Origin: Fimbriimonadaceae bacterium
GTDB taxonomy: Bacteria > Armatimonadota > Fimbriimonadia > Fimbriimonadales > Fimbriimonadaceae
DNA: 64,000 nt
Direction: 5' to 3'
NCBI GenBank assembly: GCA_023957775.1
Contig: JAMLGR010000018.1
Coordinates: forward strand, 1-64,000
Shown here in pieces: positions 1 through 64,000 of the stretch. The first letter of the stretch is position 1; every line of letters begins with the position of its first letter. Under the pieces are notes generated by a model. It was not told the DNA's origin, searched no databases, and was given only the letters and a program-made list of their open reading frames with translations. A program made the translations under genes and the position numbers.

Positions 1-357
1 CGGATTGATCGCCTCAAGTGATCTGGATCTATACGTGCCTATAGCCTCCTGGAACTTCTGCACCATGATAATCACCAAGTCCTTCCGGTTGGCTGGGTAG
101 TTCTCAAACACCGACATGCTTGAGGTTGCGACCTGGCCAAACCCAATGGGCTCCGCATATGGCAACGAGGCATCGGTAACGCCTGCTTCCTCCAATAGCC
201 GAATCGCAACACCTCGGTTCTCAAAGACCGCAGCCCCGGTGCCTTCCTTCAACCACTTGGCATAGGATTCCAAGTGTCGCTTGACGCTAAGCATCTTCAC
301 CATGTTGATGACTAGCTTCAAAAGCCCCAGGGTCAGAATGGCGATTCCTGCAAACAC
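1..357 (-). CDS. Unknown membrane-anchored protein, 5' part only
   Basis: The reverse strand is open for 119 codons from a GTG at 357 to the window edge, so the 3' end of the gene is missing. A strong ribosome binding site (GGAGG) lies 7 nt before the GTG. The first ~20 residues (FAGIAILTLGLLKLVIN) form one hydrophobic anchor; the rest is soluble and mixed-charge. I recognise no family. It is divergent from the ArdC-like gene and shares that stretch's lower GC content. The reading frame and start are seen directly; the membrane location is inferred. Confidence 0.6.
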   Translation of the reverse strand, partial: MFAGIAILTLGLLKLVINMVKMLSVKRHLESYAKWLKEGTGAAVFENRGVAIRLLEEAGVTDASLPYAEPIGFGQVATSSMSVFENYPANRKDLVIIMVQKFQEAIGTYRSRSLEAINP

Positions 358-491
358 AACTCATCCTCCGCGTCTGACCATCTTACACAGGATTGCCAGG
401 GATGTGGCCTGGGGTGGCCACATCTTGAAATGACTCCTCGTCTGCCCAAACGCTCTCTGGGGTGAGCAAACAGGCTCACGAGGAGAAACCA

Positions 492-1277
492 ATGTTCAAA
501 GAGCAAATCAAGACACTCGCCACTGACGCCTTGGCGCAGCTGGCAATTGACCTAGAGTCTGGGAACAGCCAGACTTTGACTGCCTATCTGAAGGCGATGG
601 GCAAGTTTCATCGCTACTCACTCCACAACACGATGCTGATCGTCTCCCAGCGCCCAGATGCCACCCATGTTGCCGGCTACGGAACCTGGAAGCAGCTTGG
701 CCGCTGGGTGAAGAAGGGTGAGAAGGGAATCTCGATCCTCATTCCAGTCAAGTATCGAAGACGGGATCAGGAGCCTCTGGTCGAGGAACCTGAAGAGTGC
801 TCCATTGGCTTCATGGGAGGCTATGTCTTCGACATCTCCCAGACGGAAGGTGAGGACCTCCCGGAGTTTGCCACTGTTGAAGGTGACCCAATGTGGGCCC
901 TCGATCAACTCAAGCTCTTTGCCATCGACTGGATGATCAAGGTGGAGTTGGTTCCCAATCTCAACGGTGCCAAAGGCGTCTCCAAGGGGCGACACATCCA
1001 AATCCTCGACAGCCTCTCCTCAGCTGAGGAGTTTGGGGTGCTGGTTCATGAGATCGCTCACGAGTTGCTCCATCGAGGGGACAGGAAGCCAGAGATCAGA
1101 ACGAGGGAGTTGGAGGCTGAAGCCGTCTCATTCGTGGTCTGCAATGCTGTAGGGCTTGAGACGAACAGCGCCTGTGCTGATTACATCCGGCTCTACAATG
1201 GCGATGCGCAAGCGCTCCACGATTCGCTGACGCACATCCATCAAGCAGCGGGAGAAGTCCTGGATTATCTGCTCTGA
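492..1277 (+). CDS. ArdC-like zinc metallopeptidase domain protein
   Basis: 261 aa. The N-terminal ~110 residues resemble the ArdC ssDNA-binding domain (KFHRYSLHNTMLI near residue 38, then a GYGTWKQLG-RWVKKGEKG block). The C-terminal part is a zincin with HEIAH at 186-190 and a downstream RELEAEAV helix whose Glu is the likely third zinc ligand. ArdC relatives on plasmids and integrative elements are linked to antirestriction and to protecting incoming ssDNA. A longer frame opens at 462, but the ATG at 492 has AGGAG 6 nt upstream and is preferred. No relaxase or conjugation gene is visible nearby, so this may be an island remnant. The family call is firm; the function is inferred. Confidence 0.8.
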   Translation: MFKEQIKTLATDALAQLAIDLESGNSQTLTAYLKAMGKFHRYSLHNTMLIVSQRPDATHVAGYGTWKQLGRWVKKGEKGISILIPVKYRRRDQEPLVEEPEECSIGFMGGYVFDISQTEGEDLPEFATVEGDPMWALDQLKLFAIDWMIKVELVPNLNGAKGVSKGRHIQILDSLSSAEEFGVLVHEIAHELLHRGDRKPEIRTRELEAEAVSFVVCNAVGLETNSACADYIRLYNGDAQALHDSLTHIHQAAGEVLDYLL

Positions 1278-1293
1278 AGCGAAGCAAGGACCC

Positions 1294-1328
1294 CGGGGCT
1301 GGCACGGAGATTCTCCCTGCCAGCCCCG
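1294..1328. terminator. Hairpin between convergent genes
   Basis: A perfect 11-bp inverted repeat (CGGGGCTGGCA/TGCCAGCCCCG) with a 13-nt loop lies between the end of the ArdC-like gene and the end of the minus-strand small ORF. It has no strong T tract on either side. Its position suggests a two-way terminator. Confidence 0.6.
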
Positions 1329-1475
1329 TCAATCTCTCATCTTTGCGGCAATGCCGATGACTACCATGTTCAGAGGGAGCAGACAAGGGACTGCCAAGCT
1401 CAACAGGAAGAAGCCGATGACAACGAACCAGGCACAGCCAGTCATGCCGGTGGATGGAGGAGGTGAGTCGTTCAT
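1329..1475 (-). CDS. Small single-pass membrane protein (48 aa), candidate
   Basis: A 48-codon frame runs from an ATG at 1475 to a TGA at 1329, abutting the shared hairpin. The product has a short proline-rich start (MNDSPPPSTG) and then one or two hydrophobic stretches (WFVVIGFFLLSLAV, LNMVVIGIAA). AGGG lies 8 nt before the ATG. It is convergent with the ArdC-like gene and may belong to the same low-GC island. It resembles nothing I can name. The membrane-like composition and terminator placement are the main support; a chance ORF is possible. Confidence 0.4.
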   Translation of the reverse strand: MNDSPPPSTGMTGCAWFVVIGFFLLSLAVPCLLPLNMVVIGIAAKMRD

Positions 1476-1907
1476 TAAGAAAACCCTGCTGACATCTGTC
1501 ATCAACATTTATAGCACACTTCAATCAAGATCTGAAGACCTTGCTTGGCGTCATCCAGCGAGTTCCAAATCAACGTTGGCTTCCACACCGCTTCAGCCCT
1601 GCCCCAGCCCTTCAACCCCCAGACCCCTCCCAAGCCAGTTTCAACACAGCCATGGTCGCCTGAATGAGCCCCTCTGGGGCAATATTCACCTTCGCTACGC
1701 TCAGGCACGGCTGTGGCCGGCTGCAACTGGCTTGGTGCCCTCCAAGGGGATTGAAGGGCTCCTGGGGCAGAACCTCCGCTGATCTGTGGTTCCCAAGGCA
1801 CCAGAGTGAGGATCTGTGCCATTCTTTGAGCAACTGACTCCCTTGGGAAACCAGGGAGGGGAGAGCAAGGCTCTTGCTCGATTCAGGTTCAAAAGGGACA
1901 ACCTCGT
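1476..1907. other. Intergenic stretch without a convincing gene
   Basis: No frame here has both a credible start and protein-like composition. A 106-codon minus frame at 1502-1822 is Gly/Pro/Trp-rich and unconvincing. A small hairpin (GAGCAAG/CTTGCTC, 1863-1879) lies just before the tRNA gene and may be part of its promoter region or a terminator. Confidence 0.4.
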
Positions 1908-1983
1908 TGCCGGATAGCTCAATTGGTAGAGCACCTGACTCTGGATCAGGAGGTTCAAGGTTCGATCCCTTGTCCGGCAGCCA
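1908..1983 (+). tRNA. tRNA-Gln (anticodon CTG), CCA encoded
   Basis: A complete cloverleaf can be folded by eye. The acceptor stem is TGCCGGA/TCCGGCA. The D stem is GCTC/GAGC. The anticodon stem is CCTGA/TCAGG with loop CTCTGGA, giving anticodon CTG. The T arm is CAAGG-TTCGATC-CCTTG. Discriminator G is at 1980 and the CCA (1981-1983) is genome-encoded. A degenerate copy of its 3' half is found at 2989-3021. Confidence 0.95.
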
Positions 1984-2132
1984 CTCCAACACCACGGACT
2001 CCGCGGGAGCAGGCCAGATTCGAGGGATCCGCATTTTTGCTGGGTCGAAGATTCGCGCAGTGCGTTACAATGGGAATGAGCGGGCCGAGAAGCCTCCTAT
2101 TTGTTGGCCTGCAATATAGGGAGAAAAGAAAG

Positions 2133-2825
2133 ATGAAACACGTACTTTGTATCGCGATCGGGGTTGTCCTGTCGAGCAGCGCAATGGCCTTCTATGAAGG
2201 GTTTGACGACATCACCACGTTGGCGGGCGGAGGCTGGTCGATGCAGAACTTGTCCGATTTGCCGACCAACAACTGGTTCCAAGGGAACCCGGCCGCGTTT
2301 GTGGCCTTTTCCGGAGCCGACGATTCCTACATCGGAGCGAACTACCAGTTCACTTCTGGCACCACCGGCTCCGAGACGATCAGCGGATGGCTGATCACCC
2401 CGGAGATGGCCATGAGCAACGGGGACACGTTCTCGTTCTATACACGCACTCCGGATGGCAGCCTTTGGGCGGACCGCCTGCAGGTGCGATTGGGCTCGGG
2501 TTCGAGCACCAACGCCGGTTCGGTGGCGGAGGATGTCGGCAACTTCACGACCCTTCTTCTCGACATCAACCCCAACGAGGTGGCTGGCGCGGCCAACTAC
2601 CCGCAGACATGGACGGAGTACGAGGTGACGATGTCCGGTCTCAGCGGTGGCTTTTCGGGACGCCTCGCATTTCGCTACTACATCCACAATGCCGGCCCCA
2701 ACGGCAACAACAGCAACTATATCGGCATCGATGAGTTCAACTACAACCCGGTCCCCGAGCCGGCCACCATGTCGGTGCTTGGACTCGGCGCCTTGGCGTT
2801 GATTCGGCGAAGAGCCCGACGCTAG
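2133..2825 (+). CDS. PEP-CTERM sorting domain protein
   Basis: 230 aa secreted protein. Sec signal peptide MKHVLCIAIGVVLSSSAMA comes first, then a ~190-residue beta-rich domain like the choice-of-anchor (MAM-like) modules (FYEGFDDITTL, GGWSMQNL, WLITPEM). The tail is a PEP-CTERM anchor: VPEPATMSVLG, a hydrophobic helix and RRRARR. PEP-CTERM proteins are processed by exosortase and tied to the outer envelope or exopolysaccharide. The upstream frame to 1923 only reads through the tRNA; the ATG at 2133 follows a purine-rich GGGAGAAAAGAAAG. A TACAAT -10-like box is at 2066-2071 and a strong terminator follows. It lies between the tRNA-Gln and the degenerate tRNA copy. Confidence 0.9.
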   Translation: MKHVLCIAIGVVLSSSAMAFYEGFDDITTLAGGGWSMQNLSDLPTNNWFQGNPAAFVAFSGADDSYIGANYQFTSGTTGSETISGWLITPEMAMSNGDTFSFYTRTPDGSLWADRLQVRLGSGSSTNAGSVAEDVGNFTTLLLDINPNEVAGAANYPQTWTEYEVTMSGLSGGFSGRLAFRYYIHNAGPNGNNSNYIGIDEFNYNPVPEPATMSVLGLGALALIRRRARR

Positions 2826-2845
2826 GTGTGCGGCTAGGATCAACC

Positions 2846-2886
2846 AGGCGACCGTAGAGTGTGACTCTGCGGTCGCCTTGTTTTGG
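2846..2886 (+). terminator. Rho-independent terminator of the PEP-CTERM gene
   Basis: AGGCGACCG pairs with CGGTCGCCT around an inner AGAG/CTCT stem and is followed by TTGTTTT. It sits 20 nt after the stop codon. Confidence 0.85.
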
Positions 2887-2950
2887 ATCTTTGACGCCGC
2901 GGGTCGTTCGCCGTTGCTCCGACGAACAGAAACAGGCCCGGAGGGCCAAT

Positions 2951-3021
2951 TGCCGGCGCCTCAGACGTGCGGGCGATGCGCCCTCGGGTCAAGGTTCGAT
3001 CCTTAGACCGGCAGCCACTCC
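2951..3021 (+). pseudogene. Degenerate tRNA-Gln 3' copy (att-like remnant)
   Basis: Bases 2989-3021 match the intact tRNA-Gln 3' end plus 4 nt of flank (1955-1987) at 30 of 33 positions, including GGTTCGAT, CCGGCA, GCCA and the trailing CTCC. A TGCCGG at 2951 could pair as an acceptor 5' strand, but the D and anticodon arms are not recognisable and the unit is only 67 nt, so it cannot be a working tRNA. It is either an attachment-site relic or a decayed tandem tRNA. Confidence 0.75.
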
Positions 3022-3061
3022 TGGACGGTCCACACAAGACACCCTGTATACTGAAGTCACC

Positions 3062-3647
3062 ATGGCTCGACCTCTCGCCCTGGTCCTTCTTGCCATCTCA
3101 AGCCTCGCATCGGCCGACGACGCGAACTTCAAAGCAAACCAGACGCGGGTGGTAACGACCCACTATCGTGCCAAGAACGGGTTTGCCGGTTCGGGGTATG
3201 TCGTGAACGGGTACGTGCTGGCGACCGGATCGACGTGGAAGGGGTCGATCGAGCACTGCTGGCTCACCGTGGACTGGTCGAACTGCAAACGCATCAGCAA
3301 GCCGGAGCTCAGTGCGTTCGTGCCCAAGCCCGTCATGCCGATGTGGGGAGCGGGCGGTAAGGAGATCCCGCTGAAATGGAGAGCTCCGCACCCTCGCGTC
3401 CGAACCCCTGCACCTCCGGAACATTCGACCGAATTTCAACATCGCGATCAACGCAATCGAGGGATTCTGGAACTTCCGCCTGAACGGAAAGCGCTTGCCG
3501 ATCGGCCTTGGAGCCGCCCTGGAACTTACGGGAAGCGCGACTCGAAAGGGAAGCGAGGTGCTTCTGCCCCTGCCCAATGTGCCCAGGTTCTGCACCTACC
3601 GCTATGTGCCCAGCGACGAGCGGATCGACATCACGCTCCCACGCTAA
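3062..3647 (+). pseudogene. Secreted hypothetical protein, frameshifted
   Basis: Starts MARPLALVLLAISSLASA, a clear signal peptide, and reads as sensible protein up to EIPLK. At the AAA run 3374-3376 the frame is lost. The +1 frame continues as equally sensible protein (NGELRTLASEPLHL, then NFNIAINAIEGFWNF) to a TAA at 3645. Removing one A restores a single ~194-residue reading frame with EIPLNGELRTL at the junction. It is therefore one gene with a single-base insertion, either a true mutation or a homopolymer error. A TATACT box at 3047-3052 lies 9 nt before the ATG. No family recognised. Confidence 0.7.
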
Positions 3648-3810
3648 AGGCGAGGGTGATGCCGACTGCAACCGAAGCAAGGACATAGATCGGCAGGGAT
3701 TCGATGCATACCAGCGTAGCGAGCATCCGCAGTGGCTACATGAGCAAGCACACGGCCAGGACCACGAGTATCCCCGAGAAGAGATTCCACGTGCCGGGTG
3801 AACGGTCCAT
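3631..3810 (-). pseudogene. Possible broken small membrane protein
   Basis: From an ATG at 3810 the frame reads MDRSPGTWNLFSGILVVLAV and then hits a TAG after 24 codons. The same frame continues with a second hydrophobic segment (LPIYVLASVAVGITLAF) to a TGA at 3631. Two membrane segments in one frame interrupted by a stop suggest a decayed two-helix protein. There is no ribosome binding site, and the end overlaps the frameshifted gene on the other strand. Weak call. Confidence 0.25.
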
Positions 3811-3871
3811 GATTGGAGTATGGTACGGGGCGGCTGGGGCGGTATCTTGTCCGGAATTGCGGGAGGAACCA

Positions 3872-4288
3872 GTGGCATCCATCGAGCAATCGAGTTTGTT
3901 GAGAAGGGCCTTGAAGCGCATCGGCCACGTTGCCCTGATCGGGCTTTGGGTCTACGGGGCCATCTCCCTCGCCCTTGCGCTCGCCCACATTTTCGTGGCG
4001 CCCGTCTCCAAGGAGTCCTTCGTGCGCTCGCCATCGGGGCGACACACGCTGGCGTGGCGCTCCGATGACCGCCCCAGCATCGACGTGTTTGGCCGAGGTT
4101 TGCACCTGTTTCCCGAGGCGAGGCTTTGGATCAAGCGCGGCACGTTCTTCGGTGCGGAGTGGAAAAGCGAGTCTTCCTTCGACCTCTGGGTCTCCGACGA
4201 CTTTGAACTGGAGGGCAACGAACCTACGGGAGGTTTCGACATCCGATTGGTGCGGTTCGTTCGACAGCCGGAATCAAGCCAGGAGTGA
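3872..4288 (+). CDS. Hypothetical protein with one N-terminal membrane helix
   Basis: 138 aa from a GTG at 3872 that has GGGAGG 5 nt upstream; an ATG at 3704 in the same frame has no such signal. A short basic N-terminus (LLRRALKRIGH) is followed by a hydrophobic helix (VALIGLWVYGAISLALALAH) and a ~100-residue soluble domain starting SPSGRHTLAWRS. The layout is that of a bitopic protein with an exported domain. No family recognised. Confidence 0.65.
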   Translation: MASIEQSSLLRRALKRIGHVALIGLWVYGAISLALALAHIFVAPVSKESFVRSPSGRHTLAWRSDDRPSIDVFGRGLHLFPEARLWIKRGTFFGAEWKSESSFDLWVSDDFELEGNEPTGGFDIRLVRFVRQPESSQE

Positions 4289-4357
4289 CCTCCCTGCTCA
4301 CGCCGCGCAATGGGCCCAAGGAGGAACCCAGGACCCGATTCAGTGCATAACAGGGGT

Positions 4358-5344
4358 ATGACCTCGCTTCTCCTTCTCTTCGCAGGGCAGATCCCGTACC
4401 TCTCCGCCCCGGGAACGCTCGTCGTGCTCAACAAGGGGGCGGCCACCGCCTCGATCGTCTCCCTCAAGGACGGCACGACCCTGCGCACCGTGCCGACGGG
4501 CGAGGGGCCGCACGAGGTGGCGATCTCCGAAGATGGAAAGAACGCCGTCGCGTGCAACTACGGCGCCGCGACGCCCGGCAACTCGCTCACCGTGTTCACC
4601 GTGCCCGAGGGCAAGGTGCTGCGCACGATCGACCTCGGCGCCTACACCCGGCCGCACGGCATCGCGTGGCTCGACTCCCAGCGCGTGGCGGTCACGAGCG
4701 AAACGACCGGCAACCTCGTGGTTGTGGACGTCGCGTCGGGCAAGGTCGAGAAGGCGATCCCCACGGGGCAGCAACTCTCCCACATGGTGGCGCTCGACGC
4801 GAAGGGGAAGCGCGCGTACACGGCCAATATCGGCTCGGGCTCGATCAGCGCCCTCGACCTCGCGACGGGCACGCGGCTGGCGATCGTGCCGACCGGCAAA
4901 GGCGCCGAAGGCATCGACGTCTCGCCCGACGGCTCCCAGGTTTGGGTGACCAACCGCGAGGACGGCACGGTGTCCGTCGTGGACGCCAAGACGCTGAAGG
5001 TCATCGCGACCATGCCCTGCGGCGCGTTCTCGATCCGTGTGAAGTTCACGCCGAACGGCAAGCAGGCGCTGGTGAGCAACGCGAGGGGCGACGAGATGGT
5101 GCTCTTCGACGTCGCCACGCGCAAGATCGTGGGGAGGCTCGATGTGAACGCGTTGGGCGGCCGTCCGACGGGTCCCGGCGGCTACGGGCCGGTGGGCGTG
5201 CTCGTGCATCCCAACGGCAAAGTCGCCTACGTGGCGCTCTCGGGCTCGGAGCAGGTGGCGGTCGTAGACCTGCGGAAGCGCGCGGTGGTCGGCACGATCC
5301 AGGCGGGGGACACGCCGGACGGGATGGCTTTCTCGGGGCGCTGA
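4358..5344 (+). CDS. YVTN-type beta-propeller repeat protein
   Basis: 328 aa. A short hydrophobic N-terminus (MTSLLLLFAGQI) suggests export. The rest is a run of ~42-residue blades with the recurrent pattern VVDVASGKV-hydrophobic-PTG and VAISEDGKNA, VSPDGSQVWVTN, VHPNGKVAYVALSGS, typical of YVTN/surface-layer beta-propellers. Such proteins act as secreted scaffolds or binding proteins; no catalytic residues can be named. Start chosen at the ATG 4358, preceded by AGGGG and a CATAAC box; an earlier frame opening at 4310 has no support. Followed directly by intergenic repeats. Confidence 0.8.
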   Translation: MTSLLLLFAGQIPYLSAPGTLVVLNKGAATASIVSLKDGTTLRTVPTGEGPHEVAISEDGKNAVACNYGAATPGNSLTVFTVPEGKVLRTIDLGAYTRPHGIAWLDSQRVAVTSETTGNLVVVDVASGKVEKAIPTGQQLSHMVALDAKGKRAYTANIGSGSISALDLATGTRLAIVPTGKGAEGIDVSPDGSQVWVTNREDGTVSVVDAKTLKVIATMPCGAFSIRVKFTPNGKQALVSNARGDEMVLFDVATRKIVGRLDVNALGGRPTGPGGYGPVGVLVHPNGKVAYVALSGSEQVAVVDLRKRAVVGTIQAGDTPDGMAFSGR

Positions 5345-5349
5345 GGCTG

Positions 5350-5519
5350 TTTCACGCAAAGAACGCAATGGGGGAGGGTTCGCGCAGAGGCGCTGAGGCG
5401 CGGGGGGAGATTTTTCACGCAAAGAACGCTAAGAACGCAATGGGGGAGGGTTTCACGCAGAGGCGCTGAGGCGCGGGGGGAGATTCTCACGCAAAGAACG
5501 CAAAGGACGCAAATGGGGG
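5350..5519 (+). repeat. Interspersed repeat, ~2.5 tandem units
   Basis: The unit contains TTTCACGCAAAGAACGC, AATGGGGGAGGG, TTTCACGCAGAGGCGC and TGAGGCGCGGGGGGAGAT. It occurs about two and a half times in tandem here, again at 8416-8512, and as an inverted fragment at 7344-7372. It is non-coding by composition. Confidence 0.9.
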
Positions 5520-5900
5520 CCGGGGCATGCAGATGCTCGGGGCTTGTCCAATTTGTTGATGCGTTGGATGGGAGGCTGGGGTGGTCTATGGTCGGATGCC
5601 ATGCAGTGGGTGGACCGTGTCGGGTTGGTTCTCGAGCTCCTTGCCTTTGCGTCCGCTGCTCCGGAGGTTTGGGGGATCGTAAGCTCTTGGCCGTGCACCA
5701 GACGTTGAACAGGGTGTTCGGTCCTTGTCGCTTGTGCCCAACGGCATCGGGCCATCTTCTCGGCGATCCTGCTTCGGGTTGTCGATCGCGGGAGCGGGAG
5801 TACTCGGACGGGTGGACGTCCGCTCCTCTCGATGACTCCATTGTTGCTAGGTCTTACCCCCCCTCAACGGCCTCCCTGGGTGTCGTATCATTACTGCATC
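5520..5900. other. Intergenic stretch without a convincing gene
   Basis: All frames are Cys/Arg/Pro-rich without domain-like patterns. A TATCAT box at 5886-5891 lies 9 nt before the small ORF that opens the next operon. Confidence 0.4.
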
Positions 5901-6041
5901 ATGTCGGCTTGTTCCTCTGAAATGCGATGTACAGAGGCACGAGGCATGGTGCTTTCGATGCTGTCCGTTGTTCAACGACAGCCATTGACGAGTGCCGAAA
6001 TAGGGAAGTTCGCCCGTGTTTTTGAGGGCAGATTCCGATGA
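5901..6041 (+). CDS. Candidate 46-aa leader ORF of a coupled operon
   Basis: The ATG at 5901 opens 46 codons ending in a TGA (6039-6041) that overlaps the next gene's ATG (6038) in an ATGA. The product is soluble, with LSMLSVVQRQPLTSAEIGKF as its most protein-like stretch. The stop-start overlap repeats at every junction of this operon, which is the main support. A -10-like TATCAT lies 9 nt upstream. It could also be a regulatory leader or the stump of a larger gene. Confidence 0.4.
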   Translation: MSACSSEMRCTEARGMVLSMLSVVQRQPLTSAEIGKFARVFEGRFR

Positions 6042-6604
6042 GGCATGAGGCCAAGCAAGCTCCGGTTGAGGTGGTCGCGCTCAGCATCTCCGTGCTCGCT
6101 CTGGAAGAGGCTCTTATGAGGGGCGCGGCAATTAGCGATTTGGGTGGGTTGCGAGTATGGGTCGTCGCGCGCCCTTGGATCTTTCTCGCCGTTGGTGGGG
6201 CAGTTATCGGCGCCCTTGCCTCGGGAGCGCGTTGGCGTGGGATGCTCGTCGGTGCGTTGACCATCTGCGCGCTTGTGGTCTTGATGTTGAACTTCCGCGG
6301 GTTGTGGATATGGCCAGGGACGTTCGACTACTATTTCGGGAACCGGGGTTCTTGGATATGGGCTCTGCCTGGGGGATTCTCGTGCGGCCTTGCGGTCGCA
6401 AGCCTGTTCCATCTCTCCCGCCCGGGTGAAAGGACGCGTTGGGCATTTCTTGGAGTTGCTGCGTGCCTTACCTTGGCTACATACGTTCTCGATCGATTCT
6501 GGTCTCCTCTGATCGAGTCGATGTATGCGCCAACCAGGGCCCTTGCCTACACCGCCTTGCTCGTGCCTCTCGTATGGATTAAGATCTCGGAGGAAAGCGA
6601 ATGA
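6038..6604 (+). CDS. Polytopic membrane protein, unknown
   Basis: 188 aa with about five hydrophobic helices (residues ~47-63, 67-86, 108-127, 135-152, 163-182). No catalytic motif or family is recognisable. It starts at ATG 6038, overlapping the preceding small ORF, and its stop overlaps the start of the pilin-like gene, so the genes are probably translated together. A reasonable guess is a membrane partner of the pilin-like protein; that is inference only. Confidence 0.7.
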   Translation: MRHEAKQAPVEVVALSISVLALEEALMRGAAISDLGGLRVWVVARPWIFLAVGGAVIGALASGARWRGMLVGALTICALVVLMLNFRGLWIWPGTFDYYFGNRGSWIWALPGGFSCGLAVASLFHLSRPGERTRWAFLGVAACLTLATYVLDRFWSPLIESMYAPTRALAYTALLVPLVWIKISEESE

Positions 6605-7185
6605 AGTCTCGCAGAGCTCTTTCGATGACGGAACTGTTGGTCTGTATGCTGATCATGATGATTCTTGCTGGCATACTTGCCCCTGTCTTCACATCCGTAA
6701 AGGCAAAAGCTAACCAGGCGGTGTGCATTAGTAATCTAAGGCAGATCGGAATGGCTCTTGAACTGTATCATGCTGATTGGGATGAGTATGCTTGGCAAGG
6801 CAATCGCTCCCTTCTGTCGTATTTGGGCACTGGGAATCTGAAGTGCCCACTGGTCAAGGTCGTCAATCCCTTTGCAAGCTATGTCGTCTGTGCAAATGTG
6901 CGGCCGCTGGTTGAGGTTTGGAATGGAGAGCGACTCGACCATCGAGAGAACCTCCTATCATGCCGGGCCATTCGCAATGGCGAGATGCCGCTGGCGATCG
7001 ATGTAAATCACCTCCCGCATCTGATCCGTCCAGATGACGAACTAGCTGGATTTGCCATCGTCTTTCGCGCTGCCGGCAATGTCACGATTGTAAGCCGGAA
7101 ACGCCACGCCGAAGTCATGAACGCGATGCTGGGTGAACCGCATCCCGTTCCCTGTCACCGGCGTTATCCGCACTGGAACCTATGA
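6601..7185 (+). CDS. Type IV pilin/pseudopilin-like protein
   Basis: 194 aa. The N-terminus KSRRALSMTELLVCMLIMM is a class III prepilin leader: a basic leader, then A|LSMTE with Glu at +5, then a long hydrophobic helix to about residue 28. The -1 residue is Ala, where most prepilins have Gly. After the helix come KAKANQAVCISNLRQIGMA and LELYHADWDEY, the layout of the short bacterial pilin-like proteins common in planctomycetes and armatimonads. GGAGG lies 7 nt before the ATG. Its 5' end overlaps the membrane gene by 4 nt and its 3' end overlaps the next ORF. Confidence 0.85.
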   Translation: MKSRRALSMTELLVCMLIMMILAGILAPVFTSVKAKANQAVCISNLRQIGMALELYHADWDEYAWQGNRSLLSYLGTGNLKCPLVKVVNPFASYVVCANVRPLVEVWNGERLDHRENLLSCRAIRNGEMPLAIDVNHLPHLIRPDDELAGFAIVFRAAGNVTIVSRKRHAEVMNAMLGEPHPVPCHRRYPHWNL

Positions 7186-7454
7186 AACAACACCGAGTCG
7201 TCCCCGTACTTCTCACTACTCTGCCCGCAGCGGCGCTTGTTGTCGCTACGTGCACTCCGACCATTAACATACCGGATGTCAAATGCAGCTCCATCGGTGT
7301 ATCGATCCCGAACGCATCCTGGCAAGTGACCAGTCCCTTGCAGACTTCCGCGCCTCGCCGCCTCTGCGTGAGCCTCGAGGTCCGACGGCCATTGTCTTTA
7401 CCGGCCCTGCGGACAAGCACCTCCCATTGGTTGGCACAAGGGAAGACCTTCTGA
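7182..7454 (+). CDS. Small secreted/lipoprotein-like ORF with repeat-derived tail
   Basis: 90 aa, starting in an ATGA overlap with the pilin-like gene. The N-terminus is a signal peptide (VVPVLLTTLPAAALVVATC) with a possible lipobox Cys at 24. About 30 plausible residues follow. From about residue 54 on, the frame is written by an inverted fragment of the interspersed repeat (7344-7372), giving Arg/Leu/Ser-rich sequence. The original C-terminus was probably replaced or truncated by the repeat. Function unknown. Confidence 0.45.
   Translation: MKQHRVVPVLLTTLPAAALVVATCTPTINIPDVKCSSIGVSIPNASWQVTSPLQTSAPRRLCVSLEVRRPLSLPALRTSTSHWLAQGKTF
7344..7372 (-). repeat. Inverted fragment of the interspersed repeat
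   Basis: Reverse-complemented it reads CTCACGCAGAGGCGGCGAGG followed by CGCGG, matching the TCACGCAGAGGCGCTGAGGC unit with two differences over 24 nt. It lies inside the 7182-7454 frame. Confidence 0.65.
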
Positions 7455-7614
7455 AGGGTCCGTGATTTCCTCGCCAATGTCCTGATCATGCGGGGTCTAT
7501 TGGCATTCTTTAGGTTCGCAATGTTTAAGCCTTCGGGCATATGCACCCGCAGTCTTGGACGGCTTGGCGGCAAAAGCGCCCGAGTCAGCGGACTCTCTTC
7601 GCATACTAAGAAGC

Positions 7615-8340
7615 ATGAGCTCCGTCGCCACGAAAGGGCTGATCTTGGTCGCGCTGGTGGCGGTAGGCTGTGGCTCGGCCAAGGGTCCTGCGACGTTCGA
7701 GGACCTTACCGAGATGGCGCATGCGGGTCGATACGACGAGGTCGCCGCGGCCCTGAGACGCGATGGAACTACTGATCGTCGAGGCCAAAGCGGAATCACC
7801 CTTCTCCATGATGCATGTTTCGAAGGCGACGTGAAGCTGGTCCGAGTGCTTCTGGATGTCGACGCGGCAATTGGGTTGGTCGACAGCAACGGCTACAGCG
7901 CGTTGCACTGGGCCGCTACCTCGAAAGATCTGCCAGCGTCTGGGGAGATCGTGAAAACTCTACTTGCTCGGGGCGCCGAGGTCGATCGCCACAGCAACGA
8001 CCAGTCAACACCGCTTTTCCTCGCGTGTCGATCCTCTTATGGTGCCGGGGCACCAGCGGTCAAGCGCGTGCAACTCCTGCTTGAGGCGGGGGCGGATCCC
8101 AACGCAAGATGCTTTGATGGCCAAACCCCATTGCATATGGCCGCTTCAAGAGCCAATGACAGAGTCATCGAGGCGTTGCTCGAGGCCGGTGCCAAGCCAA
8201 TGGCTTTGGACTCGGAGGGAAGGACGCCTCTCCAGACCCTCCTCTGGTGGCAGGGTCAGTTGCCCCCGGAAGCCAAGCCGATCCCTCCGTCGTTTGCCGC
8301 TTCCAGGACGCTTTTGATGGGAGCCGCGTCATCACGGTGA
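7615..8340 (+). CDS. Ankyrin-repeat lipoprotein
   Basis: 241 aa. Signal peptide with lipobox LVALVAVGC|G near residue 18, so membrane-anchored outside the cytoplasm. Four to five ankyrin repeats follow: GITLLHDACFEGDVKLVRVL, GYSALHWAAT, STPLFLACRSS, GQTPLHMAAS with IEALLEAGA, and GRTPLQTLL. Ankyrin repeats bind partner proteins; no partner can be named. The ATG at 7615 puts the signal peptide at the N-terminus; an earlier in-frame ATG at 7555 would add 20 unlikely residues. A CATACT box lies 8 nt upstream. Confidence 0.85.
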   Translation: MSSVATKGLILVALVAVGCGSAKGPATFEDLTEMAHAGRYDEVAAALRRDGTTDRRGQSGITLLHDACFEGDVKLVRVLLDVDAAIGLVDSNGYSALHWAATSKDLPASGEIVKTLLARGAEVDRHSNDQSTPLFLACRSSYGAGAPAVKRVQLLLEAGADPNARCFDGQTPLHMAASRANDRVIEALLEAGAKPMALDSEGRTPLQTLLWWQGQLPPEAKPIPPSFAASRTLLMGAASSR

Positions 8341-8415
8341 GCCGATTGATGAGGAGGTACTCGTGTGATGCCTGACTCGGAGATCGAGGTCGCGCTGGCA
8401 CCGGTTCCGATCGCG

Positions 8416-8512
8416 TTTCACGCAAAGAACGCTAAGAACGCAATGGGGGAGGGTTTCACGCGGAGGCGCTGAGGCGCGGGGGGAGATTTCTCACGCAAAG
8501 AACGCAATGGGC
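8416..8512 (+). repeat. Second copy of the interspersed repeat
   Basis: Same unit as at 5350-5519: TTTCACGCAAAGAACGCTAA, AATGGGGGAGGG, CACGCGGAGGCGCTGAGGCG and a trailing CACGCAAAGAACGCAATGGG. It lies between the ankyrin and second PEP-CTERM genes. Confidence 0.9.
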
Positions 8513-8629
8513 GCCATGGGGAGCGCCCTTTTGCGCTAAACTGACATTACTGGTGGCTCGGCGCACGGGGCAGGGATCCACCCTGCGATCGGCTTGGCGG
8601 GCTCCAACTTCGATGGAGGTAAGGGAGAC

Positions 8630-9457
8630 ATGCTTCAGTTCTCGATTCGACACGCCGCGCCCGTGGTGGCTGCGATGGTGGTTTCCGCGGGTGCCGCGCA
8701 GGCGCAGGGCCTGTTCGGCTATGCCGGAGGCGACAACGATCTTTACTCGGTGAACGCAAGCGGCCCGACGGCGACGTTCATCGGCAACGATTCCAACTCG
8801 GGGATCCTGGCGGAGATTGAGTGGGGCGGCGGCTTCATCTGGGGCGCCGATACGGGCGTCAACACCAACCTGCACAAGATCGACCCGGCGACGGGGCAGG
8901 TGGTCGGCACCCTCACGCTCACGTTTCCCACGCAGGGCGACGTGCTCACGGCGCTCGAGTTTGTCGGAAGCACCCTTTACGCGGGGCTGACGACCGAAGG
9001 TGGCGGCGAAACCTACCTCGCCACGGTCGACACCGTCGGCGGGACCGTCACGAGCATTGGCGCGACCGGAGCGGGATCTCCGTTGGGGGGTCTGGCCTTC
9101 GACGGAACGACGATGTACGGCATCACTTCGGGTGGCTCGGCCGCGACGCTCTACACCATCCATCTCGGGACCGGTGCCGGCACGTCGGTCGGACAGGTGA
9201 CCCTGAACGGGACCACCATCGGCGCGACCGCTCTCGAGTTCGGAACGGACGGCGTGCTCTATGCGTTGCCCAACCCGGCCTCGGGAAATGCAGGGTCTCT
9301 TCTGACGATCGATCCGGGAACCGCGGTTGCCACGAACCTCGGCGATCTGGGCGTGCCCGGCATGAACGCGCTCACGGCCGTTCCCGAGCCGGCGACGCTG
9401 ACCGTGCTCGGAGTCGCTTCGTTGCTGGGATTCGCGCGACGCCGCCGACGCGGCTGA
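8630..9457 (+). CDS. PEP-CTERM protein with beta-propeller-like body
   Basis: 275 aa. Signal peptide ends near AAQAQ (residue ~23). The body has repeated short blades (LYSVNASGPTATFIG, LHKIDPATGQVVG, YLATVDTVGGTVTSIGA, LYTIHLGTGAG, LLTIDPGTAVATNLG), like DUF4394-style propellers. The tail is VPEPATLTVLGVASLLG then RRRRRG, the PEP-CTERM sorting signal. GGGAG lies just before the ATG at 8630, with GGAGG 11 nt further upstream. Probably an exosortase substrate exported to the envelope or matrix. Confidence 0.88.
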   Translation: MLQFSIRHAAPVVAAMVVSAGAAQAQGLFGYAGGDNDLYSVNASGPTATFIGNDSNSGILAEIEWGGGFIWGADTGVNTNLHKIDPATGQVVGTLTLTFPTQGDVLTALEFVGSTLYAGLTTEGGGETYLATVDTVGGTVTSIGATGAGSPLGGLAFDGTTMYGITSGGSAATLYTIHLGTGAGTSVGQVTLNGTTIGATALEFGTDGVLYALPNPASGNAGSLLTIDPGTAVATNLGDLGVPGMNALTAVPEPATLTVLGVASLLGFARRRRRG

Positions 9458-9518
9458 TCGCAGTCCCATGGAACTCGCTCCCCTTCGCCGATCGCTCGGC
9501 GAGGGGGAGCGTTGCGTT

Positions 9519-9737
9519 TCAGGGATGGCGTTGCCCGGAATTGGGTTCGGTCAGCCGGGCGATCAGCACGGCGGCGCCCATGCCCACCACGAATCCGGCG
9601 GCGCCGTAGAGGAGTTGGAAGAGTCCCGCGGCCTCCTCGATCCCGAGCAACGAGGGGACGAGAAACCCAAAGGCCGCGCCGATGATGCCGCCGTAGAAGC
9701 CAAACGTCGGCGTCCGCGTCGATTTCCGCTTCCTCAT
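9519..9737 (-). CDS. Small two-helix membrane protein
   Basis: 72 aa from an ATG at 9737. A basic N-terminus (MRKRKSTRTP) precedes two hydrophobic helices (GFYGGIIGAAFGFLVPSLL and LLYGAAGFVVGMGAAVLI). Glycine-rich helices of this type occur in many small uncharacterised membrane proteins. The long upstream extension in the same frame is arginine-rich and not credible. A TAGGTA box lies 5 nt before the ATG. Confidence 0.65.
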   Translation of the reverse strand: MRKRKSTRTPTFGFYGGIIGAAFGFLVPSLLGIEEAAGLFQLLYGAAGFVVGMGAAVLIARLTEPNSGQRHP

Positions 9738-9856
9738 ATCGGTACCTACCGCCGCGCATGGCACGCGGTTGCACAAACCAAAAGCCGGACCCTCGCCACC
9801 GCGCTCGTTGCGCAGAGTCGGGGACCGGCTTCCGGTCGAGGAGGCGGCTCGGGCCC

Positions 9857-10264
9857 TTAGGCCGCGAGTCCGAATCCGAAGTCTTGCTCCGCGACGGCGG
9901 CCGCCGCGGCTTCTTCGACGCCCCAAGGCGCCTCGAGCACAACCCGCTCGCGGCCCTCGAGGACGAGGTTCAAACGATCCGTCGTCTCCCGTGTGAGCTG
10001 ATCCTCGTCGCGAGCGACGCTCACGATCTGGCTCGCTCCTGCAGCAAGGCACTTGTCCTTCATCGCCCGCAGAGTCGTCATCGATTCCCGGTCGAACTCT
10101 TTGGCGCGCGAGTAGTCGAGCAGCAGATCAAAGCTCTTGCCCCCAAAGGACGCGACGATCTCATCGACTTCGCCGGCGAAAACTTGCATCTCCTCGGCCG
10201 TCACTCGTCCCCCGAGGCTCGCCTCGATCCGCGCATCCGACTCGTTCCAACTCATCAAGTACAT
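9857..10264 (-). CDS. STAS-like hypothetical protein
   Basis: 135 aa soluble protein. The pattern of an acidic start, an alternating beta strand (DARIEASLGGRVTAEEM), a helix, then FDLLLDYSRAKEFDRESMTT and MKDKCLAAGASQIVSVAR resembles the STAS/anti-sigma-antagonist fold seen in single-domain bacterial proteins. No phosphorylatable Ser/Thr in the classical DSAG context is visible, so the regulatory role is uncertain. ATG 10264 is preferred to a TTG at 10273. Confidence 0.6.
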   Translation of the reverse strand: MYLMSWNESDARIEASLGGRVTAEEMQVFAGEVDEIVASFGGKSFDLLLDYSRAKEFDRESMTTLRAMKDKCLAAGASQIVSVARDEDQLTRETTDRLNLVLEGRERVVLEAPWGVEEAAAAAVAEQDFGFGLAA

Positions 10265-10401
10265 GGTTTCCAACAGCTTGGCCGCACGCCTTTGCTGCCT
10301 CCTCTGTTCTGGTCATTCCAACCTGAAGAGAGGATTCTCCTCGCAATTGACGGGGTGTCGTGCGGAAACCGGTGAGGTTTCTGGCTAGCAGGAATCGGTG
10401 G

Positions 10402-10471
10402 ACGTTTATCGTTTGTCGTTTGTCGGGGAGAGGGGAGAAGACGACAAACGACCAACGATCAACGACCAACG
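10402..10471. repeat. Heptad repeat, inverted pair
   Basis: ACGTTTATCGTTTGTCGTTT GTCGG (10402-10426) is followed, 14 nt later, by the opposite strand's version ACGACAAACGACCAACGATC AACGACCAACG (10440-10470). The 7-bp units CGTTTAT/CGTTTGT and CCAACGA/TCAACGA can fold into a hairpin. It lies 3' of clpX, just outside the clpX terminator. Confidence 0.85.
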
Positions 10472-10472
10472 A

Positions 10473-10516
10473 AAAAAGGGGGCGGGGGCGCCAACCGGCG
10501 CCCCCGCCCCCTTTTT
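10473..10516 (-). terminator. Terminator of clpX
   Basis: A perfect 20-bp inverted repeat: A5-GGGGGCGGGGGCGCC, loop AACC, GGCGCCCCCGCCCCC-T5. Read on the minus strand it ends in a run of T directly after the clpX stop. Confidence 0.95.
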
Positions 10517-10521
10517 CCCCC

Positions 10522-11820
10522 TTACGAAGCTTCGCGGATCATCTCTTCGGTCATAAGGATCGGCGCGGTGTCGCCGGTGATCACGCCCTCGGGGACCACG
10601 ACGCGCTTGACCTCGATGCTGCTGGGCACCTCGTACATCACGTCGAGCATCACCTGCTCGATGATCGCGCGGAGGGCGCGGGCGCCGGTCTTGCGCTTCA
10701 TCGCCTCGTGGGCGACTTCGACCATCGCCGCGGGCTCGAATACGAGCTCCACGCCGTCGAGTTCGAAGAACTTCGCGTACTGCTTGAGGATCGCGTTGCG
10801 CGGCTCGGACAGGATGCGTACGAGCGCCTCCTCGTCCAGCGGATCGAGCGTGGCGATCACGGGCAGACGGCCGATGAACTCGGGGATGAGGCCGAACTTG
10901 AGCAGGTCCTCCGGCAGCGTGTGCCGCAGGATGTCCTTGGGCCGCTCGGACTTGCTTTCGGGGTTGGCCCGGAAGCCCATCATGTTCTCTTTCATGCGGC
11001 GCCGGATCATCTCTTCGATGCCTTCGAACGCGCCGCCGCAGATGAACAGGATGTTGGTCGTGTCGATCTGCAGGTACTCCTGCTGCGGGTGCTTGCGGCC
11101 GCCCTGCGGGGGCACGTTGGCCACGGTGCCTTCGAGGATCTTGAGGAGCGCCTGCTGGACGCCCTCGCCGCTCACGTCGCGGGTGATCGACGGGTTGTCG
11201 CTCTTGCGGGCGATCTTGTCGATCTCGTCCACGTAGATGATGCCGCGCTCGCAAAGACTTTTCGCGTTGCGGGGGTCGATGCTTTCCGCGGCCTGGAACA
11301 GCTTGAGAAGGATGTTCTCGACGTCCTCGCCCACGTAGCCGGCTTCGGTGAGGGCCGTGGCGTCCGCGATCGCGAACGGGACGTTGAGCATCTTGGCCAG
11401 GGTTTGCGCGAGAAGCGTCTTGCCCGAGCCCGTCGGCCCCAGCATCAGGATATTGCTCTTCTGCAGCTCCACATCGTCGGAGCCCAACTCCTTCACGCGT
11501 TTGTAGTGGTTGTAGACCGCCACGGAGAGGGAGCGCTTGGCGGCCTCCTGGCCGACCACGTAGTTCTCGAGGAACGCGACGATCTCCTTGGGTTTGGGCA
11601 CTTTGCCCGAGCCGTCGACCACCCCGACGCGGGACGCGGGACCACCTTCGACGACGTCCGCCAGGCCCGCCGGTTGCTCGACGTTGTTGTGGAGGATATC
11701 GTTGCACAGGTCGATGCAGTCCGAACAGACCGCGCCGTGGAGCCCGACGATGAGCTTCCGGACCTGCTCTTTGGTCTTGCCGCACAAGCAGCACTGGTTT
11801 CGCGATTCAAGCTTCGCCAT
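10522..11820 (-). CDS. clpX: ATP-dependent Clp protease ATP-binding subunit ClpX
   Basis: 432 aa, normal length. N-terminal C4 zinc-binding domain (C10/C13 and C32/C35), then an AAA+ module with Walker A GPTGSGKT, Walker [14 protein letters not shown], sensor and arginine-finger region ([12 protein letters not shown]), RFGL-type [10 protein letters not shown] and a C-terminal domain. ClpX unfolds substrates and feeds them to ClpP in the cytoplasm. It is the last gene of the tig-clpP-clpX series, 15 nt after clpP, and is followed by a strong terminator. Confidence 0.98.
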
Positions 11821-11835
11821 TCTTTCTCCTCTTCT

Positions 11836-12420
11836 TTATCGGACGCCCGGTTCGAGCAGTTTGTCCACGAGACCGTAGTCGATCGCTTCTTGGCCAGACA
11901 TGAAGTAATCGCGATCGCAGTCTTTGCGGACCTTGTCGACGTCCTGGCCGGAGTGATGGGCGAGGATCGCGTACAGCGATTCGATGTACTGGTTGATCTC
12001 GGCAACCTGAACCATGATGTCCGCCGGGGTTCCGCGGAATCCCGCGCTCCCCTGGTGAATCATGACGCGGGCGTGCTTGAGGCAATAGCGCTTGCCCTTG
12101 GTGCCGCCCGCCAGGAGCACGCCCCCCATGGACGCGGCCTGACCGACGCAGATCGTGGCCACATCCGGCTTGATCATCTGCATGGTGTCGTAGATGGCGA
12201 GGCCGGCACTTACCGAGCCACCCGGGCTGTTGATGTAAAAATCGATATCCTTGTCAGGATCTTCCTTCTCTAAGAACAGGAGCTGGGCCACCAGCAGGTT
12301 CGCGACGTAGTCGTCCACCTGGGTTCCAAGGAAAACAATACGGTCCTTGAGCAGTCTCGACCAAAGGTCGTAGCTGCGCTCGCCCCGCGCGGTCTGTTCA
12401 ATGACGAAGGGAACTGTCAT
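11836..12420 (-). CDS. clpP: ATP-dependent Clp protease proteolytic subunit ClpP
   Basis: 194 aa. Serine protease of the Clp family: catalytic Ser in GQAASMGG, His in HARVMIHQ and the Asp within the following helix ([14 protein letters not shown]). The hydrophobic core [19 protein letters not shown] is intact. An upstream in-frame extension to 12471 is not needed, because the ATG at 12420 has AGGAGG 9 nt before it. It lies between tig and clpX, the classical arrangement. Confidence 0.97.
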
Positions 12421-12477
12421 CGGTCGTAGCCTCCTAACACCATCCAGATTATCGGCACGTCGGCCGGTCAAACAACC

Positions 12478-13770
12478 CTAAGTTGCGCTGCCGGCGGCCA
12501 CTTCTTGCTTCTTCGCGTGCTCGTCGAGGAAAAGGGTCACCTTACGGAAGAGGGCCCGGAAGTGAAGTTCGTCCAGTGCGTTGTTCTTCTTCAACGCCTC
12601 GACCAGTTGGTCGGGGGGCATTTCGAACTCGCGCGCCATGGTCCCCAACTCGTCGTTGAGCTCGGTGTTCGACAGGCTCATCTTCTCCCGCGCGAAGATT
12701 TCGCGGACCATGATCGCGCGGATGACCTGCGTTTTCGCTTCGGTCTTCCACGCCTCGACCATCTGCTCGACGGTCATGTTGTTTTCCGCGGCGTACTGCT
12801 CGAGGGTCTTGCCCTTCTTCTGTTGCTCCTGCGCCAGTTCGCGCAGGCGCTGGTTGGCCACGCCTTCCCACATCGTGTCGGGGACGTGGATCGTGCTGCG
12901 CGAGGCCAGGTCCTCGAGAAGCTGTTCGTTCACATAGTCCTGGATCATCGCGCGCTTGGCGTTTCCGATCTGTTCGCGCATGCGGTTCTCCAGGTCTTTC
13001 ACGCCCTCGAGGTTCAGCTCCTTCGCGAACTCGTCGTCGAGGTTGGGAAGCGTGACGGAGCTGACCGAGCGCAAGGTGACGCGGCAAGGGTAGGTCTGGC
13101 CCTGCCAGTCCTTCTCTTGGAAGTTGTCCGGGAAGGTGAGTTCGAGCTGCTTCATCTCCTCGGCCTTCATGCCCATGAGCGCGGCGTCGAGGGCGGGGAA
13201 GGTCTGGCCGGCGATCGTCATGAAGTTGCGGCCGTCGCCCTCTTGGCCCTCGGGCTTGATGTTCACCACGGCGACATCGCCCTCTTCGACGCCTCGGCCG
13301 GTGATGGCCTCGCGCGTGGAGTAGCGGCGGCGCAGTTCGTCGATCTGGTGTTTGACCTCCTCGTCGGTGACCTGGAGGTTCGGCACCTCGGCCTTCAAGC
13401 CGTGGTAGTCGCCCAGTTCGACCTTGGGTGCGAGCGGGACCTTGACCGAGAATTCGCACTCGCCGGCATCGCGGTCGAGCTTCTTCAAATCGACGGACGG
13501 GCGGTCGAACGGTTCGAGCTTCTCCTGCTCGATGGCCTTCTTGACGACGGAGCGCACGATGGCGTCGGCGGCGGCATCGTAGAGATGCTCGCGCTCGACC
13601 ATCTTCTCCACGACGGCTTTGGGGGCGTGGCCGGGCCGAAAGCCGGGCACGCGCATCTGCTTGGCGAGCGTCTTGAACGCCTTCTCGAAGCCTGCGGACA
13701 CGGCCTCCGCGTCGCACACGACGTCGAGGGAGACGGTGCAGGGGTTAAGGTCCTCACGGGTGATCTGCAT
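12478..13770 (-). CDS. tig: Trigger factor (ribosome-associated chaperone, PPIase)
   Basis: 430 aa, normal length. The N-terminal ribosome-binding domain carries the signature FRPGHAPKAVVEK (the G-F-R-x-G-x-x-P loop). It is followed by the FKBP-like PPIase domain (GRGVEEGDVAVVNIKPEG near residue 155) and the long helical C-terminal arms. It binds at the ribosome exit tunnel and shields nascent chains. Co-oriented with clpP and clpX downstream. Confidence 0.97.
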   Translation of the reverse strand: MQITREDLNPCTVSLDVVCDAEAVSAGFEKAFKTLAKQMRVPGFRPGHAPKAVVEKMVEREHLYDAAADAIVRSVVKKAIEQEKLEPFDRPSVDLKKLDRDAGECEFSVKVPLAPKVELGDYHGLKAEVPNLQVTDEEVKHQIDELRRRYSTREAITGRGVEEGDVAVVNIKPEGQEGDGRNFMTIAGQTFPALDAALMGMKAEEMKQLELTFPDNFQEKDWQGQTYPCRVTLRSVSSVTLPNLDDEFAKELNLEGVKDLENRMREQIGNAKRAMIQDYVNEQLLEDLASRSTIHVPDTMWEGVANQRLRELAQEQQKKGKTLEQYAAENNMTVEQMVEAWKTEAKTQVIRAIMVREIFAREKMSLSNTELNDELGTMAREFEMPPDQLVEALKKNNALDELHFRALFRKVTLFLDEHAKKQEVAAGSAT

Positions 13771-13825
13771 GGTGAAAAGGGGTGCTCCTTCGGTCGGAGC
13801 CGAATGGAGATTGTACCTTTAGGAG

Positions 13826-13859
13826 GGTCCGCACGGCTGGATCCAGGGCCGTGCGGACC
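13826..13859. other. 12-bp intergenic hairpin between htpX and tig
   Basis: GGTCCGCACGGC and GCCGTGCGGACC are perfect inverted repeats around TGGATCCAGG. There is no T tract, so it may be a weak terminator for htpX or an mRNA-stability hairpin ahead of tig. Confidence 0.55.
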
Positions 13860-13868
13860 TCGGGGAAG

Positions 13869-14702
13869 TCAGCCCTGCATCGCCTGGAGCCGCCGCACGC
13901 GCTCGGCAACCGGTGGGTGGGTCGAGAACAAGCTGGCGAGTCCGCCGCCGCGGAGCGGGTTCACAATGCAGAGGTGCGCCGCCTGAACGGGCGTGTGCGC
14001 AGGGATCGCCTCGGCACCGCGCTCCAACTTGAGGAGGGCGTTGGCGAGCCCGTTGGGCGATCCAGCGATTTCGGCGCCCAACCGGTCGGCCTCGTACTCC
14101 CGAGCCCGGCTGATGCCCATCTGGATCATCATCGCCGCGAGCGGAGCGACCAGCGCCATCACGAGAAGAGCGACCGGGTTGCCGCCCTCCTCGTCGTTGC
14201 CGCCGAAGAATGCGGCGAACCGCGCGAACGATGCGAGCATCATCACCGCGCCGGCGACCGTCGCCACGACCGCCATGGTCAAGGTGTCCCGATGGCGGAT
14301 GTGGGCGAGTTCGTGGGCGATCACGCCCTCCACTTCGGGTTGGTCGAGGACGCGCAGCAGGCCCGTATTCACTGCGACGACCCCGTGTTCGGGGCTCCGT
14401 CCGGTTGCAAAGGCGTTCGGCGACGGGTCGTCCACGACATAGAGCCGTGGTGTCGGGATGCCCGCGCGGGCGGAGAGTCGTTCCACCATGGCGTGGAGTT
14501 CGGGCGCCTGGGCGGGATCGACGGGTTGCGCGCCGGTCATCTTCAGCACCAGCTTGTCGCTGAACCAGAAGCTGCCCACATTGAGCACCACGGCCAAACC
14601 AAACGCGATGGCGACGCCCGTCGTGCCGCCGATCAGGTTGCCGATCAGGAGGAAGAGGGCCGTTAAGGCCACCAGCATCAATCCAACTTTGAGTGTGTTC
14701 AT
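13869..14702 (-). CDS. htpX: Membrane-bound zinc metalloprotease HtpX
   Basis: 277 aa M48 protease. Two N-terminal helices (VGLMLVALTALFLLIGNLIG, GVAIAFGLAVVLNVGSFW), the conserved PRLYVVDDPSPNAFATGRSP, zinc motif HELAH at 130-134 and two further helices after it. It takes part in quality control of inner-membrane proteins together with FtsH. A TTG at 14720 in frame is possible, but the ATG at 14702 is preferred. It precedes tig in the same direction, forming a proteostasis cluster. Confidence 0.95.
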   Translation of the reverse strand: MNTLKVGLMLVALTALFLLIGNLIGGTTGVAIAFGLAVVLNVGSFWFSDKLVLKMTGAQPVDPAQAPELHAMVERLSARAGIPTPRLYVVDDPSPNAFATGRSPEHGVVAVNTGLLRVLDQPEVEGVIAHELAHIRHRDTLTMAVVATVAGAVMMLASFARFAAFFGGNDEEGGNPVALLVMALVAPLAAMMIQMGISRAREYEADRLGAEIAGSPNGLANALLKLERGAEAIPAHTPVQAAHLCIVNPLRGGGLASLFSTHPPVAERVRRLQAMQG

Positions 14703-14716
14703 CGCTTTGTCCGAAC

Positions 14717-14765
14717 CCAAAAAGAAAAGGCCTCCATCCGAGACCTGGTCTCGGATGAAGGTCTT
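14717..14765 (-). terminator. Terminator after the epimerase/ubiX unit
   Basis: On the minus strand AAGACCTTCATCCGAGA pairs with TCTCGGATGGAGGCCTT around a 5-nt loop and is followed by TTCTTTTT. It ends transcription coming from 14903 and separates it from htpX. A second 9-bp palindrome (TCCTTCGGC/GCCGAAGGA, 14811-14830) lies upstream of it. Confidence 0.8.
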
Positions 14766-14902
14766 GCACTTGCGGAGCGACCGGCCTTGCGGCGTCTTGA
14801 CGATCGTTCCTCCTTCGGCGGGCCGAAGGACGCTACTCCCCTTCTTGGGTTCTGTCGTTGTTCAACGCTTGCCCCGCGTGTTTGGTTCCTAAGGGAGCCC
14901 GC

Positions 14903-15832
14903 TCACCCCAATAGGGAGCGCAGGGCTTCTTCCAAATTGGGATAGGCGAAGCGGAAGCCGCGCCGCTCGGCGACGCGGGGCAGCACGTACTGGCCCTCGA
15001 GAAGGATGTCGGCGGGGGGTGCCCCGAACCACGAGGCCGCCCTCAACGCGAAGGCGGGCACGGGCGGGCTCCATGGGCGGTGAAGCACCTTGCGCATCGT
15101 CGCCATGAACTCTCGGTGCGACACGGGGTGGGGGGAGGTGACGTTGTAAGGCCCCTCCCACGCTTCGCCCTGCTCGGAAGAGCCCGTGGGAAGTCCCATG
15201 GCGGCGCGAACCATCGCGACGGCGTCCTCCTCGTGGATCCAACTCATTCCGTGCGCGCCGTCCGCGAGGTGCCCGCCGAGAAAGAGCTTGGTGAGCAGCG
15301 TCAGCGGCTTCAAGGCGCCCCCCTCGCGCGAGAGTACGACGCCCATGCGCGCGATCGCCAGACGGGCCCCGGCCCCCTGGAGGGGCGCCTGGGCGGCGTC
15401 CTCCCACGCCTGGCACGTCTCCCCCATGAACCCCGCGCCGGGCGGGGCCGTCTCGTCGACGCGCGCCTGGCCCGTCTCCCCGTAGTAGCCCACGGCGCTG
15501 AAGTTCACCCACACCGGAGGAGGGTTGGCGGCCGAGGCCATGGCCTCGGCTACGGCGCGGGTCGAATCGATTCGCGAGCGGACAATGAGTTCGCGCGTGC
15601 GCGCGTGCCAGCGCGAGAACACCGGGTAGCCCGAGAGGTTGACCACCGCATGGGCACCGCTCAGCTCCTGCGCCCACCCGCCCTGGGTCTTGCCGTCCCA
15701 TACCGCCACCCGAGCACCCGCGGAGCCGCCCGGGGAGCGGCTGAGCACGACCACCTCGTGTCCGTCCCGGAGCAGGGAAGCGGCGAGGGCGGAGCCGATG
15801 AGACCGGACCCGCCCGCGAGGACGACCTTCAC
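14903..15832 (-). CDS. TIGR01777 family epimerase (YfcH-like)
   Basis: 309 aa. Rossmann start VKVVLAGGSGLIGSALAASLL with the GGSGLIG nucleotide-binding motif, then NLSG, RWHARTRELI and SAVGYYGETG, and a C-terminal DUF1731-type domain (PVPAFALRAASWFG, ILLEGQYVLPRVAERRGFRF). The substrate of this family is unknown. It starts at a GTG whose last bases overlap the ubiX stop (GTGA), so the two genes are translationally coupled. An in-frame extension to 16069 would lie over ubiX and is not credible. Confidence 0.9.
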   Translation of the reverse strand: MKVVLAGGSGLIGSALAASLLRDGHEVVVLSRSPGGSAGARVAVWDGKTQGGWAQELSGAHAVVNLSGYPVFSRWHARTRELIVRSRIDSTRAVAEAMASAANPPPVWVNFSAVGYYGETGQARVDETAPPGAGFMGETCQAWEDAAQAPLQGAGARLAIARMGVVLSREGGALKPLTLLTKLFLGGHLADGAHGMSWIHEEDAVAMVRAAMGLPTGSSEQGEAWEGPYNVTSPHPVSHREFMATMRKVLHRPWSPPVPAFALRAASWFGAPPADILLEGQYVLPRVAERRGFRFAYPNLEEALRSLLG

Positions 15833-16428
15833 GACCCGTCCGCCATCCACTCGGCCTGCAGACCGTGGTTCACGCCCAACTGCTGGAGGATGCGGGCCAC
15901 CACCGTGTCGGCAAGCTCCTCGAGGTTCTGGGGCCGCGTGTACCACGCCGGGCAAGCGGGCAAGACCGTGGCGCCGGCCTCCGCGAGCGTCGTAAGGTTG
16001 CGCAGCATGATCACGTTCCACGGCATCTCGCGCGGGACCACGATCAGCTTCCGCCCCTCCTTCAGACACACGTCCGCCGCGCGGGTCAACAGGTCGTTCG
16101 AGATGCCGTTCGCGATGCGTCCCACCGTTCCCATCGAGCAGGGAACGACGACCATCCCGTCGTGACGGAAGGAGCCGCTCGCAGGCGGAGTGAAGTAATC
16201 TCGTTCGTTAAGCAAACGAATGTTTGGGGTGTTGCAGCCAAGCCAGTCCTCGAGGTTTCCATCGCGGTTGGGGGCGACTCCCAGTTCGGTTTGCGCGACC
16301 TGGATCGCCTGGTCGCTCAGGGTGAGGAAGATCTCGCCGAAGTGCTTGGACGCATGGCGCAGAAGGCGCTGCGCATAGATCGAGCCGCTCGCTCCCGTGA
16401 CGCCCACCACCAATCGTCCAGTACCCAC
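15829..16428 (-). CDS. ubiX: Flavin prenyltransferase UbiX
   Basis: 199 aa. Flavoprotein signature GVTGASGSIYAQRLL, then VVVPCSMGTVGRIANG and the C-terminal VPREMPWNVIMLRNL with the Pro-Arg-Glu site. UbiX makes prenylated FMN for UbiD-type decarboxylases; no ubiD is present in this window. It starts at a GTG with TACACT 6 nt upstream and no ribosome binding site, so the mRNA is probably leaderless. Confidence 0.95.
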   Translation of the reverse strand: MGTGRLVVGVTGASGSIYAQRLLRHASKHFGEIFLTLSDQAIQVAQTELGVAPNRDGNLEDWLGCNTPNIRLLNERDYFTPPASGSFRHDGMVVVPCSMGTVGRIANGISNDLLTRAADVCLKEGRKLIVVPREMPWNVIMLRNLTTLAEAGATVLPACPAWYTRPQNLEELADTVVARILQQLGVNHGLQAEWMADGS

Positions 16429-16462
16429 AGGGGGAGTGTACTAGGGCGTGGGAGTGTCGAGA

Positions 16463-17446
16463 TTAGACCGTCAGCGCCTTTTCGATCAGTTGCGCCTCGC
16501 GGTCGGGGTCGAGGCCGAGTTTGAGGGGCGCGGCGCGGGACTGCGTCCACGCCCAGGTGTCCCTTGCCGTGTCCTCGAGGGGGCGGAAGCGCAGGTTGGC
16601 GGCCACGGCCCGCCGGTTGGAGACCTGGAGGATGCCGTCGCCGTTCTCGGATTCCGGAATCCAGAACGGCAGGTCGGAGCCCGGTTGGACGCCCTCGGCC
16701 ACGAGCAACTCGTCCGTGGGCCACACGACCAACGCGTCCGATCCCGTGCCCTTCTTGATGCCGCGCAGCATCTGCTCGAAGGTGAGGGGCTCGGCTGGGC
16801 CGCACGCGTTGTACGTGCCGCTGACCTTGTTCTCCACCATCCCGAGCGTCCACTCGGCGAGGTCGCGTGCGTCGATGACCTGCACGGGCTGCTCCTTGCG
16901 TCCCGGACCTAAGACCGTTCCACCGCGCCCAATGCGGTCCACCCAGTAGGTGAAGCGGTCGGTGGGGTCGTGCGGACCCACGATGAGGCCGGGTCGGACG
17001 ATGAGGCTCGACGACGGGAAGGCTTTCTCCACCTCGTGCTCGCACAGCGCCTTGAGGGCTCCGTATGTTTCGCCGTTGACCTCCTCCGTCGTTTCGTCCT
17101 CGATCGTCGCGAGCGCACTGGTCTCCGACAGATGGGGGTCGGAGGCGTCGGCGTAGACCGAGATGGTCGAGATGAAGGTGGTGTGGTTCACGCGCCCTGC
17201 GAGTTCCTGGCACGCCAGGCGCACCACGCGCGGCACGTAGCCGCACGTGTCGATCACGGCGTCCCAGTGACCCGTGTGAAGCGGCGCCAGGCCCTTCGTG
17301 CGGTCTCCGTGAATCTCCTCCGCGCCGGGCACCGCTCCGGCATGTGTACCCCGGTTGAAAAGCGTGACGTGGTGTCCGCGTTTCAACGCGGCTTCGGCGA
17401 GGGCCCGCCCGACGAACACCGTGCCTCCGAGAATCAGGATCCTCAT
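16463..17446 (-). CDS. NAD-dependent epimerase/dehydratase family protein
   Basis: 327 aa. Extended SDR start MRILILGGTVFVGRALAEAA with the GGTxFxG nucleotide motif. YGALKALCE provides the catalytic Tyr-x-x-x-Lys and TFISTISVYAD the Ser/Thr strand. Closest in look to isoflavone-reductase/nucleotide-sugar epimerase-like SDRs; substrate unknown. The ATG at 17446 has TACGCT 6 nt upstream and no ribosome binding site; the frame's upstream extension is not protein-like. Confidence 0.88.
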   Translation of the reverse strand: MRILILGGTVFVGRALAEAALKRGHHVTLFNRGTHAGAVPGAEEIHGDRTKGLAPLHTGHWDAVIDTCGYVPRVVRLACQELAGRVNHTTFISTISVYADASDPHLSETSALATIEDETTEEVNGETYGALKALCEHEVEKAFPSSSLIVRPGLIVGPHDPTDRFTYWVDRIGRGGTVLGPGRKEQPVQVIDARDLAEWTLGMVENKVSGTYNACGPAEPLTFEQMLRGIKKGTGSDALVVWPTDELLVAEGVQPGSDLPFWIPESENGDGILQVSNRRAVAANLRFRPLEDTARDTWAWTQSRAAPLKLGLDPDREAQLIEKALTV

Positions 17447-17652
17447 GCCACCAGCGTACACCGTCGAACGGCAAATTGGGACGGGTGCGCATGCCCCATC
17501 GCACGGTCGGGTCAACGTGGGGACGATGCACGCCCGTCGAGCGGGCGTGGCAAGCGGTTTGAACCTGAAACCACGTGCCTCTACGGGGTACACTTCGAAC
17601 CTGAGCACGACGTCTCCAAGAGGCGGCGAAACCCCCTTCCAAGGACTCCGAT

Positions 17653-20127
17653 TTGGCAGAGCAAGACCAACACATTTCGATCGTCAACGTGGACGAGGAG
17701 CTAGGCCGCTCCTACGTGAACTACGCGATGTCCGTCATCATCGCGCGCGCCCTTCCCGACGTGCGCGACGGACTCAAGCCCGTGCAGCGCCGCATCCTCT
17801 ACGCGATGCGCCAGCTCAACCTCGATCCGGGGAGCGGCTACTCGAAGTGCGCGAAGGTTTGCGGCCAGACCAGCGGCGACTACCACCCCCACGGCGAAGC
17901 GGTCATCTACCCGACCCTCGTGCGCATGGCGCAGCCGTTCACCCTCCGCTACCCGCTCGTGGACGGGCAGGGCAACTTCGGGTCGATCGACGGCGACTCG
18001 CCCGCGGCGATGCGGTACACGGAGTGCCGGCTCACGCCTCTGGCCATGGAGCTGATGGAGGATCTCGACCGCGAGACGGTCGACTGGATTCCCAACTACT
18101 CCCAAACGCTCGAGGAGCCCACGGTTTTCCCGGGCAAGTTCCCGAACCTGCTTTGCAACGGCTCGACCGGCATCGCGGTCGGGATGGCTACGAACCTGCC
18201 GCCGCACAACCTCACCGAGGTGTGCAACGCGATGCTCATGCGGCTCGACAACCCCGCGTGCACGCTCGACGAGATCATGGAGGTCATGCCGGGCCCCGAC
18301 TTCCCGACGTACGCCACGATCATGGGCACCAAGGGCATCCGCAGCGCCTACGAGACCGGCCGCGGGTCGATCGTGATGCAGGCCAAGACGATGATCGAGC
18401 CTGGAGATTCGGGCAAGGCCGTCATCGTCGTCACCGAAATCCCCTACCAGGTGAACAAGGAGACGCTCATCAAGAGCATCGCCGCGATCGCCAAGGACCG
18501 CAAGTTCGACGGCATCCTCAATGTGCAGGACTACTCCGACAAGCGCGGCATGCGCATCGAGGTCGAAATCCGGCGCGACGTGCAGCCGAACAAGGCGCTG
18601 AACTACCTGCTGAAGCACACGACCCTTCGCACGACGTTCGGCGCGATCATGCTCAGCCTTGCGGAGATGGTTCCCCGCACGTGCCCGCTGGTCACGATGC
18701 TGGACGAGTACATCAAGCACCGCCGCATCGTCATCGAGCGCCGCACGCGCTACGAGCTTTACCGATCCCTCGAAGAGGTCCACCTCAACGAGGGCTTCCA
18801 GATCGCCAGGCGGTTCCTCGACGAGATCATCGCCCTGATCCGACGCAGCGAAGATCCCGGCGAGGCTCGGGCGGAGATGGTGCGCGAGTTCGACATGTCC
18901 CCGTTCCAGGCGAACGCGGTGCTGAACATGCCGCTCCGCCGGCTCACCCGCATCCAGCAGCAGGAGCTGGAGAACGACTACAAAGCCGCGCTGCGACGCG
19001 TGCAGAACCTGATGGACATCCTCAACGACGACGCGCGCCTGACGGGCGTGCTTCGCGACGAGTTGACCCAGCTTCGCGACAAGCACGGCGACGAGCGCCG
19101 CACGAAGATCATCGCGCGCGAGGCCGGCGAGTTCACGGACGAGGACCTCATCCCCGAGGAGGAGGCGATCATCTCGATCTCGCGCGACGGCTACATCAAG
19201 CGCGTGAGCATCGAGGCCTACCGCCAGCAGAAGCGCGGCGGGAAGGGCGTGAGCAACACGCTGAAGGCCGACGACGAACCCGCGCACCTGTTCCAGGTCA
19301 GCACGCACCACTTCATCCTGTTCTTCACGGACCGCGGGCGCGTGTACAAGCTCAAGGGGTACGAGATCCCCGAAACGGGCCGCTACGCCAAGGGCATGCC
19401 CGTCATCAACTACATCAACATCGAGAGCGGCGAACGGGTGACGGCCACCGTCAGCGTGAAGGACATCAAGGGAGAAGGCTTCCTCACGATGGTCACGAAG
19501 ATGGGCGAGATCAAGCGCTCGAAGATGGCCCACTTCGAGAACATCCGCTCCAACGGCCTCGTGGCCTTCGACATCGAAGAGGGCGACGAGCTGGGCTGGG
19601 TGCTGAAGACGCGCGGCACCGACGACGTCCTCATCGTCACGCGGCTCGGCCAGTCGATCCGGTTCGCCGAGAAGAACGTCACGGGCCGCACGCGCGCCGC
19701 CGGCGGCATGCGCGGCATCCGACTCAAGCCGGGCGACGAGGTGGTGGCCGTCGACTACGTGCGACCCGACTCCACCCTCCTGGTGGTCGGCGAGAACGGG
19801 TTTGGCAAGCGCACCCGATTGGACGAGTACCGCGTCCAGGGCCGAGGCGGCTCGGGCATCCTCACGATGAACGTGACCGCGAAGACCGGTCCGATCGTCG
19901 GGGCGGAGGTCGTGGAGGACGAAGACCGTCTCCTGGTGATGACCACGCAGGGCAAGGGCATCCGCATCCGCGTGAGCGGGATTCGCGAAGTCGGCCGCAT
20001 CGCGCAGGGCGTCAAACTCATCAACCTGGCCACTGGAGACCACGTTCGCTCGATCGCGCGACTCGTGCAAGGCACCGACGACGGCGAGTTCGAGGATCAG
20101 GAGCCGACCGGAGAAGAAGAAGAGTAG
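17653..20127 (+). CDS. gyrA: DNA gyrase subunit A
   Basis: 824 aa, standard length. Catalytic Tyr122 in MRYTECRL, winged-helix region [20 protein letters not shown], tower, coiled coil and a six-bladed C-terminal domain carrying the GyrA box (QKRGGKG), which marks gyrase rather than topoisomerase IV. It starts at a TTG with AAGGA 7 nt upstream. Odd: the positions equivalent to E. coli Ser83 and Asp87 are Ala and Pro, so the residues that hold the quinolone metal-water bridge are absent. gyrB is not in the window. Confidence 0.97.
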
Positions 20128-20140
20128 GGGCGAGGAGCCC

Positions 20141-21127
20141 CTACTCCAACCCGAGGATGAACGGCTGGTAGGATCGCGCGGGCTTGAACCCGTGCCTTCC
20201 GTAAAAGGCCTCGAGCGTCGTCCAATCGATGATGCAGCGCTTGGTCCCGTGCTCCTTCAGGGCGAGCAGGGACGCACCCAGAAGCGCATCGCCAAACCCC
20301 TTCCCGCGCACGCCCTTGGACACCCCGATCGGACCGAGGCTGCCCCATCGCTCCCCCAGGTCCAGATGCCAGACGGCGCCGCCGAACGGCATCTTCTGGC
20401 CCTCACGCTGGGTCACGGCAAAACCTTCCACCTGGTCGGCGACGAACAGGCCGTAGACGCCTTCCGAAGTGCCCTCCTCTGCGATCATCCTCATCGTGTC
20501 GCTGGCCCAGCGGCCTGGAAACTCCCGCTCGAGGAACTGCTCGAGCGCCCCTAAATCGTCCTCGTGAATCGGGCCCACCGTCGTGGCTCCCGCCGCCGAT
20601 TTCGGCCGCTGGCGAGCGTCCCAACCCGAAAGCACCGCGAGGCACCCTTGGGGGGGCTCGTAATCCGAGAGGTCGCGCTCAAGATCGATTACTTCGCCCC
20701 CCTCGTCGAACCCTTCGATGATCAAGAAGTCGCGAAGGGCCGTGCACTCGCTGGGACACCCGGGGAAGAAGTGGCGCGAGTCCGCGCCGAACACAAGCTT
20801 GTAGACACCCCGGTCGCGCAGGATCGATTTCACCCGGGCGACGAGATCGACCGCCAGGCTGGGATCCGAGTAGACGAGGCACGTGAGGTGGGCCTGGTCG
20901 GGGTCCGGTCCCGAGAACAGGGTGGGATTGGCCGAGCGCTTCACGGCGACAAAGGCGCGCGGACCGTCCTCGCCGAGATCGATGGCCGAGGCCCCCCAAT
21001 CGAACAGGGGGGAGTCCACCGTGTTGGCCCGCAGCAGCTCGGGCGTCACGACGAATCGGGACGGGAGGGTCTGGCCCCAAAGCTCGGCCAGCGCGCCGAA
21101 ATCCGCCTGCTCGAAACCTACGCGCAT
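20141..21127 (-). CDS. GNAT family N-acetyltransferase
   Basis: 328 aa. Two GNAT-like halves: an N-terminal one (MRVGFEQADFGALAELWG) and a C-terminal one with the acetyl-CoA motif VSKGVRGKGFGDALL and the AFYGRHGFKP end typical of the fold. Substrate unknown. Starts at an ATG that overlaps the preceding gene by 10 nt. It ends 13 nt from the end of convergent gyrA. Upstream extension of the frame to 21610 lies over other genes and is rejected. Confidence 0.85.
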   Translation of the reverse strand: MRVGFEQADFGALAELWGQTLPSRFVVTPELLRANTVDSPLFDWGASAIDLGEDGPRAFVAVKRSANPTLFSGPDPDQAHLTCLVYSDPSLAVDLVARVKSILRDRGVYKLVFGADSRHFFPGCPSECTALRDFLIIEGFDEGGEVIDLERDLSDYEPPQGCLAVLSGWDARQRPKSAAGATTVGPIHEDDLGALEQFLEREFPGRWASDTMRMIAEEGTSEGVYGLFVADQVEGFAVTQREGQKMPFGGAVWHLDLGERWGSLGPIGVSKGVRGKGFGDALLGASLLALKEHGTKRCIIDWTTLEAFYGRHGFKPARSYQPFILGLE

Positions 21128-21660
21128 CCGCTCTCGCGCCGAACCAAGGAGCGCAGGTGGTCGCCGTAGTGGATCAGGGATTCGCGCGTCCGTTGGAGGC
21201 GCTCGATCATCTGCCCGTCGTCCGCCCGCAGGAACTCGTCGAGCGAAGAGGCGCAAAAGAGCGCTTCGAACGCGTCCGCCGACTGGCCGTGCAGGTCCAG
21301 CCCCTGACGCGTGTCCGCCGAGTCGAATCGAAGGTAGGCCACGACGTACTTCCGGATCGCGGGGTAGTTGGACAGCATCCATTTGCGGTGCGACGCGTAC
21401 TCGCCCTCCAACTTCGCCGTTGGACCATATTGCGCCGAATCGCACAAGGTTTCCACTAGAAGGTTGTACCGATCGTAGAATCCGCGAAGCTGCTCGAACC
21501 GTTCCGAAGGCGTCGGAGCCGCCGACGCGGCGCGCGCGCGCTGCGCCGCGTCGCGCATGTCGAGCGAGGCGACGCGAAGGCGATTGGGCATGCGCCGCAA
21601 CCAGAGCCAAGCCACGTTGGCGCCGCGGGCCACTCGCGCCGCCGCCTGTTGACCGATCAT
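21118..21660 (-). CDS. Hypothetical protein, alpha-helical
   Basis: 180 aa from an ATG with AGGAGG 7 nt upstream. It is Arg-rich at the start (ARVARGANVAWLWLRRMPNR) and then helical with conserved-looking patches ERFEQLRGFYDRYNLLVETL and NYPAIRKYVVAYLRFD. No family recognised. It lies between the DUF1844 gene (ATGA overlap) and the GNAT gene (10-nt overlap), so the three are almost certainly one operon. Confidence 0.7.
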   Translation of the reverse strand: MIGQQAAARVARGANVAWLWLRRMPNRLRVASLDMRDAAQRARAASAAPTPSERFEQLRGFYDRYNLLVETLCDSAQYGPTAKLEGEYASHRKWMLSNYPAIRKYVVAYLRFDSADTRQGLDLHGQSADAFEALFCASSLDEFLRADDGQMIERLQRTRESLIHYGDHLRSLVRRESGCA

Positions 21661-21962
21661 TGCTGAGCCTCCTTTGCCTTCTGCACGTAGTTCATCCGCA
21701 GGTCCCGGACCAAGGTGTGGATCCGCCGCTTGTCCTCGTCGTCCAGCTTTCCTTCGATGAAGGTGGACAGGTGGGTCGTGACGTCGATCGCGACCTTCGC
21801 TTCGGCCAGGTCGGCGTGGATCGTTCCCGTCACCATGTCGGGCTGGAGGCCGAGCTTCTGCCAAGCCACGGCCGCCATCTGATCGACCATGAACGTCAGG
21901 ATGCTGAAGACGCTCAGGGGCTCGGGCGCCTCGGGGGTGGGAGTGTCGTGCGATTCCGCCAT
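21657..21962 (-). CDS. DUF1844 domain protein
   Basis: 101 aa. The core FSILTFMVDQMAAVAWQKLG, then DLAEAKVAIDVTTHLSTF and DDEDKRRIHTLVRDLRMNYV, matches the DUF1844 family of short helical proteins found next to housekeeping genes. Function unknown. Its stop overlaps the ATG of the next gene; it is divergent from trxB with 71 nt between the two starts. Confidence 0.85.
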   Translation of the reverse strand: MAESHDTPTPEAPEPLSVFSILTFMVDQMAAVAWQKLGLQPDMVTGTIHADLAEAKVAIDVTTHLSTFIEGKLDDEDKRRIHTLVRDLRMNYVQKAKEAQQ

Positions 21963-22033
21963 CCAGTTTTCAGGACGTCGAAAACGGCCCGGACGATGCC
22001 TCGAATGGCGAATGGTAATCTTCTCGTCAACCC

Positions 22034-22984
22034 ATGTCTGAAACCTCGCCCCTCCACAACGTCATCATCATCGGCTCCGGACCCGCCGGCTACACGGCGG
22101 CGCTGTACAACGCGCGGGCGAATCTCGACCCCGTCGTCTTTGCGGGGTTGCAGCCGGGCGGGCAGTTGATGATCACGACCGACGTGGAGAACTACCCTGG
22201 CTTCCCCGACGGGGTGATGGGCCCCGACATGATGGAGCTCTTCCGCAAGCAGGCGGAACGGTTCGGCGCGATCGTCAAGTTCGAGGAGGTCACGCGCGTG
22301 GACCTCTCGGAGAGGCCGTTTCGCGTCTTTGTGGGCGAAGAGGAGTTCCGGTGCCGCGCGCTCATCGTCTGCACGGGGGCGAGCGCCAAGTGGATCGGGC
22401 TGGAGAGCGAGGTCACGTTCGGCGGCCACGGAGTCAGCGCGTGCGCGACGTGCGACGGCTTCTTCTTCCGCGGGAAGGAGGTGCTGGTCGTCGGAGGGGG
22501 CGATACGGCGATGGAGGAGGCGCACTATCTGACCCGCCACGCGAGCAAGGTGTACGTCGCGCATCGTCGGGACGAGTTCCGCGCCAGCAAGATCATGCAG
22601 GAGCGCGTGCTGGCGAACCCCAAGATCGAAGTGCTCTGGAACACGGTGGTCGACGAAATCCTCGGCCAGCACGAACCGTCGAAGAAGGTGACGGGCGTGC
22701 GGCTTCGCAACACCGTGGACGACACCTTGCGCGAGCTGCCCTTGGACGGCGTGTTCGTCGCGATCGGGCACAAGCCGAACAGCGACCTGGTCAAGGGGAT
22801 GTTGGAGATGGACGAAGTGGGATACCTCAAAGTCGAGCCGCACTCGACGCGCACCAAGATTCCCGGGGTGTTCGTGGCGGGCGACGTGGCCGACAGCGTG
22901 TACCGGCAAGCGGTTTCGGCCGCCGGCACCGGCTGCATGGCCGCGATCGACGCGGAGCGGTTCCTCGAAGCCGAGGGCCACTAG
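22034..22984 (+). CDS. trxB: Thioredoxin-disulfide reductase
   Basis: 316 aa. FAD-binding [10 protein letters not shown] at the start, redox-active CATC in [11 protein letters not shown] near residue 140, NADPH-binding [12 protein letters not shown], and a C-terminal [13 protein letters not shown] motif. It reduces thioredoxin with NADPH in the cytoplasm. GGTAATCT, a -10-like element, ends 12 nt before the ATG, giving a very short leader. The next gene begins 3 nt after its stop. Confidence 0.97.
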
Positions 22985-22986
22985 CC

Positions 22987-24072
22987 GTGCTCCCTCTGCT
23001 CGCGGCGCTCGTGCTCGCCGGCGGGGGCCAAGGGCCCATCGCCCGCGCCCTCTATCTGCCGAATCCCGGCTTCGAGCGCTCACGCCTCCTCCTGCACATT
23101 CCCACCGACCGCATGGAGGTCCCCAAGTTCGCGCCGAAGCACCCGGAGTGGCAATTCGACTGGATCACCAGCGTTTTGGGAGATGTCGAGGGCGAGCCCG
23201 TGCAGTACGAGCTTCGGTTCCGGGTCTTCGCGCAGGAGCGGCGGAAAGCCAACGACAAGGGCGAGAGCGTGGGCCGCCTCCTTGGCCGCCTGTGGGAGTA
23301 CAACAACTACCGCCTCCGGTTCGATCACGCCCCGCACTTCAACAACCGGGTCGTCGACGTCTACATCTGCTACGGGGGCGAACCGGGCGGGGAGCAACTG
23401 TTCGACGAGGACAGCGGCGCCGACGGCCGGCCCGTGAAGGTCAACACGATCTACATCTACGCCCTCGACTCCTTCACCGAGCCCGTGGAGATGGCGCGCG
23501 AGGTTTGCCACGAGTACGGCCATGCCACGCTCCCCCCGATCGGGGGTTTCTCCGAGCCTGAGGATTGGGCGAACGGCTTTCTCGGCGAGAAGCTGTACAT
23601 GCGCACGCTGCGGGACAAGATGGCGGCCAAGCTGCTCGAGCCCGTCGATGCGATGGGCGCGACCCTCGAGGCGATCGACGCGTGGGTGAAACGCAACGTG
23701 GACCCGCTGGTTCAGTCCGCTGCCCTGAAGGGGCCGGATGCCGAGTTGCTTGCGGGGAAGGGCCCGGCCGCGATGGACGCGTACCTCGGGCTTGCCACGT
23801 ATGCCGAAGCGGTGTTGCCGATGGCCGTCTTTCGGCGCTCCCTCGTGCTGACCGGCTCGACCAAGGCGTCGGACTTTCCCAACGCGCTCGTGATGGCCTC
23901 AGAAGAGCCCGACACCTACGAGCTGACGATCCCGGAGATTCTCAAGGGCAAGACGCTCTGGATCCCACTGGGCAAAGCCAAGGTGACCGGAGCGAAGGTG
24001 CTCCAGCGCAAAGGGGATTGGGCGAAGCTCCAGCCCGAGGCTGGAGCCAAACTCGCCGTTGTGAACCGTTAG
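22987..24072 (+). CDS. Secreted protein with HEYGH zinc-metallopeptidase-like motif
   Basis: 361 aa from a GTG directly after trxB. The first ~16 residues (LPLLAALVLAGGGQG) look like a signal peptide. Around residue 175 the sequence CHEYGHATLPPIGGF gives HExxH, with downstream acidic residues (EPEDWANGFLGE) able to supply a third ligand. The rest is beta-rich (WQFDWITSVLGDVEGEPVQY). I do not recognise a named family; the zinc site is inferred from the motif. It overlaps the convergent TlpA-like gene by 4 nt at the stop codons. Confidence 0.7.
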   Translation: MLPLLAALVLAGGGQGPIARALYLPNPGFERSRLLLHIPTDRMEVPKFAPKHPEWQFDWITSVLGDVEGEPVQYELRFRVFAQERRKANDKGESVGRLLGRLWEYNNYRLRFDHAPHFNNRVVDVYICYGGEPGGEQLFDEDSGADGRPVKVNTIYIYALDSFTEPVEMAREVCHEYGHATLPPIGGFSEPEDWANGFLGEKLYMRTLRDKMAAKLLEPVDAMGATLEAIDAWVKRNVDPLVQSAALKGPDAELLAGKGPAAMDAYLGLATYAEAVLPMAVFRRSLVLTGSTKASDFPNALVMASEEPDTYELTIPEILKGKTLWIPLGKAKVTGAKVLQRKGDWAKLQPEAGAKLAVVNR

Positions 24073-24599
24073 GGGAGTTGCTTCGCCGCCGAAATGAGGT
24101 CCTTGACGACCGACTCGAGGATCTTCTCGGTCCCATCCCCAAAGCCCACTTGGACCTTCTGCACGACGCCGTCGCGGCCGATGAGGATCATCGTGGGAAT
24201 GCCACGAACGCCCCAAGCCCGGGCCATCTCGTCGTTGTTCACCGTGAACAGGTAGCCGTAGCCGTGCTCCTTCTTGTACTCCTTCGCCGGGGTGATCTTG
24301 TCCTCGGTGCGCTCGAACGTGTTGGCGCCGATGACGACCAGACCGTCCTTGCCGTACTTCTCGTGGAGCGCCTGCAGGCTTGGAGCCGCCTTCTTGCAAG
24401 GGCCGCACCACGTGGCCCAGAAGTCGATCAGCACGACCTTGCCCTTCAGGGTCTCGTTGGTCACGGTCTTGCCGTTGAGGTCCGTCATTTTGAAGGCCGG
24501 AGCCGGTTTGCCGGCCAGGGCCTCGACGCCCTCTTGGGCGAACGCCGCCGTGGTGACCAGCAGGGCCGCGGCCGTCAGTGCGATTCTTCGTAAGTTCAT
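24069..24599 (-). CDS. TlpA-like thioredoxin-fold protein, exported
   Basis: 176 aa. Signal peptide LRRIALTAAALLVTTAAFAQ, then an AhpC-TSA/TlpA fold: GKPAPAFKMTDLNGK, VLIDFWATWCGPCKK with the WCGPC redox site, and the cis-Pro loop RGIPTMILIGRDG. It probably works as a thiol-disulfide reductase in the periplasm. AGGAG lies 8 nt before the ATG. The stop codons of this gene and the convergent neighbour overlap. Confidence 0.93.
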   Translation of the reverse strand: MNLRRIALTAAALLVTTAAFAQEGVEALAGKPAPAFKMTDLNGKTVTNETLKGKVVLIDFWATWCGPCKKAAPSLQALHEKYGKDGLVVIGANTFERTEDKITPAKEYKKEHGYGYLFTVNNDEMARAWGVRGIPTMILIGRDGVVQKVQVGFGDGTEKILESVVKDLISAAKQLP

Positions 24600-24690
24600 C
24601 AATCAGTCTCCTTCGCGTGTCTTGTTCCTAGAACGCACGTTTGGCCAAGAGAGTTTCCCACGGGCTCGTCTTGGGAAGCATAATCGCGGG

Positions 24691-26043
24691 GTGGGGCGTT
24701 GGAAGTGGGCACTGTTGGTGGCGCTGTGCGCCTGCGTGCCTGTCTGGACGGCTCGCGCGTCGAGCCCCGGGCTTCTACAGGACTCGGACACCGCCGTGAT
24801 GCTGCGCGCCCTGCAGGAGCGCGCGGATCCTTGGAGTTGGTTTCGCACCGACTGGCCCCTCGAAAACCACTTCTACCGGCCCGTGTCCACGCTCACGTTC
24901 GAGTGGGACCTGGCCCGCGGCGGGGGCGCCGGCGCCTTCGGAGCCACCAACGCCCTCTTGGCGATCGGCGGCATCTTGGCCCTGTTCTGGCTTCTTCGGG
25001 AGATGGCCGACAGCCCCTGGATGGCCGGTTTGGGAGCGGTTCTATTCGCCTCATGGCTGGTGGGGTTCGGCCAGGGTCTCGAACAGGTGGCTTGGGTCGT
25101 CGCCGCCTCGGCGCTGGCGCTGGCCGTGCTGCCCGGGCGCCGGTTGGCGGCCGCTGGGGTGGCCGCCGGGGCCTGGGTGTTCGCGGGAGCGGAGTGGATT
25201 CCCATCGCCCCCCTGCACTTCCGGATGCTGGACTGGATCCCCGGCCGCACAGCGTCCGTGATGGGGCTCTTCGCGCTGGTTTCGATGGCCGCGTACGCGC
25301 GCTACGAACGATGTGGGACGGCGGCGGCGCGCCCGGCTCCCGGTCCCCTCGATCCCCCGGCGACCAAGAGCAGCGTGGCGGCGGTCGCTGCCAGCCGCTG
25401 GAACGTCGCGTGGATCGGCGTGTCGCTTGCGGCCTTGGCCCTGGCGCTGGGCAGCTACGAGCAGGCGGTCATGGTGCCTGCCGCGCTGCTTGGCATCGCC
25501 GTCTCCTTCCGCCTGGAGGGGCGCCGGGTGCGGTGGGGATGGCACCTGCTGTTCTGGGCGGCCCTGGTGGGCTACCTGCTGTTGCGCGCGTCCGTCGTTC
25601 CCTCGGATCCTTCGGGTTACCAACAGCAGCAGTTTCGAACCGGGCCCGGAGTGGGACTCTCCCTGCTGGACTACCTGCTGCCCGCCGCCGGGGTCGTGTG
25701 GACCTCGATCGGCCTGATGGAGCAAGGCGTGTATCTGCTGCTTTCGGCCGGGTTCTGGGCGGTCTTGGTCTCGGTCGCCTCCACGGTGGCGATCGTGTTG
25801 GCCTTGAGGCGTCGATGGCGGCTTGCGCTCACGGGTTGGGCTCTCTCCAGCCTGGCGTTTCTGCCGATGGCGTGGATGAAGGCGTTCGACCACTACCACT
25901 ACTGGCCGATGGCGCTTCGCACGTTGTTTGTGGCATCCGTCGTCGGGGCCGCCGCGAATGCGTGGATCAGCGCAGCGTCGCGCCCAACGCTTCAAGCGCC
26001 TTCACGGCCCGATCCCGCACCTGGTTCGCTTCCTCGTCCGTGA
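24691..26043 (+). CDS. Polytopic membrane protein, GT-C-like
   Basis: 450 aa with about ten hydrophobic helices. The first extracytoplasmic loop carries LLQDSDTAVMLRALQER and then NHFYRPVSTLTFEWD, resembling the acidic-motif loop and FYRP motif of GT-C type glycosyltransferases that use lipid-linked sugars. The GTG at 24691 has CATAAT 6 nt upstream and no ribosome binding site. The C-terminus overlaps the convergent pheT gene by 77 nt, so the last ~25 residues may be non-native. Substrate unknown. Confidence 0.7.
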   Translation: MGRWKWALLVALCACVPVWTARASSPGLLQDSDTAVMLRALQERADPWSWFRTDWPLENHFYRPVSTLTFEWDLARGGGAGAFGATNALLAIGGILALFWLLREMADSPWMAGLGAVLFASWLVGFGQGLEQVAWVVAASALALAVLPGRRLAAAGVAAGAWVFAGAEWIPIAPLHFRMLDWIPGRTASVMGLFALVSMAAYARYERCGTAAARPAPGPLDPPATKSSVAAVAASRWNVAWIGVSLAALALALGSYEQAVMVPAALLGIAVSFRLEGRRVRWGWHLLFWAALVGYLLLRASVVPSDPSGYQQQQFRTGPGVGLSLLDYLLPAAGVVWTSIGLMEQGVYLLLSAGFWAVLVSVASTVAIVLALRRRWRLALTGWALSSLAFLPMAWMKAFDHYHYWPMALRTLFVASVVGAAANAWISAASRPTLQAPSRPDPAPGSLPRP

Positions 26044-28042
26044 AGTTCTCGCCGGCCTTTCGCAGTTGGAGGGCGATCGAGAGACTGTGCGCGTCGTCGG
26101 GGATGCCCTTGCCCGTGTACTGGTCGAACAGCCAAACGCGCTCGAGAGGCTCGCCGCATGCCTCGCGGATCGCCGCTTCCAAGCGCGCGTAGGGCGTGGC
26201 CTTCGGGATCAAGATCGAAAGGTCGCGCCGCACCGCGGGGTTGCGGCTGATCGCGTGGAACTTCGACGAGGCGCCGGGATGCGCCCAGAGTGTGTACAGG
26301 TCGACCTCCGCGACGACCGTCGCGTCGGGCAAGCCTGCCGCCTCTGCAAGGTCTGGATGGATGCGGCCGACCAGCGCGACTTTGACGTCGTCCACGCGGA
26401 AGACGGCCTGCTGCGTGGGGTGCAGGCGCGGATCTGCGCTCGCGGAGGCCACCGCGCGTCGCGGGCCGAACCCATCCACGCCGTCGCCGATACGAAACAC
26501 CTCTTCGAGCACGGCCTTCGCGCTGAAGAAGTCGGCTTCGGCCGAAGGTTGCCCTTTCCAGTGAGCGGGTTGCAGGGCGCCCGTCGAGAGAAACGCCAGC
26601 TCGGTGGCGTCGTGCGCGTAGGCCGCGTCGGGCAGGAAGTTGCCAAAGGTCGCGCCGATCTCGAACAGGTGGAGGTCGCGGCCTCCGTTGCGCGCCGCGG
26701 TCTCGGCGAGTCCTGGGAGCAAGGAATTGCGCAGCAGAGCCGCCTCGGGCGAGTGGGGATTGCGCGGGCCGAACCGCTCGCTGCCGGGATAGTCGAGGGG
26801 GTGTTTGGCGCCGAGGGAGTGGTGGATGGTCTGCGTGAATCCGCACCGGAGCAGCGCCGCGCGCACGCGGTCCACATAGCGCTCGAACCCGAAGACGCCC
26901 CCCTGCACGGTCGTTCCCTGAAGGGGCTGCTCGGGAATCTTGTCGTAGCCGTAGACGCGGCCGACCTCCTCGACCAGATCGTCTTCGCGCACCACGTCGA
27001 ACCGCCAGCTCGGCACGCGCACGGCGAAGGGTTCGCCATCGCCCTCGATCGCGAACCCGAGGGCCTCGAGCGCCTGTTTCGCCACGCGCGCTCCGACGGG
27101 CATTCCCAGCAGTCGCTCGACGCGGGACATCCGGAGATCGAGCGTGCGGGACGGGGGCGGGGCGGGGAACACCTCGACGATCCCGGGAACGATCTCCCAA
27201 CCCGCGTCGGCCCCTTCGAGAAGCTCCGCGAACCGGTTGAGGGCTGCGGGAACCCCCTCGGGATCGACGCTGCGCTCGAACCGGTAGGAAGCCTCGGTGG
27301 AGAGGCCGAGCTGCTTTCGCGTCCGCCGGACGCTCGTGCACTCGAAGTGGGCGGATTCGAGCAGCACGGTCTTGGTCCGGTCCGAAACCTCGGTCTCGAG
27401 GCCGCCCATGATGCCCGCGGCGGCCACGGGGCGTTCCGCGTCGCAGATCATCATCTGGCCCGGTCGAAGCTCGTGCTCCTCGCCGTTCAGGGTCGTGAGG
27501 GTTTCGCCCGCCCGGGCTTCGCGGACGACGATGCGCCCGCCGCGCAGCGTGTCGAAGTCGAAGGCGTGGACCGGCTGGCCGAGTTCGAGCATCACGTAGT
27601 TGGTGAGGTCGACGAGGAGGCTGATGGGGCGCTGGCCCGCGCGGCGAAGCCGGTCGCGGATCCAGGCGGGCGCCTCGCCGTTGCGTCCGTTCCTGAAGAG
27701 CCGGCACGCATAGCGGGTGCACGCGGCGGTTTCGATGGAGACCTGGGCCATGCCTTGGGCTTCCGCGCCGCCCGCATCGGGGCGCGGGTAACGGTTGCCG
27801 GCTCTTGCATAGAGATCCGTGGGTGTGGCCGAAGCGTCCTTGGCCAACACCTCGCGGGCAAGTCCCTGGACCGAGAGTCCGTCGCCGCGATTGGAGACGA
27901 CGCGGATGTCGAGGACGGGCTCGCCCTCGACCTCGTCGATGCCCTCGAGTTCGAAACCCGCCATCGTCAGCAAGTCGCCCAGTTCGGTTGCCGAGAGAGA
28001 GGTCTCGACAAAGTCGCGCAGCATCGAGACGGGGAACTTCAT
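25967..28042 (-). CDS. pheT: Phenylalanyl-tRNA synthetase beta chain, short form
   Basis: 691 aa against ~800 in most bacteria. After the first ~45 residues (MKFPVSMLRDFVETSLSATE) the sequence runs straight into DIRVVSNRGDGLSVQGLARE, so the EMAP-II-like tRNA-binding domain usually inserted here is missing. B3/B4 editing region (ISLLVDLTNYVMLELGQPVH), B5, catalytic-like core and the C-terminal anticodon-binding domain (ISRNPAVRRDLSILIPK) are present. It is a partner of PheS in an alpha2-beta2 enzyme. TAGACT lies 9 nt before the ATG, suggesting a leaderless mRNA of its own. Confidence 0.93.
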   Translation of the reverse strand: MKFPVSMLRDFVETSLSATELGDLLTMAGFELEGIDEVEGEPVLDIRVVSNRGDGLSVQGLAREVLAKDASATPTDLYARAGNRYPRPDAGGAEAQGMAQVSIETAACTRYACRLFRNGRNGEAPAWIRDRLRRAGQRPISLLVDLTNYVMLELGQPVHAFDFDTLRGGRIVVREARAGETLTTLNGEEHELRPGQMMICDAERPVAAAGIMGGLETEVSDRTKTVLLESAHFECTSVRRTRKQLGLSTEASYRFERSVDPEGVPAALNRFAELLEGADAGWEIVPGIVEVFPAPPPSRTLDLRMSRVERLLGMPVGARVAKQALEALGFAIEGDGEPFAVRVPSWRFDVVREDDLVEEVGRVYGYDKIPEQPLQGTTVQGGVFGFERYVDRVRAALLRCGFTQTIHHSLGAKHPLDYPGSERFGPRNPHSPEAALLRNSLLPGLAETAARNGGRDLHLFEIGATFGNFLPDAAYAHDATELAFLSTGALQPAHWKGQPSAEADFFSAKAVLEEVFRIGDGVDGFGPRRAVASASADPRLHPTQQAVFRVDDVKVALVGRIHPDLAEAAGLPDATVVAEVDLYTLWAHPGASSKFHAISRNPAVRRDLSILIPKATPYARLEAAIREACGEPLERVWLFDQYTGKGIPDDAHSLSIALQLRKAGENFTDEEANQVRDRAVKALEALGATLR

Positions 28043-28091
28043 CGCGCGACGAGTCTACCAAACCCTCGCGTGCACCACAATGGAGGCCGCG

Positions 28092-29198
28092 ATGACGATT
28101 GCCGCGCTGTGGTGTCTGGTGCAGGTCGCCCAGGTCGGTCCGCTGCCCGTGGGCCGGGACGTGTGGGGCTTGGCTCTGTGCGAGGGTGGGAAGACGTTGG
28201 CGATCTCCCACCGGACGAACCGCCTGTCGATCCTCACGGTGGATTCGGGAGTGGTCCGAACCGGCGCCCAGGCGGGGCCCGACGGGGCGATGCTCACCGA
28301 ACTGTCCCTTTCTTCGGACGCCAAGACGCTGGTCGCCGGCAACGAAAACCCGGAGTCGGGCGCCAATCCAACGTGGGACACCGACACGTGGAAGACAGGG
28401 GTGCCCTTCGGCATCCGCACGACGGTGGAGTCGGCCGAAGCCAGCTCGAGGGCGAGGTTCTCCGGGGACGGCCGGTTCATTTTCGGAGAGCATCGGGATT
28501 CGGGTTCGCTGGCGGCGTTCGACCCTGCTACTGGGACTCCGAGCTTCCAGATGGTGCCAAACGCGGCCTACCCGATGAGCGCCTGGGACGCCGCGCCTAT
28601 GGACACGTTCGTGGCGTTTGTCCAGGAGGACCTCGGGATTCAGATCTGGGCGCCGGTTCCAACGGCGACCTCGGACCGGTGGGCGGAGCGGGAGCCTCGC
28701 CTGCCGCTCCCCGAACCCGTGCAGCTTCTCCGCTTCTCGCCCGACGGTCGGACCCTCGCCGTGGTCGGGGGCAGCGGGGAGGCGCACCGGATTCTCTTTG
28801 TCCCGTTGGAGCCCGACCAGCAGGAGATCACCGTCGATCTGGGAGATCTCGACGCCCGCGCGGGGGTGTGGTTCCCTGATTCGCGGCGCCTGGCCCTCGC
28901 CGGCCTCGAGGGCCGCATCGCGATCGTGGACACGGTGGCCGGGCGCGTGCTCCATCGCTGGTTAGGGCACGAGGGCCGCCACGTGCGCGCCGCGATCGTC
29001 ACGGAGGAGGGCCGACTCGTCACCGGAGCCGCCGGCGCCTACAGCGAGAAGGAGGGCGGCCAGATCACGTGGTGGAACGATCAAGGCGAAGCGCTAAGAA
29101 CCGTCGCCATCCCACAAACACGACAAACGACCAACGATAAACGATCAACGGCGCCTAAGCTCGGAACTGTTCGAGGAACCGCAGATCGTTCTCCATGA
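28092..29198 (+). CDS. Secreted WD40/beta-propeller-like protein
   Basis: 368 aa. Short signal-like start MTIAALWCLVQVAQV, then propeller blades (VWGLALCEGGKTLAISHR, LSLSSDAKTLVAGNE, LLRFSPDGRTLAVVGG, AGVWFPDSRRLALAGLEG). ATG 28092 has GGAGG 5 nt upstream; an ATG at 28080 is less likely. The last ~25 residues ([13 protein letters not shown] onward) are translated from the heptad repeat at 29114-29150 and then run antisense into pheS, so the native C-terminus was probably lost when the repeat arrived. It separates pheS from pheT on the other strand. Confidence 0.72.
   Translation: MTIAALWCLVQVAQVGPLPVGRDVWGLALCEGGKTLAISHRTNRLSILTVDSGVVRTGAQAGPDGAMLTELSLSSDAKTLVAGNENPESGANPTWDTDTWKTGVPFGIRTTVESAEASSRARFSGDGRFIFGEHRDSGSLAAFDPATGTPSFQMVPNAAYPMSAWDAAPMDTFVAFVQEDLGIQIWAPVPTATSDRWAEREPRLPLPEPVQLLRFSPDGRTLAVVGGSGEAHRILFVPLEPDQQEITVDLGDLDARAGVWFPDSRRLALAGLEGRIAIVDTVAGRVLHRWLGHEGRHVRAAIVTEEGRLVTGAAGAYSEKEGGQITWWNDQGEALRTVAIPQTRQTTNDKRSTAPKLGTVRGTADRSP
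29114..29150. repeat. Heptad repeat copy
   Basis: ACAAACACGACAAACGACCA ACGATAAACGATCAACG: 7-bp units ending in CGA/CGACC, the same family as 10440-10470 and 60505-60533. It lies between the converging 3' ends of the propeller gene and pheS and is read into the propeller's C-terminus. Confidence 0.85.
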
Positions 29199-30177
29199 AG
29201 TAGCGCAAATCGTCGATACCGCGGGCGAGCATGGGGATGCGCTCGACCCCGAGGCCGAACGCGAACCCGCTGTACTTCTCCGTGTCGATGGCGTACGACT
29301 CGAGGATGTTCGGGTGGATGAGGCCCGCGCCGCCCAGTTCGATCCAGCCGGAGGCCTTGCACACCGGGCACCCGCCGCCCTTGCAGAAGGGGCAGGAGAT
29401 CGCGTAATCCACTCCCGGTTCCACGAAGGGGAAGAAGTCGGGCCGGAACCGCACCTTCACGTCGTCGCCGAACATGGCGCGCGCGAACTGCCCAAGGGTG
29501 CCCTTGAGGTGGGCCATCGACACGCCCTCGTCGATCATAAACGCGTCGACTTGGTGGAACGTGTGGCCATGCGTCCGGTCCACCGCCTCGTTGCGGAAGC
29601 ACCGCCCGACGGTGAAGACGCGCAAGGGCGGCTTGACCTTCTCGAAGATGCGGCCCTGGAGCGCAGTGCACTGGGTGCGCAGCACGTGCGTGGCGTCGAT
29701 GTAGAACGTGTCCTGCTCGTCCATGGCGGGGTGGTCGGGCGGGTAGTTCAGCGCGTCGAAGTTGTACTTGGTGAGTTCGAGCTCGGGTGATTCGGCGTAG
29801 CGGAAACCCAGCCCGACCAGCACGTCGCGGATGCGGTTGGTCGCTTGCTGGAGCACGTGTTCGATCCCGACGCGAAGTGGCCGCGCGGGCATCGTCACGT
29901 CGAGGCGCTCCGCCTCGAACCGAGACGCTTGCTCGCCGCCCTTGAGCTGCTCCTGACGGGCCTCGATTTCCGCCTGGAGGCGCGCCTTCAGCTCGTTCAC
30001 TTTCTGTCCGAAGAGGGGCTTCTCTTCCGCGGGAAGGGTCCCGATCTGGCGCAGCAGGCCCGTGACCAGCCCGCTCTTTCCCAGGTAGCGAATCTCCAGC
30101 TCGCGCAACGACGCGGTGGCCTGGGCGTTGGCGATTTCGCTTCGCGCTTCCTCCTCGAGTGCTTCGATCGGTTGCAT
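29155..30177 (-). CDS. pheS: Phenylalanyl-tRNA synthetase alpha chain
   Basis: 340 aa. An N-terminal coiled coil (MQPIEALEEEARSEIANAQ onward) contacts tRNA; class II motifs follow (HPAMDEQDTFYI, motif 2 VFTVGRCFRNEAVDRTHGHT, motif 3 FAFGLGVERIPML). It carries a cysteine cluster ISCPFCKGGGCPVCKASGW, a zinc-knuckle-like insertion with two CxxC pairs just before the conserved GWIEL. It charges tRNA-Phe together with PheT. pheS and pheT are not adjacent here. Confidence 0.96.
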   Translation of the reverse strand: MQPIEALEEEARSEIANAQATASLRELEIRYLGKSGLVTGLLRQIGTLPAEEKPLFGQKVNELKARLQAEIEARQEQLKGGEQASRFEAERLDVTMPARPLRVGIEHVLQQATNRIRDVLVGLGFRYAESPELELTKYNFDALNYPPDHPAMDEQDTFYIDATHVLRTQCTALQGRIFEKVKPPLRVFTVGRCFRNEAVDRTHGHTFHQVDAFMIDEGVSMAHLKGTLGQFARAMFGDDVKVRFRPDFFPFVEPGVDYAISCPFCKGGGCPVCKASGWIELGGAGLIHPNILESYAIDTEKYSGFAFGLGVERIPMLARGIDDLRYFMENDLRFLEQFRA

Positions 30178-30339
30178 GCAGGCTCAGGTATGGCGCATGG
30201 AAGGGGCAGAATGCAACCTTCCCACACTCCAGCGGATGGTCGTCGACCGGAATTCACCCGAAGGGCACCATGTGAAATCCTGCGACAAATGCGGAACAAC
30301 CTCCGTGGGGACCGCTGCCCCGCTGGAGCACGAACAAGG

Positions 30340-30951
30340 ATGTCGGACGAACCCAAGGAAGCAACAGAAGAAGTCAAGAAGAAGAAGGGTGGGAAGCTCC
30401 CCATCGTCATCGCCCTCGTGGCCGTCTTGGCCGGTGGCGGCTTCTTCATGATGAAGGCCAAGGGGGGCAAGCACGAGCCGCCCCCGCTCAAGCTCGGCGC
30501 GATCGAGCCTCTCAAGGAGTTCTTGGTGAACCTGAAGGAGGGCAACGTCTACCTTCGCACCGAGATCGCGTTGCATTTCAAGGAGGGCTTCAAGAAGGAA
30601 GAGCTGGACAAATCCCTGCCGGCCGTGGAAGATGCGATCGTGACGTTGCTCGGGGCTCGAAGCTCGACCGAGATCCGAACGCTGGACGGGAAGGCTAAGC
30701 TCAAGCGCGATCTCGCTGAGGCCATCAACAAGGTGCTCGAGGCTGCCGAGAAGGCCGCGCATCCCGAGGAGGCCGCGGAGGAGGAGCCGGCGGCAAAGGA
30801 CGGCGAGAAGCAGACCTCGGACAAGAAGGACCCCAAGGCCGGAAAAGAAGCGAAGCATGACGAGGAGCCGCCCAAAGATCTGCACCCCGATTGGGACTCG
30901 CAGACGGGGCCTGTGCTCAAGCTCTACTTCACCAGCTTCGCCACGCAGTAA
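30340..30951 (+). CDS. fliL: Flagellar basal-body-associated protein FliL
   Basis: 203 aa. Lys-rich cytoplasmic start (EEVKKKKGGK), one helix (LPIVIALVAVLAGGGFFMM), then the FliL domain (PLKEFLVNLKEGNVYLRTEI, LRTEIALHFKEGFKKEEL, LPAVEDAIVTLLGARSSTE). An unusual Ala/Glu/Lys-rich low-complexity stretch near residues 145-180 is inserted before the final VLKLYFTSF strand. FliL surrounds the stators at the motor. It is separated from fliM by hairpins, so it is probably transcribed on its own. Confidence 0.88.
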   Translation: MSDEPKEATEEVKKKKGGKLPIVIALVAVLAGGGFFMMKAKGGKHEPPPLKLGAIEPLKEFLVNLKEGNVYLRTEIALHFKEGFKKEELDKSLPAVEDAIVTLLGARSSTEIRTLDGKAKLKRDLAEAINKVLEAAEKAAHPEEAAEEEPAAKDGEKQTSDKKDPKAGKEAKHDEEPPKDLHPDWDSQTGPVLKLYFTSFATQ

Positions 30952-30974
30952 AGACCACTGGAGAGGGATGGAGA

Positions 30975-31000
30975 GGGCTCGTACCGCAAGGTGCGGGCCC
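30975..31000 (+). terminator. Hairpin after fliL
   Basis: GGGCTCGTACC pairs with GGTGCGGGCCC around GCAA (11 bp with two G-T pairs), then TTCGTCGTTCTTCGTTGTT. It is T-rich rather than a pure T run. Confidence 0.55.
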
Positions 31001-31045
31001 TTCGTCGTTCTTCGTTGTTGGTCCTTGGGCCTTGGGCCCCCTTGT

Positions 31046-31073
31046 CAACCCTCGCGCGGGTTGTGAGGTTTTT
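31046..31073 (+). terminator. Second hairpin with T tract after fliL
   Basis: CAACCC/GGGTTG around a 6-nt loop, followed by TGAGGTTTTTC. With the hairpin at 30975 it insulates fliL from fliM. Confidence 0.55.
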
Positions 31074-31086
31074 CGACTCGCGGAGC

Positions 31087-31113
31087 TAAAGAAAGCGCGC
31101 TTGGAGCCGATAC
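31087..31113 (+). promoter_or_regulatory. Sigma-28 (FliA/WhiG-type) promoter of the fliM operon
   Basis: TAAAGAAA, an 11-nt spacer, then GCCGATAC fits the flagellar sigma-28 consensus TAAAG-N15-GCCGATAA with one mismatch in the -10. It lies ~64 nt before the fliM start and directly after the fliL hairpins, and no equally good sigma-70 box is present. Confidence 0.8.
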
Positions 31114-31176
31114 CCATACTGATGGCCCGAGAAGCGCCTCTCCGAAAGGGGCGGCTTGGGACCGAGGTTGCCGAGC

Positions 31177-32196
31177 GTGTCTGAAATCCTTTCCCAAGCT
31201 GAAATCGAAGCGCTGCTGAACTCCTTGAACACGGAGGACGGCGAGCCTGCGGCGTCGGAATCCGCCGACTTCGAAGGTTCGGCGCCGGTTGCACGGCCCC
31301 GGTCGAACAAGCCGAAGCAGACCATCGCCTACGAGATCTACGATTTCCGAAGACCGGACAAGTTCAGCAAGGACCAGTTGCGCACGCTTCAGATGCTGCA
31401 CGAGACGTTCGCGCGCCTCGCCGGCTCCTCGCTCTCCGCCTACCTGCGCACGCCGGTCGCCGTGGACCTGATCTCCCTGGAGCAGGTTCCCTACGAAGAG
31501 TATCTGCGCAGCATCAACCAGAGCGTCTTCACCATTCTCTCGCTGCCCCCGCTCTCCGGCCAAGCGGTCCTGGAGTGCGAATTCAGTTTGATCTTCTCGA
31601 TGATCGACCGGATGTTGGGCGGACCCGGCAAGGGCATTCCCCGCAACGTGCTGACCGACATCGAGCGCCCCCTGGTCCGCCAGATTCTCGAGCGCCTGTT
31701 CGGCGCGCTGAAGACGTCTTGGGAGGGCGTCGTCATGGTGAATCCCGGGATCGAGGGGATGGAGACGAGCGCCCAGTTCGTGCAGATCGCGCCGCCAAGC
31801 GACATCGTCGTCACGGTGCTGCTCGAGGTGAAGGTTGGAAGCCAGCGGGGCGCCATGAGCCTCTGCGTTCCGTACGTGGTGCTCAAACCGATCACCACGA
31901 AGCTCAGTGGGCAGAAGTGGTTCGCGACGAACAACCGCAAGAGCGGAAAAGGCGCGCGGGCGGTGCTCACCCACAAGTTGCAGGGCGCCCGCGTCGAGTG
32001 TTCGGTCCACCTGGGCAACGCCAAGATCACGATGAACGAGTTCGTGAATCTCAAGCCGGGCGATGTGGTTCGGCTCGACCAGCGGACGGAGCGCGAGCTG
32101 CGGCTGCTCATCGGCAACGTCCCCAAATTTCACGGCAAGCCGGCCCTCCAAGGCAAAAACGTCGTGTTCGCTGTTTCGCATCCGATCGAGGAGTAG
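31177..32196 (+). CDS. fliM: Flagellar motor switch protein FliM
   Basis: 339 aa. N-terminal CheY-P-binding peptide SEILSQAEIEALLNSL, then the CheC-like middle domain (DKFSKDQLRTLQMLHETFAR, FSLIFSMIDRMLGGPGKG) and a C-terminal SpoA domain that stacks with FliN (NLKPGDVVRLDQ). It forms the C-ring and sets rotation direction. The GTG at 31177 gives the expected FliM start; a TTG at 31156 is also in frame. First gene of fliM-N-O-P-Q-R-flhB behind a sigma-28 promoter. Confidence 0.96.
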   Translation: MSEILSQAEIEALLNSLNTEDGEPAASESADFEGSAPVARPRSNKPKQTIAYEIYDFRRPDKFSKDQLRTLQMLHETFARLAGSSLSAYLRTPVAVDLISLEQVPYEEYLRSINQSVFTILSLPPLSGQAVLECEFSLIFSMIDRMLGGPGKGIPRNVLTDIERPLVRQILERLFGALKTSWEGVVMVNPGIEGMETSAQFVQIAPPSDIVVTVLLEVKVGSQRGAMSLCVPYVVLKPITTKLSGQKWFATNNRKSGKGARAVLTHKLQGARVECSVHLGNAKITMNEFVNLKPGDVVRLDQRTERELRLLIGNVPKFHGKPALQGKNVVFAVSHPIEE

Positions 32197-32209
32197 GAGT
32201 ACCCCTTCC

Positions 32210-33115
32210 ATGTCCGTTCAACCCAGTGAATTGATCAACCAACTTGCCCCCCTGCAGGAGGGCATCTGGCAGACGGTCTCCAAGACCGTCTCCGAAGCGG
32301 CGGGCCAAGAGATCCAGTTCGCCAGCCCCCTGTGCATGCAGGCGAACCCGCAGGAGTTGATCGCCGAGTTTAACGCGCCGGTGCTCGCCGTGCAGTTCGC
32401 GTTCGGCGGGATCCCCGAAAGCCAACAGGTCGTCCTGCTCACGCAGGAGACTTTCGTGGCCTTCGCGTCGCTGGTCAAGCAGGAGCTGGTCGAGAGCGCG
32501 GACGAGAACCTCGTGGCGGACGTCCGTCCGGCGCTCGAGGCGCTCGTTCAGGGCCTCTGCCTGTCGATCGGAGAGAATCTGGGCGAACCCGTCGTCGCGA
32601 CGGGCCTCACGTTCCGGTTCCAGAACTTCGCCTTTCCGCAAAACATGCAGCGCGGCGAAGAGATCGCCCGAACGCAGATCGCGATGTCGGGCGAAGACCT
32701 CAACGGCACGGCGATCTGGCTGATGGACTTCGACTCCGTGGCCCACGCCTTGGCGGTGGAGTACAGCCCCGAGATTCCCGAGAGTCCGTTTTCTCAAGTT
32801 GCGGAGGCGCCCGCCGGCCCCGCGGTTCCGTTCATCCACGAGGAAACGGCGGGCATGGAGCTCGTGCGCGACATCCCGCTTGAAATCACCGTCGAGTTGG
32901 GGCGTGTGAAAATGCTGGTCAAAGATGTCTTGGAGCTGGGCACGGGCTCGATCGTCGAGATCGACAAAGCGGCGGGCGAGCCGGTGGACGTCCTCGTCAA
33001 CGGCCTGAAAGTCGCGCGTGGGGAAGTGGTCGTGATCGAGGACAACTTCGGCGTCCGAATCACCGAGGTCATCAACCCCAACGAGCGACTCGGCGCCCTC
33101 GGAGAGGTCGCCTAG
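32210..33115 (+). CDS. fliN: Flagellar motor switch protein FliN (long, FliY-like)
   Basis: 301 aa. The last ~85 residues are the SpoA/FliN domain: LVRDIPLEITVELGRVKMLV, LELGTGSIVEIDKAAGEPVD and VEV-like KVARGEVVVIEDNFGVRITE. The first ~200 residues are a CheC/CheX-like domain (QEIQFASPLCM, FEVLVKQEL-like FASLVKQELVESADENL), as in FliY of Bacillus, so this is the long form rather than the ~130-aa enteric FliN. It sits on the C-ring under FliM. AGGAG lies 10 nt before the ATG. Confidence 0.92.
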   Translation: MSVQPSELINQLAPLQEGIWQTVSKTVSEAAGQEIQFASPLCMQANPQELIAEFNAPVLAVQFAFGGIPESQQVVLLTQETFVAFASLVKQELVESADENLVADVRPALEALVQGLCLSIGENLGEPVVATGLTFRFQNFAFPQNMQRGEEIARTQIAMSGEDLNGTAIWLMDFDSVAHALAVEYSPEIPESPFSQVAEAPAGPAVPFIHEETAGMELVRDIPLEITVELGRVKMLVKDVLELGTGSIVEIDKAAGEPVDVLVNGLKVARGEVVVIEDNFGVRITEVINPNERLGALGEVA

Positions 33116-33637
33116 ATGCGAACTCATTCGTTCGCCGCACTGATGGTGTTGGCGACGTCCGCAGGGGCGCAAGACCTCGGCACAAAACCGGACCCGCTCA
33201 CGTCCGCCGCGGCATCCTCGGGCGGTGGTCTCGGCCTCATGGCGTTGGTGCAGATGCTCATCGCCTTGGGCATCGTGCTCGCGGTCGTGAAGTGGGCTCT
33301 GCCCCGATTCGCCTCTTCGTTCAACAAACGGCTGGCGCCGGGCGTGGGAAGCCCGATCAAGATCGAGGAGTCCGCGGCGTTTGCCGGCGGCAACCTCTAC
33401 GTGGTTTCCGTCCGCGGCCGCGACCTGTTGCTCGCTTCGAGCCAGGCCGGCGTCTCGTGTCTGGCCGACTTGACGCCCGCCGAGACGCGGCCCGAGGCCC
33501 CTGCGTTCGGCGACCTTTTGGAGCGCGCCCAACGGACCCCTTCCCGGGCCGCGATCGCCGTCGACGAACCGACCCCCGAACCCGACCCCTCGGCGATCGC
33601 CGAGGCCCTGAGCCGCCTCGACCGCCTTGCCGGCTGA
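33116..33637 (+). CDS. fliO: Flagellar export protein FliO
   Basis: 173 aa. Signal-like start (MRTHSFAALMVLATSAGAQ), one clear helix (LMALVQMLIALGIVLAVVKW), then a cytoplasmic part with the FliO pattern SPIKIEESAAFAGGNLYVVS and RDLLLASSQAGVSCLADL. FliO helps assemble the FliP ring of the export gate. It begins immediately after the fliN stop codon. Confidence 0.85.
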   Translation: MRTHSFAALMVLATSAGAQDLGTKPDPLTSAAASSGGGLGLMALVQMLIALGIVLAVVKWALPRFASSFNKRLAPGVGSPIKIEESAAFAGGNLYVVSVRGRDLLLASSQAGVSCLADLTPAETRPEAPAFGDLLERAQRTPSRAAIAVDEPTPEPDPSAIAEALSRLDRLAG

Positions 33638-33650
33638 CCCCGATCGACCT

Positions 33651-34412
33651 ATGCGTGCCCTCTTCCTTGCGCGAACGACCCTGGTGATTTTGCTGGTGCT
33701 GGGCGCCTGCGCGGCTTGGGCGCAGAGCGGGCTCCCGACGCCCCAGGTCTCGATCAACATGGGTGCCGGCGCGCCTGGAAAGGACGGCGACGTGAGTGCG
33801 TCGCTTCAGATCCTGGCGATGCTGACGGTGCTCAGCCTCGCTCCCGCGATCCTGATCCTCACGACGGCTTTCACCCGCATCGTCATCATTTTCGGATTCC
33901 TGCGAAGCGCGATCGGCACCCCCACGATCCCGCCGAACCAGGTCGTGATCGGCTTGAGCCTCTTCCTCACGTTCTTCGTCATGGCGCCCACCTACGACCA
34001 GGTGAACACGCAAGCCCTCCAGCCGTACCTGGCCAAGGAGATCCCGATGAACACCGCCATCGAGCGGGCGCAGGGTCCGGTGCGGGAGTTCATGCTCAAG
34101 AACACCTACGAGAAGGACTTGGGACTGTTCCTTCGGCTCTCGAAACAGAGCCCCAAGACCCGGAACGACGTCTCGCTGGTGTCGCTGATTCCCGCCTTTG
34201 TGATCAGCGAACTCAAGACGGCCTTTCTCATCGGCTTCTATCTCTTCGTTCCGTTCCTGATCATCGACCTCATCGTCGCCAGCGGCCTGATGTCCATGGG
34301 CATGATGATGCTGCCGCCCACGGTCGTCTCGCTGCCGGCCAAGGTCTTGGTGTTCGTTCTGGCCGACGGGTGGAGCACGTTGGTGAGCGCCATCCTGGCG
34401 GGGTACCGATAA
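33651..34412 (+). CDS. fliP: Flagellar type III export gate protein FliP
   Basis: 253 aa. Cleavable signal peptide (TLVILLVLGACAAWAQ), then four helices with the family signatures TAFTRIVIIFGFLRSAIGT, IGLSLFLTFFVMAPT, LIPAFVISELKTAFLIGF and MSMGMMMLPPTVVSLP. FliP pentamers with FliQ and FliR form the export gate core in the membrane. ATG 33651 chosen; an ATG-free extension upstream is over fliO. Confidence 0.96.
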   Translation: MRALFLARTTLVILLVLGACAAWAQSGLPTPQVSINMGAGAPGKDGDVSASLQILAMLTVLSLAPAILILTTAFTRIVIIFGFLRSAIGTPTIPPNQVVIGLSLFLTFFVMAPTYDQVNTQALQPYLAKEIPMNTAIERAQGPVREFMLKNTYEKDLGLFLRLSKQSPKTRNDVSLVSLIPAFVISELKTAFLIGFYLFVPFLIIDLIVASGLMSMGMMMLPPTVVSLPAKVLVFVLADGWSTLVSAILAGYR

Positions 34413-34413
34413 G

Positions 34414-34683
34414 ATGGACGAGTCCGCCGTTCTCGAATTCGCCCGGCAAGGCATCGTGACCGCGCTGATGGTCTCGCTGCCCGTGTTGGCGGTCGCTCTG
34501 TTTCTCGGGGTCATGGTGAGCGTGTTTCAAGCCATCACCCAGGTCCAAGAGGCGACGCTCACGTTTGTACCGAAGATGTTCGGGGTTGCGCTCGTGGGGG
34601 CGCTCATGGGCAGTTGGATGCTCAACACGCTGGTCTCCTTCCTGATGATCGCGTTCGAGCACGTGGCGCGGGCGGGGAGGTAG
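34414..34683 (+). CDS. fliQ: Flagellar export gate protein FliQ
   Basis: 89 aa, two helices: ALMVSLPVLAVALFLGVMVS and ALVGALMGSWMLNTLVSFL. It carries the conserved FQAITQVQEATLTFVPKM loop. It packs around the FliP/FliR core of the export gate. It starts 1 nt after the fliP stop and ends 3 nt before fliR. Confidence 0.95.
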   Translation: MDESAVLEFARQGIVTALMVSLPVLAVALFLGVMVSVFQAITQVQEATLTFVPKMFGVALVGALMGSWMLNTLVSFLMIAFEHVARAGR

Positions 34684-34686
34684 CGG

Positions 34687-35457
34687 ATGCGGTTCGACGA
34701 GCCGATGCTGTTCGCATTCCTGCTCGTCTTCGTGCGCTGTTCGGCGATGCTGGTCACGTCGCCCGTGTTCGGGGCGCAGAACACCCCGCTTCCGGTGCGC
34801 ATTCTCACGACCCTCTCCATTTCGGGGGCGATGACGCTCGCGCTCAAGCCCAACGGCATCGAGCCGCCCGGCGACTTGTACCTCCTGGCCGCCGCGGTGA
34901 CGCACGAGGCGTTCGCGGGGGTCGTGATCGGCATGTTCCTCCAACTCGTGCTTCAGGCGGCGTTGATGGCGGGCGCCCTTCTTGACCTTCAGGCGGGGTT
35001 GGGCATGAGCCAGACCCTGAACCCGGTGTCGGGAGTCTCCGCGACGGTGCTTTCGCAATACAAGTTCATGCTGGCGGTCGTGGTGTTCCTTGCTGTGAAC
35101 GGCCACCACGTGATGCTCCAGGCGTTCGCCGACAGCTACAAGGCCCTGCCGTCGGCGGGCACGCAGGGCCTCCAAATCCTGCAGGACCACCTGCTGCTCG
35201 CGATCGGTCGCATGAGCTTGGTGGCGCTCCAGATCGCGGCGCCCGTGATGGCGGTGGGCATGGTGGTCGACGCCTCGCTGGGCGTCGTCAACAAGGCCGT
35301 TCCGCAGATGCAGGCGTTCCTGGTCGGTCTCCCGGCGAAGATCCTGATGGGACTCGTCGCGATGAGCCTGACGCTTCCCGCCCTCGCCTCGGCGGTGCAG
35401 ACGGGCGTCGATTCCGCGGCCGAATCGATCTACGCCACGTTCCAGGTGCGGAGGTAG
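34687..35457 (+). CDS. fliR: Flagellar export gate protein FliR
   Basis: 256 aa with six to seven helices; the FliR-typical FLLVFVRCSAMLVTSPVFG start, GVVIGMFLQLVLQAALMAG and LDLQAGLGMSQTLNPVSGVS are present, and the C-terminal NKAVPQMQAFLVGLPAKIL. It completes the FliP5-Q4-R1 gate. It lies between fliQ and flhB with gaps of 3 nt each. Confidence 0.95.
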   Translation: MRFDEPMLFAFLLVFVRCSAMLVTSPVFGAQNTPLPVRILTTLSISGAMTLALKPNGIEPPGDLYLLAAAVTHEAFAGVVIGMFLQLVLQAALMAGALLDLQAGLGMSQTLNPVSGVSATVLSQYKFMLAVVVFLAVNGHHVMLQAFADSYKALPSAGTQGLQILQDHLLLAIGRMSLVALQIAAPVMAVGMVVDASLGVVNKAVPQMQAFLVGLPAKILMGLVAMSLTLPALASAVQTGVDSAAESIYATFQVRR

Positions 35458-35460
35458 GCC

Positions 35461-36534
35461 ATGGCGGAGCAGGCCAGCGCCCAGGAAAGGACCGAAGAAG
35501 CCACACCCAGGCGGCGTCAAGAAGCGCGCCGCAAGGGCACGGTCGCCCGTTCCGCAGACCTGTCCGGGGCGATCGTCCTCGTGCTGTTGATGTTCGTGAT
35601 GCCCGCGGCCATGGGGAACCTGGGGTTGGGCTTCATGCGCGGGTTTGCCATCGCCATGGCGACGCTTCCGGCGACGATGGACCACCCGACCCTGACCGCC
35701 TTCGCGTGGCGCTCTCTCGAACCGCCCTTGATGGGTCTGCTCCCGATCGTATTCACCGCGATGGTCGCCGGACTCGCCGCCAACTTCGCCCAGGTCGGGT
35801 TCGTGCTCTCCACCGAGTCGCTCTCGCCCCGCCTCGACAAGTTGAACCCGATGCAGGGGTTCAAGCGGCTGTTCTCCATGGCGGCGACGGTCGAGGGCCT
35901 CAAAGCGGCCGCGAAGAGCTTCCTTTTCGGTCTGTTGGCTTGGACGACCGTGCAGGCGCACTGGAACGAGCTGGTCAACCTCTCCTGGACGACCACGGGG
36001 GGAGCGATGGCGGCGATCGGGGGCCTGCTGCACGCCATCTTCCTCAAAGTCGCGATCGCGTGGCTGATTCTCGCGGCGCTCGATTATTTCTACCAACGCA
36101 AGCGCACGCAAAAGCAGTTGATGATGACCAAGGACGAGGTTCGGCGCGAGATGAAGGAGAGCGAGACCTCCCCGGAACTGAAGCAGGCCCAGGCCCTGCG
36201 CCGAAGGCGTCTCTCCAAGGGAAGAATGATGGACGCGGTTCGCAACGCCGACGTCATCGTGACGAACCCGACGCACTACTCGGTCGCGCTCAAGTACGAG
36301 GCGGGGAAGATGCACGCCCCTATGGTCGTCGCCAAGGGTGCGGACTACATCGCTCTGAAGATTCGGGAGGTGGCCGCGGAGCACCGGGTACCGGTGATTC
36401 CCGAGCCTCCCCTGGCTCGGGCGTTGTTCCGGCAGTGCGAGGCCGGCGACTTCGTGCCACCGGAGCTCTTCCAAGCCGTCGCCGAGATTCTCGCCCACGT
36501 GTACCGCACGATCCACGGCTTGGCCGAGGAGTAG
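35461..36534 (+). CDS. flhB: Flagellar export switch protein FlhB
   Basis: 357 aa. Basic start (QERTEEATPRRRQEARRKG), four helices, then the cytoplasmic domain with the autocleavage site in NADVIVTNPTHYSVALKYE (cleavage between N and P of NPTH). FlhB switches the export apparatus from rod/hook to filament substrates. Last gene of the run; flhA, normally its partner, is not in the window. Confidence 0.97.
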   Translation: MAEQASAQERTEEATPRRRQEARRKGTVARSADLSGAIVLVLLMFVMPAAMGNLGLGFMRGFAIAMATLPATMDHPTLTAFAWRSLEPPLMGLLPIVFTAMVAGLAANFAQVGFVLSTESLSPRLDKLNPMQGFKRLFSMAATVEGLKAAAKSFLFGLLAWTTVQAHWNELVNLSWTTTGGAMAAIGGLLHAIFLKVAIAWLILAALDYFYQRKRTQKQLMMTKDEVRREMKESETSPELKQAQALRRRRLSKGRMMDAVRNADVIVTNPTHYSVALKYEAGKMHAPMVVAKGADYIALKIREVAAEHRVPVIPEPPLARALFRQCEAGDFVPPELFQAVAEILAHVYRTIHGLAEE

Positions 36535-36566
36535 TTCCCGTTCGCGGCCCCGGTAGAATAACGGCC

Positions 36567-37025
36567 ATGGCGACGGTGCACGAGTATGCGGTGAAGGTGG
36601 AGTGGTCGGGCGGAAGAATGGGTTGCGGCACGGTAGGTGCCGAGCGCATCTCCTCGCCGCTGCCGTTGGCCGTGCCGCCCGAGTTTCAGGGAGCAGGAAA
36701 CGGGACGAACCCCGAAGAGATGCTCGCCTGCGCGATCTGCGCCTGCTACGCGATCACCTTCGGCATCATCGCGGAGAATCGGAAGCTTCCCGTGGCGTCG
36801 TTCCGCACGGAAGCCACCGGCGAGGTCGAGCAGAACGGCCCGCAGTTCAAGTACCGTTCGGTCACAATCCGACCCACGATCGTTCTCTCGGCGGATGCCA
36901 CAGACGAGCAGGTGGCGCTCACCGAGGAGATGGCGCACAAAGCCGACGCCTACTGCATCATCACCAACGCGGTGCGAGGAAATGTCGCCATCGAGGTCGA
37001 ACCGACGATACGTAGAGGTCCATAA
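36567..37025 (+). CDS. OsmC/Ohr family protein
   Basis: 152 aa. OsmC fold with the two redox cysteine regions: NPEEMLACAICACYAITFGI and HKADAYCIITNAVRGNV. Members reduce organic hydroperoxides; here the first region has three Cys rather than one, so the peroxidatic one cannot be fixed by eye. TAGAAT lies 7 nt before the ATG and there is no ribosome binding site, so the message is probably leaderless. tpiA starts directly after its stop. Confidence 0.88.
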   Translation: MATVHEYAVKVEWSGGRMGCGTVGAERISSPLPLAVPPEFQGAGNGTNPEEMLACAICACYAITFGIIAENRKLPVASFRTEATGEVEQNGPQFKYRSVTIRPTIVLSADATDEQVALTEEMAHKADAYCIITNAVRGNVAIEVEPTIRRGP

Positions 37026-37817
37026 ATGCGCACGAAGCTGGTCGTTGGCAACTGGAAGATGAACTTCACCGGTGCGGAAGCGACCGCCGTGGTGAAATCC
37101 TTCATCCGACACGTCGATGCGAAGAGCAACGTGGACGTGGTGATCTGCCCCTCGTTCGTGTCCCTTTGCAAGGTGCGCGAACTCGTGCGGGACACGCATG
37201 TGAAGCTGGGTGCCCAGGACGTGTTCTGGAAGCAGTCCGGGGCCTACACGGGCCAAGTCAGCGCGGCGATGCTCTACGACAGCGGGGCGGCGTTCTGCAT
37301 CGTGGGGCACAGCGAGACGCGCGGCCGCTTTGGGAAGTCCGAGATCGAGCCGGGCATGGACGGTTACTTCTCGGAGTCGGACGCTTCGGTGAACCTCAAG
37401 ATCCAGGCGTTGCTGTACCAGTCGATCAACCCGATACTCTGCGTGGGCGAGACGCTCGCCGAGCGTACGGCCGGCCAGACCGAGGCCGTGATCCGCAAGC
37501 AGCTTGAAGGGGCCATTCGCGGCGTCGAGCCCGCGGAGCTCTACTTCTTCGTGGTGGCTTACGAGCCCGTTTGGGCAATCGGCACCGGCGAGGTGTGCGA
37601 CGCCGAAGAGGCCAACCGCGTGGCGAAGTTCATCCGGACCACGCTGGCCGAGCTGCTGAATCCCGAGGTGGTGGAGGAGATTCGAGTCCTGTACGGGGGA
37701 AGCGTGAAGGCGTCCAACTGCGAAGAGATCTTCGCGCAGCCCGAGATCGACGGCGGACTGGTCGGCGGCGCGAGCCTGGATCCCAAAGAGTTCAGCCGCA
37801 TCGTCATGAGCGCATGA
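37026..37817 (+). CDS. tpiA: Triosephosphate isomerase
   Basis: 263 aa. Asn9 and Lys11 in VVGNWKMN, catalytic His in FCIVGHSETRGRFG, catalytic Glu in YEPVWAIGTG and the phosphate loop RVLYGGSVKASN plus LVGGASL. It interconverts DHAP and GAP in glycolysis. It begins right at the OsmC stop, and its own stop overlaps the next start (ATGA), so all three are coupled. Confidence 0.98.
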   Translation: MRTKLVVGNWKMNFTGAEATAVVKSFIRHVDAKSNVDVVICPSFVSLCKVRELVRDTHVKLGAQDVFWKQSGAYTGQVSAAMLYDSGAAFCIVGHSETRGRFGKSEIEPGMDGYFSESDASVNLKIQALLYQSINPILCVGETLAERTAGQTEAVIRKQLEGAIRGVEPAELYFFVVAYEPVWAIGTGEVCDAEEANRVAKFIRTTLAELLNPEVVEEIRVLYGGSVKASNCEEIFAQPEIDGGLVGGASLDPKEFSRIVMSA

Positions 37818-38347
37818 ACGGCAAGACCGCCTCCTCGACCCGGGTCGAGACGTCCGAGGTGATGACGCCGAACCACGCGAACTTCCTCGGCAAGGTCTTC
37901 GGCGGTTCCATCCTCTCGATCCTCGACCTGGTCGCCTACGCCACGGCGTCGCGTTTTGCCGGCACGATCTGCGTCACCGCGAGTTTCGACCGGGTGGATT
38001 TCATCGAGCCCATCGAGGTGGGCGAGCTGGTCACGTGCGTGGGAACGGTGAGCTACGTGGGGCGCACGAGTGTCGAGGTCACGATCGAGGTGTTCGCCGA
38101 GCGTGTGTTCGAAGGGGTGCGCCGCCACACCAACACGGCGAGGGTCACGATGGTGGCGCTCAAGGACGGCAAACCCACTCCGGTTCCGAGGTTGGTGTGT
38201 GAGACTCGGGATGAGAAGATCCGCTACCTCGAGGGCCGTGCTCGGCGCGAAATGCGCGCGCTGCACCAGGAGGTCGACGCCAAGGCCGTGGCGTCCTTCG
38301 AGGCGATGAGCGATGCCGAACTGGACCAGGCGATCGTTGATCGTTGA
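37814..38347 (+). CDS. Acyl-CoA thioesterase, hotdog fold
   Basis: 177 aa. YciA/ACOT-type hotdog enzyme: SEVMTPNHANFLGKVFGGSI with Asn-His-x-Asn, FGG and the long helix ILDLVAYATASRFAG, then FDRVDFIEPIEVGELVTC. It hydrolyses acyl-CoA thioesters; chain preference unknown. The start overlaps the tpiA stop. The stop codon lies inside a heptad repeat, which also writes the final IVDR residues. Confidence 0.9.
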   Translation: MNGKTASSTRVETSEVMTPNHANFLGKVFGGSILSILDLVAYATASRFAGTICVTASFDRVDFIEPIEVGELVTCVGTVSYVGRTSVEVTIEVFAERVFEGVRRHTNTARVTMVALKDGKPTPVPRLVCETRDEKIRYLEGRARREMRALHQEVDAKAVASFEAMSDAELDQAIVDR

Positions 38348-38366
38348 TCGTTGGTCGTTTATCGTG
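38332..38366. repeat. Heptad repeat copy
   Basis: GATCGTTGATCGTTGATCGT TGGTCGTTTATCGTGG: 7-bp units CGTTGAT/CGTTGGT/CGTTTAT, the same orientation as the left arms at 10402 and 60463. It sits between converging gene ends and supplies the thioesterase stop codon. Confidence 0.85.
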
Positions 38367-38387
38367 GTGCGTGGTGCCCAATACCTC

Positions 38388-38954
38388 CTACGATTCGTTC
38401 GGGTTCGGCACCAACCGCACGTCCCCTAGGAACTTTTTGAACTCGCCCAGCAGTTCGTCATAGCGGTCGAGGTAGGGCTCGCTCACGGCGAGGCTGACCA
38501 TCACGGTGGTGTTGCCGCGCACGGTGAAGGCCGTGACCACGATCTTGTCCCCGCGCGTGCGGCGAATGGCCGAGAAGCGCAGCTCCTTCGACTGCATGTC
38601 CGGCAACCGCTCGGCCTTCCAATCGGGCTGGTTCTCTGCGGTGGTCGCCATGTAGTACTTGGCCAGGCCGTCCTCGTTCAGGTCCGGCGTGGGATTGATG
38701 TCCGAAACGATCCGGTTGCTCGCGCCCCGGATTTGGGACCGGGTCTCCTTATGTTCGAAGAGGAACTGGGTGAAGGGCGCGTGGGGCACGGCCACCCAGT
38801 TCGCCGGCCTCGGAAAGAGAATCTCGTAGTTCGAGGTGTCGGCAAAGGCGTGCGGCATGGTCTTGCGCAACACCAGGTACGCGCCGGCGATAACGAAGAG
38901 CGGCAACAAGGTGACGAAGACGTAGAACGCCTTCCGGCTGCGGCGGGGCTCCAT
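38388..38954 (-). CDS. Membrane-anchored hypothetical protein
   Basis: 188 aa. A basic start (MEPRRSRKAFYVF) and one helix (VTLLPLFVIAGAYLVL), then a ~150-residue exported domain with NWVAVPHAPFTQFLFEHKET and KIVVTAFTVRGNTTVMVSLA. No family recognised. It lies 27 nt after atpG in the same direction and is likely the last gene of the ATP synthase transcript, where atpD would normally stand. Confidence 0.7.
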   Translation of the reverse strand: MEPRRSRKAFYVFVTLLPLFVIAGAYLVLRKTMPHAFADTSNYEILFPRPANWVAVPHAPFTQFLFEHKETRSQIRGASNRIVSDINPTPDLNEDGLAKYYMATTAENQPDWKAERLPDMQSKELRFSAIRRTRGDKIVVTAFTVRGNTTVMVSLAVSEPYLDRYDELLGEFKKFLGDVRLVPNPNES

Positions 38955-38981
38955 AGCCCATCTTAACCCCAATCGGGCCGA

Positions 38982-39848
38982 TTAGTTCTTCAACGCTTCG
39001 GCGCCGCTGACGACTTCGAGGATCTGCGTCGTGATGATCGATTGCCGCTCGCGGTTGGCCTTGAGCGTCAGCGTGTTGATCATCTTGCCGGCGTTGTCGG
39101 TCGCGCTGGTCATCGCGGACATGCGCGCGCCGTGTTCGGAGGCGGTCGCCTCGAGCATCGCCTGCCAGATCAGCCCCAGGAAGTACCGGGGAAGCAGCGT
39201 GTCGAGCAGTTGGGCGGGGCCAGGCTCGAAGAGGAACGACGTGTTGCCCGAGCGGGTTTCGCCGTCCTCCGATTGGGGCGTTTCGATGGGCAGAAGCTGC
39301 ACGATTTGCGGCACCTGCCGGATCGGCGAGTAGAACTTGCTGTAGCAGATGAACACCGCGTCCACCTCGCCGGACTCGTACATCTCGCGCGCCTTGCGGG
39401 AGACTTCGATCGCATCCTCGAGGCGGGCTCCGGCGCTGGGAACGGTCACGCTGTGCGCGACTTCGTAGCCGCGCTTGCCGAGGAACACCATGCCCTTTTT
39501 GCCGACCGTGATCAGCTTGGCCTTGGCGGGTTGGGCCTTGAGGTAGTCCCACGCGCTGCGGATCAGGTTTGTGTTGTAGGAGCCGGCCAAGCCGCGTTCG
39601 GCGGTGATGAGGATCAGCCCGAACTTCTCGACGGGCCGTTTCTCCATCAGGGGGTGCGACGGCAGTTCGCCAGCGCTCGACATCGAGAGCATCAGCTCGC
39701 GCAGCTTCTCGCTGTACGGCCGCGCCTCGAGCACCCGATCCGTCGCCTTGCGCAGGCGCGCGGCGGCCACGAGCTTCATCGCACGCGTGATCTGCTGGAT
39801 GTTGCGCGCGGTGCGGATGCGCTGACGGATTTGCTTGAGCGTCGCCAT
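38982..39848 (-). CDS. atpG: F-type ATP synthase subunit gamma
   Basis: 288 aa. N-terminal helix with MATLKQIRQRIRTARNIQQI, then TRAMKLVAAARLRKAT, the GLAGSYNTN Rossmann-like middle, and the C-terminal helix with ERQSIITTQILEVVSGAEAL. It is the rotating central shaft of F1. Follows atpA by 18 nt. Confidence 0.97.
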   Translation of the reverse strand: MATLKQIRQRIRTARNIQQITRAMKLVAAARLRKATDRVLEARPYSEKLRELMLSMSSAGELPSHPLMEKRPVEKFGLILITAERGLAGSYNTNLIRSAWDYLKAQPAKAKLITVGKKGMVFLGKRGYEVAHSVTVPSAGARLEDAIEVSRKAREMYESGEVDAVFICYSKFYSPIRQVPQIVQLLPIETPQSEDGETRSGNTSFLFEPGPAQLLDTLLPRYFLGLIWQAMLEATASEHGARMSAMTSATDNAGKMINTLTLKANRERQSIITTQILEVVSGAEALKN

Positions 39849-39866
39849 TCCTTGCCGGTGTCTTCC

Positions 39867-41399
39867 TTAGGCTTGCGCCTTGAACTTCTCCAGGTATTCG
39901 GCGTTCGCCTTCTTGATCGACTCTTCGGCCTCTTTGGTGAACTCCTTGCTGGTGCGGATGCCCTCGATGGCGTCGGGGTAGTGCTCCTTGACGTGCTCGA
40001 GGAGTCCTGCGGCGAACGGGGCGACCTGCTCGGAACTCAGCTCGTCCAGGACGCCGGACGTGCCCGCGTAGATGATGACGACCTGATCGACGACGTTGTA
40101 GGGCGTGGCGAGGTCCTGCTTGAGCAGCTCGGTGAGTCGCTGGCCCCGGATGAGCTGCATCTGCGTGGCCTTGTCGAGGTCGCTCGCGAACTGGCTGAAC
40201 GCCTGGACCTCGCGGAACTGCGCCATCTCAAGCTTGAGCCGGCCCGCGACGGACTTCATCGCCTTGATCTGGGCGTTGCCGCCCACGCGGCTGACCGAGA
40301 TGCCGACGTTGATCGCGGGGCGGACGCCGGCGAAGAACAGGTCGGGCTCGAGGTAGATCTGCCCGTCCGTGATTGAAATCACGTTCGTGGGAATGTAGGC
40401 GGACACGTCGCCGGCCTGCGTTTCGATGATGGGAAGCGCGGTCAGCGAGCCGCCGCCATTCTCATCGGAGAGCTTCGCCGCGCGCTCGAGCAGGCGGCTG
40501 TGCAGGTAGAAGACGTCGCCGGGATACGCTTCGCGGCCCGGCGGGCGGCGGAGCAGGAGCGACAGCGCGCGGTAGGCCTGCGCGTGCTTGGAAAGATCGT
40601 CGTAGACGACCAAGGCGTGCTGTCCGTTGTTGCGGAAGAACTCGCCGATCGACGCGCCGGCGAACGGCGCGAGGTACTGCATCGCGTTGGGGTCGGACGC
40701 GCTCGCGACGACGACCGTGGTGTATTCGAGGGCGCCATGCTCGCGCAGCGTTTCCACGACGCGGGCCACGTTGGACATCTTCTGGCCGATCGCGACGTAG
40801 ATGCAGAACACGGGGCTGCCGCCCGGCTCGTGGGTGTGCTTCTGGTTGAGGATCGTGTCCACGCAGATCGCGGTCTTGCCGGTCTGGCGGTCGCCGATGA
40901 CCAGCTCGCGCTGGCCGCGGCCGATGGGGATCATCGCGTCGATGGCCTTGATGCCGGTCTGCAGGGGCTCCTTCACGGGCTGGCGGTCCACGACGCCCGG
41001 CGCGTTCACCTCGATGCGGGAGAACTGTTCGGAGGCGATGGTGCCGAGACCGTCGAGGGGCTGGCCGAGGGCATTGACGACGCGGCCGAGGATGGCGTTG
41101 CCGACCGGAAGCTCGATGATGCGGCCGGTCTCCTTGACCGGATCGCCCTCTTTGATCAGCGTGTCGTCGCCCATCAGCACGGCGCCGATGCTGTCCTCTT
41201 CGAGGTTGAGCGCGAGGCCCATCACGCCGCCGGGAAACTCGAGGAGTTCGCCCATCTGGCAGTCGGGAAGACCGTAGATGCGGGCGATGCCGTCGCCAAC
41301 CTGGAGCACGGTGCCGACGTGCTCGACGTCCACCTTGCGCTCGAACTTCTGAAGCTCCTGCTCCAGTATCGATGTGATCTCTTCGGGTCGAATGGCCAT
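39867..41399 (-). CDS. atpA: F-type ATP synthase subunit alpha
   Basis: 510 aa. Walker [16 protein letters not shown] near residue 170, arginine finger region ([19 protein letters not shown]), [11 protein letters not shown] tail. Regulatory, non-catalytic nucleotide-binding subunit of F1. The usual downstream partner atpD (beta) is not found after atpG. Confidence 0.98.
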
Positions 41400-41420
41400 G
41401 GGTTTCTCTTGTGGGGAGCG

Positions 41421-41972
41421 TTAGTTCTGTTTCAAAACATCGTAGAGGAGCGTGTCGCGCAGCCGCGCGAGGCTGCCGGACACGGTTCCGTCGAGGACGT
41501 AGTTGCCGAAGGCGACTTTCACGCCTCCGAGCACTGAGGGATCGACTTTGAATTCGGGTTCGACTTTCTTGCCCGACTTGCTCGCGAACTTCTCGACGAG
41601 GGCTTTCTTCTCCGCGTCGCTCAGCTCGACGGAGGAGGTGAAGACGGCCCGCAGGGCCTGCTCGTGTTCGCGGCGCAGCCGCAAGAACTCGTCGTAGACG
41701 CCCTCCACCTCGCGTTCGCGGCGCTTGGCGATCATCAGGCGCAGGGCCTGCATCGTGAGGGCGGTGATCCGGTCGGAGAACAGCTTCTCGGCGATCTTCG
41801 CCCGCTCGTCGCGGGCGACGTTGGGGCTGAGTAAGAAGTTGCGGAACCGATCGTCGTTGGCGATCATGCCGGCGATGGCCGCCATATCGTCCTCCACGGC
41901 GGCCACCACGTCGTTCTTCAACGCGGTGTTGAAGAGCGCCTGGGCGTATCGTTTCGCGACGCGGTTGTCCAT
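41421..41972 (-). CDS. atpH: F-type ATP synthase subunit delta
   Basis: 183 aa. Start DNRVAKRYAQALFNTALKND with the typical ARRYAxALF pattern, and the end VKVAFGNYVLDGTVSGSLAR matching the conserved GGxxIxxGDxxxDxSxxxxL element of OSCP/delta. It links F1 to the peripheral stalk. It is 2 nt from the atpF stop. Confidence 0.95.
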   Translation of the reverse strand: MDNRVAKRYAQALFNTALKNDVVAAVEDDMAAIAGMIANDDRFRNFLLSPNVARDERAKIAEKLFSDRITALTMQALRLMIAKRREREVEGVYDEFLRLRREHEQALRAVFTSSVELSDAEKKALVEKFASKSGKKVEPEFKVDPSVLGGVKVAFGNYVLDGTVSGSLARLRDTLLYDVLKQN

Positions 41973-41974
41973 GC

Positions 41975-42592
41975 CTAGCTCGGCACCTCGACCTGGTCGA
42001 TGAACTCCTGCACGAGCTTGCGGTTCGTGTCCGAGTCCACATTCTTGCCCAGGATGCGTTCGGTCGCTCCGAGCGTGAGGTGGGTGACGTGCAGCCGAAC
42101 CTCGCTCAGCACCTTGTTCTTCTCTTGCTCGATCTCCTGGCGCGCCTTCTCGACCAGTTCGTCGGCTTTGGCCGACGCTTCGGCCATCAGCGTGGTGCGC
42201 AGGGTCTGCGCCTCGCGGATCTGAGTCTGGATCTGTTCGCGGGCCCGCGCTTCCGTGGACGCCAGGCGTTGCTCGTACTCGGACCGCATCGCATCCATCT
42301 TGGAACGGAGCTGTTCGGCCTCGGTGAAGGTCTTCTCAAGCTCGCTGTTGCGCTCGTTGATCGCCTCGCTCAGCGGCTTGACAAAGAAGATGTTGATGAC
42401 CGGCAACAACACCAGCACCACGCCCATTTGCGTGAGCATCTTGCCCAGATTGAAGTCGATCCCTTCAAGAAGCGGGGGAGCCGTGTCCTTGAAGACCGTG
42501 CCTCCAACCGCGACAAGCACAAGGCCCACGACGACCCAGATCAACGATCCGGGGCTGATGGCGCCGAGCTGAGTTCGCCTGCGAGTGATCAT
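41975..42592 (-). CDS. atpF: F-type ATP synthase subunit b
   Basis: 205 aa, longer than the usual ~160. There are two hydrophobic segments near the N-terminus (PGSLIWVVVGLVLVAVGGTV and LTQMGVVLVLLPVINIFFV), then a long charged helix (ERNSELEKTFTEAEQLRSKM) and a helical tail with GKNVDSDTNRKLVQEFIDQV. The extra N-terminal segment is unlike the single-helix b of E. coli. Peripheral stalk of the enzyme. Confidence 0.9.
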   Translation of the reverse strand: MITRRRTQLGAISPGSLIWVVVGLVLVAVGGTVFKDTAPPLLEGIDFNLGKMLTQMGVVLVLLPVINIFFVKPLSEAINERNSELEKTFTEAEQLRSKMDAMRSEYEQRLASTEARAREQIQTQIREAQTLRTTLMAEASAKADELVEKARQEIEQEKNKVLSEVRLHVTHLTLGATERILGKNVDSDTNRKLVQEFIDQVEVPS

Positions 42593-42614
42593 GTTGTTAC
42601 CGTGCGCGAGCGCG

Positions 42615-42941
42615 TTAGCGGACCGCGACCGTCTCCACCGGGGCGGAGGCGTTCGACGCCTGGGCGTTCTGGTCCATCGGGCGAACGATCGCCGCGGTGG
42701 GGGACGCGCCGGGCGCGGGGACCTTGGCGGCCATGCCGTTCATGACGACGAAGGTGAGAATGACGAGCGACTCGATCAGAGCGAGACCGAGAATCATCGC
42801 GCCCTGGATCTTTCCCGAAGCCTCTGGCTGTCGCGAAATACCGGAAACAGCACCGTTCGCGGCCATACCCTGGCCGATTCCGGCACCAAGAACTGCGAGG
42901 CCCATTCCAAGGCCGACGCCGAGAGCGACTGACATATCCAT
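42615..42941 (-). CDS. atpE: F-type ATP synthase subunit c
   Basis: 108 aa. Two helices with the GxGxG-type helix 1 ([15 protein letters not shown]), the polar loop RQPE, and helix 2 with the ion-binding carboxylate Glu57 in [15 protein letters not shown] ~35-residue Pro/Ala-rich tail ([15 protein letters not shown]) extends beyond the normal ~75-80 aa. AGGAGG lies before the ATG at 42941. Gln24 and Ser58 flank the carboxylate, a possible sodium-site signature. Confidence 0.95.
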
Positions 42942-43006
42942 TTTGTTAGACCTTCCTCCTGTCTTCACCCCGCCTTCGCGGAGCAAAACCTACCGTAGCG
43001 TTCAAT

Positions 43007-43858
43007 TCAAGATGCGTGGACGAGACGGGAATCGGCATGGCCGTCCCCATGGCCGTGCGCCTCTTCGTGGTGATCGTCGCCGTGCGCTGTGACGGTGGCG
43101 ATGTACACGCAAGAGAGAAGCACGAAAACGAAAGCTTGGACCAAGGCAACCAAGAACTCGAGCGGGAAGATCACCGCACCCAGCGGCACGTGAAAGCCGC
43201 CGAGCGTCACCATGTTGTCGAGCGCGGCCTTGGCTGCGTGGCCCGCGGAAATGTTCCCGTAGAGACGTACCGAGAGCGAGAGCACCTTGATCGATTCGCT
43301 GATCAACTCGATCGCGAAGATGAGCGGCGTGACGACAAGGCCGATGACGCCCAGACTGGGTCCTGCAAAATGCTTCACGTGCAGCAGGAAGCCCATGATC
43401 GCGGCCATCACGACGCCGCGCCCCTTCTTGCGCTGCTCAACGTAGTTGCCTGCGATGCCTTCCCACTGGACGTAGCCCAATACGACCAGGGCCATCGCAA
43501 CGTTGAGGCTCCAATCCGCGGTCGGGGTGTGGGGAAGGATCAGCCCCATCAAGTTGCCGAAATAGATGATCAGCCACAGCCCGAGAATGAACGGCACGTA
43601 TTTGCGGCCGTGCGGCCCGATCACGCTCAGGCACATGTTCTCGACGAACAGGTAGGCCTGCTCGGCCATCAGGGTGAAGGGGTTCCGGAACACGCCTTTG
43701 CCGGTCATCCCCGACCGCGCCATCGCCAGCAAAGCAAAGATGACCGTGACGATCACGCCGCTGTAAACGAAGATGGGCCAACCGAGAGCGTGGTGAGCGC
43801 CTTCGCCTCCTTCGGCGGACGCAAACATCATCGGTGCGAACTGAAACAGGCCGTCCAT
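43007..43858 (-). CDS. atpB: F-type ATP synthase subunit a
   Basis: 283 aa with five to six helices. The essential Arg lies in LSLSVRLYGNISAGHAAKAA, and the C-terminal GFHVPLGAVIFPLEFLVALV carries the conserved Pro/Gln-Ala helix (VQAFVFVLLSCVYI). The tail is His-rich (DDHHEEAHGHGDGHADSRL), possibly metal-binding and unusual for the family. Its start overlaps the atpI stop (TGATG). Confidence 0.95.
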   Translation of the reverse strand: MDGLFQFAPMMFASAEGGEGAHHALGWPIFVYSGVIVTVIFALLAMARSGMTGKGVFRNPFTLMAEQAYLFVENMCLSVIGPHGRKYVPFILGLWLIIYFGNLMGLILPHTPTADWSLNVAMALVVLGYVQWEGIAGNYVEQRKKGRGVVMAAIMGFLLHVKHFAGPSLGVIGLVVTPLIFAIELISESIKVLSLSVRLYGNISAGHAAKAALDNMVTLGGFHVPLGAVIFPLEFLVALVQAFVFVLLSCVYIATVTAHGDDHHEEAHGHGDGHADSRLVHAS

Positions 43859-44238
43859 CAGTAAAAAGGGCCTTCGCGGTGCATTCGAGAATCGAGGAGC
43901 GCCAGAAGGACCAGCACGGAGTATACCAGCCCCAACCCTGCCAAAAAGCAAGCCATCGCGGAATCCCCAAGGCGGATCGCGAACGTGATCGCGACCCAGT
44001 AAAGCGGCAGCTTGATCAGAAACACGACGGTGGCGAATCCGGCGAATCCGCTTGACGCCCCGCCTTTCTGTCCGACCAGCCACGCGAGAGCGGCGAACGA
44101 TCCGATGCTGAACATCGCCAGCCCCGCCCCCAACGCGAAGCCCAAAGCCTGATCGCCCCTCGACAAAGCCGCGAGCACGAGGCTGGCGACAACGACCGCC
44201 GCGCCGCACAGGCCGAGAGTCCGAAGCGCCGGCCTCAC
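43858..44238 (-). CDS. AtpI-like ATP synthase assembly membrane protein
   Basis: 126 aa, four helices (LCGAAVVVASLVLAAL, LGAGLAMFSIGSFAALAWLV, ATVVFLIKLPLYWVAI, ACFLAGLGLVYSVLVLLALL), the layout of the ATP synthase subunit I family. These proteins help assemble the c-ring or import Mg2+. It begins at a GTG in a GTGA overlap with atpZ and ends in an overlap with atpB. The upstream extension of the frame is arginine-rich and rejected. Confidence 0.78.
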   Translation of the reverse strand: MRPALRTLGLCGAAVVVASLVLAALSRGDQALGFALGAGLAMFSIGSFAALAWLVGQKGGASSGFAGFATVVFLIKLPLYWVAITFAIRLGDSAMACFLAGLGLVYSVLVLLALLDSRMHREGPFY

Positions 44239-44708
44239 GGCCGGTTGGGGCCCTTGGTGATCATCACCACGACCGCGAGGAACCCGGCGAAGAGCCCGAT
44301 CACCGTGCCCCACGTCTGCCACTGGTTGCCGCCAGATCCCTGATCGACGAAGTAACCGATCAGCCAGCCTGCGATGAGGGGTCCGACGAACAGATAGGCC
44401 AGGCCGATCCCGAACGCAACACCACGGTACGACTCGCGATCCGACCGCGTGGGATCGCCCTTGCGCGGCTTGCGTTTGTACTCCCACTCGGGTGGCTCTG
44501 GCATCGCACCGGACCGCAGTTGGCGGCTTTTGTCCTCAATCTCCTTGAGTCGGGCGTCGAATTCGTCGTCTGGATCCGCAGCCGCGCTTGGGGCTCCCGA
44601 GCCATGGTCCGCGCCGAGCAGCCGGTCCGCGGCCTCTTGCGCGGCCTTCTCGATCGCATCGAGATCGGGCTCGTCGTCGTCCGAACGGTGAGGGGCGTCG
44701 TCCGCCAT
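44235..44708 (-). CDS. AtpZ/AtpQ-like ATP synthase gene-1-type protein
   Basis: 157 aa. A ~85-residue acidic, low-complexity N-terminus (SDDDEPDLDAIEKAAQEAAD) precedes the AtpZ core: two helices YRGVAFGIGLAYLFVGPLIA and WGTVIGLFAGFLAVVVMI joined by GYFVDQ. Small AtpZ/AtpQ proteins head atp operons and work with AtpI. The long acidic extension is unusual. TACCTT lies 6 nt before the ATG; the start is only 20 nt from the divergent recG start. Confidence 0.75.
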   Translation of the reverse strand: MADDAPHRSDDDEPDLDAIEKAAQEAADRLLGADHGSGAPSAAADPDDEFDARLKEIEDKSRQLRSGAMPEPPEWEYKRKPRKGDPTRSDRESYRGVAFGIGLAYLFVGPLIAGWLIGYFVDQGSGGNQWQTWGTVIGLFAGFLAVVVMITKGPNRP

Positions 44709-44728
44709 ACTCACAAGGTACCGCACGT

Positions 44729-46834
44729 ATGTCTGCACCTGGTTCCGGATTCGCAACACGATCGCTTCAGACCGACGCCCAGTTCCTCAAGGGCGTCGGA
44801 CCCCGTCTGGCGCCGCTCCTCGCCAAGGCGGGACTGCGCACGGTGTACGACGTGCTGCTCCACCTCCCCCGACGGTACGAAGACCGCACCAACCTCCCGC
44901 CCATCCGCAACCTGCGGCCCGGCCAGTTCGCCACGATCCGGGGCACCGTCTCGGACTTCGAGGGCCGCTCCGCGCGACGCGGCGGGGTCGTCGTGCTCAA
45001 AGCCCTCGTGGGAGACGCCACCGGAACGGCGACCCTCGTCTGGTTCAACCAGCCTTGGATCACGAAACGCCTCGCGGGCTACGACGGCGAGATCATCGCG
45101 TACGGGCTGGTCAAGGAGGGAACGTACGGCTGCGAAATCCACTCCCCCGAGTTCGAGCTGCTGGGTGACGACGACGACCCGGACGCGTTTGCCAAGATCG
45201 TCCCCGTCTACCCGCTCGTCGAGGGGTTGCAGCAGTTCGTCGTGCGCCGCGCGGTGGATGCGGCCCTCGAGGGCTACCTCGGCTTCGTGGAGGACCCCCT
45301 TCCCGAGGAGTTCCGCCGCCGCCACAAGCTGCAGAAGCTCCAGTGGGCGATCCGCCAGGTGCACCATCCCGAAAGCGAGGAGTTTCGCCTCAAGGCGCGC
45401 AAGCGCCTGGTGTTCGACGAGTTCTTCCACCACCAGGTGGGATTGGCCATGCGCCGCGCTGAAACCCAGCTCGAACGCGGGATCGCCTTCGGCCTGGCCG
45501 ATGTCCCGGACCTGAAGGCCCAAGTGCACCAGATGTTCCCGTTCGAGCTGACCGGCGCCCAAAGCCGCGTGGTGGAGGAGATCTGGAGCGACATGGCCTC
45601 GCCGCATCCGATGAACCGGCTCGTGCAGGGGGACGTCGGCTCGGGCAAGACCGCCGTGGCCGCGGCGGCCCTGCTGGCCGCCATCCGGTGCGGCTTCCAA
45701 GGCGCGCTGATGGCCCCGACCGAAATCCTCGCCGAACAGCACTGCGCGCACCTGCACCGACTTCTGGATCCCCTGGGGGTCCGCACGGCGTTGCTCGTCG
45801 GCAAGCAGACGCCGACCCAAAAGAAGAAGGCCGCGGCAGCCGTTGCGAAGGGCGAAGCCGACCTCGCGATCGGGACGCACGCGCTGATCCAAGAGGGCGT
45901 CGAGTTCCAGCGGCTGGGGCTGGTCGTGATCGACGAGCAGCACCGGTTCGGCGTGCTGCAGCGGCTCGCCCTGCGCGAAAAGGCGCTCGGCAACCCCGAT
46001 GTGCTCGTGATGACCGCGACGCCCATCCCGCGGACGCTCACGATGACCCTCTACGGAGACCTCGAGCTGTCCGTCATCGACGAGATGCCGCCAGGCCGGC
46101 AGCCGATCAAGACGTGGTGGAAGCTGCCGCACGAACGGCCTTCGGTGTACGACGCGGTGCGCAAGCTCGTGTCGGAAGGGCGGCAGGCCTATATCGTGTG
46201 CCCCATGGTGAGCGAGGGCGAGAAGATGCTGGCCCAAGCCGCCGAAGAGCTCTACGCGCGCCTCTCGCAGAAGGAGTTCCCCGACCTTCGGGTGGGGCTG
46301 CTGCACGGCCAGCTCAAGGTCTCCGAGAAGGAGGCGGCCATGGACCGCTTCCGCGCTGGCGAGATCGATGTGCTGGTGAGCACCACGGTGATCGAAGTGG
46401 GCGTGGACGTGCCGAACGCCACGATCATGGTGGTGGAGGACGCGAACCGGTTTGGCCTGAGCCAGCTTCACCAACTGCGCGGCCGCGTCGGCCGCGGCTC
46501 GGAGCAGAGCTTCTGCGTGCTCGTCGCGGACGCGAAGACCGACGATGCGCGCGAGCGGATGGACGCGCTTGTGGGAACGAGCGACGGGTTCAAGATCGCG
46601 GAGACGGACCTGCGGCTTCGAGGCCCGGGCGAGATCGCCGGCACGCGCCAGAGCGGCAACCTCGATTTCAAGATTGCGGACCTGGTGCAGGACGGCGTGC
46701 TCCTCGAGGCCGCGCGCCAGGCGGCGATGGAGCTGATCGCCGAGGATCCCGGGCTGAAGAGGCCGGAGCATGCGAAGATTCGGGAGCGCGCCTTGCGCCA
46801 GCCCGGCGAGGTCGCGGTGATCGCGTCGTCGTAG
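44729..46834 (+). CDS. recG: ATP-dependent DNA helicase RecG
   Basis: 701 aa. Wedge (OB) domain with RYEDRTNLPPIRNLRPGQFA, then SF2 helicase domains: Walker A LVQGDVGSGKTAVAAAALL, DEQH box in VIDEQHRFGVLQR, motif III TATPIPRTLTMTLYGDL, motif VI QLRGRVGRGSEQSFCVLV. It remodels stalled replication forks and Holliday junctions. The ATG at 44729 is 20 nt from the divergent atpZ ATG; the frame open to 44588 is over atpZ. Confidence 0.96.
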   Translation: MSAPGSGFATRSLQTDAQFLKGVGPRLAPLLAKAGLRTVYDVLLHLPRRYEDRTNLPPIRNLRPGQFATIRGTVSDFEGRSARRGGVVVLKALVGDATGTATLVWFNQPWITKRLAGYDGEIIAYGLVKEGTYGCEIHSPEFELLGDDDDPDAFAKIVPVYPLVEGLQQFVVRRAVDAALEGYLGFVEDPLPEEFRRRHKLQKLQWAIRQVHHPESEEFRLKARKRLVFDEFFHHQVGLAMRRAETQLERGIAFGLADVPDLKAQVHQMFPFELTGAQSRVVEEIWSDMASPHPMNRLVQGDVGSGKTAVAAAALLAAIRCGFQGALMAPTEILAEQHCAHLHRLLDPLGVRTALLVGKQTPTQKKKAAAAVAKGEADLAIGTHALIQEGVEFQRLGLVVIDEQHRFGVLQRLALREKALGNPDVLVMTATPIPRTLTMTLYGDLELSVIDEMPPGRQPIKTWWKLPHERPSVYDAVRKLVSEGRQAYIVCPMVSEGEKMLAQAAEELYARLSQKEFPDLRVGLLHGQLKVSEKEAAMDRFRAGEIDVLVSTTVIEVGVDVPNATIMVVEDANRFGLSQLHQLRGRVGRGSEQSFCVLVADAKTDDARERMDALVGTSDGFKIAETDLRLRGPGEIAGTRQSGNLDFKIADLVQDGVLLEAARQAAMELIAEDPGLKRPEHAKIRERALRQPGEVAVIASS

Positions 46835-46846
46835 AAGAAGCTGCCG

Positions 46847-47170
46847 ATGCAGATTCCCGAAATCACCCCCCAAGAACTGAAGGCCGAACTCGCAGGCCCC
46901 ACACCCCCAGTCCTGGTCGACGTGCGCGAGCCCTTCGAACTGGAGATCGCGAGGCTGGACCCCCACGTGCTGATTCCCATGGGGGAATTTGTCGAGCGGA
47001 TGGGGGAGTTGGGCACCGAGGACGACTTGGTCATCGTGTGCCGTTCGGGCTCGCGCAGCGCCCGGGTGACCGCGTTCCTGCTCCAGCAGGGCTATCGGCG
47101 GGTCCGAAACCTCGCGGGCGGCGTCTTGCGATGGTCTCGGGACGTCGACCCCACCATGCGACGCTACTGA
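46847..47170 (+). CDS. Rhodanese-like sulfurtransferase domain protein
   Basis: 107 aa single rhodanese domain: LVDVREPFELEIARL, active-site loop VIVCRSGSRSARVTAFLLQQ with the catalytic Cys, and the final NLAGGVLRWSRDVDP. It probably carries persulfide sulfur; partner unknown. It starts 12 nt after recG. The stop codon abuts a heptad-type repeat. Confidence 0.93.
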   Translation: MQIPEITPQELKAELAGPTPPVLVDVREPFELEIARLDPHVLIPMGEFVERMGELGTEDDLVIVCRSGSRSARVTAFLLQQGYRRVRNLAGGVLRWSRDVDPTMRRY

Positions 47171-47212
47171 TCGTGGTTTGTGGTTGGTGGTTTGTGGTTG
47201 TGGTTGTGGTTG
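47170..47212. repeat. GTGGTTTGTGGTTG low-complexity/heptad-like repeat
   Basis: TGATCGTGGTTTGTGGTTGG TGGTTTGTGGTTGTGG: a variant of the heptad family with TGGTTTG units. It follows the rhodanese stop. Confidence 0.65.
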
Positions 47213-47276
47213 AAGCCCCTCGCCCCTCCCCCTTCCGAGGGGCAGGGGGTGAGGGGACTGCCGGTACTCTTGTTGA

Positions 47277-47648
47277 ATGTCCGACTCGCCTCAGGACTCG
47301 CGACAACTCCCGCTGACGTTCATTCTGCTGATCACCGCAGCCCATCTCCTTCTGGCCTCGGTGGGTCTTCACTGGTGGATGCCACAAGTGAGAAGTGTGT
47401 TCGTCGATCTGGGCATCTCCCCCACGCCGACCATGGAGTTCGTCCTGTCGGGTCGGCTCGCACTCCTTGCGCTAGGTGCCAATGGATTACTGGCAGTCAT
47501 CAGTGTGTGGAGGCGGACACCTCTCACGGCGATTTTTGGCATCAGTGCCGTTGTCTTCTTTCACTTAGCGGTCACGTTTGTGGTCCTCTCGAGGCCAGCA
47601 ATCACCCTGGTGGAACATCTGTCATCCGGTGGTGCGGGTGGCTCTTGA
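47277..47648 (+). CDS. Small membrane protein, unknown
   Basis: 123 aa with three helices (PLTFILLITAAHLLLASVGL, LALLALGANGLLAVISVW, AIFGISAVVFFHLAVTFVVL). GGTACTCT lies 6 nt before the ATG with no ribosome binding site, fitting the leaderless pattern. Its 3' end overlaps the convergent gene at 47561 by 88 nt, so one of the two C-termini may be over-long. No family recognised. Confidence 0.6.
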   Translation: MSDSPQDSRQLPLTFILLITAAHLLLASVGLHWWMPQVRSVFVDLGISPTPTMEFVLSGRLALLALGANGLLAVISVWRRTPLTAIFGISAVVFFHLAVTFVVLSRPAITLVEHLSSGGAGGS

Positions 47649-48292
47649 TGACCTGGGGAAATCCACACAAAGTCCTTCTCGCCAATCCCTCCGCCAGAAT
47701 TCGGCACCAAACGCTTTCGTTCCCGCTTCAGCTCGAATCCCCTGGCGCCGACACGGTATTCGCTCACCTGCTCAGTGCGGCTGAATAACTTCCCGCGAAT
47801 GCGGGTTTCGCTTTGTACGCCTCCCACCCACCGGTCGTACAGAGTCAACTCGTCCACCAACCCATCGGAACGGTGAAGAGCGACGACGTTCTTCCACTCG
47901 TCGCGCCGGGACAGGACGAGCGGCTCGGTTTCGCCCTCGCCGACAACCCACAAGAGCGTACGAGACCAATTGGGAACCGGAACATCGATTAGGAGGAGGC
48001 GCTGGCCCGACACGACCGGAAACGCCAACGCGGACGACTGGGCAACGAAGCTTGGCAGCGACGCGGCAATGACCAGATCCGGCATCCTTTCGCTGAGGCC
48101 ATCGATCCGAGCCTCCCACAAGAGGGCGTCGTTCCGACGCACGGCGACGGTCGTGAAGACCTGCAAGGCCTCCGAAATGCTCACGCGCACCACCGCGCTC
48201 CATCGAGCGCCCCCGTGGTCCAGCCATGAGAAGGGGAACGTCGCAACAGGGAAAGAAGTGAGCCAGGGAAGCAAAGCCAGAATCCCGAGCAT
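47561..48292 (-). CDS. Secreted hypothetical protein
   Basis: 243 aa. Signal peptide (GILALLPWLTSFPVATFPF) and a beta-rich exported part (WSAVVRVSISEALQVFTTVA, LLLIDVPVPNWSRTLLWVVG, DELTLYDRWVGGVQSETR). No family recognised. It starts 8 nt after the glutathione-peroxidase stop, so it is co-transcribed. The final ~30 residues overlap the convergent membrane-protein gene. Confidence 0.65.
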   Translation of the reverse strand: MLGILALLPWLTSFPVATFPFSWLDHGGARWSAVVRVSISEALQVFTTVAVRRNDALLWEARIDGLSERMPDLVIAASLPSFVAQSSALAFPVVSGQRLLLIDVPVPNWSRTLLWVVGEGETEPLVLSRRDEWKNVVALHRSDGLVDELTLYDRWVGGVQSETRIRGKLFSRTEQVSEYRVGARGFELKRERKRLVPNSGGGIGEKDFVWISPGHQEPPAPPDDRCSTRVIAGLERTTNVTAK

Positions 48293-48300
48293 CGGCCGAC

Positions 48301-48834
48301 CTATTTCTTCGCCAACGCTTGGTTGATCCTCTCCAAGACTTCGGGAGCGTCGGGCTGGGTCTTGGCGGGGAATCGGGCCATCACCTTGCCGTCTCTCCCG
48401 ATCAGGAACTTGGCGAAGTTCCAGTCGATATCGGTCTCCACGCCGTCGTTGTCCAGCAGCCACTGGTAGAGGGGTGCGATCCCCTCGCCCTTCACCACGA
48501 TCTTGGCGAACATGGGGAACGTCACCTTGTAGGTCTCGGTGCAGAACTGATAGATCTCGGCGTTCGTGCCCGGTTCCTGGCGGTTGAAATCGTTGGCGGG
48601 GAAGCCCAGCACCGCGAACCCCTTTGCCTTGTTCTTGCGGTACAGCGCCTCGAGGCCGGCGTACTGCGGCGTGTTGCCGCACTTGCTGGCCACGTTGACG
48701 ACGAGCAGCACCTGCCCCTTGAAGCGCGCCAACGGCACGGGTTTGCCGTCGATGCCGTTCATCGTGAAGTCGTAGATGGTCGCGGGACCGGTCAGGAGGG
48801 TCGAAGCGAGGACGGTGAGTGCGAGGATGGACAT
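48301..48834 (-). CDS. Glutathione peroxidase-like protein, exported
   Basis: 177 aa. N-terminal signal peptide (MSILALTVLASTLLTGPA), then the GPx fold: peroxidatic Cys in VVNVASKCGNTPQYAGLE, GFPANDFNRQEPGTNAEI with the Gln, and WNFAKFLIGRDG with the Trp/Asn of the catalytic tetrad. Cys replaces selenocysteine, so it most likely uses thioredoxin. The signal peptide places it outside the cytoplasm. Confidence 0.93.
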   Translation of the reverse strand: MSILALTVLASTLLTGPATIYDFTMNGIDGKPVPLARFKGQVLLVVNVASKCGNTPQYAGLEALYRKNKAKGFAVLGFPANDFNRQEPGTNAEIYQFCTETYKVTFPMFAKIVVKGEGIAPLYQWLLDNDGVETDIDWNFAKFLIGRDGKVMARFPAKTQPDAPEVLERINQALAKK

Positions 48835-48835
48835 A

Positions 48836-48869
48836 GTCGTTGGTCGTTCTTCGTTTGTCGTTTGTCGGG
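48836..48869. repeat. Heptad repeat copy
   Basis: TCGTTGGTCGTTCTTCGTTT GTCGTTTGTCGGGG: 7-bp units CGTTGGT/CGTTCTT/CGTTTGT. It lies between the M20 peptidase 3' end and the peroxidase start. Confidence 0.85.
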
Positions 48870-48876
48870 GGAGGGA

Positions 48877-50274
48877 TTAGGCCTTGAGTTGGGTCATTTC
48901 AAAAAGGATATGTGCGTAGATACGGCTCATCTTGTACAGATGCTCCACTTTGAGGCGTTCGTCGTTTTCGTGGGCGTCCCCGTCGCCGGGCCAACCCGTG
49001 CCGATGCTCACCGTGTTCGGGATGGCGCGGGCGTAGGTGCCGCCTCCCATCACGCCGGGGGCCTTGGTCTCTCCGGTCTCCTCTGCCACGACCTTGCAGA
49101 TCGTCTGGACCAGCGGGTGCTCCAGGGGAAAGAAAAGCGAGGGGCTGTCGTCGAAGTCCGCCAACTTCCATCCGCTCGCCAGCGTGGCGAGGTGATCGGT
49201 GCACGACTGGCTGACCTGCTGGCCCTTCCACGTCACGGGATAGCGCACGTTAAATAGAAGTTTCAACTTGGAATCTTCAACAGAAACAACGCCGAGGTTG
49301 CACGTAAGGTCCTTGCTGGCCTCGTCCGCGCCGGCGATGCCGAGGCCCGCGCCTCCGAGGTGCGCGCTCCAGAGCAGCTCTTCGTAAAACGTCTCGCTTT
49401 CGAGCGGGGCGAGCTCGGCGAGGAAGCGGAACACGCGAATCGCGGCCGAGTCTCCGCCGAATGGGATCGAGCCGTGGCACGCCTTCCCGATCGCCTCGAT
49501 CCGCAGCAGGTCGCCGTCCCACCGCCACACGACGTTGCGGTCCCACGCGTCCGCGAGCTTGGCCTCGACGTGGGGCCGCGCCCCGGGACCCACGCGGACC
49601 GCCGCCTGGCACGCGTCGATGACGATGTTCGGCCGTTGGCCACCGGAAGCCTCCACGAGCGCGAACTCCCCGGAAGGCAGCGGCACCTCCACGTGGAGGT
49701 TGGCGATCCCCTTCTCCGCGTGGATCAAGGGCCACCCGCTGTCGGGGGCCACGCCGAAGGTGGGAGGCTCCTCGACCTGCACGTAGCGGTGCACGCACTC
49801 GAACCCCGACTCCTCGTCGCATCCGAACACGATCCGAACGCGGCACCCGAGGTCTCCGGCGACCTCCTTCAGCGCCCGCGCCGCGTAGAACGAGGCCATC
49901 GTCGGGCCTTTGTCGTCCGTGGAGCCCCGGGCATAGAGGTAGTCGCCGTCGATCTCCGCGCCGAACGGCTCGTGTTTCCACCCATCGGAAACGGGCACAA
50001 CGTCGAGGTGGCCAAGCGAGACGATCAGTTTCTCCCCGGTCCCGAACTCGGCATAGCCGCAGTAGCCATCGAGGTCCTTGGTGCGCATGCCCCATCGCTC
50101 GCCCAGGGCGAGCGCGAGGTCGAGCGCTTTGCGATTGGCCGCGCCAAACGGGGCTCCGGGCTCCGCCTCGGTCTCCACCGAGGGGATGCGCAACATGGCG
50201 CGCGTGTCGTCCAGCAGTTCGGATTCGTGGGCGCGCAGCCACTCCTGGGCGCGCTCGACTCGAGGATCGGCCAT
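48877..50274 (-). CDS. M20 family dipeptidase (PepV-like)
   Basis: 465 aa. Zinc ligands in SLGHLDVVP, YARGSTDDKGPTMASF and CDEESG, with a lid domain and the C-terminal GVMGGGTYARAIPNTVSIGT carrying the last His-equivalent region. It is closest to PepV/Sapep dipeptidases that cleave dipeptides from the N-terminus. TAACCT lies 6 nt before the ATG, with no ribosome binding site. Confidence 0.92.
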   Translation of the reverse strand: MADPRVERAQEWLRAHESELLDDTRAMLRIPSVETEAEPGAPFGAANRKALDLALALGERWGMRTKDLDGYCGYAEFGTGEKLIVSLGHLDVVPVSDGWKHEPFGAEIDGDYLYARGSTDDKGPTMASFYAARALKEVAGDLGCRVRIVFGCDEESGFECVHRYVQVEEPPTFGVAPDSGWPLIHAEKGIANLHVEVPLPSGEFALVEASGGQRPNIVIDACQAAVRVGPGARPHVEAKLADAWDRNVVWRWDGDLLRIEAIGKACHGSIPFGGDSAAIRVFRFLAELAPLESETFYEELLWSAHLGGAGLGIAGADEASKDLTCNLGVVSVEDSKLKLLFNVRYPVTWKGQQVSQSCTDHLATLASGWKLADFDDSPSLFFPLEHPLVQTICKVVAEETGETKAPGVMGGGTYARAIPNTVSIGTGWPGDGDAHENDERLKVEHLYKMSRIYAHILFEMTQLKA

Positions 50275-50441
50275 GAGCCGAGGTTACCCCTGCGCCCTCC
50301 ACGTAAGAAAAAGGGCGCACACAACGATCCCGGGCGGCTAGTGGGACCTTCGTGGCGCCACAGGGTGTATTCCATGGCCGGGCCGTGCTGGCCCCGGTAA
50401 AAATGTCGCTTCTTGGGATCGGCCCGCTCTCGGGTAAGACC

Positions 50442-51587
50442 ATGCCCATGCACACAGAGGTCGAGGAGGCGTTCGCCGAGCGGTTTGGAGGCGAGCCCGG
50501 GGTGGTGGTCCGGGCACCCGGTCGGGTGAACCTGATCGGGGAACACACGGACTACTCCGACGGGTGGGTGATGCCGGTCGCCATCGACCGAGAAACATGG
50601 GTCGCGATGCGCCCCACGCGAGGAGAAACGTGGCTGGAGTCGCGCGAGTGCGGCCCGGCGAACCCCTTCCACATCATGGACGTCGAGCCGGGCGCCGTCA
50701 CGGACTGGGGGGCCTATGCGGCGGGGGTCGGCTGGGCGCTCCGCCAGTGGGGCTTTGAAGACGTCGACGACCTCGAGGGCGTGGTGGCCAGCAACATCCC
50801 CATGGGCTCGGGGCTTTCAAGCAGCGCGGCGCTTGAGGTCGCCGTTGCGCTGGCGTGGAGCACGCTGCACCGCTGGGGCCTGGATGGCTGGGAGTTGGCC
50901 AAGGTGTCTCGGGAGGCGGAGAATCGGTTCGTCGGCGTCGCGTGCGGGATCATGGACCAGGCGGTCTGCGCGTTGGCGCGCCCCGGGTGCGCGATGATGC
51001 TGGACACCCGCTCGCTCGAAGCGCGCCACGTGCCCTTGCCCCCGCATTGGCGGATCGTGATCTGCGACACGTGCACGCCCCGCACGTTGGCGGGTTCCGC
51101 GTACAACGAGCGGCGCAGGGAGGTGGAGCGGGCCGCCGCGGAGCTTGGCGTGGCCTCGCTTCGGGACGCGACGCCGGAATCGTTGGAAGCCGGGCGTGGA
51201 TCCTTGGATCCGCTCCTCGATCGTCGAGCGAGACACGTGGTCGGCGAGAACCTGCGCGTCGCGGCATTCGCCGTCGCGCTCGAAAGCGGGGACGCGCGGG
51301 CTGCGGGAAAGGCCATGGCTGAAAGCCACGAGAGCCTCCGAGACCTGTTCGAGGTTTCCAGTCTCGATTTGGACGCGATGGCGGAGTCCGCAGCGGGAGC
51401 GCCCGGGTGCATCGGGGCCCGCATGACGGGTGCCGGATTCGGGGGCGCGTGCGTCGCCCTGGTCGAGGAGGCCCAGGTGGACGAGTTCATCGAGGCCGCC
51501 GGGAGGGGGTTTCACGCGCGGACGGGAGGTTTGGGTAGATTCAGTACTTGCTATGCGGTCGGCGGCGCTTGCGTCATCGACCGGTGA
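50442..51587 (+). CDS. galK: Galactokinase
   Basis: 381 aa GHMP kinase. Signature VRAPGRVNLIGEHTDYSDGW, phosphate loop PMGSGLSSSAALEVAVALAW, ACGIMDQAVCALA and the final RMTGAGFGGACVALV. It phosphorylates galactose at C1 in the Leloir pathway; galT and galE are not adjacent. Start set at ATG 50442 (or 50448). The earlier frame to 50352 lacks support. Confidence 0.94.
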   Translation: MPMHTEVEEAFAERFGGEPGVVVRAPGRVNLIGEHTDYSDGWVMPVAIDRETWVAMRPTRGETWLESRECGPANPFHIMDVEPGAVTDWGAYAAGVGWALRQWGFEDVDDLEGVVASNIPMGSGLSSSAALEVAVALAWSTLHRWGLDGWELAKVSREAENRFVGVACGIMDQAVCALARPGCAMMLDTRSLEARHVPLPPHWRIVICDTCTPRTLAGSAYNERRREVERAAAELGVASLRDATPESLEAGRGSLDPLLDRRARHVVGENLRVAAFAVALESGDARAAGKAMAESHESLRDLFEVSSLDLDAMAESAAGAPGCIGARMTGAGFGGACVALVEEAQVDEFIEAAGRGFHARTGGLGRFSTCYAVGGACVIDR

Positions 51588-51834
51588 GTTGGATGCCAAG
51601 GGTGGAACACGGAGCGCAGATTCGACTTCCTAAGGATGTCGGTTTCGGGCCGAAGTCGACCTGTGGCGTTCGCGGTGATGAGAGTGGGAAGCTTGGTGAT
51701 GGGGACGAAAGAGGGCGCAGGCCCGGCATTTTTGGCGGAATTCGGGTTCCGCACAATTGCCATATCAAAAACACCAGCCCTGTGTGGAAAGAAGAACCTA
51801 GGCGGTTACTTCAATTAGGAATGAGGGGTGGGTC

Positions 51835-52110
51835 ATGCCAATGCCAAGCACAGCTAGAACGGAATCGTCGCAGCGCGCGGTTCGACTAACGAAAAGGGAG
51901 ATCGAGGTTCTGAGCCTCATCGCCCAGGGTCACAGCAGCAAGGAAGCCGCGGAGACCCTGTACGTATCGAAGCGCACTGTGGACTTCCACCTGGCAAACA
52001 TCTACGACAAGCTCCAGGTCAACAACCGTGTTCAAGCGTTCCGCGCTGCGACGCGATTGGGCCTGATCCCGTTCGAGCCGACGTTCGGCCACGCACGGGG
52101 AGAGTCGTAG
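51835..52110 (+). CDS. LuxR-type (GerE) helix-turn-helix regulator
   Basis: 91 aa, a stand-alone GerE domain: LTKREIEVLSLIAQGHSSKE, AAETLYVSKRTVDFHLANIY and DKLQVNNRVQAFRAATRLG. With no receiver or sensor domain it is like GerE of Bacillus and may act as a co-regulator. GAGGGG lies 6 nt before the ATG, one of the better ribosome binding sites in the window. It stands alone after 247 nt of intergenic DNA. Confidence 0.9.
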   Translation: MPMPSTARTESSQRAVRLTKREIEVLSLIAQGHSSKEAAETLYVSKRTVDFHLANIYDKLQVNNRVQAFRAATRLGLIPFEPTFGHARGES

Positions 52111-52188
52111 CAACAACGACAACGTAGACTTGGATTGCATGTCTTTTCGGAGCGGCCTCGCCATTGCTGTGGCGGGGCCGCGGTCGTT

Positions 52189-52839
52189 TTAGCCGCTCGC
52201 AAAGGTGAGGGCGTCCACGGCGGAGGCACCAGCCGCCCGCAGCGCCTGCGCGCACGCTTCCAACGTGCCTCCCGAGGTGCGTACGTCGTCCACCAGCACG
52301 ATGCGGCGTCCCTGCACCTCCGGATGCGCGGCGAAGGCGTCGTGCAGATTCGCGGCGCGGGCCTCCCGGCTCAGGCCGGCCTGCGGCGATGTCGCGTGGG
52401 TGCGTCGGAGCAGTTCCGGGCGCACCGCGGTTCGATCGAAGCGCTCGCACAGCAACTCGGACTGGTTGAAGCCGCGCAGGCATCTCCTGGACCAGTGGAT
52501 GGGAACGGGCACGATCCACGCGCCCTCCATAAAGCCCCAGCGACCGGCGGCCTCCGCCAGCATCGTCGCCATCGGCGCGGCGAGGGACGTCGAGCGGCCG
52601 TACTTCAGCCGCTGAACGGCCTGGGCGGCTCGGCCGGTGTACCGCCAGAGGCAGGCCCACTCGTCGATGCTGGGGACGTGGGCAGGTTCGATGCCCCCTT
52701 CGTATGCTTCGAACTCGGCCGTGCAGACGCTGCAGAGCGCGGGCAGGCCCGTCAGGCCGCAGAGCGCGCATTGGGGCGGATAGACCGCCTCGAGAATCTG
52801 CCTAAGCGAGGCGGTCCAGGTGATTCCTGCTCCGCGCAT
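52189..52839 (-). CDS. ComF family phosphoribosyltransferase-like protein
   Basis: 216 aa. Zinc-knuckle region PPQCALCGLTGLPALCSVC, then the ComF core with RCLRGFNQSELLCERF and the PRPP-binding loop VLVDDVRTSGGTLE. ComF relatives are linked to natural transformation and DNA uptake; function here unproven. Its start lies inside the end of the DUF1854 gene (38-nt overlap). Confidence 0.9.
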   Translation of the reverse strand: MRGAGITWTASLRQILEAVYPPQCALCGLTGLPALCSVCTAEFEAYEGGIEPAHVPSIDEWACLWRYTGRAAQAVQRLKYGRSTSLAAPMATMLAEAAGRWGFMEGAWIVPVPIHWSRRCLRGFNQSELLCERFDRTAVRPELLRRTHATSPQAGLSREARAANLHDAFAAHPEVQGRRIVLVDDVRTSGGTLEACAQALRAAGASAVDALTFASG

Positions 52840-53302
52840 CGAGCGCCTCCGCGTTGGGGATTTCGTAGCGCAAACCGTCGACGCTGGTGATCATCCAACG
52901 GTCGTTCTGCACCTCGTGGGCGCTGTCGCGCCAGTTCCGGACGTAAAACGTGATCTCGCCGCGCTGGGTCTTCACGTGGAACCGCCACATGCCGGCATCT
53001 TGGCGCAGGTCCAGGATGCGCTCGATGGGGGGCGTGAAGTACCTGCGCTCCAGCGCGGAGCGCACAAGGTCCCGGCTCGTGCGGTCGAGCGCGTCGAGCG
53101 AGCGCAGAATGCCGACCTCGTGTCCTTCCGCGTCTTGGACGGAGATGTAGGCGTCGGGCTCGCTGAGCGGAAAGATGCGCCGGAACCTCGCCGAGAGCAC
53201 CGTGCGGTCGCCCTCGATTTCGAGGCGCGGGTGGACGGCCCCCTCGATGGGGATCACGCGCACGAGATCGGGCTCCAGATAGCGCAACGGTTCCGAGACC
53301 AT
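52802..53302 (-). CDS. DUF1854 domain protein
   Basis: 166 aa, soluble, beta-rich: LVRVIPIEGAVHPRLEIEGD, FRRIFPLSEPDAYISVQDAE and WRFHVKTQRGEITFYVRNWR match the DUF1854 family. Function unknown. CATAAT lies 6 nt before the ATG and there is no ribosome binding site, so it is probably leaderless. Overlaps comF by 38 nt and follows hpf by 27 nt. Confidence 0.85.
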   Translation of the reverse strand: MVSEPLRYLEPDLVRVIPIEGAVHPRLEIEGDRTVLSARFRRIFPLSEPDAYISVQDAEGHEVGILRSLDALDRTSRDLVRSALERRYFTPPIERILDLRQDAGMWRFHVKTQRGEITFYVRNWRDSAHEVQNDRWMITSVDGLRYEIPNAEALDARSRNHLDRLA

Positions 53303-53329
53303 ACGCGCATTATGATCTGCGTCGAGGCG

Positions 53330-53863
53330 CTACATTTCGGGCTGCAGAATGCCGTACTGGCCGTCTCGGCGCTTGTAGAGGACCTCGACCTGCGAGCTGA
53401 TCTCGTTCTTGAACACGAAGAACGGATGGCCGACCATCTCCATCTGGAGGGCGGCCTCCTCGGGCGACATCGGCTTGAGCAGGAAGGTCTTCCGCTCGCG
53501 GATCTCGATGAAGCCGTCGCCATCGGCCTCGGCCTCCGGTTCGAGTCCCGACGGGGGCTGGACGCCCTTCTTCCGATGGCTCTTGATCAGGCGTCCCTTG
53601 AGCCGTTTGAGCCGGGCTTCCAACTTGTCGCTGACCTTGTCGATGGCCTCCCGCAACGTCGGTTCGGTGTCCTCACCACGGATCGTGAAGCCGTCGGCGA
53701 ACACCGTGATTTCGAGTCGGTGGCCACTTTTCTCTTCGCGGTGCACCATTTCGACCTTGTGCGCTTGATGGAAATACCGCTCCAGCTTTCCCAACTTCTC
53801 CGCGGCATATTCGCGATCGCGCTTGGTGACGTTGCCTTCGGCGTTTCTCACTAACAGGTCCAT
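53330..53863 (-). CDS. hpf: Ribosome hibernation-promoting factor, long form
   Basis: 177 aa. N-terminal HPF/RaiA domain (VTKRDREYAAEKLGKLERYF, DKLEARLKRLKGRLIKSHRK), a linker, and the C-terminal dimerisation domain KTFLLKPMSPEEAALQMEMV with GHPFFVFKNE. The long form makes 100S ribosome dimers on its own. ATG 53863 has GAGGAG upstream. It lies 10 nt after ispDF, so the two may be co-transcribed. Confidence 0.96.
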   Translation of the reverse strand: MDLLVRNAEGNVTKRDREYAAEKLGKLERYFHQAHKVEMVHREEKSGHRLEITVFADGFTIRGEDTEPTLREAIDKVSDKLEARLKRLKGRLIKSHRKKGVQPPSGLEPEAEADGDGFIEIRERKTFLLKPMSPEEAALQMEMVGHPFFVFKNEISSQVEVLYKRRDGQYGILQPEM

Positions 53864-53873
53864 CTCGTGCTCC

Positions 53874-55004
53874 TCATGGCGCCTCGGCGAGTGTGGCGAC
53901 GGCGTAGGCCGCAATCCCCTCACCCCGCCCCAGCGCTCCTAGTTGTTCGTTGGTCGTCGCTTTGATGCTCACCCGATCGACGCAGATTCCCACCGTGTCG
54001 GCAATGCGGCCGCGAATGGACTCGGCCCGCGGCATCACCTGGGGGGTTTCGGCGATCACGGTTGCATCTATGTTCACAATACGCCACCCGCGTTCCTTCA
54101 GCATCCGCGCGGCCTCTGCGAGGAACATGGTCGAGTCGCAGTCCTTCCACCGCGGGTCCTTGTTCGGGAAGTGCTGGCCGATGTCCCCGAGCGCCGCCGC
54201 GCCCAGGAGGGCGTCGCACACCGCGTGGAGGAGGGCGTCGGCGTCGGAGTGCCCGGCAAGGCGCGGAGTGCCCTCGAAACGTTCGCCGCCCAGCACGAGC
54301 ACGCCCTCTCCGGGCGGTGCGAAGGCGTGGACGTCGTACCCGATTCCCGTCCGCGTCTCACCCACACCAAGATGCGCGCGTGCACGTTCCCAATCATCGG
54401 GTGTCGTGAGCTTGAAATTGAGCGCCTCTCCAGCGACGATGCAGGGCGCGACCCCCGTGGCCTCGAGCATCGACATCTCGTCGGTGTGCGACTCGTCTGC
54501 CAGCTCGTAGGCTCGGGCCAACAGCTCCCTGCGGGCCGCCTGCGGCGTCTGCATGGCGACCAGGCGGCTCCGGTCCAGCGTGCGCACCATGTCGCCGGCC
54601 CGCTCCTTCACCGTGTCCGCGATCGGGACTCCCGGAGCGCAGGCGCCGGCAGCCTCCGCGCCATCGATCACGCGGTCGATCAAGACCGCGGAGGGAAACG
54701 GGCGCGCCGCGTCGTGCACGAGCACGATCTCGGTTCCGTCTGGCAGGGCGCGCATCGCGCATCGGGCGCTCTCCAACCGAGTCCGGCCGCCGGGGACGAC
54801 GAAGAGGGCGTCTGGCGCCGCCTCCCGCACGGAGGATTCCCCCTCGGGCGAGCACACGACGCCGACCGCGTCGATGCGGGGGTGGTCGCGAAGGGCGTCG
54901 AAGGCCCATCGCCAAACGGGTTTTCCGCGCAGGACGCGCGCGAGCTTGTCTTCGCCGAAGCGCTCGCTTCGACCCGCGGCGAGGAGAACGGCGACCGTGT
55001 GCAT
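53874..55004 (-). CDS. ispDF: Fused IspD-IspF (MEP pathway)
   Basis: 376 aa. Residues 1-~215 are the cytidylyltransferase IspD (VAVLLAAGRSERFGEDK, VLVHDAARPFPS). From ~220 is IspF with GIGYDVHAFAPPGEGVLVLG, AGHSDADALLHAVCDALLGA and HFPNKDPRWKDCDS. The fusion makes two steps of isoprenoid-precursor synthesis in one protein, skipping IspE. Its start overlaps the PIN-TRAM stop (TGATG). The frame's upstream extension to 56039 is antisense-like and rejected. Confidence 0.95.
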   Translation of the reverse strand: MHTVAVLLAAGRSERFGEDKLARVLRGKPVWRWAFDALRDHPRIDAVGVVCSPEGESSVREAAPDALFVVPGGRTRLESARCAMRALPDGTEIVLVHDAARPFPSAVLIDRVIDGAEAAGACAPGVPIADTVKERAGDMVRTLDRSRLVAMQTPQAARRELLARAYELADESHTDEMSMLEATGVAPCIVAGEALNFKLTTPDDWERARAHLGVGETRTGIGYDVHAFAPPGEGVLVLGGERFEGTPRLAGHSDADALLHAVCDALLGAAALGDIGQHFPNKDPRWKDCDSTMFLAEAARMLKERGWRIVNIDATVIAETPQVMPRAESIRGRIADTVGICVDRVSIKATTNEQLGALGRGEGIAAYAVATLAEAP

Positions 55005-56125
55005 CAGGAGTTGCGGTACCGGGGTTTGCGTCGGCTCGGCGCGGGATCGTCTTCGGTCTCCTCGCCGCTCGGAAGCTCCGCGAAAATCATCTTGCCGCGC
55101 TCGGTTTGGATCACTTGGGTCACGACCACGTCCATGGTCTCGCCCAGATGCTCGCGCCCGCTCTCCACCACGACCATGGTGCCGTCCTCGAGGTAGCCCA
55201 CGCCCTGGCCGACCTGGTTGCCCTCGCGAATGATGGTGAGGGTGAGCCTCTCCTTGGGCAACACGTTCGGACGCATCGACAGGGCCAGGTCGTTGAGGTT
55301 GAGCACCTTGACCTCCTGCAGCGCGGCCACGCGGTTGAGGTTGAAGTCGTTGGTCACGATGTCGGCCCCGATGACCTTGGCGAGCGCGACGAGCCTCGAG
55401 TCCACTTCGGCGTCCTCGGGAACGAGCCGGTCGTGGATCCGCACTTCGAGCGGGAAATCCGATTGGAGGTGGCGAAGGACGTCGAGGCCCCTCCGGCCGC
55501 GCTGGCGGCGAAGCGGGTCGTGGCTGTCGGCGATGTGCTGCAGCTCCTCGAGCACGAAGCCGGGAACGTAGAGCTGGCCCTCGAGAAACCCCGTGCGGGC
55601 CACGTCGTACACGCGGCCGTCGATGATCACGTTCGTGTCGAGAATCTTGATTCCGCGCCTGCGTCCCCTCGCCTTGCCCTTGGTCCAGGGAAGCACTTCG
55701 CTCATCGACTGCAGGGCGTAGACGCTCAACGTGGCGAACCCCAGCGTGAGGCCGAAGATGGCGAACGGGACGTACGCCGTGGCGAAGATCGCGTTGAACA
55801 GGAAGAGGAACGGCGACGACGCGACCAGGCCGGCGAAGATGCCGAGAAACAGCGTGACTTTGTCGCCGCTGTCCATCCGGTCCCACTGTTCGAGGAAGCG
55901 GTAGAAGAGGCGGGCCAGCATCGTGCCGATGCCGACGCCGATCATCGTGCCGAGCACGGCCATCGCCACGACGCTGGAACTGGGGACTTCGAAGGCCGCC
56001 GTGGGGTCCGACCGGGACTGCGCCATGCGGAACAGCCACGTCATGAACGAGTTGGCGGTCAGCGCCCCGGCGATGGCGCCGCCTGCCGCGAAGCCGGCTT
56101 GAAGGACGAGTCGGAAGTAGCGCAT
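55004..56125 (-). CDS. PIN/TRAM domain membrane protein (YacL-like)
   Basis: 373 aa. Four N-terminal helices to about residue 140, then a PIN domain (GIKILDTNVIIDGRVYDVAR, VPGFVLEELQHIADSHD, VDSRLVALAKVIGADIVTND with its Asp carboxylates) and a C-terminal TRAM domain (NQVGQGVGYLEDGTMVVVE). PIN domains are Mg2+-dependent RNases; YacL-type proteins sit next to ispD in many bacteria, as here. Confidence 0.92.
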   Translation of the reverse strand: MRYFRLVLQAGFAAGGAIAGALTANSFMTWLFRMAQSRSDPTAAFEVPSSSVVAMAVLGTMIGVGIGTMLARLFYRFLEQWDRMDSGDKVTLFLGIFAGLVASSPFLFLFNAIFATAYVPFAIFGLTLGFATLSVYALQSMSEVLPWTKGKARGRRRGIKILDTNVIIDGRVYDVARTGFLEGQLYVPGFVLEELQHIADSHDPLRRQRGRRGLDVLRHLQSDFPLEVRIHDRLVPEDAEVDSRLVALAKVIGADIVTNDFNLNRVAALQEVKVLNLNDLALSMRPNVLPKERLTLTIIREGNQVGQGVGYLEDGTMVVVESGREHLGETMDVVVTQVIQTERGKMIFAELPSGEETEDDPAPSRRKPRYRNS

Positions 56126-56132
56126 CAGCCCG

Positions 56133-57551
56133 CTATCCGCCTCCCACCGCTTCCATCACTTCGACCTTGACCGAGTCGAGGAAACCAAAGAGGAAGGCGT
56201 CCTCGACCGAGCCCTGGGCCAGTTTGATGTGGGCGGCGCTGACACGATGCCGGGGCCGGGTCGCGTCGATACCTATCCAATTCGTCCCGTCCCAAATCTC
56301 GGTCCACGCATGATAGTAGAACAAACCGTCCGCGGCGACCAACCCGGCCACCACCCTTGCCGGGATCTTTGCGGCGCGCATCAGGGTTGCCGTCAGAATG
56401 GCGTAGTCGCGGCAAACGCCTTCTCGCGTCCGCAGGATTTCGGACGCGTCGCGCAACACCCCGATTCCCGCATCTGGCCGCATGATCGAATGGACGTAGT
56501 CTTGAATACTCCATGCCGCCTCGACAGTGTTGGGACGTCCGGCGGTCAGCTTTCGACTCAGCTCGCGAAACGCGGCGCTCTCCGATGGGATGTAAAGGCC
56601 GGGCTTGAGCCATGCGGTCTGACCCGCGTCCGACCCCTTTGCGCCGGACGCGCGCGGGGACACCGGATGCGTCTCGACGATCCACGCTTCGCCTTGGCGC
56701 ACGACGGTCTGGTGCGCGTCGTTGGGGATGCGGGCGAGATCGACTCCGGTGATCTTGAGCTTCAGCCGCGTCAGGGTCTCCGGGTTCGGCAGCGGCTTGT
56801 CCGGCGCGATACGCGTCGACGTGGCCAGGTCGGTGGACGGCAGGTACCCCGTCGCCGAGCCGTCCAGCGCCTCCTCGCGCGACAGGGGAAGCATCGCCAA
56901 GCCCATCGGACCCTCGATCTTGACCAGGTCGCCCTTGGCGGAAACGAACACCTTGAGCGTCGCCCGGGGGTCCGAGATGTCGATCCGCGTGGCGTCCACC
57001 GGCTTGCCCTTCACATCCGTCCGCTCCTTGCCGACGAGCGTCGCCGTGTTCTTCACGAGGCTCACGGTCGTGGGATCGAGGACGTAAAAGGCGCTCGTGG
57101 CGCCCGGCGAGGCGCGCTCCACCAGATAGGGAATGGGGTCGTCGACGATGCGCGCCCCCTTGGGGATCTCGAGGGTCTTGTGGGAGCGGGCGCCGGAGTT
57201 GTCGATCTCCACCTCGATCGCCTTCGCGCCGAAGGTGGCGTCCACGATCTGTGCCCGTCCGCCGCTCGACGTGGTGAACTTCATCGCCAGGGGCGAGCCG
57301 TCCGCCGCGAGCCACGAGGTGGATTCCATCCGAAGGCTCATGGCTTGGCCGAGGAGGCCGGCGTTGAAAAGGGTCCTCGAATCGGAGCGGGTGACCTCGC
57401 GGCCGTCGCGCTTCTCGGCACGGGACGCGTACGAGGCGTAACCCACCTTGACGCCCTGAAGGTACAGCCCGAGCCAGACGTCCTGGGCGGACGCCAGACA
57501 CGCGACCAGAAACACGGCCATGGCTAGGACTTTTTTCATGGGCTGACTCAT
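56133..57551 (-). CDS. Exported transglutaminase-like protein
   Basis: 472 aa. Signal peptide (KKVLAMAVFLVACLASAQ), a ~280-residue N-terminal region, then a transglutaminase-like domain with catalytic Cys in REGVCRDYAILTATLMRAAK, His in YYHAWTEIWDGTNW and Asp in IGIDATRP. Such domains act as cysteine peptidases or cross-linkers outside the cytoplasm; substrate unknown. Start at ATG 57551, with an ATG at 57539 as an alternative. It lies 7 nt upstream of the PIN-TRAM gene. Confidence 0.88.
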   Translation of the reverse strand: MSQPMKKVLAMAVFLVACLASAQDVWLGLYLQGVKVGYASYASRAEKRDGREVTRSDSRTLFNAGLLGQAMSLRMESTSWLAADGSPLAMKFTTSSGGRAQIVDATFGAKAIEVEIDNSGARSHKTLEIPKGARIVDDPIPYLVERASPGATSAFYVLDPTTVSLVKNTATLVGKERTDVKGKPVDATRIDISDPRATLKVFVSAKGDLVKIEGPMGLAMLPLSREEALDGSATGYLPSTDLATSTRIAPDKPLPNPETLTRLKLKITGVDLARIPNDAHQTVVRQGEAWIVETHPVSPRASGAKGSDAGQTAWLKPGLYIPSESAAFRELSRKLTAGRPNTVEAAWSIQDYVHSIMRPDAGIGVLRDASEILRTREGVCRDYAILTATLMRAAKIPARVVAGLVAADGLFYYHAWTEIWDGTNWIGIDATRPRHRVSAAHIKLAQGSVEDAFLFGFLDSVKVEVMEAVGGG

Positions 57552-57662
57552 GCCTACGGATCAGGGCTGCGCAAGGTTTCCGTTCTCTCTTCCAAACGTG
57601 CAAAACAGGTCGCAGGTCCGCCCCTTTGGAGAATCTTCTCTTTAGAGAAACCTGCCGATACG

Positions 57663-57691
57663 TTGACAGGGAGCTGTCAGTTTGGTAGCAT
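57663..57691 (+). promoter_or_regulatory. Sigma-70 promoter of topA with overlapping palindrome
   Basis: TTGACA (57663-57668), a 17-nt spacer and TAGCAT (57686-57691; GGTAGCAT extended) place a start near 57698, ~59 nt before the topA ATG. The -35 is also one arm of an inverted repeat TGACAG-GGAG-CTGTCA (57664-57679), an operator-like overlap. Confidence 0.8.
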
Positions 57692-57756
57692 CGCCGTCCG
57701 TAGACCCATGGAACCTTTCGGCGGCGGCGTCGATCTCAGGTTGTCGGGTACCGCCT

Positions 57757-60459
57757 ATGTCCAAGAAACTTGTCATCGTCGAATCGCCGGCCAAGGCCAA
57801 AACCATCGCCGGCTACCTGGGCTCCGACTACGAGGTCGAGGCCAGCATCGGCCATATCCGAGACCTGCCGCTGAACGGCAAGAGTCTTCCCGAGGCGATT
57901 CGAAAGGAGTGGTGGGCGGATTACGCGGTCAACGTGGACGAGGGTTTCGAGCCTATCTACGAGGTTCCCGCCGAGAAGAAGGCGCAGGTTCAGAAGCTGC
58001 GGGCGGCGATGAAAGGGAAAGACACGCTCGTGCTCGCCACGGACGAAGACCGCGAGGGCGAGAGCATCTCCTGGCACCTCCTGCAGGTTCTGAAACCGGC
58101 CAAGGGCGTGGACGTCAAGCGGATCGCCTTCCACGAGATCACGAAGGAGGCCATCCACGCGGCGCTGCGCAATCCGCGCGATCTGGACGACGGGCTCGTG
58201 GAGGCGCAGGAGGCGCGGCGGATCCTGGACCGGCTCTACGGCTATGCGCTGTCGCCCGTGCTCTGGACCAAGATCGGCGGCGCCTTGAGTGCGGGGCGCG
58301 TGCAAAGCCCCGCGGTGAAACTGATCGTCGAGCGCGAACTCCAGCGGCGCGACTTTCGCCGGGCCGGCTACTGGGACCTCAAGGCGACGCTCAAGGCGGA
58401 GGACGGCACCTTCGAGGCGGAGCTGCGCACCCTGGACGGGCAGCGGGTCGCCAACGGGAAGGACTTCGACCCCCACACCGGGGCGCTCAAGGACGATCGG
58501 GCGCTGCTCTTGTCCGAGGCCGATGCCGCCGCCCTGGCGGACGGGGCGCGAACGGCTCGCCCCTGGACCGTTTCCAAGCTCGAGACCGAGGAGGGCCGCG
58601 AGAAGCCGCCGCCCCCCTTCATGACCACCACCCTCCAGCAGGAGGCGAACCGAAAGCTGCGATTCTCCGCGGACCGCACGATGCGCGTCGCCCAAACCCT
58701 GTACGAAGGCGTCGAGATGGGCGGCGAGCGCGTGGGTCTGATCACCTACATGCGCACCGACAGCTTGACCCTGTCCCAGACGGCCCTCGACCAGACCAGA
58801 GCGGCGATCGAGAAGCTCTACGGGGCGAACTACCTGCCGGACAAGCCCGTCCGCTACGCGTCGAAGGTCCGCAACGCCCAGGAGGCGCACGAGGCCATCC
58901 GTCCCACCGATGCCCTCCGACGTCCCGAAGACGTCTCCCGCCACCTCAACGAGGATCAGCGGAAGCTGTACGAGCTGATCTGGAAGCGCACGGTCGCGTG
59001 CCAGATGGCCCAGGCGCGGGTTCTGCGCACCTCGGTCGAAGTGAAGGTGGACGCGGGCGGCAAGGACCTGCGGTTCGCCGCGCGGGGCCGCCAGATCCTC
59101 TTCGACGGTTTTCTTCGCGCCTACGTCGAGGGTTCGGACGATCCCGAGGCGGAGCTCGAGGGCACCGAACGGCGGTTGCCGGCGCTGGCCCAAGGCATGG
59201 AGTTGGAGCCCGTCGACGTCGGCGCCGCGGGGCACGAGACGCGACCGCCGTCCCGCTACACGGACGCCTCGCTGATCAAAAAGCTCGAGGAGCTGGGGAT
59301 CGGCCGGCCGAGCACCTACGCGTCGATCATCAGCGTGATCGTGGATCGCGGCTACGTGCGCAAGTCCGGTCGGGAGCTGATCCCCTCGTTCAAGGCGTTC
59401 CTCACCGTCCACCTCCTCGACGAGAATTTTGGCGAGTTCATGGAGCTGGGATTCACGGCTCAGATGGACGAGTCGCTCGACGAGATCGCGGGGGGCCGTC
59501 TGGATTCGAAGAAGTACCTCGGCGAGTTCTTCTTCGGCACCGACGCGCATCCGGGGCTTAAGCCCGCCGTGGACGAACGCAAGCGCGCGATTCCATTCCC
59601 CGTATACGAGATCGGTCGGCACCCCGAGCTGGACGTCCCGATCGTCGTTCGGATCGGGAAGGATGGCGGGGCGTTTCTCCAAGTGGAAACCGAATCGGGG
59701 AAGAAGTACGCCAACGTGCCCGAGGACCTCGCGCCCGCGGATCTCACCGTCGACAAGGCGCTCGAACTGTTCGAGCAGAAGGCCGGGGCGCCGATCGAAA
59801 TGGGTACGCACCCCGACACCGGCAAGAAACTCTTCTTGAAGCAGGGAAGGGACGGGTTCTACATCGAGGTCGAGCGCGACCCGGTCCCCGCCGCTCCAGC
59901 GGAAGGGGCGCCCAAGAAGGGACGCAAGAAGACCGACGAAAAGGCGAAACCGGTGTGGATCTCGGTGCCGCGCGGCATCGATCCGCGCGAACTGCCCCGC
60001 GAGGAGCTGGACGCCCTGTGCCGTCTTCCGCGCAAGATCGGGGACCACCCCGAAACGGGCGAGCCCGTGATCTTCCGCCTGGGCAAGTTCGGTCCGTACG
60101 TCCAGTGCGGCGCCGAGATCCGGAACGTGGAGGATTGGCGCAAGGGGCTGACGATGTCCCTGAACGAGGCTCTCGAGGTGCTCGCGCAACCCAAGTTCGC
60201 CAAACGGGGCGCCCCCGCGGCCCTGAAGGAGTTTGGCGCGCTCGAGGGCGCGTCAGGGCCTGTGAAGGTGCTCAGCGGCCGTTTCGGCCCTTACGTGACG
60301 GACGGGACGATCAACGCGACCTTGCCCAAGACGATGGACCCTGAGAGCGTGACCGCGGAAGCCGCGCTCGAACTGTTGCAGAAGAAGGCCGCCGCAGGCC
60401 CCTCCACCAAGCGGTTTGGCCGGAAGAAGGCCGGCCGGAAGCCTGCGAAGAAGAAGTAA
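57757..60459 (+). CDS. topA: DNA topoisomerase I
   Basis: 900 aa. Toprim domain with KKLVIVESPAKAKTIAGYLG and LVLATDEDREGESISWHL, catalytic Tyr331 in GLITYMRTDS, then TLYEGVEMGG-type central core. The C-terminus holds three to four topoisomerase C-terminal repeats (GPYVQCGAEIRNVEDWRKGL, GRFGPYVTDG) and a Lys-rich tail, rather than Cys4 zinc fingers. It relaxes negative supercoils. ATG at 57757. Confidence 0.96.
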   Translation: MSKKLVIVESPAKAKTIAGYLGSDYEVEASIGHIRDLPLNGKSLPEAIRKEWWADYAVNVDEGFEPIYEVPAEKKAQVQKLRAAMKGKDTLVLATDEDREGESISWHLLQVLKPAKGVDVKRIAFHEITKEAIHAALRNPRDLDDGLVEAQEARRILDRLYGYALSPVLWTKIGGALSAGRVQSPAVKLIVERELQRRDFRRAGYWDLKATLKAEDGTFEAELRTLDGQRVANGKDFDPHTGALKDDRALLLSEADAAALADGARTARPWTVSKLETEEGREKPPPPFMTTTLQQEANRKLRFSADRTMRVAQTLYEGVEMGGERVGLITYMRTDSLTLSQTALDQTRAAIEKLYGANYLPDKPVRYASKVRNAQEAHEAIRPTDALRRPEDVSRHLNEDQRKLYELIWKRTVACQMAQARVLRTSVEVKVDAGGKDLRFAARGRQILFDGFLRAYVEGSDDPEAELEGTERRLPALAQGMELEPVDVGAAGHETRPPSRYTDASLIKKLEELGIGRPSTYASIISVIVDRGYVRKSGRELIPSFKAFLTVHLLDENFGEFMELGFTAQMDESLDEIAGGRLDSKKYLGEFFFGTDAHPGLKPAVDERKRAIPFPVYEIGRHPELDVPIVVRIGKDGGAFLQVETESGKKYANVPEDLAPADLTVDKALELFEQKAGAPIEMGTHPDTGKKLFLKQGRDGFYIEVERDPVPAAPAEGAPKKGRKKTDEKAKPVWISVPRGIDPRELPREELDALCRLPRKIGDHPETGEPVIFRLGKFGPYVQCGAEIRNVEDWRKGLTMSLNEALEVLAQPKFAKRGAPAALKEFGALEGASGPVKVLSGRFGPYVTDGTINATLPKTMDPESVTAEAALELLQKKAAAGPSTKRFGRKKAGRKPAKKK

Positions 60460-60462
60460 TGA

Positions 60463-60533
60463 TTCGTTTGTCGTCTATCGTCTATCGTTCATCGGGTTCC
60501 GGACGACAAACGATCAACGACAAACGACCAACG
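60463..60533. repeat. Heptad repeat, inverted pair
   Basis: TCGTTTGTCGTCTATCGTCT ATCGTTCATCGG is followed, after a short spacer, by CGACAAACGATCAACGACAA ACGACCAACG: 7-bp units on opposite strands able to form a hairpin. It lies between the converging ends of topA and ppa, where it could act as a two-way terminator. Confidence 0.88.
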
Positions 60534-60535
60534 CC

Positions 60536-61045
60536 TCAGAGATCCGTCCGGAACTCCTGAATGAGCTTGGTGGCGAGCGCGGCGTCGTTCCAGCCGAGCA
60601 CCTCCACGGATTTCTCCTCGAGGGTTTTGTACACCTCGAAGAAGTGGATGATCTCTTTGCGCGTGTGCTCCTGGAGGTCGTTGATCGATTTCCGGAACGA
60701 GTAGCGCGGGTCCTTCGTGGCGACGCAGAGGATCTTCTCGTCCGAGCCCTTCTCGTCGCGCATCTCGAGCACGCCGATGGCTTTGACTTCGACCACGCAA
60801 CCCGGGAACGTGGGGTGCGACACGAGGACGAGGGCGTCCAACGGGTCGCCGTCGCCATAGAGCGTCTGGGGGATATAGCCGTAATCGAAGGGGTAGAAGA
60901 GCGGGGAGTAGAGCACGCGATCGAGCTTGATCACCCCGGTCTTCTGATCGACCTCGTACTTGTTGGTGCTCCCCTTGGGGATTTCGATCACCGTGTTGAA
61001 GACAAGGGGGGCGTTCTCGCCGATCGGGACTTCCAAGAGTGACAT
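60536..61045 (-). CDS. ppa: Inorganic pyrophosphatase, family I
   Basis: 169 aa. Family I signature DYGYIPQTLYGDGDPLDALV with the metal-binding Asp cluster, plus IEIPKGSTNKYEVDQKTG and FFEVYKTLEEKSVEVLGW. It hydrolyses pyrophosphate in the cytoplasm. TATCCT lies 8 nt before the ATG at 61045; no ribosome binding site. Confidence 0.97.
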   Translation of the reverse strand: MSLLEVPIGENAPLVFNTVIEIPKGSTNKYEVDQKTGVIKLDRVLYSPLFYPFDYGYIPQTLYGDGDPLDALVLVSHPTFPGCVVEVKAIGVLEMRDEKGSDEKILCVATKDPRYSFRKSINDLQEHTRKEIIHFFEVYKTLEEKSVEVLGWNDAALATKLIQEFRTDL

Positions 61046-61071
61046 CCGCACCAAGGATACCGGGCATGAAG

Positions 61072-61103
61072 AAGCCCCGGTTGCCATACGGCCACCGGGG
61101 CTT
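61072..61103 (-). terminator. Hairpin after the YHS lipoprotein gene
   Basis: AAGCCCCGGT pairs with ACCGGGGCTT (10 bp) between the lipoprotein stop and the ppa start. On the minus strand it is followed by CTTCTTC, only mildly T-rich. Confidence 0.6.
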
Positions 61104-61120
61104 GCCGAAATCCGCTCGCC

Positions 61121-61492
61121 CTACTTCTTGGCGATGTACTTCTGAGGATCGGCCTTGAAGTCCTCGGGGCAGCCGTCGCAGCAGAAGTAGTAACGCTTCC
61201 CGTCCACGTCCTGGTAGCCGACGGCCTTGGTCTTGTCCTTGATCACGGTGCCCATGACGGGGCACACGATCTCGCCCTTGTCGTTGGTGTAGTCCACCAC
61301 GCTGGCGTTCTGCATGCCATCGTCCGGCTTCGCAACGGGTGCGTCCACGGCGGGGGCGTTCATGGCGCCGGTTTCCGTCTTCGTGGTCGCCGGAGCCGCG
61401 GGCTCGGGCTCGGCGCTCTTTTCACCGCACCCGACCAGGGTGAATCCGACGATTCCAGCGGCCAGCGCCGCCATCCAAATCGAATGTCTCAT
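61121..61492 (-). CDS. YHS-domain lipoprotein
   Basis: 123 aa. Lipobox GFTLVGC|G near residue 23, a Pro/Ala/Glu-rich linker, then a YHS domain IVCPVMGTVIKDKTKAVGY and YYFCCDGCPEDFKADPQKY with Cys pairs that could bind metal. YHS domains occur in copper- and other metal-handling proteins. AGGAG lies 6 nt before the ATG, the clearest ribosome binding site nearby. It is exported and lipid-anchored, which is unusual for a YHS protein. Confidence 0.85.
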   Translation of the reverse strand: MRHSIWMAALAAGIVGFTLVGCGEKSAEPEPAAPATTKTETGAMNAPAVDAPVAKPDDGMQNASVVDYTNDKGEIVCPVMGTVIKDKTKAVGYQDVDGKRYYFCCDGCPEDFKADPQKYIAKK

Positions 61493-61610
61493 AGTGTTCT
61501 CCTGTTGTGGGCTGGGGCCCAGTTGTCGTACGTCCCCCGTGCTCAATCCGCTCACTCTTGTTTGTTTTGACGGTGGGGGAATGATGGGTGTCAGGGTCCG
61601 AGCGAACCGT

Positions 61611-62987
61611 TCACACCATTTTGCCACGGAGTCCCCAGAGTTGGGCGCCCGTGGTGTGCACCCGCACGAGTTGGCCCCGCTCGGCCGTGCCGGGAAAGTG
61701 CACCATCTTGAACTCTCGCGAGTATCCCTGAAGCACTTCTGGGTTCTTGGGAGAAGGGCCCTCGACGAGGACCTCGACGTCCCGCCCCACCCACGACTCG
61801 TTGATCTCGCACGAGATCGCGTTCTGCACGTCGATGAGCTTCTGCAGGCGGGCCTTCTTCAAGGGCGCGGGCACCTGCTCCATCGTCGCGGCGGGGGTTC
61901 CCGGCCGGGGCGAGTACGCGAACATGAACGCCCCGTCGAACCGGACCCTACGCACGACGTCGAGCGTGGCCTCGAACTCCTCGTCGGTTTCGCCCGGGAA
62001 GCCGACGATGATGTCGGTGGTGATCCCGATCGACGGCACCGCGGACCGCATGGCGGCGACGATTTCGAGGTAGCTCTCGACCGAATAGAGCCTCCGCATC
62101 CGTTTGAGCATCGCGTCGTGCCCCGATTGCAGCGGCAGGTGGCAGTGCTCCATGACCTGGGGGCAATCCCGGATCGTCTCGATGAGGTCGGACGTGAAGT
62201 CGCGCGGATAGGGGCTCGTGTAGCGGATGCGTTCGAGGCCGGGGACGCCCGAGAGCAGCCGCAGGAGTTTGCTGAAGGGCACGTTGCCTTCGGCGAGGTT
62301 CTTCCCGTAGCTGTTCACGGTCTGGCCGAGCAGGGTGACTTCGCGGGTCCCGCGCGCCGCGAGCTCCCGCACCTCGGCGACGATCTCCTCGGTGGGCCGG
62401 CTGCGTTCGCGCCCTCGCGTCGTGGGCACGATGCAGAACGTGCAGAACTTGTCGCACCCGTACTGGATGGGCACAAACGCCTTCAGCTTCGCATCGCGCC
62501 CGACCGCCCGCCGCGGAAGATCCGTCACGACGGCCCCTTTGCGCGCCGGCAGGTCGAGGCGCTTGGCGAACCGCCGTGTTTGGGCGGCCTCTTCGACGAG
62601 TCCGGGGATCTGGTTGATCTGCCCCGTGCCGACCACGAAGTCCACGAAGGGGTTCCGCCGGCGAATCTCGTCGGCGCGAAGCTGTGCCATGCACCCGCAA
62701 ACCCCGACGATGATCTCGGGCCGCTCGCGCTTGAGTTCCGCCAGCTCGCCGAGCAGGGAGAACGCCTTGTCCTCGGGCTTGCGGCGCACGCTGCACGTGT
62801 TGAGCAGGATGACGTGGGCCTTGGCGATCGTCGAAGCGGGGGTGAAGCCGATCTCCCGAAGGTAGAGCCCGATCTGCTCGCTGTCCTCCTCGTTCATCTG
62901 GCAGCCCCACGTCTGCACGAAGAACGTGCCGCGGGACTTGCCGCCTCGCGGCGCAAGGGTCTGGGGGCGAAGGAGGGTCTGGGACAT
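61611..62987 (-). CDS. miaB: tRNA-2-methylthio-N6-dimethylallyladenosine synthase MiaB
   Basis: 458 aa radical-SAM methylthiotransferase. N-terminal UPF0004 domain with three Cys (VQTWGCQMNEEDSEQI, LLNTCSVRRKPEDKA, VGVCGCMAQLRADE), radical-SAM CxxxCxxC in YGCDKFCTFCIVPTTRGRER, and a TRAM domain at the end. It adds a methylthio group to i6A37 of tRNAs. Start at ATG 62987; upstream extension to 63281 is over the VKOR gene. Confidence 0.96.
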   Translation of the reverse strand: MSQTLLRPQTLAPRGGKSRGTFFVQTWGCQMNEEDSEQIGLYLREIGFTPASTIAKAHVILLNTCSVRRKPEDKAFSLLGELAELKRERPEIIVGVCGCMAQLRADEIRRRNPFVDFVVGTGQINQIPGLVEEAAQTRRFAKRLDLPARKGAVVTDLPRRAVGRDAKLKAFVPIQYGCDKFCTFCIVPTTRGRERSRPTEEIVAEVRELAARGTREVTLLGQTVNSYGKNLAEGNVPFSKLLRLLSGVPGLERIRYTSPYPRDFTSDLIETIRDCPQVMEHCHLPLQSGHDAMLKRMRRLYSVESYLEIVAAMRSAVPSIGITTDIIVGFPGETDEEFEATLDVVRRVRFDGAFMFAYSPRPGTPAATMEQVPAPLKKARLQKLIDVQNAISCEINESWVGRDVEVLVEGPSPKNPEVLQGYSREFKMVHFPGTAERGQLVRVHTTGAQLWGLRGKMV

Positions 62988-63113
62988 CGGCGTGAAGGGA
63001 ATCAGGATACCGCCGGGCGATTCGGGAACGACCCGGTCCCCGGGTTCGTTGCACCTGTCCGAGCCGTTCGTTCGGACCTTGGAGACCCCTCCGGCAGGCG
63101 AGGGACGCCCGGC

Positions 63114-63119
63114 TATAAT
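63114..63119 (+). promoter_or_regulatory. -10 box of the VKOR gene, leaderless start
   Basis: A perfect TATAAT ends 7 nt before the GTG start, so transcription would begin at or 1-2 nt before the start codon. No ribosome binding site exists. It is the best-matched member of the -10/leaderless pattern in this window. Confidence 0.75.
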
Positions 63120-63126
63120 CAAGCCC

Positions 63127-64000
63127 GTGACTCTTACCCAGTGGAATCGCATCACGCTCGTCCTGGCATTTGCAGGCCTGTTCGTCGCAGGTGTGCTGAG
63201 CCTGTCGCACGTGCTGAACATCGTTCCGCCGTGCGGCGCCTCGGGCGGTTGCGAAACCGTCGCGAACCATCCCAGCTCCAAGTGGTTCGGGGTTCCCGTG
63301 GCCTACTTCGGGTTTCTCGCGTACCTCGTACTGGGCGCGCTGGGGGCCGCGCGCTCGTACCAGGGGGTCGGGCGGTCCCGCAGACTCATCGCCGTCGGTT
63401 ACGCGCTCTCCGCGGTGGGCACCGTCGTGAGTCTGGTGCTCACGTTCTACGCGATCAGCGTGATCCGGGCCACGTGCCTCTGGTGCCTTGCGTCGGCGGG
63501 GATCATGGTGCTGAACATGGCCGCGTACGCGATCCTGGCCCAGCGTGCGGCGGACGTCAAGCCCGACGAGGCCGGCCCCGACGCGAACGACGCGGGTACG
63601 ACGTTTGACTTCAAGCTGCTGGTCGGGCTCGGGCTCGCGCTCCTCGTTTCGCTTGGCATGATGAGCGCGAGCATGGACTCGCGTTCCAAACTGGCCGCGT
63701 TCGACAAGAAGGGGATGGCGTCTCTGACAGCCGCCGACTTCGCCCCCGAAGGGGTGCACGCCCTGGGGCCCGTGGACGCGCCGATCACCATCGTCGAGTT
63801 CGGCGATCTGATGTGCCACGCGTGCCGGTCGTCGTTCCCCGAGGTCCGGGCGTTCCAGCAGGAGCATCCGACCAAGGTCCGCTGGATCTACCGGCACTAC
63901 CCGCTGTACCAAAACCCCTCGCACCAGCTCAGCCTCCCCGCGGCGTTCATCGCCGAGTACGCGTCCGAAACGGGCAAGTTCTGGCAGGCGCTCGAGATGA
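63127..64000 (+). CDS. VKOR-thioredoxin (DsbA-like) fusion, 3' end missing
   Basis: 291 codons from a GTG to the window edge. The first ~140 residues are a four-helix vitamin K epoxide reductase domain with the loop Cys pair (VPPCGASGGCETVANHP) and the quinone-reactive CLWC in ATCLWCLASAGIM. A linker and a membrane segment follow (LLVGLGLALLVSLGMM). Then comes a DsbA/thioredoxin-4 domain with CHAC in FGDLMCHACRSSFPEVR. Together they would make disulfides outside the cytoplasm. Confidence 0.9.
   Translation, partial: MTLTQWNRITLVLAFAGLFVAGVLSLSHVLNIVPPCGASGGCETVANHPSSKWFGVPVAYFGFLAYLVLGALGAARSYQGVGRSRRLIAVGYALSAVGTVVSLVLTFYAISVIRATCLWCLASAGIMVLNMAAYAILAQRAADVKPDEAGPDANDAGTTFDFKLLVGLGLALLVSLGMMSASMDSRSKLAAFDKKGMASLTAADFAPEGVHALGPVDAPITIVEFGDLMCHACRSSFPEVRAFQQEHPTKVRWIYRHYPLYQNPSHQLSLPAAFIAEYASETGKFWQALEM

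Follow-up and report, generated by a model that had tools for sequence, protein, structure and literature searches.

Which sigma factor starts transcription of the flagellar switch and export-gate operon fliM-N-O-P-Q-R-flhB, and where does this place the operon in the flagellar hierarchy? What is known of flagellar gene control comes mostly from Proteobacteria and Bacillota, and the usual rule is that sigma-28 is active only once the export gate is complete. The operon considered here lies in a window of 64,000 nucleotides (the whole stretch of DNA that was analysed) from a 3.5 Mb, 27-contig MAG of Fimbriimonadaceae, in the little-studied phylum Armatimonadota; a literature search on flagella in Armatimonadetes, Fimbriimonas and Armatimonadota gave no title pointing to flagellar regulation there. 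The closest relatives of the window's FliM protein are from Fimbriimonadaceae and other Armatimonadota MAGs. Gene names from fliM to flhB come from NCBIfam models, and the gene order given in a preliminary description of the locus is borne out by these matches, with fliO and fliQ missing the curated cut-offs. For fliL, the NCBIfam FliL models likewise match below cut-off. The FliM start codon is probably the GTG at 31177 (MSEILSQAEIEALL) over the TTG at 31156.

30340..30951, + strand: fliL, the upstream gene (the ORF that holds it matches Pfam PF03748 FliL with E 1.4e-15; start codon inferred)
31177..32196, + strand: fliM, GTG start (TIGR01397, 267.6 bits, above cut-off)
32210..33115, + strand: fliN/fliY-type switch protein (TIGR02480 above cut-off; FliY model PRK08119, E 3e-37)
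33116..33637, + strand: fliO, a weak match (TIGR03500, E 1e-4, below cut-off; operon position)
33627..34412, + strand: fliP (TIGR01103 above cut-off)
34414..34683, + strand: fliQ (TIGR01402, E 2e-24, just below cut-off)
34687..35457, + strand: fliR (TIGR01400 above cut-off)
35461..36534, + strand: flhB (TIGR00328 above cut-off)

A conserved FliA-type box precedes fliM

Positions 31087-31094 read TAAAGAAA, followed by an 11-nt spacer and GCCGATAC at 31106-31113, just as the preliminary description had reported, and the end of the -10 box lies 64 bp from the FliM GTG. Against the E. coli box TAAAGTTT-N11-GCCGATAA, 12/16 positions agree and the octamer spacing of 11 nt is exact. The sole exact TAAAG-N14-GCCGATA is the fliM box site. 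The looser pattern TAAAG-N13/16-CGATA is not enriched in the 3.5 Mb genome (3 occurrences versus 3 for a reversed-pattern control), and a search for the box with 3 mismatches across the window gave no excess. From the counts of one genome alone the box is statistically weak, and would not convince by itself.

The fliM upstream regions of relatives were read by eye before a three-block matrix was fitted to them, and the arrangement CCCTRAAGAA-N12-GCCGATAAC-N3-ACTGATRGCC was found to recur in 48/52 distinct regions (this genome and its relatives). In the window the three blocks are the following.

31084..31093, + strand: -35 block AGCTAAAGAA (consensus CCCTRAAGAA), kept in 48/52 distinct fliM upstream regions
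31106..31114, + strand: -10 block GCCGATACC (consensus GCCGATAAC), placed by conservation and leave-one-out score
31118..31127, + strand: conserved ACTGATGGCC (consensus ACTGATRGCC), presumed transcription start, placed by conservation and present also in the order-level family f5

These 48 regions score above 25 bits, against a maximum of 15 for shuffled sequences from upstream of other flagellar genes. The count of 48/52 is in part circular, as the same fliM regions served to train the matrix, and related genera are not independent. With the window's own sequence excluded from training, the leave-one-out matrix gives 24.5 bits for the window's -35 and -10 blocks, and the next best site among the 379,418 strand-positions scanned in this genome (∼190 kb on both strands, i.e. 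the window and flagellar contig stretches; the leaving-out applies only to the window's own score) reaches 16.5 bits. The gene upstream of fliM often differs between genera, yet the promoter remains with fliM. Family f2 mostly retains the -35 and -10 blocks, with the ACTGA block absent. As the box is conserved across relatives, it is more than a chance resemblance. In three genomes of family f5 (L251, L253 and L264), the fliM promoter and its downstream block fall within the coding sequence of fliL, a considerable distance upstream of fliM, and are retained there.

Two other readings of the leader were dropped: a leader peptide starting from the ATG inside ACTGATGG, where relatives show ACTGAC, ACTGATA or ACTGAA, and a hammerhead-like reading of CTGATGA, of which the GAAA part is missing. 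For a leader hairpin after ACTGATRGCC a conserved fold was not established (mean z -1.3, with varying structures), and the fliM leader matched no Rfam family at its gathering score.

FliA, FlgM and the other flagellar promoters

A search of the genome for fliA and flgM found both above cut-off. FliA matches TIGR02479 with 243.5 bits and has sigma-28-type chains (FliA, WhiG) among its best PDB matches. FlgM is identified by PF04316 at C21:36897-37022 and is above cut-off in 34/37 genomes of the order; RpoN is encoded in the same genome as well. Because the fliM box is conserved across genera and the genome encodes both FliA and FlgM, the sigma-28 promoter claimed in the preliminary description is well supported, and the box is very probably read by FliA, as judged from sequence.

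The same box before other flagellar genes, which that description proposed to look for, is found in the family in weaker versions and is weak in the genome itself. With reverse complements of the same upstream regions as control, matches to the fliM-trained matrix are in excess on the sense strand in relatives before flgM (p 1e-6), flgB (p 9e-6) and flgF (p 1e-5); the excess is weak before flagellins, and hardly any sites precede flgE (the names flgB, flgE and flgF rest on gene order and PF00460 matches). The genome itself has weak boxes before the flagellin genes, flgB and flgM, with flgM having ACCGTTCTT as its -10 and flgB scoring 15 bits. By eye only, the flagellin genes at L094, L112, L123, L127 and L135 seem to have in common a box of about CCTAAACTT-N-TTCCACATT-GCCGAAAAT, unlike that of fliM.

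The flgM leader contains a c-di-GMP-I riboswitch (RF01051) at L222:286-368 (G000:C21, about 36685-36767) with 37.9 bits against a gathering score of 35, placed between the FliA-type promoter and flgM. It is found in 13 of the 20 family genomes tested, this genome included. Most of the papers found to mention a c-di-GMP riboswitch together with flgM are, by title, on Clostridioides (Clostridium) difficile.

An inverted repeat upstream of the promoter

The preliminary description had placed the promoter behind two hairpins that cut off fliL. The first of these is a strong structure and likely the fliL terminator, with an imperfect U tract, whereas the second has a weak stem (folding z = -1.5) with a T run present and forms part of a conserved inverted repeat, AAACCTNA-N9-TNAGGTTT, that occurs also where fliL is not upstream.

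30973..31002, + strand: strong GC-rich hairpin after fliL (terminator-like scan; folding z = -7.4 for 30960-31020)
31047..31071, no strand assigned: inverted repeat AACCCTCGCGCGGGTTGTGAGGTTT, putative activator site (12/14 positions of AAACCTNA-N9-TNAGGTTT)

Among 46 fliM regions, the repeat at its fixed offset from the -35 block gives a mean of 7.5/14 matches versus 3.3 (sd 0.26) elsewhere, and its dyad pairing is 3.4/8 versus 2.0 (sd 0.25) elsewhere. Its centre lies ∼60 bp upstream of the likely transcription start. The repeat also precedes flgF in most of the same-family genomes examined, where its distance to the -35 box is ∼9 bp shorter than at fliM, about one helical turn. Across 41 family genomes, 60 sites with at most one mismatch were counted versus 10 for a mirror control, an excess of ∼6-fold. 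Thirty of these sites were read in context, of which nine lie before flgF and one before fliM. By eye, further ones appeared to precede fliW, secretion or pilus genes (secretion/pilus at L270, L272 and L279), hinting at a wider surface-motility regulon.

The arrangement resembles class I activator-dependent promoters in that the site has dyad symmetry, is centred roughly 60 bp upstream and has a second placement about one helical turn away; the difference is that the polymerase is predicted to carry sigma-28, a form that usually needs no activator. We favour, with some reserve, a reading of the repeat as the activator site of a candidate dimeric regulator, in which the sign of the regulation is a guess. 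At 51835-52110 the window encodes a LuxR-type (GerE) DNA-binding protein that is small (91 aa) and stand-alone; it has no established tie to the repeat.

DISCUSSION

The best explanation, to which we assign a probability of roughly 80%, is that a FliA promoter serves fliM to flhB together with a repeat-bound activator inside a FliA-FlgM loop. RNA polymerase carrying FliA (sigma-28) would read TAAAG and GCCGATA, the sites being placed by conservation, start near 31118-31121 and drive fliM-N-O-P-Q-R-flhB. A dimeric regulator on 31047-31071 would probably assist as a class I-type activator. Because FlgM would restrain FliA, and flgM itself appears to have its own FliA-type promoter besides the c-di-GMP-I riboswitch, the export-gate operon probably lies inside this loop, with the repeat's regulator likely to give the first push. 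A further weak promoter upstream, or read-through from fliL, may also feed the operon.

Sigma-28 at this operon has precedents. In E. coli a FliA-bound promoter precedes fliLMNOPQR, which is controlled by both FlhDC and FliA (PMC4183435; PMC2855527). The contention that enteric bacteria drive these genes independently of sigma-28 is thus incorrect, given this FliA binding in E. coli (PMC4183435), and because of that dual control the proposed inversion of the hierarchy is not supported, a sigma-28 promoter here being insufficient by itself to argue for it. The two systems share the same operon core, a FliA-type box with GCCGATA and an apparent second regulator upstream, whereas the unit in the window leaves out fliL, takes in flhB, and has an upstream inverted repeat for a putative regulator. 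For the Bacillus subtilis fla/che operon, a sigma-D promoter, P(D-3), was reportedly described by West and colleagues in 2000. The main promoter of that operon is a sigma-A promoter with SwrA-DegU (PMC12826050). An early structural operon is within reach of a sigma-28-type factor in both cases, but the sigma-A promoter dominates in B. subtilis and a simple scan of the window's fliM region gave no sigma-70-like site. A literature search on Treponema sigma-28 fla operons gave no usable result. The present locus differs by its conserved repeat, and by FliA-type boxes being spread across several early genes.

The E. coli precedent at exactly this operon (PMC4183435) also raises a possible, though less probable, alternative, namely a dual promoter in which sigma-28 adds to a primary start made by another sigma factor with a master regulator, the repeat serving mainly that other start. 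The activator-like site and the encoded RpoN fit such an arrangement, but no sigma-70-like promoter was found in 29500-32500 by the simple scan, no sigma-54-type -24/-12 site was noticed (without a systematic search), and in two operons the spacing between the repeat and the sigma-28 boxes is fixed. We consider it unlikely that the inverted repeat with its T run instead insulates the operon as a conserved intrinsic terminator: in the window and at L263 it can indeed be read as a hairpin with T residues behind it, yet the RNA fold is weak here, many copies are without a T run, the repeat recurs before flgF, and its fixed offset from the -35 box and its genome-wide over-representation speak against this role. 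That GC-rich intergenic DNA merely happens to resemble a FliA box is highly improbable, even though loose patterns show no excess in this genome, as the box of the same gene is kept across dozens of genera and the leave-one-out margin is 8 bits.

Returning to the activator-assisted FliA promoter, we tentatively extend it to sigma-28 as the entry-level flagellar sigma factor of the order, a proposal that we regard as speculative: FliA would read fliM-flhB, flgB, flgF and flgM, an activator at AAACCTNA-N9-TNAGGTTT would serve fliM and flgF, and c-di-GMP would tune FlgM, giving a single-tier cascade. If one sigma factor with an activator does serve early and late genes alike, the rule of sigma-28 acting only once the gate is complete would fail here, and the c-di-GMP riboswitch of flgM would, if this is true, link the second messenger directly to sigma-28 activity.
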